A DNA stretch of 38,606 nucleotides from Deltaproteobacteria bacterium (GTDB lineage Bacteria; Desulfobacterota; RBG-13-43-22), in assembly GCA_016219225.1 (NCBI GenBank), contig JACRBX010000193.1:1-38606 (forward strand), in the 5' to 3' direction. Shown piece after piece: positions 1-38,606 of the stretch. Position 1 is the stretch's first letter, and each line of letters starts with the position of its first letter. Under the pieces are notes generated by a model. The model did not search any database, had not been told where the DNA came from, and saw nothing but the letters and a program-made list of their open reading frames with translations. A program made the position numbers and the translations under genes.

Positions 1-9
1 GGAATGACG
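1..9. repeat. Right end of a truncated MITE-like palindromic repeat
   Basis: The first nine bases, GGAATGACG, are identical to the terminal sequence of the MITE-like palindromes at 3679-3785, 18256-18358 and 30684-30765. The window probably cuts through another copy, but the match is too short to be sure. Confidence 0.4.
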
Positions 10-103
10 GTCAAATCAAGGTTTGGTCTTCAAATGGAAAACATTAATTACTCGTTGTCGATACTGAAAACCCCCACTCCCGGAATTGTCGAACTCTGGG
101 AGT

Positions 104-122
104 CCCCCGGCAGAGCCGGGGG
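104..122. terminator. GC-rich hairpin beyond the SIR2-like gene
   Basis: CCCCCGGC and GCCGGGGG form a perfect 8-bp stem with the 3-base loop AGA. It lies 22 bases past the stop codon of the minus-strand SIR2-like gene. There is no T run on the minus strand (a short TTT follows on the plus strand), so it may equally be a REP-type palindrome. The flanking context (GGAATTGTCGAACTCTGGGAG) is also repeat-like. Confidence 0.4.
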
Positions 123-143
123 TTTACCTAAAAGCAATTATTA

Positions 144-1103
144 TTACAAGTACTCTCTCAAAAGTTCATAGCAATTCATATTTATAATTCTTGGATTGTT
201 ACGCCGAGGGTCTTTATTTTTGAAATTTTGACTCAACATCATTCTTACGCTATCTATTTCTTTTTCTGTCATCCCAAAGGCGGTACCATATATTTCTTGG
301 TCACCTGTCAGAAGTTCAGGTATACCTAAAATTTCTAAGTTCTCTTTGGCAAAGCCAAATCCAAGGAAGAATATTTTCTTTGTTTTCAAAATCTGATCTT
401 TAGTTTTTGTGAGATCACTTTCAGTTCTGTCGTATATCACTTTGATATTTTCAAATATATTATTAAAATCAAAATTGTTTAGTTTTGCAGCGTAGTCTAA
501 ATAATGTGCTCCCTGCCATGGCAAATAAGCTAATTGACCATAAACATGCTGGATTGAAAAAGGAAATAATTCTCCATTTGGTGGTTGGGTGCGTGGGATT
601 GAGGTAAAAGAATTGGTTATACTTTCATATAAAAAATGTTCTAATGAACGATCGTAATTGAATGTGATGAATGATATTTTGTTTTGGCTTATCAGTTTAA
701 AATTATCTGGATTTGTAAGTGTTTCTGTCATCCTCTGATAAAGGTAAGTGTACCAATCTTGACTTTGGTCAACATCTTCTCGGAAAATACTATTCGTTTC
801 GGCCTTCCAAATACTTAAAGCAATTGCTTTTCTTCCTATTTCTGAAAAATTATGGTTTCTTGATAGAAAAAGATCTATTGAGGGTGTACTCGATTTGAAA
901 AATATATTTGCAAAATTTTCTGCATTTTGAATTACATCTTCACTAAAATAGTCTGGATCGGGAGAAGCTCTACGATTTAGTAGCACACTATAATCTTGGG
1001 AGAATTCTTTGCATATTTTACGGCGCAATTCTTTCCCTGTTGGATAACCATAAGGGAAGCTTGATCCTGCTCCTAAGATAAATAAAGTATCTTCTGTGAT
1101 CAT
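144..1103 (-). CDS. SIR2-like domain protein, possible defence gene
   Basis: This is a 319-residue protein. Its N-terminus has the sequence LFILGAGSSFPYGYPTG (about residues 7-23), the glycine-rich NAD-binding start typical of SIR2-like proteins such as those found in anti-phage systems. A further hint is FITFNYDRSLEHFLYE near residues 145-160, which resembles the T-x-N-Y-D segment of that family. The gene is clearly more AT-rich than everything from 1,950 onward and sits next to a toxin-antitoxin pair and repeats, which suggests horizontal acquisition. No transmembrane segment is visible. The start is the ATG at 1101-1103, but no good ribosome binding site precedes it. No partner effector such as HerA, Argonaute or a TIR protein is seen in the window. 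The family call is fairly sure; a defence role is inference. Confidence 0.6.
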   Translation of the reverse strand: MITEDTLFILGAGSSFPYGYPTGKELRRKICKEFSQDYSVLLNRRASPDPDYFSEDVIQNAENFANIFFKSSTPSIDLFLSRNHNFSEIGRKAIALSIWKAETNSIFREDVDQSQDWYTYLYQRMTETLTNPDNFKLISQNKISFITFNYDRSLEHFLYESITNSFTSIPRTQPPNGELFPFSIQHVYGQLAYLPWQGAHYLDYAAKLNNFDFNNIFENIKVIYDRTESDLTKTKDQILKTKKIFFLGFGFAKENLEILGIPELLTGDQEIYGTAFGMTEKEIDSVRMMLSQNFKNKDPRRNNPRIINMNCYELLREYL

Positions 1104-1118
1104 TGTATTTTTTTTCGA

Positions 1119-1180
1119 TTTCTAACGCACGCTTTACCCGGAGATAGCTTTTCGGCTATCGGTGCAAGTGGTTGTTCAAG
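1119..1180. other. Imperfect inverted repeat, weakly attC-like
   Basis: A core hairpin GATAGC/GCTATC (1143-1148 and 1155-1160) is flanked by loosely complementary arms, AACGCACGCTTTACC on one side and GGTGCAAGTGGTTGTT on the other. Read on the minus strand it ends GCGTTAGAA, which resembles the right end of an integron attC site, but the RYYYAAC/GTTRRRY consensus is not met exactly. It separates the toxin gene from the SIR2-like gene. The rest of the 1104-1366 gap shows no coding sequence. Confidence 0.25.
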
Positions 1181-1315
1181 TAAGCCGCTGTGCAGCAGAA
1201 CCCTTTCTTCGTAGTCCTTCCTAAAAAATCTCTCCAGAAGTCCATTCAATAAGACGCATATCTTTCTGTCAAGTATGATACTTCACCCCCCCTGCGTTCC
1301 TCCTGTTTATACAGG

Positions 1316-1337
1316 AAAACGACCTTTCAGGATCGTC
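1316..1337 (-). terminator. Putative terminator of the toxin-antitoxin operon
   Basis: On the minus strand ACGATCC and GGTCGT pair (with one bulged T) around the loop TGAAA and are followed by TTTTCC. It lies about 30 bases past the toxin stop codon. Confidence 0.45.
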
Positions 1338-1366
1338 TCTATCCTTAGTGGCTATGGCCTTCCCCT

Positions 1367-1630
1367 TCAGCCGAAATACCTCTCGTACTCGTCATGGCTG
1401 CCTACCCAAAACCATGTCACGGTGCTTCCATCAAGTACTCCCAGAACCCTGTAACCCAAGCCCACTCGAACCGCCCAAATATTCTCCGTATGATTAATAC
1501 ACTTGAAACGTAATGAAGGATGGAATGGGTCTTCAGCCCATAAGAGATATGCCTTTCTCACCCTATTTTTGATGCTTTGATCAAGCTTCTGGTAGCTATC
1601 CCAAAAGGATGGGAGGGTGGCGGAATTCAT
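1367..1630 (-). CDS. RelE/ParE-family toxin
   Basis: This 87-residue protein has the size and layout of RelE/ParE-superfamily toxins. It begins with a helical segment (SFWDSYQKLDQSIKNRVRKAY). Beta strands follow with the pattern HPSLRFKCI, IWAVRVGLGYRVLGVLDG and TVTWFWVGSHDEYERYFG. The conserved basic and aromatic positions (R in WAVRVG, YR, H of SHDEY) match family members, most of which cleave mRNA on the ribosome, while ParE members poison gyrase. Its first codons overlap the last bases of the upstream antitoxin gene (1627-1630), as is usual for co-translated pairs. Identification as a toxin is good; the target is not predictable from this sequence alone. Confidence 0.8.
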   Translation of the reverse strand: MNSATLPSFWDSYQKLDQSIKNRVRKAYLLWAEDPFHPSLRFKCINHTENIWAVRVGLGYRVLGVLDGSTVTWFWVGSHDEYERYFG

Positions 1631-1857
1631 AGTTTCTCCATGTTCATAGGCGTAGCCTTGCCTTCGCCAATTTCTTTCCGAGCCTGCCGGGCGACGGCAA
1701 CAAGTTTGTTTTGAGTCTTAGAAAAAGATTCATTCCACTTAGCTTCGTCCCGAATGTCCTCAATATAGTCTCTCATATGTTCGAGGACACGATCCTGCAG
1801 CGACTCTGGAAGGGTTTCAAGCATCTTTGTCATGGTAACACTTGCTGCTGATTCCAT
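1627..1857 (-). CDS. Antitoxin partner of the RelE/ParE toxin
   Basis: The protein has 76 residues, is acidic in the middle (MRDYIEDIRDEAKWNESF), and ends in a lysine- and arginine-containing tail (ARQARKEIGEGKATPMNMEKL). This matches a common antitoxin type paired with small RelE/ParE toxins; such proteins bind the toxin and often the operon promoter. The start is chosen at the ATG 1855-1857 because GGAGA lies 9-10 bases upstream on the minus strand. The open frame extends back to 1947, but that extension has no ribosome binding site and would abut the next gene. The stop overlaps the toxin start. Confidence 0.75.
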   Translation of the reverse strand: MESAASVTMTKMLETLPESLQDRVLEHMRDYIEDIRDEAKWNESFSKTQNKLVAVARQARKEIGEGKATPMNMEKL

Positions 1858-1946
1858 ATATATATTCTCCTTTAGGATCGAGTTTTTACCCAAAAAAGCC
1901 GCTAACCATTCGGCCATAAGAATCCCCCGTAGGCGATTCTTTCCCA

Positions 1947-2579
1947 TTATTCGGTCAGGACTTGATCCGGTAATTCGTCCGTGTCTCCATGGGTAATAGG
2001 GAAGTGCTCGGCCAGCAATCGGCCCACCCCCTCAATGGCCTGACACAAAGAGACCTCGCAGGCCCGGCCCTCCTTAATTCCCTGGGAGACCATCCCGGCA
2101 AATTGGTTCAAGGTCTCCTGATCCATCTTTTTATATATCCCCTTATCGGCCAGGACCCAGACCTTTCTTTCCAACAAAGAAAGAAAAAACAAAACCCCGG
2201 TATTATACCGGGTCCGATAAAGTCCTTTTTCATAAAAGGCCAGCAGGGCGCGGAGCCTGACCGTTTCTTCTTGCTTTTTGACGGACAGGAAGGCGGCCTT
2301 CAATTTAGGGACCCGGGCACAGAGCAGGCCAAAAGGGAAGAAAAAGAGGATGCTTAAGGAGATATAGACCCAGAGGGAGTCATGAAAGAACAAAACCGTA
2401 ACGATCAGGGCTAAAAGACTCCCCAAAATCACGCCTCCCAACACCTCTGCTTCGTGATAATGGTTACTGCTGTCGACTACCATGACCGCAATCTCTCCAT
2501 CGGTGCGGGATTCGATATCCTTGATAGTGGCCGTAATTTTTTTATTTTCTTCCTCGGTAAAAAATCGGTCGGCTTTCAT
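1947..2579 (-). CDS. TPM-domain membrane protein
   Basis: This is a 210-residue protein with a TPM (Psb32/MOLO-1-like) fold. The N-terminal part ITATIKDIESRTDGEIAVMVVDSS is the typical start of that domain. Two hydrophobic stretches around residues 48-95 (GGVILGSLLALIVTVLFF and LWVYISLSILFFFPFGLL) form a membrane hairpin inserted in the domain. The second half (YNTGVLFFLSLLERKVWVLADKGIYKKM) is the conserved strand-helix end of TPM. It follows a secreted TPM protein and LemA, an arrangement repeated in many bacteria, but the biochemical role is unknown. The start at 2579 (ATG) is preferred over an upstream ATG at 2660, because residues before it do not belong to the domain and AGGGAA precedes the chosen ATG. 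Confidence 0.75.
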   Translation of the reverse strand: MKADRFFTEEENKKITATIKDIESRTDGEIAVMVVDSSNHYHEAEVLGGVILGSLLALIVTVLFFHDSLWVYISLSILFFFPFGLLCARVPKLKAAFLSVKKQEETVRLRALLAFYEKGLYRTRYNTGVLFFLSLLERKVWVLADKGIYKKMDQETLNQFAGMVSQGIKEGRACEVSLCQAIEGVGRLLAEHFPITHGDTDELPDQVLTE

Positions 2580-2695
2580 GATATTTCCCTGAATCCATTT
2601 CTTAGTCAATCCTGTCAGGCAGGATGCCTGACCTATTTTATTAGGCTTAGACATTTGCAAGAGGCTAAATTATCTTCATTTTGCCTTTCATTCCC

Positions 2696-2741
2696 CAATC
2701 CAAAATCCGCAATCCAAAATCCAAAATCCAAAATCGAAATC
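2696..2741. repeat. Degenerate tandem word tract (AATCCAAA type)
   Basis: The unit AATCCAAA/AATCCGC is repeated about five times with small variations between the two TPM genes. It is one of the family of intergenic word-repeat tracts in this window. Confidence 0.7.
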
Positions 2742-3612
2742 ACCAGTCCCCCGAGGCCCCGCCGCCGCCGAAGTCCCCGCCGCCGCCGAAATCACCACCA
2801 CCTGAATCGCCGCCGCTCCATCCGCCCCCGCCGGATGAATAAAAACCGCCGCCCGGCCAAAACCCACCTCCCCTGTTACCTCCGGCAGAAAAGAGGGAAG
2901 GCAACAAAGCCCCTATCCCCGCTCCCACCAGAATCGATAGAATCAGGGCAACCAATCCCAGGGGAAAAAGGCCCAAGTGAAGCAGGGCCGGTAAACCCGC
3001 GGCGCCGGCAATGCCCCCCAAAATGCGGGAAAAACTGCTCACCAGGAGAAGGACAACAAAACCGGCGACAAGAAAAATCAGGAAGGAGTGGAATCCCCTT
3101 GTCTTTTTAACCGTCGGCCTTTGCTCGGCCTTAAATTCCCCTCTGGTGGCGTCGATCAAGGCCGAAACCCCGGCCATAACCCCGCCGTCAAAATCCCCTC
3201 TCTTAAATCTGGGGGTAATGACCAGGTCAATAATCCTTCCGGCCAATAAATCCGTCAATCGGCCTTCTAAGCCCCGCCCGACCTCGATCCGGATCTTTCT
3301 TTCCTTTTTGGCCACGACCACGATTATCCCATTGTCCTTATTTTTTTGCCCGATCTTCCAGGCCTCGGCCACCTGGATCCCAAACCTGCCGATAGTCTCT
3401 CCTTCCAACGAGGGGACGGTTAAAATGACCATCTGTGTGGAGTCGGTTTGTTCGAATGCTTTCAATTCCCCTTCAATGCGAGCCGCCGAGGCGGAAGAAA
3501 TCATTCCGGCATAATCATTGACATAGCCCCGGAGCTTAGGGATTTCCAGGGCCTGGCTTATGCAAGGGAAAAAGAAAAGAACAAAAATCAGGGCAAGAAT
3601 GGATTTTTTCAT
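2740..3612 (-). CDS. Secreted TPM-domain protein with glycine-rich tail (YgcG family)
   Basis: The protein has 290 residues. It starts with a signal peptide (KKSILALIFVLFFFPCISQA), followed by a TPM domain from about residue 25 to 160. Conserved pieces are LRGYVNDYAGMIS, EQTDSTQMVILTVPSLEG, GQKNKDNGIIVVVAKKERK, IRIEVGRGLEG and the ending PRFKRGDFDGGV. Two hydrophobic segments follow (FLIFLVAGFVVLLLVSSF and GLFPLGLVALILSILVGAGIGALL). The C-terminus is a serine- and glycine-rich, tryptophan-containing tail. This matches the YgcG/DUF2167-like TPM proteins usually next to lemA, as here. The function of the pair is not established; envelope maintenance is often suggested. The start ATG lacks a strong ribosome binding site. 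The glycine-rich tail is encoded by GC-rich CCGCCG repeats. Confidence 0.8.
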   Translation of the reverse strand: MKKSILALIFVLFFFPCISQALEIPKLRGYVNDYAGMISSASAARIEGELKAFEQTDSTQMVILTVPSLEGETIGRFGIQVAEAWKIGQKNKDNGIIVVVAKKERKIRIEVGRGLEGRLTDLLAGRIIDLVITPRFKRGDFDGGVMAGVSALIDATRGEFKAEQRPTVKKTRGFHSFLIFLVAGFVVLLLVSSFSRILGGIAGAAGLPALLHLGLFPLGLVALILSILVGAGIGALLPSLFSAGGNRGGGFWPGGGFYSSGGGGWSGGDSGGGDFGGGGDFGGGGASGDW

Positions 3613-3678
3613 TCTTTAGACATTCTTTCTGAAAATGCATCTTTGATGAACTCGAAAAAAGTCCGCAAGCACCCTTCC

Positions 3679-3785
3679 CGTCATTCCCGTGAAGCTTGTC
3701 CTCGAATGTCTTAATCGGGGAACGGGAATCCAGTGTTTTTAACTGGTTAGACATGGCCTGGATTCCCGCCTGCGCGGGAATGACG
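3679..3785. repeat. MITE-like palindromic repeat, copy A
   Basis: It begins CGTCATTCCCG and ends CGGGAATGACG, with internal GGGAATCCAG and CCTGGATTCCCG arms. Most of the gap between lemA and the YgcG-type gene is this element. The same architecture occurs at four other places in the window. Confidence 0.85.
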
Positions 3786-3811
3786 ACTTTTTACGAGACC
3801 ATCATCTTTGG

Positions 3812-4399
3812 TTAAAATTTTACTTTAGGCGCCTTTTCGGCCCCGGCTTCGGCTTTAAAAGGTTCTTTCAGTTTTAGCCCTAACAAGAACTTATTGGTCA
3901 GGTTATTGGGAAAGACCCGTATGGAGCCGTTAAAGACCTCGACGGCTTTGTTATAACGAACCCGGGCCACATTGATGCGGTTTTCCGTGCCTTCGAGTTG
4001 GTGTTGCAGATCCTGAAAATTTTGGTTGGCTTTAAGATCAGGGTATCTCTCAACCACCACCATCAACCGGGAAAGGGCGCTGCTCATGGCCCCCTGGGCG
4101 GCCTGGAATTGGCTGAAGGCCTTGGGATCATCTAAAAGATTTTTATTCATTTGAATCGACCCGACTTTGGCCCTGGCCTCGGTGACCGCCGTCAGGGTAT
4201 CCTTTTCGTGCTTGGCGTAGGCCTTGACCACCTCCACCAGGTTGGGAATTAAGTCATTTCTTCTTTGGTAGGCCGCCTCCACGTCTCCCCAGGCGGCCTT
4301 GACCGCTTCTTCATTGGTCTGAATAGTATTGTAACCACAGCCGGAAACCAAAAATAACGCAATAATACCCATCAAGACGAATTGTACCCTTTTAAACAT
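3812..4399 (-). CDS. lemA: LemA family lipoprotein
   Basis: This 195-residue protein starts with a lipoprotein signal sequence, with lipobox LVSGC and the acylated cysteine at residue 21. The body is the LemA helical bundle: [33 protein letters not shown], then [40 protein letters not shown] and [13 protein letters not shown]. These are hallmark blocks of the family. The protein is expected to be anchored in the membrane facing the periplasm. Its role is not known, but it travels with TPM proteins, as here, and the three probably form an operon. GGAGG lies 6 bases before the ATG. A sigma70-type promoter and a large leader hairpin lie upstream. Confidence 0.92.
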
Positions 4400-4477
4400 T
4401 TTTTCCTCCTAAATGAGACTGGAATCCGGCTTCCACCGGAACACTTTAAAGGCCTTTCACAAGTGCCCTAATTAGTG

Positions 4478-4506
4478 CTCGTCCGGAAATGATATTTCCG
4501 GATGAG
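4478..4506. repeat. 13-bp-stem hairpin of the TTTCCGGAT repeat family
   Basis: CTCGTCCGGAAAT and ATTTCCGGATGAG pair over 13 positions (one G-T) around the loop GAT. It is followed by TCAGCGATCAGC-type words up to about 4538. Degenerate relatives occur at 16915-16955 and 16985-17050. It lies inside the predicted 5' leader of lemA, so it might affect that transcript. Confidence 0.65.
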
Positions 4507-4550
4507 AGCTGTCAGCGATCAGCTTTTAGCCATCAGCAAAATCGTTTATT

Positions 4551-4579
4551 ATTATATCATTTCCAACCGGGAAGACCAA
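4551..4579 (-). promoter_or_regulatory. Putative sigma70 promoter of lemA
   Basis: On the minus strand TTGGTC (4574-4579) and TATAAT (4551-4556) are separated by 17 bases. The predicted transcript would start near 4543 and carry a leader of about 145 bases containing the TTTCCGGAT hairpin. Confidence 0.5.
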
Positions 4580-4645
4580 CAATTAAAAAGATGGGGGAAA
4601 TTGGGAAAGGAATCGGGTTTTATTAAGACCAATTCAGGAGCGGTG

Positions 4646-5116
4646 TCAAAAATCTATTTCGTCCAGTTTGGGTTGGCCTCCTTCATATTTTTTTAACGCC
4701 TCTTCTTGTTTCTGCGATTGATCGAATAATATCAGGTATTCTTTTTCCATATCCGCAAACTTTTTTTCCATTTGCTCAATTTTATTTTTCATCTGTAAAA
4801 TGATTTCTGTCTTTTCCTGAAGCGAATCTTGTAATTTTTTTATTTCTCCGTTATCACCCCCCTCAAACCCTTGATTCCAGGTTTCCTTCTCCGGCAGGAG
4901 GGGGGCCTGCGGTTCGGGATTCGAAACCTCGGTTCGGTTTAATTCCTGATCCCCTTGATGATCATGCTGCCAATTGAAATCTCTTATAATTTTTACTGAT
5001 TTTAAATAGGAGGCCTTTAACTTTCTCCCTTTTAAAAAGAGAATTATAATTATTGCCAATTGGATCAGCAAAAATTCCAGAAGCAAAATAAAATAGAAGG
5101 GATCAAGACGGATCAT
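4646..5116 (-). CDS. Membrane-anchored coiled-coil protein of unknown function
   Basis: I do not recognise this 156-residue protein. It has one N-terminal membrane segment (FYFILLLEFLLIQLAIIIILFL, residues 7-28). A basic stretch follows, then an acidic linker. The C-terminal half is a predicted coiled coil (IKKLQDSLQEKTEIILQMKNKIEQMEKKFADMEKEYLILFDQ). The start overlaps the end of the upstream vWA-domain gene by 14 bases, so the two are probably translated together, and the protein may be the cytoplasmic or structural partner of the vWA protein. Confidence 0.65.
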   Translation of the reverse strand: MIRLDPFYFILLLEFLLIQLAIIIILFLKGRKLKASYLKSVKIIRDFNWQHDHQGDQELNRTEVSNPEPQAPLLPEKETWNQGFEGGDNGEIKKLQDSLQEKTEIILQMKNKIEQMEKKFADMEKEYLILFDQSQKQEEALKKYEGGQPKLDEIDF

Positions 5117-6650
5117 TAGTATTTAAGGAACCTTCTTTCTCTTTTTTGCCGGCTTTTTTTCGATTCCATTTTAAAACCCCCCAAAAAATCAATCCGATTA
5201 CTAAAAAACCCAAATGGATAAGTCCCAATTTCATGAAGGCCTTTGTCCAAATCTCATCCGCCCTGGTCGGAACGGTTGTTTTTACGGCCCGTGCGGTGGG
5301 GGTCGGGGGACTTTGAAGGGCCGGTCGGTTTAAAACTTTCACCTGTCGGACCTGTTCTCTTTTAAAGGTCTTTCCATCGGCCAGTATTTGAATGGTATAA
5401 TCACCGGTCTGTTTAAAGGTGAAGGCGTTGGAATATCTTCCTTCCTTATCTCTGCTATCTCCGGTTTCCAGAGGAAACAAACTCAGTTTGAGATGATTTC
5501 CATCAGGTCCTTTTATGTCGGTCATAAAAAAGATGGATTCCAGGAATCGTTTTTCCGTAACGGTTCGATCCTCCCTTTCCAGCCAGGCCTCTATGTTAAT
5601 TTTCTCGCCTTGAAAAATATGATTTTGCTTCAAAGAACTTTTCAAGGCCAGATCGGTAACGACGAATATTTTATTCCCTTCCTTGGTACTCAACTGCACT
5701 TTCCATCGGCCGGGGATGGGCTTTTTGATGGTGATCAAATCGAAAGCTTTGGTTTGATACCAGGCAATACCTTCAGACAATTTATCGTAAACGAGTCCTT
5801 TCCGGTTGGGATCGATAAGCTTGGTCAGGGTCCCTATTTGTTTCGTAATCAACAGGGTCGCTTCTTGAATCTCCTTGTCGATAAAGAAGGAATCCCCTTC
5901 CAAGGGCACGGTGTCGGGCATTTTGACTTGTTCAAATATGGAGGCAAAAATAACATGGATATCTTTATCGGCCTGGGCCAGATTGAAAAGACCTTTGGTT
6001 TCTTGCGCTAAATCGTTTAGAAGTTTCCGGTCCGAAAAATCAGAAAAAGCCACGGTATAGAGTTTAATATGATCTTTTACCAGTTCCGGTAGAAGTTTTC
6101 CTAAGGCTTTAAGGGCCGAGGCGTCTTTTTCTTTATCCCCCAGGTCCATTTGACCGTCGGAAAAAAGGATTAGAATTTTGTTCGAATTTTGAGAAGGTTT
6201 AATCTCTTCATACCCTTTTTTAATTGCGGCATATAGATCGGTGTTTAAATCCCGGGAAGTTATTTTTTGAACGGCCCTGGAAAATCCCTTCTGATTCTCG
6301 GGAAGATTTTGGGTAAGCGGGATCAAGGTCTGGGCCGAATCCCCAAAGCTGATCAGGCCAAGCCGGTCTTCAGGTCCGAACAGGGTAATCAATAATTCAG
6401 CGGCTGCTTTTCTGAAATCCTGGGGGTCGGTTTTTTTCATACTACCGGATTGATCCAGGATAAAAAAAATATCAAAGGCTGCTTTGGCTTTCGAGCCTTT
6501 TATAGGGGTATTGGAAGCAGGCCCTGAACTTTTTTCCGGGCCGCTTGTCTTTGGAGCAGCGATTTCCGCAGAAAAGGCGTTATACCCCTGGAAGGGCATC
6601 CACAGGCACAAGAAAACAAAAAGAAAAAAGAAAACCATTTTTCTTGCCAT
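5103..6650 (-). CDS. von Willebrand factor A domain membrane protein
   Basis: The protein has 515 residues. An N-terminal signal peptide is followed by a linker. The vWA domain runs from about residue 58 to 240 with a complete metal-binding (MIDAS) site: DQSGS at residues 66-70, the threonine in DLNTDLYAA, and the aspartate in LFSDGQMD. A beta-rich region follows (about 300-430) with FVVTDLALKSSLKQN and FTFKQTGDYTIQILADGKTF, resembling the Ig-like part of secreted vWA proteins. One C-terminal membrane helix (LGLIHLGFLVIGLIFWGVL) and a short basic tail come last. It is probably anchored in the inner membrane with the domain in the periplasm. The ligand is unknown. The start ATG has only a weak ribosome binding site; a second ATG lies four codons later. 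Confidence 0.8.
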   Translation of the reverse strand: MARKMVFFFLFVFLCLWMPFQGYNAFSAEIAAPKTSGPEKSSGPASNTPIKGSKAKAAFDIFFILDQSGSMKKTDPQDFRKAAAELLITLFGPEDRLGLISFGDSAQTLIPLTQNLPENQKGFSRAVQKITSRDLNTDLYAAIKKGYEEIKPSQNSNKILILFSDGQMDLGDKEKDASALKALGKLLPELVKDHIKLYTVAFSDFSDRKLLNDLAQETKGLFNLAQADKDIHVIFASIFEQVKMPDTVPLEGDSFFIDKEIQEATLLITKQIGTLTKLIDPNRKGLVYDKLSEGIAWYQTKAFDLITIKKPIPGRWKVQLSTKEGNKIFVVTDLALKSSLKQNHIFQGEKINIEAWLEREDRTVTEKRFLESIFFMTDIKGPDGNHLKLSLFPLETGDSRDKEGRYSNAFTFKQTGDYTIQILADGKTFKREQVRQVKVLNRPALQSPPTPTARAVKTTVPTRADEIWTKAFMKLGLIHLGFLVIGLIFWGVLKWNRKKAGKKEKEGSLNTNDPS

Positions 6651-6786
6651 TTATTTAAAGAGGTTATTAAATCTATTTTCCCCTAATAATAGTCCTCTTC
6701 CTAATAATCGGCATATTTTTGAAAAATCTTTAGTAGGAAAATAACGTTCAAGGATCGGGGGTCAGGGATCGGCGGTCGGCGAAAGA

Positions 6787-6810
6787 CATTTTCATTCTTC
6801 GTAGTGCCCG
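6787..6810 (+). repeat. Conserved TTTTCAT-TTCGT-GTGCCC tail element, site 1
   Basis: CATTTTCATTCTTCGTAGTG followed by CCCG matches five or six other intergenic sites here. The 6651-7129 gap holds this site, a second one at 6966, a word tract between them and a hairpin near the hydrogenase end; I see no gene. Confidence 0.6.
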
Positions 6811-6872
6811 ACCCGGGCATGAGCGCTTAGTAAGAAAGTAGGGCTCAGGGGCCGGGGGGCAGTTAAAGAATC

Positions 6873-6960
6873 ATGTTGCAAGATGCAAGTTTCAAGTTGC
6901 AAGAGGAAAACCTTGAACCCTGAACCTTGCCTTTCGCCTATTGCCCATAGCCCATCGCCT
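6873..6960. repeat. Degenerate word tract (TTGCAAG, TTGAACC and GCCCAT types)
   Basis: The tract runs through variants of AAGTTTCAAGTTGCAAG, then CCTTGAACCCTGAACCTTG, then CGCCTATTGCCCATAGCCCA. It is followed directly by the conserved tail element at 6966. Confidence 0.7.
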
Positions 6961-6965
6961 CAAAA

Positions 6966-6990
6966 CATTTTCATGCTTCGTGGTGCCCCA
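6966..6990 (+). repeat. Conserved tail element, site 2
   Basis: CATTTTCATGCTTCGTGGTG then CCCCA, directly after the 6873-6960 word tract. Confidence 0.65.
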
Positions 6991-7038
6991 CCCAACCCCT
7001 GTCCTCCCCCTCAAGGGGAAGGGTGAGGGAGGGGGCAC

Positions 7039-7070
7039 CCCCGTCTGTTTCCATTAATGACAGACGAGGG
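7039..7070 (-). terminator. Hairpin after the hydrogenase large-subunit gene
   Basis: CGTCTGT and ACAGACG pair over 7 bp, extended by CCC/GGG with one bulge, around the loop TTCCATTAATG. It lies about 60 bases past the stop of the last hydrogenase gene on the minus strand. A T run is lacking, so the terminator call is tentative. Confidence 0.4.
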
Positions 7071-7129
7071 CGCCAGCACTACATAATCCCGTTCATCCGG
7101 CTCGGAGTCCCTGCAACAGCCTGGTATTA

Positions 7130-8548
7130 TTAACGGGATATCCTTTCTATGATTTCCCCATCCGGCCCTAACAATTCAATAACCATCGGCATGGCCCCGA
7201 TAGCATGGGTGGAGCAGGAAAAACAGGGATCATAGGCCCGGATGGCCGCCTCGACCCGGTTTAACATGCCCTCGGTCAGTTTCTTTCCGTCGACGAAGGA
7301 TTTGGCCACCATTTCCACCGATTTGTTGATGGCCCAATTGTTATGCCCGGTAGCGACAATCAGATTGACCTTGGTCAGCATCCCGTTTTGATCGGTTTTA
7401 TAATGATGGAAAAGGGTCCCTCGAGGGGCCTCTAAACACCCCACTCCTTCGCCGGTCAAACCCTTGGAATCACCAACCAGATTGGTGGAGGTGACCTCGG
7501 GGTCCAGGAGGATTTCCTTGGCCCGCTCGATGGCATAAAGGTCTTCAATCAGGCGGGCGTAGTGATACCATAGCGTACCCTCCACCGGCTTGCCGTCGGA
7601 TAGGGCCTTGAAATTGGCGAATTCCTCATTGGCCAATGGGGTATTGATCCTTTCGGCCACATTCAGGCGGGCCAAGGGTCCGACCCGATAGGTGCCGGCC
7701 GGATAGCCCAGCTTGCGATAATAGGGAAATTTCAGATAAGACCAATTTTCAACATGCTCGGCAATATGCTCCAGATAATTTTTGGGATCGAATTCCTCCA
7801 GGGTCTTCCCGTTTTTATCCATTAACCTGAGCCTGCCGTCGTACAACTGCAAACCACCCTGCTCGTCGACCAGGCCCAGATAGCCCGAGGGGAAAACCGC
7901 AAATTTATCCACCAGTTCGCGGTTGGCCTCGAACCAGCCCTTGGCTACGGTGATGGCCAGTTTGATGGTCTCCATCACCTCGTCGATCCGGCTCAAGAAA
8001 TCGTCACAATCTTCGGCCGAAAGAGGCCCATTGACCCCGCCGGGGATGGAATGGATGGGGTGGACCCTTTTACCCCCCAGCTTGCGGATGATTTCCTGAC
8101 CGAAGGCCCTGGACTGGACGGCCTTCAAAGCCAGCTCCGGATTGGCCTGGATGACCCCGACGACATTTCTTATAGCCGGGTCGGCATCGAACCCCAAAAG
8201 CATATCCGGTCCGGCCAATTCAAAGAAATGCATGGAGTGGGATTGAATAAACTGTCCCATATGCATCAGCTCTCGAAGAAGCCCGGCGGTTCGGGGAGGT
8301 GTCGCCCCGATCACCCGGTCACAGGCCTTGGCCGAGGCCAGATGATGGCTGACCGGACAAATGCCGCATATCCGGGGAGTGATTTGGAGCATCTCGAAAA
8401 AGGGCCGGCCTTCGGTGAACTTTTCAAACCCTCGAAATTCATTGACATGCATAAAGGCGTTTTCGACTTTCCCCTTGGCGCCCATATGGATGGTGACTTT
8501 GGCATGACCCTCTATCCGGGTTACCGGTTCTATGGTAATTTTTTGCAT
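7130..8548 (-). CDS. hydL: [NiFe] hydrogenase large subunit (HoxH/HydL type)
   Basis: This is a 472-residue catalytic subunit. The N-terminal nickel motif is [11 protein letters not shown] with Cys61 and Cys64; the C-terminal one is DPCFSCSTH with Cys442 and Cys445. All four nickel-binding positions are cysteine, so this subunit is not a selenoprotein. A 24-residue C-terminal extension after His448 is the peptide normally removed by a maturation protease, and such a protease is encoded at 18946. The start [10 protein letters not shown] is standard. Sequence and partners place it with the group 3 cytoplasmic, NAD(P)-linked enzymes. Start 8548 is chosen because AGGAGA precedes it by 7 bases; an ATG at 8569 would overlap the small-subunit gene. 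It is last in the operon. Confidence 0.92.
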
Positions 8549-8561
8549 TTTATCTTCTCCT

Positions 8562-9101
8562 CTAATCATACTTCAAGGTCTGATCCTTCAAGACCGGGAT
8601 TCGGCCTTCCAGCAGTTCACTGAGCACAATATGGATGGTCTCGGCCGAAGGAGGACAGCCGGGCAAATAAACATCGACTTTGACCACCTGATCCAAGGGG
8701 CGGGCAAAAATCGGTTTGGCCAATTCCTCCGATTGGGGTATTAAACCGTCTACGGTGCTTTCCGTCTCCACATAGGCCCGCTGCAGGGCATCCTCTATTG
8801 TAACCTGGTTCCGCATTAAAGGGATGCCCCCGAGAACCGAGCAATCCCCCAACGACACCAGAATCTGACAGCGCTCCCGCATTTCCCGGGCGACTTCCAG
8901 ATGGGCGGTGTTGTTGACCGTGCCGGTTAGAATCCCGACGGTGACGCCGTCTCTCGGCGGATGTTTTAAGTCGGTTATCGGGCATGATGTTATCTCTATC
9001 TTATCCAGTAATTGGACCAGCCTCTCGTCCATATCCAATAGGGACATATGGCATCCGGCACAAGCCGCCAGCCAATCGGTTGCAATCTTTATCTTCGCCA
9101 T
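8562..9101 (-). CDS. hydS: [NiFe] hydrogenase small subunit (HoxY/HydS type)
   Basis: The protein has 179 residues, the length of the short, single-cluster small subunits of group 3 hydrogenases. Ligands of the proximal [4Fe-4S] cluster are visible: Cys14 and Cys17 in CAGCH, Cys87 in GDCSVLGG and Cys149 in PGCPPS. There is no signal peptide and no second cluster domain, so it is cytoplasmic and must pass electrons directly to the NuoG-like subunit encoded just upstream. A strong GGGGGAG site precedes the ATG. It ends 13 bases before the large-subunit ATG. Confidence 0.92.
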   Translation of the reverse strand: MAKIKIATDWLAACAGCHMSLLDMDERLVQLLDKIEITSCPITDLKHPPRDGVTVGILTGTVNNTAHLEVAREMRERCQILVSLGDCSVLGGIPLMRNQVTIEDALQRAYVETESTVDGLIPQSEELAKPIFARPLDQVVKVDVYLPGCPPSAETIHIVLSELLEGRIPVLKDQTLKYD

Positions 9102-9120
9102 AAGTCTTTCTCCCCCCCTT

Positions 9121-10179
9121 CTACATTCGGGCGGCCAATTGGGTTAATACTTCATTTTCCGGAATCAAGCCCTCGGGCAAGGGTACGGCCTTCCGGACCG
9201 CCACCTTTTTACCTTCCAGGTTATAGAGCGACCCTTCGTGCTCATACCAGAGCAGGGCCGGTAAAACGACGTCGGCCACCTCGGTAATCGGACCGTGAAA
9301 GCTGGCCTGGACGGTCAAAAACCTGGCTTCCCGGGCCTGTTTGACCTTCTCTTCTGAAAGGGTGGTCTCTTCCAGGAGAAGATAGACCGCCTCCATTTGA
9401 GCTGGAGCAAAAGTCGCTCGAAGCCCCAAGGCCTTGGCATGGAAGCCATTGCTTTCCGGGAACAAGGGGATAAAATGGGCCTTCTTTTGCAATGTGGCCA
9501 GCCTTTCCGCCTGCTGGGGAGGGGTTTCCTCACCATAAAGCACAACCGGCGCGGCACTGTCCTGACAAAATTTAATGGCGCGGCCCATTTCATTCAGGGG
9601 AAAGGTTTTATGGGCAAACCGCCTCATCGCATGGTTGTTGTCGGAAACAATGACCAATCGGGCCCCTTTCATGCAGGCCCGCTTAATGTGATAGCCGATG
9701 ACCGGATGATCGGACAGGGGATCGGCACCCGTGACCAGGATCGTATCCGCAGAAAGCAAATCATTGAGGGACCCCCCCAATGGCAGATTAAACCTGGCCA
9801 GGGTCGGCTCCAAAACACCCACGTTGGCCCGGATCTTCCCCAGGAATACGGCCACAAATTCACTCAAGGTCAGGTTAAGGGTCCGGCAGGTGGTCCAGGC
9901 CCCGACCTTGTTATGCGGACTGGCCTTGATCGCCCTGGCAACAGTATCCAGGGCCTCCCCCCAGGTGGCCGGCTCCATCCGGCCATCTTTACGGATTAAG
10001 GGGGTTTCAATGCGCCGGCGCTTTTCCTTGAAGGGCTGAAAGCGGCCCTTGACGCAGAGCACGCCGTTATTGTGTTCCTCCCATTCCCCTTCGACCCTTA
10101 AGACCCGTCCGGCCCTGGTAATGATCTCCGTACCACAACCCACGCTACAGAACAGACAAACGCTTTTGGTCCTCTCCAC
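9121..10179 (-). CDS. NuoG/FdhA-like C-terminal half (split HydA)
   Basis: This 352-residue protein starts at a GTG and carries the molybdopterin-oxidoreductase [4Fe-4S] motif with Cys8, Cys11, Cys15 and Cys42 (CLFCSVGC, then GVLCVKGR). The fold typical of the FdhA/NuoG central domain follows (ILVTGADPLSDHPVIGYHIKRA at about 145-166). It is much shorter than true formate dehydrogenases and has no catalytic cysteine or selenocysteine, so it is probably a structural, electron-relay version as in NuoG. It is in the same frame as the upstream gene (10198-10839) and separated only by a TAG at 10198-10200. The intervening codons still encode a linker-like AGRESQ. No good ribosome binding site precedes the GTG. 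Together the two would make a 572-residue NuoG-like HydA. Confidence 0.8.
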   Translation of the reverse strand: MERTKSVCLFCSVGCGTEIITRAGRVLRVEGEWEEHNNGVLCVKGRFQPFKEKRRRIETPLIRKDGRMEPATWGEALDTVARAIKASPHNKVGAWTTCRTLNLTLSEFVAVFLGKIRANVGVLEPTLARFNLPLGGSLNDLLSADTILVTGADPLSDHPVIGYHIKRACMKGARLVIVSDNNHAMRRFAHKTFPLNEMGRAIKFCQDSAAPVVLYGEETPPQQAERLATLQKKAHFIPLFPESNGFHAKALGLRATFAPAQMEAVYLLLEETTLSEEKVKQAREARFLTVQASFHGPITEVADVVLPALLWYEHEGSLYNLEGKKVAVRKAVPLPEGLIPENEVLTQLAARM

Positions 10180-10197
10180 CTGGGATTCCCGTCCGGC

Positions 10198-10839
10198 CTA
10201 GGCGCTCTGACGGTCGATCAAGGCCCCGGTGGGACAGATCTGCAGGCAAGTGCCGCAGGTAACACAGGAGGATTCTCCAAAGGGAACGTCGCCGTCGGCG
10301 CAAATCCGGGTCTTGGCCCCGCGGTAGATGACCCCCAGGGTATTGTTGGCCGCCAGTTCGTTGCAGGCCCGGATGCAGCGCCGACAGAGGATACAACGGT
10401 TATGATCCATGATGAAATGTTCCCGTGTGCCGTCAACCGGCTTGGCCTCACCGGGATTCGGATAAATCCAGTGATCCAGTCCGTAGCGGTAGGCCAGGGC
10501 CTGTAATTCGCAATCTCCGCTGGATTCGCAAAATGGGCAGTAGTGGTTTCCTTCGGAGAAAAGCATTCCCAGAAGGAACTTTCTCTCTTCAACGACCTTG
10601 GGTGATTCGGTCTCCACCCGCATGCCTTCGGATACGGGAAAGGTGCAGGCCGGTTGAAGACCCCGTTGTCTCTCGATTTCAACCAGACAGATCCGGCAGG
10701 CCCCCAGGGGGGTAACCGAAGGATGATGGCACAGACTGGGGATATCGATACCGGCCCCCTTGGCCGCCTCCATAACGGTCTGTCCGGCCCGGGCCCGGAT
10801 GTGACGTCCATTGATTTTTATATTCACAACCTTATCCAT
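10198..10839 (-). CDS. NuoG/HoxU-like iron-sulfur subunit (N-terminal half of split HydA)
   Basis: This 213-residue electron-transfer protein carries four cluster motifs in order. A plant-type [2Fe-2S] site has Cys37, Cys48, Cys51 and Cys65. A His-Cys3 [4Fe-4S] site has His99, Cys101, Cys104 and Cys110. A two-cluster ferredoxin domain has Cys149/152/155/159 and Cys192/195/198/202. This is the layout of HoxU and of the N-terminus of NuoG and of [FeFe]-HydA. It should connect the NuoF flavin subunit with HydS. GGAGG lies 9-10 bases before the ATG. The frame ends in TAG and continues as the molybdopterin-like half in the same frame. Confidence 0.88.
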   Translation of the reverse strand: MDKVVNIKINGRHIRARAGQTVMEAAKGAGIDIPSLCHHPSVTPLGACRICLVEIERQRGLQPACTFPVSEGMRVETESPKVVEERKFLLGMLFSEGNHYCPFCESSGDCELQALAYRYGLDHWIYPNPGEAKPVDGTREHFIMDHNRCILCRRCIRACNELAANNTLGVIYRGAKTRICADGDVPFGESSCVTCGTCLQICPTGALIDRQSA

Positions 10840-10888
10840 TAGAAAAACCTCCTTTATAGCGATCCGGAAATCGGAGAGTCCCTTTTAC

Positions 10889-13800
10889 TCAGGCCGAGGC
10901 CACGGCCCTTTGCTGAATCGGGGTCAAAAGTCCCATCGATTTTAACCATTCCAGATCGCATCGCAGACAGCGTTTACACTCTTCTCGAGCGATTTGTTCA
11001 TCGAAACCGGCTTCCACCTCTTCAAAGCATTGAACGCTTTTCTCCTCGGACAGACGCCTGACCACCGGGCGATTGGCCTCGGCATAATCCTCCGGTGAAT
11101 AAAGTTGCGGGATTTCCCGGCAGAGGGAGGCGAACTTGATCCGCTCCACCGGTTGTCCTTTCAGATAGGCATCCACGGTTACGGCCACCTTATTCCCCTG
11201 ATCAACGGCCTCGATAACCGTGGCCGGTCCCAGAGTGACATCGCCGGCGGCAAATACCCCCGGGCGGGTGGTCATCAGATTCGCCCCCACCTGGATGGTG
11301 CTGTCGGCTTTCACCTCAATCTTTCCCTCTCCCCCGAGGCCTCCCAAATCCGAGGCCTGCCCGATGGCGGCGATAAAGATATCGGCATCCAGGATGAATT
11401 CGGGTACCTCAAACTCGGTGGCCTCGATCGGTATGGGGCGCCGGCGGCCGCCGGCATCAAACTCGCCGAGTCGCTGTAAATGGCATTCCACGCCGGTCAC
11501 CTGTTCGGGACCGAGGATACCCACCGGGTTGGTCAGGAAATGAAATTGAATCCCTTCCCGGAAGGCCTCCACGATCTCCTCTTTCCAGGCCGGCATGTCT
11601 TGACGGGTGCGGCGATAGAGGATATGCACCCTTTTGGCCCCCAGGCGCAGAGCGGTCCGGGCAGCGTCAATGGCCACGGCCCCCCCCCCGACCACGGCCA
11701 CTCTCTTTCCCTTGATCTCCGGCGGTTTTCCCAGGGCCACGTTTTTCAGGAATTCGATCCCCTGATAGACCCCGGGCAGGTCTTCCCCGGGTATGCCCAG
11801 ACGCCGGCCCTTATGGGCCCCAAGGGCCAGGACCACGGCACTATAGCCGCTTTGGTCCAGCAGGCCGTCAACCGTGAAATCCTTCCCCATCTCCTGGCCC
11901 AGTCTGATTTCCACTCCGGCCCGTTTAATGGCCTCGATTTCCATATTTAAGATGTTTCGCGGCAAACGGTATTCCGGAATACCCACGGCCATCATGCCCC
12001 CGGCCACCGGCAGTTTATCAAAAACCGTCACCGGATAGCCCCGTTGGGCCAGCCGCAGGGCCGCGGTCAAACCGGCCGGGCCGGTCCCGATGATCGCCAC
12101 CTTTTCCTTTTTGGGACCTTCCAGCTTCGGGGGGGTCCAGGGTTTTTCCATTTCATGATCGGCCATGAGCCGTTTGGCCAAACGGATGGCAACCGGATCA
12201 TCAATATCGCCGCGCCGGCATTTTTGCTCGCAAAAGGCCGGACAAACCCGGCCGCAGATCAGGGCAAAGGGGTTTCTTTCCCGATGGATCTCCAGGCCCT
12301 CAGCATAATTACCCTGGGCGATCAGGGCGATAAACGAAGGGACGTCAACCTGGGCCGGACAGGCATTGGTACAACGGGCTCGGACCAGAGTCTTGCAGGA
12401 GCCGGCCGGACACTCGCCGTCGAGGATATGGGTCAAAAATTCCTCTTCAAAATATTTCAAGGCCGACATGACCGGCCCGGGAGTCAATTGCCCTAAGGCG
12501 CACAGGGAGCCGGTTTCCATACCCTTGGCGATCTGCTTTATGGTTTCGATATCTTCCAGTCTGCCCTGGCCTTCGGTAATCCGGGTCAGTATTTCCAACA
12601 TCCGCTTTCCACCCACCCGGCAGGGGATACATTTCCCGCAGGATTCGGCCTGAGCGAACTTCAGAAAAAATTTGGAAAACTCCACCATGCAGGTATCTTC
12701 GTCCACCACGATCATACCGCCCGAGCCCATGACCGCACCCACTTCCTGGAGGGAATCAAAATCCACTTCCACATTGAGGTGCTGCGGCGGGATGCACCCC
12801 CCCAGGGGGCCTCCGGTCTGAACGGCCTTAAATCGCTTGTCTTTGAGAATCCCTCCGCCGATATCGAAAATAATTTCTCCCAGCGTAATTCCCATAGGCA
12901 CTTCAACCAGACCGGTATTATTAACCTTTCCGGTCAAGGCAAAAATGGCTGTTCCCGGGCTTCGTTTAGTGCCGATATTATTAAACCAATTCGATCCGTT
13001 GACCATAATTTGGGGGACATTGGCATAACTTTTGACATTGTTCAAGTTGGTCGGCTTCCCCCAGAGACCGGAAGCGGCCGGAAAAGGGGGACGGGGGCGG
13101 GGTTCGCCGCGCCGGCCTTCGATAGAGGCCAATAGGGCGGTTTCTTCCCCACAGACAAAGGCCCCGGCCCCTTCCTTAATATGCAGTTGGAAAGAAAAGT
13201 CGGTGTTAAGGATATTATCGCCCAGCAGACCGTACTCCTCAGCCTGGGCGATGGCCACGTTGAGACGCTTAATGGCCAAGGGGTATTCGGCCCGGCAATA
13301 GATGGTCCCTTCCCTGGCCCCCACCGCATAGGCGCAAATGGTCATGCCTTCGATCAGACTATGGGGATCGCCTTCCAAAAGAGAGCGGTCCATAAAGGCC
13401 CCGGGGTCCCCTTCATCGGCATTGCAAACCACATATTTGACATCCCCCGGGGCCTTAAAGGTAAACTCCCATTTGGTACCGGTGGAAAACCCGGCCCCTC
13501 CACGTCCCCTTAAGCCGGAGCGTTTGACCTCCTGGATGACTTCCTCCCGGGTCATATCGAATAAGGCCTTTGACAGCCCTTCATACCCGCCCCGGACAAT
13601 ATATTCCTCAATCTTTTCGGGGTCGATCATCCCGCAGTTGCGCAGGGTGATTCGAACCTGTTTGCTGTAAAAAGGTATATCCTGATACCGGGGAAGTTCC
13701 TTATAGGTCTCGGGGGCCTTATAGGTTAAACGACCGACCACCCGGCCTTTGACCAGGGTCTCCTCGACAATGGTCTGAACATCCCTGGGCTGCACCTGAC

Positions 13801-14008
13801 AATAAAAAATCCCTTCAGGGTAGATGACCATGATCGGTCCCATGGCACAAAAGCCGCGGCACCCGGTTGGTACGACCCGGACCTCCTTATCCAAACCCCG
13901 GCGGGAAATCTCCTTGTTTAATCCGGTAATGACCTCCGGGGACTCCGAGGCCGTGCACCCCGTTCCGCCACAGACCAGAACATTGGCCCGATAAAAAGGC
14001 TCAGCCAT
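10889..14008 (-). CDS. NuoF-GltD fusion, flavin subunit of the hydrogenase (HydB-like)
   Basis: This 1,039-residue protein has three parts. Residues 1-95 are a thioredoxin-like [2Fe-2S] domain with Cys13, Cys18, Cys50 and Cys54. Residues 110-530 are NuoF: the FMN/NADH motif GLRGRGGAGF at 166-174, and a [4Fe-4S] site with Cys457, 460, 463 and 503. Where HydB proteins continue with CPAG-CK and a two-cluster ferredoxin domain, this one switches at about residue 540 to a GltD/SudB-like module. That module has an N-terminal cysteine-rich region (Cys546, 550, 585, 589, 593, 597), FAD motif GTGPAG at 641, NAD(P)H motif GGGAVAIDAAR at 774, GDV at 922 and a final CKRCLRC at 1011. It probably oxidises or reduces NAD(H), with the second flavin site possibly serving NADP(H). 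GGAGG precedes the ATG. Confidence 0.9.
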   Translation of the reverse strand: MAEPFYRANVLVCGGTGCTASESPEVITGLNKEISRRGLDKEVRVVPTGCRGFCAMGPIMVIYPEGIFYCQVQPRDVQTIVEETLVKGRVVGRLTYKAPETYKELPRYQDIPFYSKQVRITLRNCGMIDPEKIEEYIVRGGYEGLSKALFDMTREEVIQEVKRSGLRGRGGAGFSTGTKWEFTFKAPGDVKYVVCNADEGDPGAFMDRSLLEGDPHSLIEGMTICAYAVGAREGTIYCRAEYPLAIKRLNVAIAQAEEYGLLGDNILNTDFSFQLHIKEGAGAFVCGEETALLASIEGRRGEPRPRPPFPAASGLWGKPTNLNNVKSYANVPQIMVNGSNWFNNIGTKRSPGTAIFALTGKVNNTGLVEVPMGITLGEIIFDIGGGILKDKRFKAVQTGGPLGGCIPPQHLNVEVDFDSLQEVGAVMGSGGMIVVDEDTCMVEFSKFFLKFAQAESCGKCIPCRVGGKRMLEILTRITEGQGRLEDIETIKQIAKGMETGSLCALGQLTPGPVMSALKYFEEEFLTHILDGECPAGSCKTLVRARCTNACPAQVDVPSFIALIAQGNYAEGLEIHRERNPFALICGRVCPAFCEQKCRRGDIDDPVAIRLAKRLMADHEMEKPWTPPKLEGPKKEKVAIIGTGPAGLTAALRLAQRGYPVTVFDKLPVAGGMMAVGIPEYRLPRNILNMEIEAIKRAGVEIRLGQEMGKDFTVDGLLDQSGYSAVVLALGAHKGRRLGIPGEDLPGVYQGIEFLKNVALGKPPEIKGKRVAVVGGGAVAIDAARTALRLGAKRVHILYRRTRQDMPAWKEEIVEAFREGIQFHFLTNPVGILGPEQVTGVECHLQRLGEFDAGGRRRPIPIEATEFEVPEFILDADIFIAAIGQASDLGGLGGEGKIEVKADSTIQVGANLMTTRPGVFAAGDVTLGPATVIEAVDQGNKVAVTVDAYLKGQPVERIKFASLCREIPQLYSPEDYAEANRPVVRRLSEEKSVQCFEEVEAGFDEQIAREECKRCLRCDLEWLKSMGLLTPIQQRAVASA

Positions 14009-14110
14009 ATCTGCCTCCTGCTTCCTAATTTAATGTTTTTATATTCTTAAATTGATTGATCTTAAACGTTACGGCTTACTGGGTCTGGTTCTATAGCTCC
14101 CGGTTAAACG

Positions 14111-14181
14111 AGTACCCAGCAACCAGTAACCAGTAACGAGCAACCAGCAACGAGCAACGAGTAACGAGTAACGAGTAACGA
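14111..14181. repeat. Degenerate word tract (AACCAGT / AACGAGT type)
   Basis: About ten 7-base units AACCAGT, AACCAGC, AACGAGC and AACGAGT run in tandem between the ferredoxin gene and the NuoF-GltD gene. Confidence 0.8.
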
Positions 14182-14187
14182 ATCTTC

Positions 14188-14568
14188 TCAGGTTTTTTGC
14201 GCTTCCATGCGACTGACGGCCCATTCCTGAATCACCTGACCTCGGATCAGATGCTCCTCGATTAAGCGCGGCACCTTTTCCTGGGTGATATTACCGTAAC
14301 GAACCCTGGATTTGCCCGCCTGTTCCACATCGACCAGGGGTTCTTTGGCGCACATCCCGACACATCCGACCGTTTCCACATGGGCCTCGATCTTTCGGTT
14401 GTCCAATTCCTTTAATACGGCTTGCATAACCTCCCTGGCCCCGGCGGCGATGCCGCAGGTCCCCATACCGATAATGATCCGGGTCCCGGTCTGAACCCTG
14501 GACATCAAATCTTTCCGGGCCTCATCACGGATCTTTTTCAGCTCTTCAACACTCTTGAGTTTTGTCAT
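14188..14568 (-). CDS. Thioredoxin-like [2Fe-2S] ferredoxin (HndB type)
   Basis: This 126-residue protein aligns by eye with the small ferredoxin found between the HATPase and hydB genes in many bifurcating-hydrogenase operons (HndB of Desulfovibrio). Conserved blocks are TRIIIGMGTCGIAAGAREVM and VGCVGMCAKEPLVDV. Only three cysteines occur in the cluster region (Cys38, Cys69, Cys73); the second of the usual four is absent, so cluster binding may need another ligand or be lost. The N-terminal 25 residues are a charged helix. GGAGG lies 7 bases before the ATG. It is expected to be a soluble accessory subunit. Confidence 0.8.
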   Translation of the reverse strand: MTKLKSVEELKKIRDEARKDLMSRVQTGTRIIIGMGTCGIAAGAREVMQAVLKELDNRKIEAHVETVGCVGMCAKEPLVDVEQAGKSRVRYGNITQEKVPRLIEEHLIRGQVIQEWAVSRMEAQKT

Positions 14569-14610
14569 CTATTTTCCTCCTGGTTCATCCGCCGAATGCT
14601 TTTTTCCCCT

Positions 14611-15180
14611 TTAAGCCCCAACCCTGGCCGGCAAGGCCCTTATGGAAAGGCCGTTTTCCGCCTCGGCCCAAAAACCCATCAGCCATTTCCGGACCTTGGG
14701 GTGGGTCAAGGGTATCTCCATCAGTTCCTTTTGAATTTCAGAGGAGTCCAGCCGGAATTCCTCTTCATCGACCCGGTGGATATACAGCCAATCCAGCGGG
14801 GGTTCGGACAAAAGCAGGGCCAGCAGGACCGAAGTCATATCCCCTAAAGGGGCCCGGTCGACATGGCTGTGACGAAAGGTGCCCCTGATCGTCGTTCCGG
14901 CTCCCGGTAGGGAGCGGATTTCCAAAGCCCCCTCGCACCTGCGGCAGGCCTCGGACAATAAGGGAAGCCCCAGGCCTACGTGGCGCGTTTTCCTGGTGGT
15001 ATAAAAAGGATCCAGGACCCTGGCCGTCTGTTCTTCGGAAAGCCCTCGCCCATTATCCTTGATTTCAATCCGCAAAAGGTCGGCCTGCAAATCCTCATCG
15101 ATTCTTATCTCAATTTTAGAGGCACTGGCCTCAATCGAGTTTTGGATCATGTCCAATAGATGGAGAGATAATTCGATCAA
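14611..15180 (-). CDS. HATPase-domain protein of the hydrogenase operon
   Basis: The protein has 189 residues. Residues 1-105 form a GHKL ATP-binding domain: N box DMIQNSIEAS (10-19), G1 box DNGRGL (42-47), and a G2-like TTRKTRHVGLGLPLL. A C-terminal part of about 80 residues has no motif I know. There is no dimerisation/phosphoacceptor domain, so it is not a standard histidine kinase; it resembles anti-sigma-factor or serine-kinase-like ATPases. The same gene sits between nuoE-like and ferredoxin genes in many HydABC operons, where its job is unsettled. The start is a TTG at 15178-15180, five bases after the NuoE stop, with AAGGAG inside the NuoE end. Confidence 0.8.
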   Translation of the reverse strand: MIELSLHLLDMIQNSIEASASKIEIRIDEDLQADLLRIEIKDNGRGLSEEQTARVLDPFYTTRKTRHVGLGLPLLSEACRRCEGALEIRSLPGAGTTIRGTFRHSHVDRAPLGDMTSVLLALLLSEPPLDWLYIHRVDEEEFRLDSSEIQKELMEIPLTHPKVRKWLMGFWAEAENGLSIRALPARVGA

Positions 15181-15185
15181 GGTCC

Positions 15186-15653
15186 TTAAGTCTCCTTTAA
15201 AATCTGGGCCATTTTTTCAGGGACCAAACGGCCTACGACCTTGTTGTCGACTACGGCCACCGGGGCCAGCCCGCAGGCCCCCAGGCAGTAAACGACCTCA
15301 AAGGTATATTGATAATCCGGGGTGGTTTCCCCGGCCTGAATACCCAATTCATTCTGAATCGTATCCACAATCCTCCCGGCCCCCCGGACGTGGCAGGCCG
15401 TTCCGTCACATTGCCGAATAATCGTTTTTCCCCGGCGGGTCAGATAAAATTGAGAATAAAAGGTGGCTACTCCGTAAATCTGACTCAAAGGGGTGCCCGT
15501 CTTTTCCGCTATCCGGCCCAGGGCTTCAGACGGAAGATAACCATAAAGATCCTGGGTTTTCTGTAAAATCGGGATCAAGGTCCCCTGCCTCCCATTGAAT
15601 TCGTCGATGATTTTATCGAGAGGTTCTAATTCGATAGTCTCCGAATGGGTCAT
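15186..15653 (-). CDS. NuoE-like [2Fe-2S] subunit (HydC/HndA type)
   Basis: This 155-residue protein is a full-length NuoE/24-kDa homologue. The helical N-terminus (LIPILQKTQDLYGYLPSEAL, then IYGVATFYSQF) precedes a thioredoxin-like domain whose four cysteines are all present: Cys82 and Cys87 in CDGTACHVRG, Cys123 and Cys127 in YCLGACGLAP. It should hold one [2Fe-2S] cluster and dock to the NuoF part of the fusion protein. An excellent GGAGGG site lies 5-6 bases before the ATG. Confidence 0.92.
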   Translation of the reverse strand: MTHSETIELEPLDKIIDEFNGRQGTLIPILQKTQDLYGYLPSEALGRIAEKTGTPLSQIYGVATFYSQFYLTRRGKTIIRQCDGTACHVRGAGRIVDTIQNELGIQAGETTPDYQYTFEVVYCLGACGLAPVAVVDNKVVGRLVPEKMAQILKET

Positions 15654-15680
15654 TTTTCCCTCCTGTTCTGATAATCCCTA

Positions 15681-16463
15681 TTAATTCTTAGACCACTCCA
15701 CCATGACCTGCCGGCCCTGCTGCCCTTGAAAAGCCATAACCATCTCACGGATTAAGGGATGGGTCATCTTAAAGGTTGTCCGATTTTGGATCTCTTGAAG
15801 CCGATGGGCATCCCCATTGACGATAAGACACCGATTGCGCAATTGAGGCCATTGTTGACAGCCCGTTTGCGGGTTAAAAAAAGAAGTGACTTCCAATGGG
15901 CCATGAGAAAAGACCTCGGGGACCAGGCCAAGATTGGACAACAAGCTGAAGGAAGGACGGTCCACATGGGCCGGGATGGTGACTCCCCCCAGCGAGGCCA
16001 CCTGGTCCACGATCTCTTCCAAGGTCATATCCGCCGAGGTGGCCAGAAGACGTTCTTCGGTCCAAAGCCATTCCCCGGCGGCGTTGACCACATACTGGGG
16101 ACCGAATAATTTCTCTCTATTGACCATGGGGGGAAGTTTTTGAAAAACCTTTTCTTGCCATTCCTTACAGGTTTCAACCGCATCAAACAGGCAAAGAAGG
16201 TGGACCTCTTCCCTGGATTGGAGTTCCATTCCCGGTAAAACATGGATATTGGTTCCCATTGCCGCCTCCATGACCGCTTCCGCATTGTGACAGGCGTTAT
16301 GATCGGTAACTGCAATAAGATTCAAACCCTTCTTTTCGGCCTGCCACAAAATCAAGGAAGGTATCATTTCTATTTCCGCACACCCGGACAACACGGTATG
16401 AATATGCAAGTCAGCTTTAAAAAGTCTTAACCGGTCGTGATCAAAAGGGTTGTCCTCATTCAC
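15681..16463 (-). CDS. PHP-domain metal-dependent phosphoesterase-like protein
   Basis: The protein has 260 residues with the PHP metal-site motifs in order: ADLHIHTVLSGC near residue 18, TDHNAC, GMELQSREEVHLLCLF, IPAHVDRPSF and VNGDAHRL. This is the DNA-polymerase/histidinol-phosphatase N-terminal type of metallohydrolase. Members of this subfamily sit in HydABC operons beside DRTGG and HATPase genes, but their substrate is not known. The start is a GTG (16461-16463) overlapping the last bases of the DRTGG-like gene by 8, which suggests coupled translation. Confidence 0.85.
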   Translation of the reverse strand: MNEDNPFDHDRLRLFKADLHIHTVLSGCAEIEMIPSLILWQAEKKGLNLIAVTDHNACHNAEAVMEAAMGTNIHVLPGMELQSREEVHLLCLFDAVETCKEWQEKVFQKLPPMVNREKLFGPQYVVNAAGEWLWTEERLLATSADMTLEEIVDQVASLGGVTIPAHVDRPSFSLLSNLGLVPEVFSHGPLEVTSFFNPQTGCQQWPQLRNRCLIVNGDAHRLQEIQNRTTFKMTHPLIREMVMAFQGQQGRQVMVEWSKN

Positions 16464-16806
16464 CGGGAATCCCCAGAGCAGTCAGTTGCCCCACAATGGA
16501 AAAGGTATTCGCGGGAGAAAGGAGTAAAATGACTTTCTCTTTTTCCGCCTGGGTGACGACTTCCGGAGCCGGCCGGTTCCCTTCAGTGATAATGACTCCT
16601 GCCAAATTTAACAGACTCGCGATAGCGACTACATTGATGTGCGACTGAAGGGTAACCCAAAGGAAATCCTTTTTGGCCCCCCGCATGGCACAACTGAGAA
16701 GGTCCGAGGCATAGCCGCCCAACACCGGTCGTCTCACCTCCGCGATCGCCGAAATCGGCTCCAAATTTATTTTTTCGAAGACGGTTTTTACGCTGATTAC
16801 AGCCAT
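16456..16806 (-). CDS. DRTGG-domain-like protein 1
   Basis: This 116-residue protein is related to the DRTGG-domain proteins of hydrogenase operons. The recognisable region is VLGGYASDLLSCAMRGAKKD, then VTLQSHINVVAIASLLNLAG and VIITEGNRPAPEVVTQAEKE. The literal DRTGG signature is not present. Such domains are found between CBS pairs in regulated phosphotransacetylases and other proteins and may bind a small ligand. A second, shorter relative is at 18523-18879. GAGGA lies about 11 bases before the ATG. The function is unknown. Confidence 0.75.
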   Translation of the reverse strand: MAVISVKTVFEKINLEPISAIAEVRRPVLGGYASDLLSCAMRGAKKDFLWVTLQSHINVVAIASLLNLAGVIITEGNRPAPEVVTQAEKEKVILLLSPANTFSIVGQLTALGIPGE

Positions 16807-16914
16807 GTCGAAGAAAATCCTCTTTTTTTCTCTTTTCTAAGGCTTAAATAAGCAAGGTCTATGCCAGGGGAAAAGGATCGTTCTCCAAACAGTTCCGGGC
16901 TAAGATTTCCGGAT

Positions 16915-17050
16915 ACAACCTTCAGCGTTCAGCGAATAGCCTTTAGCCAAATCGGTATTTTACATCGGTTTTGCTGAAAACAAAAAGCTGGTGGCTGATG
17001 GCTGATGGCTCCATCCGGAAAGTTGCCGTTTCCAAATGGGCACTATTCAG
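16915..17050. repeat. Two facing copies of the TTTCCGGAT/TCAGC repeat
   Basis: TTTCCGGAT followed by TTCAGCGTTCAGCG lies at 16915-16935. An opposed copy reads GGCTGATGGCTGATGGCTCC then ATCCGGAAAG at 16993-17031. Both resemble the 4478-4538 repeat. This tract and the 17131 hairpin account for most of the 365-base gap at 16807-17171; I see no gene. Confidence 0.6.
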
Positions 17051-17130
17051 GAAATTTAAAGTCGATAATTATTTACAGAGTGTAAAAAAAACTGGCAGGT
17101 CTTTTTGAAAGGGGAAAGACGGAACCTCCG

Positions 17131-17159
17131 CGTTAGGGGCTTTTAGGGCCTGCCTAACG
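17131..17159 (-). terminator. Hairpin after the CBS/ATPase gene
   Basis: CGTTAGG and CCTAACG form a perfect 7-bp stem with an inner GGC/GCC pairing. It starts about 13 bases past the stop of the minus-strand CBS/ATPase gene. No T run follows, so it may be an attenuating or mRNA-stabilising hairpin rather than a strong terminator. Confidence 0.4.
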
Positions 17160-17171
17160 GTCCTCCAAGCG

Positions 17172-18083
17172 TTACATTTTTTGATTAAAATGAATTCTGA
17201 TATCCAATTTGGTTCCCTGGTCCGGAGTGGATTCAATACTAAAGGAATCGGCGCACTTTTTTATATTTGCCAGACCCATTCCGGCTCCGAAACCCAATTC
17301 CTGAATCCAGATCGGGGCGGTTGAAAATCCCGGGCGTAAAGCCTGTTCAACATCTGGAATTCCAGGCCCTTGATCTACGGCAGTCATATGAATTATTTCG
17401 GGCAGGATTTCGGCCATCAATTCGCCACCGGCATCGGTATGAATGATGAGGTTCATCTCGGCCTCATAGGCGCAAATAGCCACCCTTCGCACTACCGGGG
17501 GGGAGATCCCCAATTGCTCCAGGGCGTGTTTAATCTTGCTGGAGGCCATTCCGCCGCTTTTAAAATCTTTCTCTTTGATACGATATCTCAGAATCAGACT
17601 GGTTTGATCGGAGACAAAATCTTCTCTAAAAATAATGCGGGGGTTACCTTTGACCTCGTTACGGTGATAATGAAGGCTGATCTCTTTGAGTAACCCCCGG
17701 GTGATATTACTCCCGGTCAAAATTCCGGTCAATTCTCCTTGCTCATTAACCACCAGAAGCCGACCGACATCACATTCAGAAAATTTTTTTACCGCCTCGG
17801 CCAAAGGGGCATTTTCCAAAACCGTAATCAACCGGGTGGTCATTCTCTGACTGACCGGACTGTTTAGTTCACCGGCTTCTACAGCTTGAAGCAGATCCGC
17901 GATAGAAATGACTCCAACCAAATGACCCTGGTCCATGACCGGCACACCGGATATCCGATTAAATCTTAAAATGCCCTTTAAATCTTTGAAGGTCGTCTCC
18001 GGTTTAACGGTGATGACCCTCCTCTTCATGACCTGTTTGATGGGCAGATTATAAATGAGTTCCTGTAGTTTGGTAAATTCCAC
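17172..18083 (-). CDS. CBS-pair protein with C-terminal anti-sigma-type ATPase domain
   Basis: The protein is 303 residues from a GTG at 18081-18083. A CBS pair fills the first half: IKQVMKRRVITVKPETTFKD to GVPVMDQGHLVGVISIADLL, and MTTRLITVLENAPLAEAVKK to GRLLVVNEQGELTGILTGSN. The second half is a GHKL ATPase of the RsbW type, with N box CAYEAEMNLIIHT, G1 AVDQGPGIPD and G2 GFGAGMGLANIKKCAD. CBS pairs usually sense adenine nucleotides. The frame is open up to 18209, but that extension is encoded by repeat sequence. The chosen GTG has GGAG 10 bases upstream. The context suggests control of, or by, the hydrogenase. Confidence 0.82.
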   Translation of the reverse strand: MEFTKLQELIYNLPIKQVMKRRVITVKPETTFKDLKGILRFNRISGVPVMDQGHLVGVISIADLLQAVEAGELNSPVSQRMTTRLITVLENAPLAEAVKKFSECDVGRLLVVNEQGELTGILTGSNITRGLLKEISLHYHRNEVKGNPRIIFREDFVSDQTSLILRYRIKEKDFKSGGMASSKIKHALEQLGISPPVVRRVAICAYEAEMNLIIHTDAGGELMAEILPEIIHMTAVDQGPGIPDVEQALRPGFSTAPIWIQELGFGAGMGLANIKKCADSFSIESTPDQGTKLDIRIHFNQKM

Positions 18084-18150
18084 CGGGAAGGCACTCCGTT
18101 TAAAAACTTCTGGGGTCTGTATTTTATTTTGTATTAAACCCTCATTCCCC

Positions 18151-18205
18151 AGGGGTACCATAAAGCATGAAAAACCGAATATCGAATAACGAATGTCGAA
18201 GGAAG
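18151..18205 (-). repeat. Word tract plus conserved tail element (site 3)
   Basis: On the minus strand CCTTCCTTCGACATTCG, TTATTCG and ATATTCGG words lead into TTTTTCATGCTTTATGGTAC and CCC. The same CCTTCCTTCGACATTC words and a tail of the same type occur at 22009-22070. Confidence 0.65.
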
Positions 18206-18255
18206 GCAAAAAACCGTATCAGTTTAGCTTTTTGAAAAAACGTCGATAACCTCTC

Positions 18256-18358
18256 CGTCATTCCGGTGAAAACCGGAATCCAGGTTCTTTTCGTCTCAGC
18301 ATAACGTCTGGATTCCGGTGCCTGCCCCGGACCTGATCCGGGGTTCACCGGAATGACG
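18256..18358. repeat. MITE-like palindromic repeat, copy B
   Basis: The ends CGTCATTCCGG and CCGGAATGACG are inverted, with internal CCGGAATCCAGG and CTGGATTCCGG arms. It occupies much of the 313-base gap at 18210-18522, which has no visible gene. Confidence 0.85.
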
Positions 18359-18437
18359 TGTGCGAAAGTCAAGATTTTCAAGTAAAAGTTTCAAGTTTTT
18401 CATAGGCTAAATTGTTACAAAAAACCACTAACTTCAT

Positions 18438-18472
18438 GATTCGAAATTCGATGTTCGAGATTCGATATTCGC
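18438..18472. repeat. Degenerate word tract (ATTCGA type)
   Basis: Tandem variants of ATTCGAA, ATTCGATG, TTCGAG and ATTCGATATTCG fill this stretch between the CBS/ATPase and DRTGG genes. Confidence 0.7.
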
Positions 18473-18522
18473 GTTAATTATTTCCAACTAACCCCGGCCC
18501 CCGACCCCTGTATCAAGTCCCC

Positions 18523-18879
18523 TCACCGTCGTGCTAAAGGAACAGGGGGTAAACCCGATTGATAAAGACGTCCACAAGATTCAAACATGCCGAAATTGGT
18601 TTTGATCAGAGGGATGCCCAATTCTTCGGCCAATAGTATCGCCTCCGATTCGGGGACCTTGCCCCGGACAAAGGTAATCGCCGTGACATCAGCCATTTCA
18701 GCGGTTCTGATGGTTTGAAGATTTTTTAATCCGGTAAGGAGCATTGAACCTGGAGGCATATAGGCCAAAGCGTCACTCATTAAATCCATTGCTCCGCCAT
18801 ATTTAATCTCCAGGTCGAGATCGGTCTGTCGCGTTAGTACGGTCCCTTCTACTATTCTAACGACCTCTCTTAGCTTCAC
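18523..18879 (-). CDS. DRTGG-domain protein 2
   Basis: This 118-residue protein has the DRTGG-domain pattern IKYGGAMDLMSDALAYMPPG, LLTGLKNLQTIRTAEMADVT, AITFVRGKVPESEAILLAEE and GIPLIKTNFGMFESCGRLYQ. It is a paralogue of the protein at 16456-16806. The start is put at the GTG 18877-18879, because AGGAGG lies 10 bases upstream. The earlier GTG at 18886-18888 is only one base from that site. It follows the maturation-protease gene by 66 bases. A ligand-sensing role is inference. Confidence 0.8.
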   Translation of the reverse strand: MKLREVVRIVEGTVLTRQTDLDLEIKYGGAMDLMSDALAYMPPGSMLLTGLKNLQTIRTAEMADVTAITFVRGKVPESEAILLAEELGIPLIKTNFGMFESCGRLYQSGLPPVPLARR

Positions 18880-18945
18880 AGGTTTCACGCCTCCTATGGT
18901 CTGCCCTTAAATAAAAGCAAAAATCATACCAGCTTAGAATTATGA

Positions 18946-19440
18946 TCAATCCTTTCCTGACCCGATCTCTTTTACCAGCCAATCACAGGCTCGCGGAATG
19001 GCCTCTTTGATCTCCGGGGAAAGGCCGGGGCGCACCGTTTCCGGAAGTTCCCTGGTCTGCACGACAAGGATCCGAATATCCACACCCGTTAAGCCCTGAA
19101 GCTCTTGAAGCTGAGCGAGAGAAGGAAACTGATGAAAAGGCCGACCGCTTTTTTTCCCTTCGGAGAATTGGGCCAGATCTATTTCGAAGAGCTCTCCGGA
19201 TTTTTGACCAACACGGGAAATGGCATCGATTATGAAAACACGTTTCGGTTTGACCGGGAAAATCAGCAGGTCAAAAAGAAACTCCTGGAGGCTTGTCCCC
19301 ATATCCTGGACCAAAACAGTCTCAGGAAGCTGGTAATGGGCTTCCAGGTATCCTATGACCTCCGGACCGAATCCATCATCACCAAAAAGGATATTGCCAC
19401 ATCCTAAAATTAATATCGGCTTTTTAAGAAGATCCTGCAT
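18946..19440 (-). CDS. Hydrogenase maturation protease (HyaD/HoxW/HycI family)
   Basis: The protein has 164 residues and the family hallmark LGCGNILFGDDGFGPEVI at the N-terminus, whose glutamate/aspartate residues bind nickel of the large-subunit precursor. The later VFIIDAIS segment carries the second conserved aspartate. It should cleave the 24-residue C-terminal peptide of the large subunit encoded at 7130-8548. It is the first gene after the predicted promoter at 19480-19508, so it probably heads the whole hydrogenase operon. A GTG directly before the ATG (19441-19443) is an alternative start; GGAG is 6 and 9 bases from the two. Confidence 0.9.
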   Translation of the reverse strand: MQDLLKKPILILGCGNILFGDDGFGPEVIGYLEAHYQLPETVLVQDMGTSLQEFLFDLLIFPVKPKRVFIIDAISRVGQKSGELFEIDLAQFSEGKKSGRPFHQFPSLAQLQELQGLTGVDIRILVVQTRELPETVRPGLSPEIKEAIPRACDWLVKEIGSGKD

Positions 19441-19479
19441 CACATTTTTCTCCTGATTCTCTTTTACTCCGATAGATTC

Positions 19480-19508
19480 GTTATATTTCCATCGGCTTAA
19501 AAAATCAA
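19480..19508 (-). promoter_or_regulatory. Putative sigma70 promoter of the hydrogenase operon
   Basis: On the minus strand TTGATT (19503-19508) and TATAAC (19480-19485) are 17 bases apart. Transcription would start near 19472, about 30 bases before the protease gene. Confidence 0.55.
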
Positions 19509-19676
19509 AATAATTATTAGGGGGCTGTTTGGGCGATTATAGTTGAAGGATTTCCCATGGAAGGTCATACGGGAGGTTATGGTCTTGAATGGCAGCCCGG
19601 CGGCAGAACCAAAACCTGAAGGCTTCGGACCGCCGACCTTGCGGAACATTTCGGTTGCTCTATAATTCCTACACTA

Positions 19677-21524
19677 TTAAAGATGGATCGGGACACGCTC
19701 CAATTGGGGGCTTAGTTGTTGATAGGCCTGATGATAAGCCCGGCGGATTTTGTTTATGTTGGTGGAAAACAAAAGGCCGAAACTCATAAAAGATCGGTAA
19801 AGGGAGCCCCCCTTGAGATCGATGACCAATTCAATGGGCAGAAGACCTTCCGGGAGTTTTTCTTTAATACCGTCCCGAAGCTGCTCCCAGGCAGGGGAAA
19901 GGCGCTTCTTCTCTTCCTGGAGATAATTCAAAAAAGGGACCACCACCAGATCCACCTTCTCTTTTAGGGGCTGTAAAAACTCCGGCCGGTCGCTGCCCTG
20001 AATCACCTCAACCCCCAGGCGGGATAAAAAGCTGGCGATAAACTTTTGGTAGGCCTCGGTGGCGTTTCCAGGAATCAGGGCCACCTTCCGCACACCCCGG
20101 AATTTCCAGGCCGGCCCGAATTGTTTCTGGACCTGTTCCAAAAAATTTTCCGACAGCCATTGGCGATGATTGTCCATCCGCGTCTTGGCCCTCTTAAGAA
20201 GCCTTCTTCCGTAGTAGCGCAGGTAACTGTAATAAAGATCCAGCTTGATCACCCGTTTTAGAATGGCCTTCCAGGAATAAAAAGAGATCAGGGCCTGGTA
20301 AGCCGTTTCTTGTAATTCTTCTCCGGTCATGGACCGGGGTTGGAAAACCACGTGGGTGCCGTCATAGAGTTCCCAGTTGCGGGTCAGAAGACGGTTCTCC
20401 TTTTCCAGGGACTGAAAGGTTTCCGTTCCCGGCAGGGGAGTGAGCATCATGAATTGAGCCGAGTCCACCCGGTTTTTAATGGAAAAACGAACCGTCTCCC
20501 GGATGGTTTCCGGGGTATCCTCATCCGCTCCGACAATAAACATCCCGTGGATATGAATCCCATGGCGATGAAAGGCCTTGATGGCCTTACTCATAGTAGC
20601 TTCGTCCTGTTTTTTTCGGTAGGCCTTCAAAACCTGGGCACTGGCACTTTCAAAGCCGATATAAACACCCCAGCATCTGGTTTCCCTGAGCAGTTCCAGA
20701 AATTCCGGATCCAAAGCCGATTCGGCGCGAACCTGGGTACTCCACTCGGGGTGATTACCTTCTGCCTTCATACGGCGAAGGACTTCTTTGGCCCTGTTGG
20801 GGTTGGCGGCAAAATTATCATCACAGAAAAAAAGGTGGTTGGCTTGAGCGGCATTAGCGTGAATCTCTTCCATGATCAGATCGATAGACCGGGTCCGGTA
20901 TCCCCGGCCGAACATGGTAACCACGGAACAGAATTTACAGGCATAGGGACAGCCCCGGGAAGTTGCCACAGGAACTACAGCCTGGCAGGAGTTCCAGCCT
21001 TTGATCAAAGAAAAATCCGGTATCGGCAGGGTATTCAGGTCCTGAATCAAAGGGCGGTCGGTATTGTGCTTTGGCCGGCCATCTTCCCAGTAAGATAACC
21101 CTACGATTCCATCAAGGCTCTTTCCCCCTTGTAAAGCAGGCAGCAGTTCAGTCAGGGTTTCTTCTCCTTCCCCTCGAACCACGAACTCACCATGATGCAG
21201 GGCTTCCTCCGGTAGAAAAGTAACGTGGGGGCCACCAAAAATAACCTTTTTCCCTTGTTCTTTGGCTTGGTCCCCTAATAAAAAGGCCCTGGGGATGGTA
21301 CTGGTTATGGAGGAAATACAAACCGCATCAGCCCAGCGCAAGTCCTCTCCGGTGGTCGAACCGGAGATTTCCTCGACCAGGACTCTGGCCTCATACCCCT
21401 GACTCCGCAGCATGGTGCCCAGGAGGATGGTCCCTAAACGGGGAATGCGGGCCCGGCTGAAGACATGTTCGGCTGGGGAACGGGGTTCTATCAATAATAC
21501 GCGGTCTATGGCCTTTTCTTTCAT
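19677..21524 (-). CDS. B12-binding-type radical SAM protein
   Basis: This is a 615-residue protein. Residues 1-140 form a B12-binding-like Rossmann domain (RVLLIEPRSP, then KVIFGGPHVTFLPEEAL, then VVRGEGEETLTELLPAL), without a clear DxHxxG cobalt ligand. The radical SAM core follows with Cys192, Cys196 and Cys199 in CPYACKFC, then LFFCDDNFAANPNRAKEVLR and GVYIGFESASAQVLKAYRKK. A C-terminal region of about 200 residues (from about 410) is unassigned. Members of this class modify lipids, hopanoids or small molecules; the substrate here is unknown. ATG 21522-21524 is preferred to an upstream TTG at 21560. A divergent cupin gene begins 120 bases away. Confidence 0.82.
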   Translation of the reverse strand: MKEKAIDRVLLIEPRSPAEHVFSRARIPRLGTILLGTMLRSQGYEARVLVEEISGSTTGEDLRWADAVCISSITSTIPRAFLLGDQAKEQGKKVIFGGPHVTFLPEEALHHGEFVVRGEGEETLTELLPALQGGKSLDGIVGLSYWEDGRPKHNTDRPLIQDLNTLPIPDFSLIKGWNSCQAVVPVATSRGCPYACKFCSVVTMFGRGYRTRSIDLIMEEIHANAAQANHLFFCDDNFAANPNRAKEVLRRMKAEGNHPEWSTQVRAESALDPEFLELLRETRCWGVYIGFESASAQVLKAYRKKQDEATMSKAIKAFHRHGIHIHGMFIVGADEDTPETIRETVRFSIKNRVDSAQFMMLTPLPGTETFQSLEKENRLLTRNWELYDGTHVVFQPRSMTGEELQETAYQALISFYSWKAILKRVIKLDLYYSYLRYYGRRLLKRAKTRMDNHRQWLSENFLEQVQKQFGPAWKFRGVRKVALIPGNATEAYQKFIASFLSRLGVEVIQGSDRPEFLQPLKEKVDLVVVPFLNYLQEEKKRLSPAWEQLRDGIKEKLPEGLLPIELVIDLKGGSLYRSFMSFGLLFSTNINKIRRAYHQAYQQLSPQLERVPIHL

Positions 21525-21646
21525 ACGGATCACTTTCTTATGGAGATTTTTACTTTTCAATGGTACCTTTGGCCCTTGAAAAAGTAAAGTTAAAAATAGG
21601 GGCCGATTTTTAATCGCCCTGAATTTTATTAAACAGAAGGGAAGTT

Positions 21647-21991
21647 ATGATCATTCGTACTCTTGAACATCTTGAGGTTAAGGCTACCCGCTACCGGGCC
21701 CATGATGGCGGAATCGCCCACATGATCCTGGATACCCGGCACCTGCAGACCATAATGTTTTTAGCTCACGCTTTTATACCCCCTGGGGAACGGCTGAGCG
21801 GTCATATTGATCCTATGGAGGAGATCTATATCGTCCAGACCGGCCGGGGCCGGATGCAGGTAGGCGAAGAGATACAATCGGTAGGACCTGGGGACGCTAT
21901 CCACATTGCCATCGGCCTATATCACGAGCTGACGAATACTGGAGAAGAAGCAATGACCATCCTGGTGGTTGCCGGACTGATCCCGGGGTGA
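21647..21991 (+). CDS. Small cupin-domain protein
   Basis: This 114-residue single-domain cupin has the first motif PPGERLSGHIDPMEEIYIVQTGRG and the second motif VGPGDAIHIAIGLYHELTN. The metal site is visible as His (SGHID), Glu (EEIY) and the second-motif His (YHEL). It may bind a metal and a small molecule. It is one of only two plus-strand genes and shares a short intergenic region with the radical SAM gene, so the two may be co-regulated. AAGGGAAG lies just before the ATG. No specific function can be read from the sequence. Confidence 0.8.
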   Translation: MIIRTLEHLEVKATRYRAHDGGIAHMILDTRHLQTIMFLAHAFIPPGERLSGHIDPMEEIYIVQTGRGRMQVGEEIQSVGPGDAIHIAIGLYHELTNTGEEAMTILVVAGLIPG

Positions 21992-22008
21992 TAGCCCTCA
22001 TGGCCGGC

Positions 22009-22070
22009 GGGGTGCCACAAAACATGTAAATATCGAATATCGAATATCGAATTATGAATGTCGAAGGAAG
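22009..22070 (-). repeat. Word tract plus conserved tail element (site 4)
   Basis: On the minus strand CCTTCCTTCGACATTCAT and ATTCGATATTCGATATTCG words are followed by ATTTACATGTTTTGTGGCAC and CCC. Confidence 0.65.
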
Positions 22071-22106
22071 GTGGAAAGGCGCCTTCGCCTGTTATTAATG
22101 GTTTTC

Positions 22107-22135
22107 TCCGAACTCCGAACTCTTAACTCCGAACT
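22107..22135. repeat. Degenerate word tract (CTCCGAA type)
   Basis: Tandem CTCCGAACTCCGAACTCTTA and CTCCGAAC words lie just past the end of the flavoprotein gene. Confidence 0.65.
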
Positions 22136-22146
22136 TTTTTCCCATG

Positions 22147-23523
22147 CTAAACATTCACACCACTCCCAACTTTTCTCTTCAACAAATTGGCCGCTATCAG
22201 CAAAGGGTCCCAAACCGGACTGTATGGGGGCGCATAGGCCAGATCCAACCGGGAGATCTCTTCCAGGGTCATTCCCTGGTAGAGGGCCACAGCCAGGGTA
22301 TTGATCTTGCGGGCCTCTCCGTCCCAGCCCACCCAATTTCCTCCGAGGATCCGGCCGGTCGCCTGATCGGCCACGATTTTTAAAAGGGAAGTTTTTGCCC
22401 CGGGATAGAAGCTGACCCGGGAAGAACCTTCGACCACCTGGCTGACTACCGAAAAACCGATCTTCTTGGCCCGGTCTTCATTGATTCCGGCCATACCGAT
22501 TTCCAGGCCGAAGACCTTGACGCAGGCTGCCCCGATGATTCCATGAAATTCCACCTGGCCACCCACGGCATTTTCTCCCGCCACCCTGCCCTCTTTATTG
22601 GCTATATCCCCCAGAGGGGCCAGGACCGGTTGCCCGGTCACCCGGTTGAGTTTTTCACAACAATCTCCGGCGGTAAAAATATCAGGATCATTGGTCTCCA
22701 TGCGGCTGTTGGCCTCGATCCCGCCGGATGGGCCAATGTGGATCCCGGCCTCGCGGGCCATTTCCGAATTGGGCATAACGCCTACTCCGACAAAAAAAAG
22801 ATCGGCCGGGAAGGTCCCCTGATCGGTCACTAAATGATTGGCCCGCTGCCCATCGCCTTCGAAGGACCTTGGTTGGATCTGACCAAGGTAGCGGACGCCA
22901 TGATCTTCCAGTTCCTTAACGATGATCGGCCCCACCTCCGGTTCCAATCCGCCGTAGGGGAATCGGCCCCGGTAGAGAAGGGTTGTTTCGATTCCCCTTT
23001 CCCGTAAGGCCTCGGCCATTTCCAGGGAGATATAGCCGGCGCCGATAATCACCGCCCGGCGTGGCCTTACCTCATCCAGAAAATTTCGGATCCGAATCCC
23101 ATCGGACATTTCTTTTAAAGTGAAAATATTTGGGGCCCTTTCCCCCGGGATTCCCAACCATCGGGAACGGGCCCCAGTGGCCAGAATCAGGCGGTCGTAA
23201 GGCAGTAAAAATTCCTCTCCCCTTTCCAGGACGGCAACCCGGACCTCTTTCCGGGCCCGGTCAATGGCCAGAACCTGGTGCCTGAGTTTGACCTCTATTT
23301 GCTGTTTGGTCCGAAATTCTTCCGGAGACCTGGCAATCAATTCCTTATGGTCATGGATTACATCCCCGATGTAATAGGGAAGTTCTCAGGCCCCATAGGA
23401 AACAAACTCCCCTTGCTCCAACAGGGTAATGGCAGCATCAGGATCCTTTCTCCGGGCCGTGCTGGCCGCCGTCGGTCCGGCCGCCGATCCCCCAACGATA
23501 ACCAGATTGAGTCTATCAGCCAA
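22147..23523 (-). CDS. Selenocysteine-containing CoA-disulfide-reductase/NADH-oxidase-type flavoprotein
   Basis: Read through one in-frame TGA (23386-23388), this is a 458-residue pyridine-nucleotide disulfide oxidoreductase. It has N-terminal FAD motif VIVGGSAAGPTAAS (8-21), LILATGARSRWLGIPGE, NAD motif AVIIGAGYISLEMAEAL, FTAGDCCE, and family ending DLAYAPPYSPVWDPLLIAAN. The TGA is codon 46 in SYGA-stop-ELPYYIG, exactly where relatives have the single active-site cysteine (NCGLPYYIG). A hairpin starts 10 bases later. The start is TTG 23521-23523: AGGAGG lies 9 bases upstream, and an in-frame TAG lies just before. If selenocysteine is inserted the enzyme would reduce CoA-disulfide, persulfide, polysulfide or O2 with NAD(P)H. 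The alternative is a nonsense-mutated cysteine codon. Confidence 0.82.
23357..23375 (-). promoter_or_regulatory. Candidate bacterial SECIS hairpin
   Basis: In the mRNA, AUUACAUC and GAUGUAAU form a perfect 8-bp stem with loop GGG (or 7 bp with loop CGGGG). The loop begins 18 bases after the UGA of codon 46, and a G is at its start. Spacing and loop fit the bacterial SECIS rule of about 16-37 bases between UGA and apical loop. Confidence 0.7.
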
Positions 23524-23555
23524 CCGCTACCACCTCCTCACCACGAAAATAGAGT

Positions 23556-23632
23556 TTTGAGTTCGGAGTTCGGAGTAAATTATTTTCATGTTCTGTGTTG
23601 CCCCTCTCACTCCGAACTCCAAACTCCGAACT
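23556..23632 (+). repeat. Word tracts (TTCGGAG / CTCCGAA) around conserved tail element, site 5
   Basis: GAGTTCGGAGTTCGGAGTAA leads into TATTTTCATGTTCTGTGTTG and CCCCT (23581-23605), followed by CTCCGAACTCCAAACTCCGA words in the opposite sense. It lies between the flavoprotein and deacetylase genes. Confidence 0.65.
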
Positions 23633-23682
23633 ATTTCTTCACATACCCTGCCGGGATCTCAAAGGTTTCATTTTTCCTCCTC

Positions 23683-24582
23683 TTATAATAAATCTGAAAG
23701 GGGAACCAGCCGCACCCTGTCCCGCAAATCAGGCATTTTTTCTTTTATGGCCTGAAGCGTCTGCGGGTATGGATGGCCACAGGCTACAGCCAAACCCCGT
23801 TCCTGGGCTAAACGGATCAATTCTTCCAACTGCTGTCCGATAGCCATCTTTTCCGAAACATGATCTAAAAAAATATCCCGCCGAATGGCCTTGACGCCCA
23901 CCAGGGAAGCCGCCGAAAGGACGGCAGATTGCGGCGTGGTCCGACTGTCTAAAAAAAAGAGTTTCCTCCCCTTGATCGTCTTTAACACCACGGCCATCTT
24001 ATCCCGGTCTTCGGTAAAACGGGACCCCATATGATTATTAACCCCGGTTATCTGCGGAAAAGCATCCAGATCTTTTTCCAGGATTTTTTGAATTTCCCCA
24101 TCGGTCATACTGGTCAATAAGGCTCCCGGGCCGGGATCGGTTTCCGGATAGGCCTTGGGTTCCATCGGCAGGTGGAGCAAGGTTTCTTTGCCCTTCTGGA
24201 AGGCCTGGTTGGCCATTTCCCTGGCAAAGGGGGCTTGGGGCAAAAAGGACAGGGTTAATGGGATATCCAAATCGATAAAGTCTAAGGCCATTTGTTTCTG
24301 GTAACCCAGATCATCAATAACAATGGCCACCTTCGGCAAATCCCTCCCGGGTGAAGGAGGAGGTCCTCCGGAGGGTTCGGTTTTAGGGGTGGGACTGATT
24401 TCTTTATAAACTCTTTCTTCAAAAAGGGGGAGGGATGCGGTCGGAGGGCTTTTCTCCTGTTTAAAGGAATGCCAGACATACCCAGCCCCAAAGGCCAAGG
24501 CCAGACCAACTACCCAAACAACTAACTGAAGGCCTCTCCCTCTTTTAGGTTTGGCTGGATGTGAGGATTTTGGCCCGGGCAC
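23683..24582 (-). CDS. Divergent polysaccharide deacetylase family protein (YibQ/DUF610)
   Basis: The protein has 299 residues. A basic N-terminus and one membrane anchor (LQLVVWVVGLALAFGAGYVW, 19-38) precede a proline-rich linker. The NodB-like fold follows: KVAIVIDDLGYQKQMALDFI, LPLTLSFLP-like IPLTLSFLPQAP, ETLLHLPMEPKAYPETDPGPGAL, NNHMGSRFTEDRDKM, FFLDSRTTPQSA and GLAVACGHPYPQTLQAI. These match the divergent deacetylase family, thought to act on envelope polysaccharide in the periplasm. It is usually found beside ctpA and envC-type genes, and ctpA lies 9 bases upstream here, so the two are one operon. The start is a GTG. Confidence 0.88.
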   Translation of the reverse strand: MPGPKSSHPAKPKRGRGLQLVVWVVGLALAFGAGYVWHSFKQEKSPPTASLPLFEERVYKEISPTPKTEPSGGPPPSPGRDLPKVAIVIDDLGYQKQMALDFIDLDIPLTLSFLPQAPFAREMANQAFQKGKETLLHLPMEPKAYPETDPGPGALLTSMTDGEIQKILEKDLDAFPQITGVNNHMGSRFTEDRDKMAVVLKTIKGRKLFFLDSRTTPQSAVLSAASLVGVKAIRRDIFLDHVSEKMAIGQQLEELIRLAQERGLAVACGHPYPQTLQAIKEKMPDLRDRVRLVPLSDLL

Positions 24583-24591
24583 CAGAGACCG

Positions 24592-25926
24592 TTAAGGGGC
24601 CGAGTTCTTAAAAATCTGTGAAAACACCCCCCAGCTTTTCAACAATTGAAGGGCACTGGTTAATTGAGGATCCTCCCCATTATCTCCGAGGGCCTTTTTT
24701 ACATCTAACTGCGGAGGTTCAGGAACGGATTCTTTCCCTTTGCCTTCCTCCTGCATATGTCTTTCCAAATCTTTTTCACGAAGGAATTTGGGCTCCTTTT
24801 CCAAGGGTTCCCCTTTTTTCAAAGGTTTTCCCTTGATCAGGATATCGGGGATGATACCTTTGGCCTGGATGGAACGGCCGCTGGGGGTATAATAACGGGC
24901 CGTGGTTAATTTTATCCCTGAATTGTCATCCAGAGGGATAATGGTTTGCACCGAACCCTTACCGAAAGTGGGAGCCCCTAAAACAATGGCCCTTTTCTGA
25001 TCCTGCAGGGCCCCGGCCACGATTTCCGAAGCACTGGCACTTCCTTCATTGACTAAAACCACCAAAGGGAAATTACGCTTGACCTTATTGGGATGGGCAT
25101 AAAATTTTAAATTCTGTTCTTTGAGTCTTCCCTGGGTATAGACGATCAGACCCGATTCCAGAAATTCATCGGCCACTTTCACCGCCTCGTTAAGTAATCC
25201 GCCGGGATCATTCCTTAGATCCAGAATCAATCCCTTCAGCCCCCCCTTGGAGGATTCTAATTTTTTCAGATGGCTTTGAACGTCATCGTCGGTTTTTTCC
25301 TGGAAGGTGCTGATCCGGACATAACCGTAGCCTTCCTCGAGCATCTTGGACTTGACACTTTTGATAGGGATGACTTCCCGGACGATCGAATATTTATTGG
25401 GTTCCTTGGCCCCCTCGTGGAGGATCGTCAGGTTGACCTTGGTCCCTTTGGCCCCCCGGATCATTCGAACGGCATCATTCAACGTCATATTCTTGGTGCT
25501 CTTTTCCTCAATTTGCAGGATTTTGTCCCCGGGGAGCAAACCGGCCTTGTCGGCCGGGGTCCCTTCAATCGGGGAAACCACCGTCAAGATCCCATCCTTT
25601 AAAGTGATTTCAATTCCAATCCCACTGAAAATTCCGGATGTTTCAATTTCCAGGTCTTTAAATTCCTCGGGGGAGAGAAAAGTAGAGTGGGGATCCAGGG
25701 TGTTCATCATCCCCCGGATGGCCCCATAAATCAGTTCCTTGGAATCTTTTTCCTCCACGTACTTCTTTTGGATTTCATTCAATGCCTCGCTGAAGAGTTT
25801 GATCTTTGGAAAGGTCTTTTCTACATCGGCGGCATTAATACCCTCCCTGGGATTATCCGTCAAAATGAAAAAGGTCATGACTAAAAGGATCCACCCCAAA
25901 TAACGCGCCTTACTGCTTCCTCTCAT
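24592..25926 (-). CDS. ctpA: Carboxy-terminal processing protease CtpA (S41 family)
   Basis: This 444-residue S41A peptidase begins with a membrane anchor or signal sequence (ARYLGWILLVMTFFILTD). Next comes the N-terminal helical region with AIRGMMNTLDPHSTFLSPEE. A PDZ domain follows (GIGIEITLKDGILTVVSPIEGTPADKAGLLPGD, about 95-170). The catalytic core has the nucleophile in NEGSASASEIVAGALQD and the general-base lysine in TFGKGSVQTIIPLDD. The C-terminal 60 residues are a charged tail. The protease trims C-termini of periplasmic proteins, often murein hydrolases. GGGGGAA lies just before the ATG. Confidence 0.95.
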   Translation of the reverse strand: MRGSSKARYLGWILLVMTFFILTDNPREGINAADVEKTFPKIKLFSEALNEIQKKYVEEKDSKELIYGAIRGMMNTLDPHSTFLSPEEFKDLEIETSGIFSGIGIEITLKDGILTVVSPIEGTPADKAGLLPGDKILQIEEKSTKNMTLNDAVRMIRGAKGTKVNLTILHEGAKEPNKYSIVREVIPIKSVKSKMLEEGYGYVRISTFQEKTDDDVQSHLKKLESSKGGLKGLILDLRNDPGGLLNEAVKVADEFLESGLIVYTQGRLKEQNLKFYAHPNKVKRNFPLVVLVNEGSASASEIVAGALQDQKRAIVLGAPTFGKGSVQTIIPLDDNSGIKLTTARYYTPSGRSIQAKGIIPDILIKGKPLKKGEPLEKEPKFLREKDLERHMQEEGKGKESVPEPPQLDVKKALGDNGEDPQLTSALQLLKSWGVFSQIFKNSAP

Positions 25927-26015
25927 AATTCCCCCAAGGTTTCATAAATATATATTCTTCCCCCCGGCAATTGGCTGAAGGGTTCAGAAATTCCAAAATT
26001 TTTCTCCCGAAGTTT

Positions 26016-26082
26016 TTAGTTCGGAGTTGAGACTTTGAACTATTAGACTTTTACTCCGAACTCCAGATTCATCACTCCAAAC
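26016..26082. repeat. Degenerate word tract (TTCGGAG / CTCCGAA type)
   Basis: Words such as AGTTCGGAGTTGAGACTTTG, ACTCCGAACTCCAGATTCAT and CACTCCAAACT fill most of the gap between tolC and ctpA. Confidence 0.6.
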
Positions 26083-26086
26083 TATA

Positions 26087-27445
26087 TTACCACGTTCCCA
26101 TGGCCTTTAACAAGCTGGAATGGGCCAGGTTGTAAGTATATAGGGCCTGATAGGTGTTATTCTTGGCCTGGGTCAACAAAGTCTGGGCATCCAGGACTTC
26201 CAGGGAAGTCGTCACCTGCTCCCGGTATCGAACCTGATTGATCCTGAAATTTTCCTCAGCTTGCTGGATGGCCTTCTCCGCCACCTCGATATTCTTTTCC
26301 GATTCCCTTAAAGAAAGATAGGCTTCCTTCACCTCCAGGCGGATAAGGTCCTTGATCTGGATCAAGGCCTCTTTGACCTGTTCCCTTTGTTTAATCCGTT
26401 CCTGGACTAAATAGTGGGTCCGTCCCCATTCCCAGAAATTCCATTTCATGGTGGCCGAAACATCCCAGTTATCGGATTCAACAAAGGGACTTCCGGCCAC
26501 GAAGGGACTGTCCCCCTGTTTTTTAAATCGGCCCTGTAAACCAACTTGGGGGAAATATTCACTTTCAGCCAGCTCGATATTTTTTCGGGCCATCTCGATC
26601 TGGGTTTCAATCTCCTTAATTTCAGGTCTTTTTTTAAGGGCTTCGGTCTGGCAGACCTCCAGAGAATTCTGGAAGGGATGATACTTTAATACGTCCTGGA
26701 CCTCCGTCTCTTTTTCAATGGGAATCCGTAATAAGGTGTTAAAATTGGACTGGGCGAATAAAAGGTTGTGTTCGGCCCGTATCAAATTCTGTCGGGCATC
26801 GGCCAATTGGACCTCGGACTTCAGCAAATCATTCAAGGGGATCAAACCGGCGTCATAAAAATTTTGAGCTACCCGCACATGGTCGGTAATTTGCAAGACC
26901 GTCTGCTCGGCCACCAATCGAACTTTCAGGGCTTTTAAGATGTTCCAATAAGCTCCTTTGACTTTATAGGCCAGAGCAACCCTTTCTTGTTCAAACTTTA
27001 TTCTCGAGACATCCAAACCTAACCCGGCCAGTTCATAGGCCCGGGTCAAGGCCATCCCGGTAAAGACCGGTTGTTCCAGGGAAACATAGAAGGCGTAATT
27101 GTTTTGAGATCCGATGGTTAAACGGGATTCCGGGACCAGGCCGCCATTTTGGGCCGGAATCGTAATGGTTTGGGCCTGGTTGAGATAGGTATAGCCATAT
27201 TGCGTGCCTAACTTGGGCAGGAATCCGGTCCGGGCCTGCTTTTTCTTAAATTCCGCCCCCAGGATGGCTTCCTGGGCCGCCCGTAACTGCGGGCTTTCTT
27301 TAAAGGCTCGCTCAATACTTTCATCCAGGCCGAAAACCCCGGAGTTGGGTTCGGCCCAGATCGGCAAGGCCCAGACGAGGACAACCATCCCTATCGCCCC
27401 CACCCTGGACAGACATTTCCCTGCTGAAGTCTTCAACTTTCTCAT
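26087..27445 (-). CDS. TolC-family outer membrane efflux protein
   Basis: This 452-residue protein has a signal peptide ending in PIWA-EP at about residue 32. Two OEP repeats follow, each starting with the family's helical pattern: LDESIERAFKESPQLRAAQEAI at about 40 and LEVCQTEALKKRPEIKEIETQI at about 258. Strand segments TIGSQNNYAFYVSLEQPVFTG and NWDVSATMKWNFWEWGRTHY correspond to the barrel part, and the C-terminus has TTSLEVLDAQTLLTQAKNN. It should form a trimeric outer-membrane channel with an inner-membrane transporter that is not encoded in this window. A good promoter precedes it. Confidence 0.93.
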   Translation of the reverse strand: MRKLKTSAGKCLSRVGAIGMVVLVWALPIWAEPNSGVFGLDESIERAFKESPQLRAAQEAILGAEFKKKQARTGFLPKLGTQYGYTYLNQAQTITIPAQNGGLVPESRLTIGSQNNYAFYVSLEQPVFTGMALTRAYELAGLGLDVSRIKFEQERVALAYKVKGAYWNILKALKVRLVAEQTVLQITDHVRVAQNFYDAGLIPLNDLLKSEVQLADARQNLIRAEHNLLFAQSNFNTLLRIPIEKETEVQDVLKYHPFQNSLEVCQTEALKKRPEIKEIETQIEMARKNIELAESEYFPQVGLQGRFKKQGDSPFVAGSPFVESDNWDVSATMKWNFWEWGRTHYLVQERIKQREQVKEALIQIKDLIRLEVKEAYLSLRESEKNIEVAEKAIQQAEENFRINQVRYREQVTTSLEVLDAQTLLTQAKNNTYQALYTYNLAHSSLLKAMGTW

Positions 27446-27474
27446 ATTTTATGCTCTTGATCCCATAAATTACC

Positions 27475-27501
27475 ATTATAAGCCGTTCATTATTAAGTCA
27501 A
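27475..27501 (-). promoter_or_regulatory. Putative sigma70 promoter of the TolC-family gene
   Basis: On the minus strand TTGACT (27496-27501) and TATAAT (27475-27480) are 15 bases apart, slightly short but with near-consensus boxes. The start site would be about 20 bases before the ATG. Confidence 0.5.
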
Positions 27502-27541
27502 GATATTTCTGTATTTTTTTCCATCTTAAATTCCAATAGGG

Positions 27542-27991
27542 TCAGAATACGGAAAAGGCATATTCCCTTAAAAAGGTGCCATCCAGAAAGAGCCGGGCTT
27601 TCCATGGTCCGATGAACTTCCCTTCCGTAGGCAGGATGTCCAGCAAACCTTTCTTGAAAGTTAACCAGGCCCAGGAGTTATAGTTCGGGGCGTTGAGAGG
27701 GACATCAATCTTGAAGCGGGTGGTCTCCTGAATCCCTTTATCCGGCCTGACCCAAAGCACCTTGACCTCATGGGCCCCTGTCAGACCGGTCCAGACGGTA
27801 TACAGATAAATCTTATCGGATTTAGAAAATGACGAAGCAGGAATCAGCCGCGTCAGGTCTTTGGTCAGAATGGAATGGAAGGCCGGTTCCTGGGTCTGGG
27901 CCAAAGCCAGGGGCGAACACCAGATCCCGATGATCAGGAATGCCCAGCAGATCCATGGTCTATTATGGATTCTCTTTGTTTTCGCGTTCAA
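27542..27991 (-). CDS. Small secreted protein of unknown function
   Basis: I do not recognise this protein with certainty. From a TTG at 27989-27991 it has 149 residues. It begins with a signal peptide (basic KTKRIHNR, hydrophobic WICWAFLIIGIW, cleavage after PLALA). The mature part looks beta-rich, with KIYLYTVWTGLTGAHEVKVL, then YNSWAWLTFKKGLLDILPTE and GPWKARLFLDGTFLREYAF. This resembles small periplasmic proteins (DUF2914-like) with an Ig-like fold. The frame is open up to 28033, but starting there would overlap the glycosyltransferase by 71 bases; the chosen start still overlaps it by 29 bases. Confidence 0.6.
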   Translation of the reverse strand: MNAKTKRIHNRPWICWAFLIIGIWCSPLALAQTQEPAFHSILTKDLTRLIPASSFSKSDKIYLYTVWTGLTGAHEVKVLWVRPDKGIQETTRFKIDVPLNAPNYNSWAWLTFKKGLLDILPTEGKFIGPWKARLFLDGTFLREYAFSVF

Positions 27992-28922
27992 AAATCTCTT
28001 TAATATAATAAATGGGTTTCCCTTGGGATTCATGATAGGTCCGGACCTGAAGTTCGCCTAAAAGACCCATGCTGATAAATTGAATACCTATAAAAATCAA
28101 AAGGATAGCCAAAAGGAGGATGGGTCGGTTGGCCAGGGGAATAGCGAAAAAAAGCCGCTGAATGGTTAGATAGGCCGCCAGACCCAAACCGACCAGCCCG
28201 GAAAAAAACCCCCAAAGACCAAAAACATGAATCGGACGGGTGGAATAGGTCAGCAAAAACTTGACTGTTATCAAATCCAGGACGACTCGAATAGTCCGGG
28301 AGATGCCATACTTGGAGCGGCCGAATTTCCTGGATCGGTGGTTGACCGGTATTTCGGCAATGGTTACCCCGATCCAACTGGCAATAGCCGGGATAAAGCG
28401 GTGCATCTCTCCATACAAGCGGATGTGTTTGGCCACATCCTTCTTAAAGGCCTTCAAGGTACATCCGTAATCGTGGAGATTCACTCCGGTGACCCAGGAG
28501 ATGATTTTGTTGGCAATCATGGAGGGAAGTCGTCTGGAAAGGAAAGGATCCTGACGCTTTTCCCGCCAGCCGCTGACCAGGTCATAACCTTCCTTTATTT
28601 TTTTTACCAGGGACGGGATGTCTCTTGGATCATTTTGCAGATCTCCGTCCATGGTTATAATGATGTCTCCTTCGGCCAGATCAAACCCGGCTGAAAGGGC
28701 AGCGGTTTGGCCGAAATTCTTCCTTAGACGGACCACTTTCAGAAAATTCCATTGAGAAACCGCTTCCTTCAGAATATTAAAGGTCTCATCCAGACTGCCG
28801 TCATCCACACATAAAATCTCATAAGAATATTCAGAAGGCTCCAGAACCTCTTTCAATTCCTTTAAGAGGATGGGGATATTTTTTGCCTCATTAAAAACAG
28901 GTATAATAACGCTCAGGTCCAA
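27963..28922 (-). CDS. GT2 glycosyltransferase, dolichyl-phosphate-mannose-synthase/ArnC-like
   Basis: The protein has 319 residues. The GT-A catalytic domain runs to about residue 225 with SVIIPVFNEAKNIPILLKEL, CVDDGSLDET, LRKNFGQTAALSAGFDLAEG, the metal motif ITMDGDLQNDP, VSGWREKRQDP and the acceptor-site IPVNHRSRKFGRSKYG. Two C-terminal membrane helices (VFGLWGFFSGLVGLGLAAYL and PILLLAILLIFIGIQFISMG) follow. Such enzymes transfer a sugar to undecaprenyl or similar polyprenyl phosphate at the inner membrane. The start is a TTG (28920-28922) with AGAGG about 5 bases upstream. The small secreted-protein gene overlaps its end. Confidence 0.9.
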   Translation of the reverse strand: MDLSVIIPVFNEAKNIPILLKELKEVLEPSEYSYEILCVDDGSLDETFNILKEAVSQWNFLKVVRLRKNFGQTAALSAGFDLAEGDIIITMDGDLQNDPRDIPSLVKKIKEGYDLVSGWREKRQDPFLSRRLPSMIANKIISWVTGVNLHDYGCTLKAFKKDVAKHIRLYGEMHRFIPAIASWIGVTIAEIPVNHRSRKFGRSKYGISRTIRVVLDLITVKFLLTYSTRPIHVFGLWGFFSGLVGLGLAAYLTIQRLFFAIPLANRPILLLAILLIFIGIQFISMGLLGELQVRTYHESQGKPIYYIKEIFERENKENP

Positions 28923-29081
28923 ATCAACCTCTTCCGGTATTTAATAGTGTGTGTAAGATTAGGAGTATCCGCCTGAAAAATCAAGAATTATTTTAAAGAA
29001 TCCTTATTTTCAGCTTTCGCCGGTTGTTTTCACTTTTATCAGGCAAGGAGACCATAGGGCCGGTAATTTTTCCTTTTTTCC

Positions 29082-29111
29082 TTGACTCTTATTTCCGCCC
29101 TACTTTATACT
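29082..29111 (+). promoter_or_regulatory. Putative sigma70 promoter of mgtE
   Basis: TTGACT (29082-29087) and TATACT (29106-29111) are 18 bases apart (TTATAC gives 17). The predicted leader is about 145 bases and contains small hairpins such as CGAG-CTCG, but I could not match the conserved bases of a magnesium (M-box) riboswitch. The remaining 28923-29261 gap holds no gene that I can support. Confidence 0.55.
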
Positions 29112-29261
29112 CCTTTCAGTTAAAAGCAAGTTTTTATCAAGTTAACCTTAACGACCGAAAACTTATGGACCCGAGCCCTCCAGACTCGCATAATTTAATT
29201 TATATTAAAAAAATTAAAGGGATAAATCGATTCATCCCCACTCCGGGGAAGTCGGACGGTT

Positions 29262-30620
29262 ATGAACGAACGGGGATACCTACTGCTTCAGGAAACCATC
29301 GAGCGGCTATTGCGCCGCAATGCCTATTTCCATCTGAACAAGGTCCTCAAGAAAACACACCCGGCCGATATTGCCCATCTCTTAACGCTGCTTAACGAAC
29401 GTTCCGCCCGCAGCGTCTTCGAACACCTCCCGGATAAAGAAATAGCCGCCAACGTCCTGTCGGAATTGGAACCCGGATTCCGCAGTGGGTTTCTGCAGGA
29501 ACTGGAAGTCAGCCGCCTGGTTGAAATTCTCTCTGTCATGGCCGATGACGACGCGGCCGATCTCCTGGCCGACCTGCCGGAAGAACGCCGCCAGGAAATC
29601 CTGGGACTTTTGTCAGCCGAACACACCGAAGAGGTATCTGAACTACTGGCCTATGCCGAAGGCACCGCCGGGCGGATCATGACCTCGGACTTCCTGGTCC
29701 TCCCCAAAACCCTGAGCGCCCAAAGTGCCATCCAGGAAGTCCGTAAGGCCGCGGAAAAAGAGATGGTCTTCTATTTGTACGTAACGGATGAAGAAGGCCA
29801 CCTTTCCGGAGTCCTCTCCCTGCGCCAGCTCGTCACCGCCCCGGATTACACGCCCCTGGAAAAAATCATGACCGAGGATGTGGTAAAAGTGAATGTGACC
29901 ACCGATCAGGAGGAGGTGGCCCGGCTGGTCTCCCGATACAATCTCCTGGCCATCCCGGTGGTGGACCACAGCAACCTTCTGGTGGGCATCATTACCGTGG
30001 ACGATGTCATCGACGTCTTGCGAGAAGAGGCCACTGAAGATATGCTGAAGATGGCCGGCACCTCGGGAGAGGAAATCAGCTATTCTTCCGTCTGGAAGAA
30101 CGCCAAGGCCCGGCTCCCCTGGTTATTCGCCTCCTGGATCGGGGGAATCATCGCCATGAATGTCATTGGGGCCTTCGGTGCCGGGTTTAGCCACCATATC
30201 GCCATATTTGCCATCCTGGCCACCTTTATCCCTGTCGTGAACGGGATGGGGGGGAATGTGGGGACACAGAGTTTATCGATCATCGTTCGTGGTCTGGCAA
30301 CCGGGCGGGTCGACAGCAAGTCGATCGGGAGGGAAATTTTCAGGGAATCCAAGGTAGGCTTGCTGCTCGGGGTCACTTACGGTGTTTTGCTGGCACTGGC
30401 AGGAATGCTGTTCACCCGGGAGATTTACGTCGGGGTGGTTGCCGGGATCGCCATCTGCATCAACATGATCCTGGCCTCTGTTCTGGGCACCTTCCTCCCT
30501 TTGATTGCCGCTAAATTTAAAGTCGACCCGGCTGTAGCCTCCGGTCCTTTCATCGCCACCAGTATCGACGTATTCGGCGCCACAATCTTTTTCCTCATTG
30601 CCTATTTATTGATCATTTAA
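29262..30620 (+). CDS. mgtE: Magnesium transporter MgtE
   Basis: This 452-residue protein has the full MgtE layout. The N-terminal helical domain (about 1-130) includes KTHPADIAHLLTLLNERSAR and ADDDAADLLADLPEERRQE. A CBS pair (about 135-255) follows, with AGRIMTSDFLVLPKTLSAQS and EKIMTEDVVKVNVTTDQEEV. A five-helix membrane domain contains the pore signature PVVNGMGGNVGTQSLSIIVR. The N-domain and CBS pair are the magnesium sensor that closes the channel when cytosolic Mg2+ is high. It is in its own transcription unit and faces the glycosyltransferase gene. The ATG has a GGGGAAG/GGA-rich stretch upstream. Confidence 0.95.
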   Translation: MNERGYLLLQETIERLLRRNAYFHLNKVLKKTHPADIAHLLTLLNERSARSVFEHLPDKEIAANVLSELEPGFRSGFLQELEVSRLVEILSVMADDDAADLLADLPEERRQEILGLLSAEHTEEVSELLAYAEGTAGRIMTSDFLVLPKTLSAQSAIQEVRKAAEKEMVFYLYVTDEEGHLSGVLSLRQLVTAPDYTPLEKIMTEDVVKVNVTTDQEEVARLVSRYNLLAIPVVDHSNLLVGIITVDDVIDVLREEATEDMLKMAGTSGEEISYSSVWKNAKARLPWLFASWIGGIIAMNVIGAFGAGFSHHIAIFAILATFIPVVNGMGGNVGTQSLSIIVRGLATGRVDSKSIGREIFRESKVGLLLGVTYGVLLALAGMLFTREIYVGVVAGIAICINMILASVLGTFLPLIAAKFKVDPAVASGPFIATSIDVFGATIFFLIAYLLII

Positions 30621-30683
30621 AGACTTCTTCGGGTGGGTTCCGTTATCACTCCACATTACATTATTCCTGCCCATGTAAAAACT

Positions 30684-30765
30684 CGTCATTCCCGCGCAGG
30701 CGGGAATCCAGGCCTTACGTAACCATTTAAAACTACTGGATTCCCGTTTTCACGAAGGAATGACG
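30684..30765. repeat. MITE-like palindromic repeat, copy C
   Basis: Starts CGTCATTCCCGCGCAGGCGGG, ends GAAGGAATGACG, with inner GAATCCAG and CTGGATTC arms. It lies between the convergent mgtE and YdjM-like genes and may act as a two-way terminator. Confidence 0.85.
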
Positions 30766-30798
30766 ACAATGTGAGATCTCCTACTACTTACGAACTCA

Positions 30799-31350
30799 TC
30801 AATTTCGTGTCTCTTGATGATTTTTCATCTTCAATGAAAAAAAGAAAAGGGGAAGGAACAAAAGACTTTCGACTACAAATACCCAAAAGACCTGGCCCCA
30901 GAAATGGGGCAGGGTATAATTCCTTTCCACATGAGGAAGAACCCACCAGGGGGAAATATAATAGGTCTCAGAAAAAGGCCATAACAAAGGAAACCCGAAA
31001 GGGGGGTTGGGATCTTCGGTAAAAAAATCCAGCACCAGATGAGAAAGGATCAATAAAAAAACAAGGCGGCTTATTTTAAACGCCGATTGCTTCCTGTTAA
31101 TGAAGGGAGTCAGCGCCCCTGCCATCAAAGATAACCCAACGGCCATCCCCAGGCTATGAAAAAATCCATGATGAAAGCGACCGGGATTTCCCCAAAAAAT
31201 CCCCGGCAGAAAATCCAGGTCAGGGGCCAGTGCCCCCACTATAACCAATCCATAAATTAAACAGGCCTTCATTCGGGAGGCGACCGGCCGGGGGTAAAAA
31301 AGGCTGAACAAACTCAAACCGACCAGGGTATGTCCATAAGGCGCGGCCAT
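30799..31350 (-). CDS. YdjM/DUF457-like membrane-bound metal-dependent hydrolase family protein
   Basis: This 183-residue integral membrane protein has the family pattern of histidines and aspartates near membrane segments: APYGHTLVGLSLFSLF at the N-terminus, IVGALAPDLDFLPGI, RFHHGFFHSLGMAVG and LILSHLVLDFFTEDPNPPFG. About five membrane helices are visible. The family is annotated as membrane-bound metal-dependent hydrolases, but no reaction is established; some members are SOS-regulated in enterobacteria. It faces mgtE tail to tail. Confidence 0.8.
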   Translation of the reverse strand: MAAPYGHTLVGLSLFSLFYPRPVASRMKACLIYGLVIVGALAPDLDFLPGIFWGNPGRFHHGFFHSLGMAVGLSLMAGALTPFINRKQSAFKISRLVFLLILSHLVLDFFTEDPNPPFGFPLLWPFSETYYISPWWVLPHVERNYTLPHFWGQVFWVFVVESLLFLPLFFFSLKMKNHQETRN

Positions 31351-31368
31351 AGATAAAACCTTAAAGTT

Positions 31369-31417
31369 GGATACTGGATAATAGTTACTGGTTACTCGAT
31401 ACTGGTTACTGGATAAA
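31369..31417. repeat. Degenerate word tract (ACTGGTT / TACTGGAT type)
   Basis: Tandem GATACTGGATAATAGTTACT, GGTTACTCGATACTGG and TTACTGGAT words lie upstream of the YdjM-like gene. Confidence 0.7.
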
Positions 31418-31487
31418 ACCTAACCAAAGCTATTTGAAATTTGGTGTTTAAACTGGTTCCCCAATATTTGATGACTATATAAGAACT

Positions 31488-31577
31488 CGTCATTCCCGCG
31501 CAGGCGGGAATCCAGGCTACGCATAACTTATTAATCCCGCCTTTGGCGGGACTGGATTCCCGTTTCCACAAGACGAA
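31488..31577. repeat. MITE-like palindromic repeat, copy D
   Basis: Starts CGTCATTCCCGCGCAGGCGGG like copy C. The centre carries an extra palindrome ATCCCGCCTTTGGCGGGACT, and the right end is degenerate (AAGACGAAAA instead of GGAATGACG). It lies between the YdjM-like and AglD-like genes. Confidence 0.75.
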
Positions 31578-31631
31578 AATGGGCTCTTCTGGACTTTTCA
31601 GGAATCCATCAATATTATGGGACATCCTCTT

Positions 31632-32583
31632 TTATTGAGATTTTTCCTCCCTCGGACCTTTAAAATAGAAAAAGGCCCCCGGCAGGCCAATGAAGATGTT
31701 ACCCAGATTGGAAGCGAACCCCAGGGTAAAAGCCACGGTGGTGGAAATCCCGAAAAAAGAAAACAGGGCAATGAATAACCCCTCCTGAATCCCGAAGCCG
31801 CTCAGAGAAACGGGTATCCTGGCAAAAAATTGGGCCAGGGGGATAATGAGAATCAGATAATAAAAGGGCACCTTAAGCCCCAGGGCCAGGACCAAAGCAA
31901 AAATAGTCAATATGGGCAACAACTGCTCCCCGAATGACCAGAGAAAAAATTTCCCCAAGGCCCTCGGGTGATGGCGATAGAGGACAAAAGAAGAAGAAAT
32001 TTGTTGGATCTTGCCGGCCCCGGGCAGCCGGGCCAGGAGGTTTTTTAATATCGGGGGGCCCTCTCCTCGCATCAAGAGAACCAGGAAAAGAATCCCTCCC
32101 GAAAGAAAAAAGAGCAGGAGTAATAAGAGGACCCTGGGAAAATTCGGGACCAGGAAGTAGAACAGGGGAATGACCATAACAGCCATTAAGGCCGAAGAAA
32201 GAAATCCAAGGAATCTTTCCATGATAATGGACGAGATCACATCAATCCCAGTTTTTGTATTCTTGGAAAGTTCGTAAGCGCGAACGGCATCCCCCCCCCA
32301 GGGAGGTCGGCAATATATTCCCTAAAAAGGTTCCTTTGAAATAGACCATAATGAGTTTATTAAAAGAGCAGGGAATTTCCTTGACCTTAAGTAGAATTTT
32401 CCATTTGTAGGCCATGATCAGGCGATCGAAAAAATTCAATACGAAATATCCGATCAAATAAGGCCAGGCCAAATTCTTCATAAGGAGGGCCAATTCCTTC
32501 TGATTGATAAAGCGGAGCAGGAATAAAAGGAGGAGGAGACTGATCAGGAGCTTCCAGAAATAGGATTTCAGGTTGGATTTCAT
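31632..32583 (-). pseudogene. AglD/MprF-type membrane protein interrupted by a frameshift at a C9 run
   Basis: Two frames together encode one UPF0104/AglD-type flippase-like protein of about 317 residues. The 5' part (32242-32583) begins with a membrane helix and runs to GTFLGNILPTSLGG. The 3' part continues in another frame with DAVRAYELSKNTKTGIDVISS, then IIMERFLGFLSS, several membrane helices and the conserved PVSLSGFGIQEGLFIALFSF. The break is exactly at a run of nine C (32291-32299; G on the coding strand). Eight would give the intact family motif SLGGDAVR. The family makes lysyl-phosphatidylglycerol or moves lipid-linked sugars across the membrane. The lesion may be a true mutation, phase variation, or a homopolymer sequencing error. 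It sits downstream of asnB in the glycan cluster. Confidence 0.85.
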
Positions 32584-32622
32584 AAAAAGTTCGTGTGGGT
32601 CCGTGGCTAAAATTATCTATCT

Positions 32623-32657
32623 GATACTCGGGTTGCGGGTTGCGAGTTACGAATTGT
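32623..32657. repeat. Degenerate word tract (GGGTTGC / GAGTTACGA type)
   Basis: Short tract ACTCGGGTTGCGGGTTGCGA then GTTACGAATTG, between asnB and the AglD-like gene. Confidence 0.5.
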
Positions 32658-32719
32658 TAGAGAAAAGATTAAGCTTTCTTAATACTACAGCGTATTTTTT
32701 ACTAACGCGTCCCCTTAAC

Positions 32720-32753
32720 CGTCATTCCGGCAAGCTTTAAGCCGGAATCCAGG
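32720..32753. repeat. Half copy E of the MITE-like palindrome
   Basis: Only the left half is present: CGTCATTCCGGCAAGCTTTA followed by AGCCGGAATCCAGG. It lies just past the asnB stop codon and could serve as its terminator. Confidence 0.7.
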
Positions 32754-32793
32754 GACTTTGGTTTCCTCTTTCTCTTGAAAAACCTGGATAGCT

Positions 32794-34653
32794 TTAAGTA
32801 AAAAACCGTCGATGCCAAAGCCCGAGATTCAACAAGGCCCAGAGGATATGGTTATGATTATGGGTCCTGGCCATATGTTCCTGGATAAGCCTTTGGATAT
32901 AGGAATGGTTCATATACTCCCGGATGACCGGCGATTCATTTAAAACGGCGATCAGTGGCTCTTTAAGACCTTCCCGCAACCAGTTTTTAACCGGCAGGCT
33001 GTAGCCCTGCTTCCCCCGCCGGACGATTTGATCGGGGAGCAGACCTTCCAGGGCTTTTCTAAAAATGGCCTTGGTCTGGAAGCCTTTCAATTTCCAGTCT
33101 CCGGGCAGACCGGCAGTAAACTCCACGAAGCGATGATCCAGGAAGGGGACCCGTATCTCCAGGGCATGGGCCATACTCATCTTGTCCACCTTCATCAGGA
33201 CCGAATCCGGCATGGTGAATCGCAGATCCAGATAAATCTCTTCATCGATCCGTTGTTTAAATACCTGTCCGGACCGGAGCTCCCGGAGAGGAGCAAAGGG
33301 GTCCATTTGAACCTGTCTTTTGAAAAGGTCCGTATATAAAAGCCTGTCCTGGTCCGAAGAAGAAAAGTATTGCCAGCGCAGATGCCCCCCATCCAAAGGC
33401 AGGTGAGAGCCTTCCACAAATCGTTTTAATATATTAACGGCCCCTTTTTTCTGAGGCTGGTCCGGGAGCCTTTCCACCAGGGGGTAAACCACCTTTTCCC
33501 GGAAGAGGCTGGGCAGCAGTCGGTAATAGGCATCGGCTTTGCTGGCCTTAAACCGGTCATAACCGGCGAAGATCTCATCGCCCCCTTCTCCGGAGAGGCA
33601 GACCGTCACATATTTTCTGGCCTCCCGGCAGACCAGGTAAAGCGGTATGGCCGAAAGATCGGTCATAGGTTCATCGAGATGCCAGACCGCCTCTTCCAGG
33701 TCTTTCAAGGTAACTTCCGGGATCATCAAAACGGTATGATCGGTTTCAAAACGTTCGGCTACCAGTTGGGCATAAGGCAGTTCGCTGAAAGAAGGATCCG
33801 GATAACCGATGGAAAAGGTCCTCAAGGGGTTGACACCCAGCTCCCGCATGAGGGCCACCAGGGTGCTGGAATCCAGTCCGCCTGATAAAAAGACCCCGAG
33901 AGGGACATCGCTGATCAGATGCATCCGCACCGTCTCCTTAAGGAGGGCCCGCATTTCTTCCACCGCCTCTTCCTGGGTGCGGGCATTGGGCGTAAAAGAA
34001 AGATCCCAATAGGCCTTCTCTTCAATCCCTCTGGGGGAATAAAAAAGAAAATGGCCCGGCCGGAGTTTATAAATCCCCTCAAACATAGTCAAAGGGCTGG
34101 GAACGAACTCGAAACCCAAATAATAATAAAGACCCTGTAAATTTACCCCCCGCTCCACCTCCGGGATCTTCAGCAGGGCCTTGATCTCCGAAGCAAAGGC
34201 AAATCTTCCATTCCGGTAAGCGTAATAGACCGGCTTGATGCCCAAACGATCCCGGGCCACCAGCAGGCTTTGATTTTTCCGGTCCCAGAGGGCAAAACCG
34301 AACATGCCCTGCAGCTCGGTCAGACAATCCTTCCCCCACTCTTCATAAGCATGGAGAATGACCTCCGAATCGGAATGGCCTTTGAATCGATGTCCTTTTT
34401 TCTCCAAGGAGGCCCTTAATTCAAGAAAATTATAGATCTCCCCGTTAAAAACCAACTGCAGGGTTCCATCTTCATTGGCCATAGGTTGATGCCCCTGCTC
34501 GGAGAGGTCAATAATGGACAAACGACGAAAGCCTAAGGTCACCCCTTCTTCGGTAAAAATCCCTTCCTGGTCCGGCCCCCGATGTTCCAGGATTCGGCAC
34601 AGTTTTTCTCCAAGGGAGCGATCGGACCAGTTAAAACCTACAATACCGCACAT
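32794..34653 (-). CDS. asnB: Glutamine-hydrolysing asparagine synthetase (AsnB family)
   Basis: This 619-residue class II enzyme has the glutaminase domain first, with nucleophile Cys2 in MCGIVGF, then FRRLSIIDLSEQGHQPM, VFNGEIYNFLELR and GHSDSEVILHAYEEWG. The synthetase domain follows with the ATP-PPi motif FLSGGLDSSTLVAL near residue 255 and SGEGGDEIFAGYDRF, KVDKMSMAHALEIRVPFLD. It would make asparagine from aspartate and glutamine. Many copies sitting in glycan loci, as here among glycosyltransferases and an epimerase, instead amidate sugar acids or other surface-glycan precursors; that is inference. Confidence 0.93.
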   Translation of the reverse strand: MCGIVGFNWSDRSLGEKLCRILEHRGPDQEGIFTEEGVTLGFRRLSIIDLSEQGHQPMANEDGTLQLVFNGEIYNFLELRASLEKKGHRFKGHSDSEVILHAYEEWGKDCLTELQGMFGFALWDRKNQSLLVARDRLGIKPVYYAYRNGRFAFASEIKALLKIPEVERGVNLQGLYYYLGFEFVPSPLTMFEGIYKLRPGHFLFYSPRGIEEKAYWDLSFTPNARTQEEAVEEMRALLKETVRMHLISDVPLGVFLSGGLDSSTLVALMRELGVNPLRTFSIGYPDPSFSELPYAQLVAERFETDHTVLMIPEVTLKDLEEAVWHLDEPMTDLSAIPLYLVCREARKYVTVCLSGEGGDEIFAGYDRFKASKADAYYRLLPSLFREKVVYPLVERLPDQPQKKGAVNILKRFVEGSHLPLDGGHLRWQYFSSSDQDRLLYTDLFKRQVQMDPFAPLRELRSGQVFKQRIDEEIYLDLRFTMPDSVLMKVDKMSMAHALEIRVPFLDHRFVEFTAGLPGDWKLKGFQTKAIFRKALEGLLPDQIVRRGKQGYSLPVKNWLREGLKEPLIAVLNESPVIREYMNHSYIQRLIQEHMARTHNHNHILWALLNLGLWHRRFFT

Positions 34654-34689
34654 ATATTAGTACCTTTTAGTTCGAAAATAGAAAAATTC

Positions 34690-34777
34690 AGGCTATAGGC
34701 ACGAGGCTATAGGCGAATAAAAACCCATAAACCCGTTTAATCTTGCCCATCGCCTATTGCCCATAGCCCATAGCCCT
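34690..34777. repeat. Degenerate word tract (GGCTATAGGC / GCCCATAGCC type)
   Basis: Words AGGCTATAGGCACGAGGCTA, TAGGCGAATAAAAACCC, then CGCCTATTGCCCATAGCCCA and TAGCCC. The second half is nearly the same as at 6930-6960 and is also followed by a tail element. Confidence 0.75.
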
Positions 34778-34784
34778 AAAAAAT

Positions 34785-34808
34785 ATTTTCATCGTTCGTG
34801 GCACCCGC
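34785..34808 (+). repeat. Conserved tail element, site 6
   Basis: ATTTTCATCGTTCGTGGCAC followed by CCG and then CCCCGGGCACGAA, directly after the word tract at 34690-34777. Confidence 0.65.
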
Positions 34809-34854
34809 CCCGGGCACGAAGGTTTAGTTCGAAAATGCGAATATGGAATTTTCT

Positions 34855-36060
34855 TTAATGGCCTTCCTGTAAGGACAAACGGAATATCCGGTCGTAGGTC
34901 TTGATATTGGCGTTCCAGGAAAAGACGTCTTCCACCCTTTTCTGATTTTTTAACCCGATAGCCTTGGCCTGTTTCAGGTCTGACAGGGTGGCGACTATTT
35001 TATCGGCCAGATCAAGGGGGTCTCCGGATCGGGCGAAGATGCCGTTTTCCCCCAAAAACTTCCGATTATTGGGACCTTCAAAACAGACAATCGGCAAGGC
35101 CGCCCCCATATAGTTGATGATCTTTCCACTGGCCTCTCCGGCTTCGTCCAATTTCGGGTCTACCGCCAGATCCGCCAAATAGAGATAGGAGGGCAATTGG
35201 AAATAATCCACCTGCCCGACGAAGAGCACCTTATCTCCGACCCCCAGGGATTCCACAAAGGCCTTGGATTCCTCAACCGGGTAGCCAACAATGACAAAGA
35301 AGCAATCCGGGTTTTTCTTAAGGACCTCTGGTATGGCCTGCCAGAGGTAATCGATCCCTTTGGATTTGAGTAAGGCCCCGGTATAAAGGACGATCGGCTT
35401 TTGCGGATCGAGGCCCAGTTTTTTCCTTAAATCCGGATCGACTGTCTTGGGATCAAAAAAATCGCCATGGACCCCGTCAATAACCGTATCTACCCGATCC
35501 GGAGAAAGATGCATCTGCTTAACCATAAAGTCCGATACCGAGACATTGCTGCCCACGGTGTATTCCGGCATTCTGGAAATCCAGCGCTCCAGGGCGGCAA
35601 AGGTCTTTTGCAGTAAAGAGCCTTCCTTAAAAAACGAATAGGTGATTAATTCCCTGGTCAAACTCCCCTGGGCATCGAAGACCAGGGGGACCTTCCGGAA
35701 ACTGAATTTGCGCACGAAATGGCCTATAATGGCCCCTTCATGAAGGTGTCCGTGGATGATATCCGGTTTTTCCCGCCAGAAAACCCGCAGGCTTTTAAAA
35801 AACAGCAGGGCATCAATATAAAATTTGTGCCAGGAAGAGCCTGCCTCCAACTTATGATACCAGGGAATCTTCATGGTCCGCTCGGTTTTGATCCCGGGGA
35901 TGTCTCTCCCGAGAGGATAGGTGCATAAAATAATATCATATCCCAGGTTCTGGAGGGCTCGGATCTCCCCTAAAATCCGCATATGACAGCCCCGATCGGC
36001 GAAAAACGGCGTGGGGGCGATCATCAAAATTTTTAATGGGCCTTTTTGAATAGCTTCCAT
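34855..36060 (-). CDS. GT4-family glycosyltransferase
   Basis: This 401-residue GT-B enzyme has the N-terminal acceptor domain KILMIAPTPFFADRGCHMRI, IIHGHLHEGAIIGHFV and FDAQGSLTRELI. The C-terminal donor domain of the Glycos_transf_1 type follows, with KKLGLDPQKPIVLYTGALLK, SKGIDYLWQAIPEVL, VLFVGQVDYFQLPSYLYLAD and the E-x7-E-like stretch KLDEAGEASGKIINYMGAAL. It is cytoplasmic or membrane-associated and likely adds a sugar during surface-polysaccharide assembly. The sugar and acceptor cannot be told from the sequence. Confidence 0.9.
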   Translation of the reverse strand: MEAIQKGPLKILMIAPTPFFADRGCHMRILGEIRALQNLGYDIILCTYPLGRDIPGIKTERTMKIPWYHKLEAGSSWHKFYIDALLFFKSLRVFWREKPDIIHGHLHEGAIIGHFVRKFSFRKVPLVFDAQGSLTRELITYSFFKEGSLLQKTFAALERWISRMPEYTVGSNVSVSDFMVKQMHLSPDRVDTVIDGVHGDFFDPKTVDPDLRKKLGLDPQKPIVLYTGALLKSKGIDYLWQAIPEVLKKNPDCFFVIVGYPVEESKAFVESLGVGDKVLFVGQVDYFQLPSYLYLADLAVDPKLDEAGEASGKIINYMGAALPIVCFEGPNNRKFLGENGIFARSGDPLDLADKIVATLSDLKQAKAIGLKNQKRVEDVFSWNANIKTYDRIFRLSLQEGH

Positions 36061-36148
36061 ACATTCTTTCTCTGTGGATCTGAGAGCTTATCTCTCAGCC
36101 GTAGATATTGTTGCGGGTCATGAGATGCTGGGTGATAGAGGATGGTCT

Positions 36149-36208
36149 GCTCGTAATGCCCAACTCGTAACTCGTAATTCGTAATTCCTAACTCGTAATT
36201 CGTGATTG
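36149..36208. repeat. Degenerate word tract (CTCGTAATT type)
   Basis: Tandem AACTCGTAACTCGTAATTCG, TAATTCCTAACTCGTAATTC and GTGATT words. Just before them, CTGCTCGTAATGCCC resembles a degenerate tail element. It lies between the GT4 and SPASM radical SAM genes. Confidence 0.7.
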
Positions 36209-36216
36209 GTTAGATT

Positions 36217-37209
36217 TTAACGATATCCTGTTATATTTTCCTTAACAAAGGTCTTTAAATATTCCCTGGGCACACCGGAAAAGGTCTTTCTCCGGGGACG
36301 ATCGCACGGCCGGCAGGGTGAAAGAAGCGCATATTGATGATCCCTTATTTTTGCCCGCAAGGCCAGCATCTCAGGACCATTCCAGATTTCCTGGAAAGTT
36401 TGTAGATTAAGATCCCCCATAATCATCCGACCAAAAAAATCCTGGGGACAGGGTCCCACCCTTCCGTCCCAATAGATAATAAAGGCATACCAGGGGAAAG
36501 TACAAGTAAAAAGATCCCTGGGGTGATCCAGGGAGGCTTCCAAAGAAATGGGGACCGCCCCGCCCCAATTGTGGGGTTGGCGAAAAACAACCCGGTTTAA
36601 TCCTAAAGATTTTAAAGAGGAAATAAATGCTTTCAGCTCAGGCCCCGGAGGACTTTCATTAACACCCATCATCTGTAACACGGTCAGGGGCTTACTTTTA
36701 TGGCTTTCCTCTTTCAAGGCCAGGAATTGTTTAATATTTCCGAGGGTGGTTTCAAATTTTGCCGGATAACGGTTTTTTTCATAAACAGCGGCCTGATAGC
36801 CGTCAAAAGAAAAAGACAGGACTTCCAATCCGATCGTTAAGATCCGTTGGCTCAGGGGACCCGTAAGGATTGTGGCGTTGGTGTGGATCCTGCAGGGGAT
36901 TCCCCGGCCCTGAGCATAATCAATCATCTCGATCAAATGGGGATGAAGCAGGGGCTCTCCCCGATGAAAGAGGTTCAGATCATAGACTTCCCGGGGAATT
37001 TGGTCAATAATTTTTTTGAACAACTCCAGGGGCATATAACCCTTTTCCCCTTTGGGCAGTGATTGATTGGGACAAAGAGGGCACTTCAGGTTGCAGTGAT
37101 CGGTCAATTCGATCCAGATTCTCGAGGGGGGATAGGTCAGGGTGGTTTCCCCTTTTCGGAAGGCTTGCCAAATCCTGTACAGCCGCTTCAATCCTTTATA
37201 GGTAGCCAT
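36217..37209 (-). CDS. Radical SAM/SPASM-domain protein
   Basis: This 330-residue protein has the radical SAM cluster motif in TDHCNLKCPLCPN, with Cys39, Cys43 and Cys46, followed by the SAM-contact region HRGEPLLHPHLIEMIDYA. The C-terminal SPASM region has cysteines in LFTCTFPWYAFIIYWDGRVG, PCPQDFFG and SPCRPCDRPRR, enough for one or two auxiliary clusters. SPASM proteins modify peptides or sugars; several are found in polysaccharide clusters. The ATG overlaps the end of the upstream epimerase gene by 14 bases, so both are probably co-translated. The substrate is unknown. Confidence 0.88.
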   Translation of the reverse strand: MATYKGLKRLYRIWQAFRKGETTLTYPPSRIWIELTDHCNLKCPLCPNQSLPKGEKGYMPLELFKKIIDQIPREVYDLNLFHRGEPLLHPHLIEMIDYAQGRGIPCRIHTNATILTGPLSQRILTIGLEVLSFSFDGYQAAVYEKNRYPAKFETTLGNIKQFLALKEESHKSKPLTVLQMMGVNESPPGPELKAFISSLKSLGLNRVVFRQPHNWGGAVPISLEASLDHPRDLFTCTFPWYAFIIYWDGRVGPCPQDFFGRMIMGDLNLQTFQEIWNGPEMLALRAKIRDHQYALLSPCRPCDRPRRKTFSGVPREYLKTFVKENITGYR

Positions 37210-38188
37210 GATCCAGGTACCATTGATAGGTACGGGTAAGCCCCTCGGTCAAACCGATTTTGGGGTTATACCCCAACTCCCTTCTGGCCTTCTCAATGGT
37301 AAATGCCCTGTTCTGTCGATACCAGTCCGCCCGGCGGCGAAAGATCGGCGGGGTAATTCTTAAAGGTTTACAGACCACCTCACAGAGAAAAGAGGCCAGG
37401 AAGAGGGGCCAGAAAGGAAAGTGGGGGATCTTGACCTCCCGCCCCATGACCCCGGCTACGGCCTTGACCAGATCCTCAATAGCAATGTAGTCTTCATCGG
37501 CAATCAGATAGGCCTGTCCCAGGACCCCCTCTTTTTCCATGGCCAGCTCAAAGGCATCACTTAAGTTGTCGATATAGAGGGGGTGGTAGGTAATCCGGCC
37601 TGTCCCGAACATGGGAAAAATACCGGTCTTGACCCGCCGGTAGATCATTAAAAACCGTTCCGGATCCCCTGGGCCATAGATGGCCGTAGGGCGGAGGATC
37701 ACCGAAGGCAGGCCCTTTTGAACATACTCCTGGACCACCTTTTCCCCTTCCCATTTGGTATACTGATAATAATCCTTCGGGGCGATAGGGGCGCTTTCGT
37801 CAGCCGGAGGGTTCTTGATATGTCCATGGACCCCTTCGGTGCTGCAGTAGATGAACCGTTGGACCCCTTGCTTTAAAGAGGTCTCCAGGAGATTTCTGGT
37901 CCCATCGACATTGACCTCCCAATAGACCTTGTGGGGCAGGTCCACTCCCCGGAAGGCCGCCGCCACATGGAAGACCACCTCGTTTCCGGCTACAGATCGA
38001 TCCATCATAGTCTTATCGGTTACGCTACCCAGGGATATTCGGGCCCCGAGCTGTTCCAGTTCATCCCAGAATAGCCCCTTGGAATTATCCACCACTGAGA
38101 CCTCATGGCCCCGTTCAAGGAGTCTTCGAACTAAATGACTGCCGGTAAAACCGGTTCCCCCGGTTACCAGACATCGGGTTTTTTGCAC
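37196..38188 (-). CDS. NAD-dependent sugar epimerase/dehydratase (extended SDR)
   Basis: This 330-residue protein has the N-terminal NAD motif TGGTGFTGSHLVRRLLERGH, the conserved VVDNS, VFHVAAAFRGVD, the active-site pair S/T and YYQYTKWEGEK (Tyr and Lys four apart), and the sugar-site segment VILRPTAIYGPGD. It belongs to the extended short-chain dehydrogenase family that epimerises or dehydrates nucleotide sugars or related compounds. The GTG at 38186-38188 is chosen because AGGAGG lies four bases upstream; the frame is open to 38278 but that part is not conserved. It heads the epimerase-SPASM pair. Confidence 0.88.
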   Translation of the reverse strand: MQKTRCLVTGGTGFTGSHLVRRLLERGHEVSVVDNSKGLFWDELEQLGARISLGSVTDKTMMDRSVAGNEVVFHVAAAFRGVDLPHKVYWEVNVDGTRNLLETSLKQGVQRFIYCSTEGVHGHIKNPPADESAPIAPKDYYQYTKWEGEKVVQEYVQKGLPSVILRPTAIYGPGDPERFLMIYRRVKTGIFPMFGTGRITYHPLYIDNLSDAFELAMEKEGVLGQAYLIADEDYIAIEDLVKAVAGVMGREVKIPHFPFWPLFLASFLCEVVCKPLRITPPIFRRRADWYRQNRAFTIEKARRELGYNPKIGLTEGLTRTYQWYLDHGYL

Positions 38189-38278
38189 ACAACCTCCTGA
38201 AAATAAAAAGTTAGGACGCAGATTTTCGCCGATTCCCGCAGATAATTCTTTTCCTTTAAAAATCCTGGCAATCTGCAC

Positions 38279-38297
38279 GATCGGCCCTCTGCCGATC
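38279..38297. other. Perfect 7-bp hairpin between genes
   Basis: GATCGGC and GCCGATC pair around loop CCTCT. It lies in the 301-base gap at 38189-38489, which also holds degenerate CGCAGATTTTCGCC / CGCAGATAATT words and is otherwise featureless. It may be a terminator for the gene ending at 38490, but it has no T run on that strand. Confidence 0.35.
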
Positions 38298-38489
38298 CGA
38301 GTTCACCCGCGTCAAAAAAAATTCCTAAACCCCAAACTCGTATAAAAATAACTAAAAAATTATAACAAAAAATTCCTTGAAATTCAAACAGATAATTCCA
38401 GCTTAGCGGTCGAATGGATGCGGGGCTGAATCACCGAAAGCTTTCTTGGCCCTCGGTCAGGGGAGTTTTGAAAAGCCAGAAAATTCTTA

Positions 38490-38606
38490 TCAGACGGTAT
38501 CGATAACCAGAATTTCCTCCTTGGACAAGCGCTGAGAACGCCGATGGTGGCCGATTAAATTCAACAGTTCATTCAGGACGACGTTTTCGCGCTCATTTTT
38601 CTGCGA
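38490..38606 (-). CDS. 3' end of an unidentified gene (partial)
   Basis: The last 38 codons of a minus-strand reading frame enter from the window edge and stop at TGA (38490-38492). The piece is mostly charged and helical (NERENVVLNELLNLIGHHRR, then SQRLSKEEILVIDTV). It is too short to assign to a family. Coding is supported only by the uninterrupted frame up to the edge and the 300-base non-coding gap after it. Confidence 0.45.
   Translation of the reverse strand, partial: SQKNERENVVLNELLNLIGHHRRSQRLSKEEILVIDTV

Follow-up and report, generated by a model that had tools for sequence, protein, structure and literature searches.

Predicted selenocysteine as the catalytic residue of a CoA-disulfide-reductase-like flavoenzyme, and a large new branch of a known selenoprotein family

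A flavin enzyme encoded in the DNA analyzed here, a stretch of 38,606 nucleotides referred to as the window, almost certainly carries selenocysteine (Sec) as its catalytic residue. Judged from sequence and predicted fold, the gene product is very probably a homodimeric reductase of the CoA-disulfide or CoA-persulfide type that depends on NAD(P)H and FAD and in which Sec has replaced the single catalytic Cys. The sequence-only reading of this DNA had proposed Sec at the active site of a flavoprotein of the CoA-disulfide reductase (CoADR) or NADH-oxidase type, and the family assignment, the codon alignment across homologs, the covariation in the SECIS hairpin, and the Sec machinery of the source genome strongly support that proposal.

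The gene lies on the minus strand at 22147-23523 and runs from a TTG start codon (23521-23523) to a TAG that ends at 22147, encoding 458 residues when its one in-frame TGA is read through. This TGA (23386-23388, minus strand) is codon 46, in the protein context SYGA-U-ELPYYIG, and aligns with the catalytic Cys of CoADR. A Shine-Dalgarno-like AGGAGG (23533-23538, minus strand) is located 9 nt 5' of the TTG, and an in-frame TAG occurs two codons 5' of the start. The nearest relative (L077) also uses TTG at the same place, while other relatives mostly use ATG. Comparison of 41 codons of the pre-TGA segment with four relatives indicated that most differences were third-position changes (for example, 5 first-position, 1 second-position, and 21 third-position differences). 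By this substitution pattern the segment 5' of the TGA is coding, and the earlier description of a full-length flavoprotein frame interrupted once, with a coding upstream part and its own ribosome-binding site and start, agrees with what we observed.

Pfam searches of the window protein returned Pyr_redox_2 (198 bits), Pyr_redox, and Pyr_redox_dim, and the FAD, NAD(P)H, and dimerization domains were all full length. The best NCBIfam model was TIGR03385, CoA-disulfide reductase, at 404 bits; as this is below the equivalog cut-off of 578.8, we describe the protein as CoADR-like, with its exact function and substrate uncertified. The AlphaFold model had a mean pLDDT of 94.9, and Foldseek matched it to the CoADR structure 6ruz with TM scores of 0.93/0.96 and an rmsd of 1.2, and also to 6pfz, an NADH-dependent persulfide reductase (Npsr). 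The nearest solved relatives were the Thermus CoADR (6ruz) and the A. fulgidus Npsr (6pfz), with NADH peroxidase and oxidase ranking behind them. In the alignment, residue 46 falls on the one catalytic Cys of the solved CoADR and Npsr enzymes, which is C48 in P. horikoshii CoADR, where it has been mutated (PMC6026696), and which lies next to FAD in Npsr (PMC7969121). The CoADRs of P. horikoshii and Thermus (5l1n, 4fx9, 6ruz) share the length, domains, fold, and catalytic position of the window protein and likewise have no rhodanese domain; they differ in carrying Cys where the window protein carries Sec, and the window protein scores below the TIGR03385 cut-off. Npsr (3nta, 6pfz; PMC7969121) shares the fold and the catalytic position, and by analogy its chemistry is probably alike, but it has a C-terminal rhodanese domain. 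Pfam detected no such domain (PF00581) in the 458-aa window protein, and a separate Cys paralog in the same genome (L155) has one, so the work is probably split between the two enzymes.

In the mechanism that we propose from the family, SelB and Sec-tRNA would bind the hairpin loop during translation and place Sec at UGA 46, and NADH would reduce the FAD. The U46 selenolate, predicted to lie at the N-terminus of a helix by the flavin, would attack a CoA disulfide, a CoA persulfide, or a polysulfide to give Sec-Se-S-CoA (or Se-S-S), and reduced FAD (FADH2) would then cleave the Se-S bond. The likely role is thiol or sulfane-sulfur homeostasis in an anaerobe, with Sec perhaps selected for speed or for resistance to over-oxidation. 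A further Cys, at position 289 and following the GDC motif, was present in 34 of 37 clade A proteins (the clade of the window gene, described below), whereas the same position was Ala in 37 of 44 others; this Cys is a candidate resolving thiol specific to that clade.

Among the alternatives, the one that survives best accepts Sec and proposes that the enzyme is mainly an NADH peroxidase or oxidase working through a selenenic acid (Se-OH) cycle, instead of reducing CoA disulfides or CoA persulfides. The enterococcal NADH peroxidase (1npx) and the lactic-acid-bacterial NADH oxidase (5er0) indeed have the same fold and the same single redox Cys position, a thioredoxin-reductase-like gene precedes the CoADR gene in one group of relatives, and in two relatives a Sec-containing AhpC peroxiredoxin gene occurs upstream of the Sec-CoADR gene, at distances of 1.3 and 5.6 kb. 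Because of these nearby peroxiredoxin genes, a peroxide-related role keeps a modest share of the probability. Both 1npx and 5er0 are nevertheless clearly further from the window protein in sequence and structure, with CoADR and Npsr well ahead, and Tyr430 of the YAPP motif was invariant in 68 aligned homologs. We take this residue to be the equivalent of Tyr419 in SaCoADR. Overall, we regard a primarily peroxidase or oxidase function as unlikely and favor the reductase of CoA disulfides or persulfides.

Less probable still is the idea that the UGA serves as a selenium-dependent switch, such that only a 45-residue peptide is made without selenium and the downstream 397-aa ORF is non-functional. 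This is a general property of UGA-Sec codons, and a restart at the TTG at 23340 could be envisaged; a 397-aa product would, however, have neither the FAD-binding GGSAAG motif nor the catalytic residue, and such a switch would be a consequence of Sec coding and not an alternative to it. The same 397-aa ORF (22147-23340, minus strand) was the only one reported for the locus in the mechanical ORF list. As anticipated in the sequence-only reading, it is the standard gene-caller product, truncated after the TGA and left without Sec or the N-terminal part that binds FAD. Since public annotation cuts such genes after the UGA so that the active site is lost, the use of Sec in CoADR-like enzymes is underestimated.

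To return to Sec itself, a sample of 395 genomes from the phylum yielded 80 further homologs, 81 with the window gene. At the codon aligned with window codon 46, 53 of the 81 genes (window included) carried TGA, 28 carried TGC or TGT, and none carried any other codon. The 53 TGA genes came from 52 genomes spread over much of the phylum, and their frames were otherwise intact, with none of the scattered stops that would have spoken for decay. Within the class, five of five genomes had the gene carrying one TGA, at 69-76% protein identity, and a scan of genome contigs recovered only two close relatives, both with the TGA.

The hairpin that follows the TGA in the window is a bacterial SECIS-type stem of 8 bp with a GGG loop (23357-23375, minus strand), its perfectly paired arms being ATTACATC (23375-23368) and GATGTAAT (23364-23357) on either side of the loop (23367-23365). 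The stem starts 10 nt 3' of the TGA, as first described, and the loop starts 18 nt after it. When the window codons were shuffled synonymously, an equally good stem arose in 1.7% of cases. We extended this comparison to every gene, taking the 66 nt after the codon, seeking the best stem whose loop has a G within its first two positions, and comparing it with 300 synonymous recodings per gene. All 53 TGA genes had a stem (p≤0.05 in 51 and p≤0.1 in 53), versus p≤0.05 in only one of the 28 Cys genes.

Among 28 genes of the window clade, 98.7% of stem cells were paired, and changes on both sides occurred at three pairs: U-A, C-G, and U-G were all seen at pair 15/31, with further compensatory changes at pairs 16/30 and 18/28. 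Shifting the partner strand in this alignment abolished the pairing and covariation signal. In coding terms, the third position of a Tyr codon covaries with the first position of an Ile/Val codon six codons downstream, a pattern that selection on the protein alone would not explain. A second large clade places its stem 4 nt further 3' and shows compensatory changes there too. Free-energy folding of the isolated 48-nt window RNA instead favored a competing hairpin (-9.3 kcal/mol) over the 8-bp stem (-5.2 kcal/mol alone and -5.7 kcal/mol with one further pair), and thermodynamic folding was dropped as proof of a SECIS; the support for the element is comparative, not thermodynamic. The 5' arm of the competing hairpin is formed by nt 5-10 after the UGA, and these nucleotides should sit within the ribosome. 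Taken as a comparative result, the predicted SECIS hairpin adjoining the UGA is under selection.

The source genome encodes SelA (628 bits), SelB (390 bits), and a SelD (394 bits) that has its own UGA, at U18, after the N-terminus MIDDHPVNLVNGARAAGU. The sequence-only reading had named the absence of Sec machinery as grounds for abandoning the proposal, and of the four genes it listed, selA, selB, and selD were found, while selC was recovered only as a 3' half. This half tRNA-Sec (L157, contig C145 of the source genome G000, 145-220) lies near the contig start, is broken exactly at the anticodon loop, and is near-identical to the sequence in sister genomes. No intact tRNA-Sec was recovered from the 353-contig assembly by the Rfam family search, two patterns, or a 23-nt 5' probe derived from the sisters, and an intact copy is present in each of the four sister genomes (74-78 bits). 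The missing intact selC most likely reflects an assembly gap, and the half copy looks like either a duplicated end produced when an element integrated into selC or the effect of a break in the assembly. More widely, selA was found in every genome at least 90% complete that has a Sec gene, with two exceptions: no selA was found in G071 and G271, which are 98-99% complete and whose CoADR genes (L128 and L129) carry TGA as the catalytic codon together with a perfectly paired stem, CGTATCT-GGTC-AGATACG. Either a divergent route of Sec synthesis or something else may operate in these two genomes.

The half tRNA-Sec of the source assembly and the two TGA relatives lacking a detected selA are the observations that would fit a reading of the UGA as another amino acid, such as Trp or Cys, with no Sec involved. 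That reading is highly improbable given the selected hairpin, Cys as the sole alternative residue at this position, the selA, selB, and Sec-containing selD of the source genome, and the intact selC of its four sisters. Finally, errors often account for a lone in-frame stop in metagenomic assemblies, and gene callers would truncate the gene there, but a miscall or a mutation in a dead or truncated gene can be dismissed here, as the same TGA is conserved in 53 genes of 52 genomes with intact frames, third-position-biased substitutions 5' of it, and a selected hairpin 3' of it.

A quick maximum-likelihood tree was used to follow the history of Sec at the catalytic site. Clade A, which is starred and includes the window gene, contained 33 Sec and 4 Cys genes, clade B contained 16 Sec and 2 Cys genes, and two small Sec groups fell among Cys genes. 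At least eight changes between Sec and Cys are needed on this tree, five of them forced by starred branches, and parsimony cannot tell gains from losses. A single clade of all Sec genes was ruled out (AU p 4.6e-87). Uniting clades A and B in one Sec clade was not rejected (AU p 0.169), and we therefore do not claim an independent origin of Sec in these two clades. The distance of the SECIS loop from the UGA differed by group, being 18 nt in the window clade and 22, 21, and 20/27 nt in the others, which fits either several gains or shifts in register. The Cys genes of clade A were nested among Sec genes; one of them (L100) has a broken stem and belongs to a genome without selA, while the genomes of the other three (L118, L134, L152) retain selA. 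These patterns are evidence that Sec was gained or lost several times at the CoADR catalytic site. We lean toward a history in which there were several independent conversions of Cys to Sec, each accompanied by a newly evolved SECIS (+18 in the window clade, and +22, +21, and +20/+27), and Sec was then lost at least twice within the window clade, once in a genome that had lost selA.

The protein had initially been labeled a probable new selenoprotein, with a doubt about its novelty, and the doubt proved right. A Sec form was predicted as an 'NADH oxidase' selenoprotein by Zhang et al. in 2006, with one in Geobacter metallireducens (PMC1794560); one GOS sequence (PRK09564) was listed as a family selenoprotein in 2008 (PMC2398784); a 2022 review included 'FAD-dependent oxidoreductase (CoA-disulfide reductase, NADH oxidase)' (PMC9312934); and a 2026 review gave the TIGR03385 CoA-disulfide reductase selenoprotein with the motif UGxP (PMC13188914). 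The literature searched contained no experimental proof of Sec in the CoADR-like family. The G. metallireducens protein (WP_011365774.1; TIGR03385) is Deltaproteobacterial, belongs to the same family, and shows xxP after its Sec, as is found at the redox Cys of the family, but its motif is UGxP whereas that of the window branch is UELP, a comparison made by published motif, with the G. metallireducens gene outside our tree. The window clade has the motif UxxP, with UG in none of its 33 Sec genes, and the UG genes of the present sample belong to other clades, in which the distance from UGA to loop is different. As the window clade never has UG and uses its own SECIS register, it represents a large branch that is new within an already known selenoprotein family, and not a new family. 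The earlier reports covered one genome and one marine read, compared with 53 genes in the 395-genome sample here. This distribution suggests that thiol or sulfane-sulfur reduction may be selenium-dependent in many anaerobic Desulfobacterota-type bacteria. With close Sec and Cys forms in one tree and SECIS elements in varied registers, the family forms a natural series well suited to measuring the benefit of Sec over Cys and to studying how SECIS elements arise.

Clustering of neighboring ORFs at 61 loci found no common conserved operon partner, only local synteny; within the genus, genes that we named by reading as S41-peptidase-like and polysaccharide-deacetylase-like lie upstream and a radical-SAM-like gene lies downstream. 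The thioredoxin-reductase-like gene was seen upstream of the CoADR gene at L097, L106, L114, L118, L126, and L134 (Pfam on L126 only). The AhpC-type peroxiredoxin genes, each with an in-frame TGA at the peroxidatic Cys (TFVUPTE), were located at 4711-5419 of L088 (oriented), about 1.3 kb upstream of the CoADR gene, and at 353-1061 of L083, close to the Sec-CoADR gene. In the window, ACTCCGA heptamers are repeated in intergenic DNA on both sides of the gene (22105-22136, 23559-23576, 23609-23633, and 26017-26063), in direct and inverted orientation, with 10 matches versus 0.45 expected, and are possibly an interspersed repeat element. Elsewhere in the window, reading of the ORFs at 7130-15653 indicated a putative operon resembling an NAD-coupled [NiFe] hydrogenase, with large and small subunits and NuoE/F/G-like subunits, including a 1039-aa NuoF fused to a glutamate-synthase-like flavoprotein.
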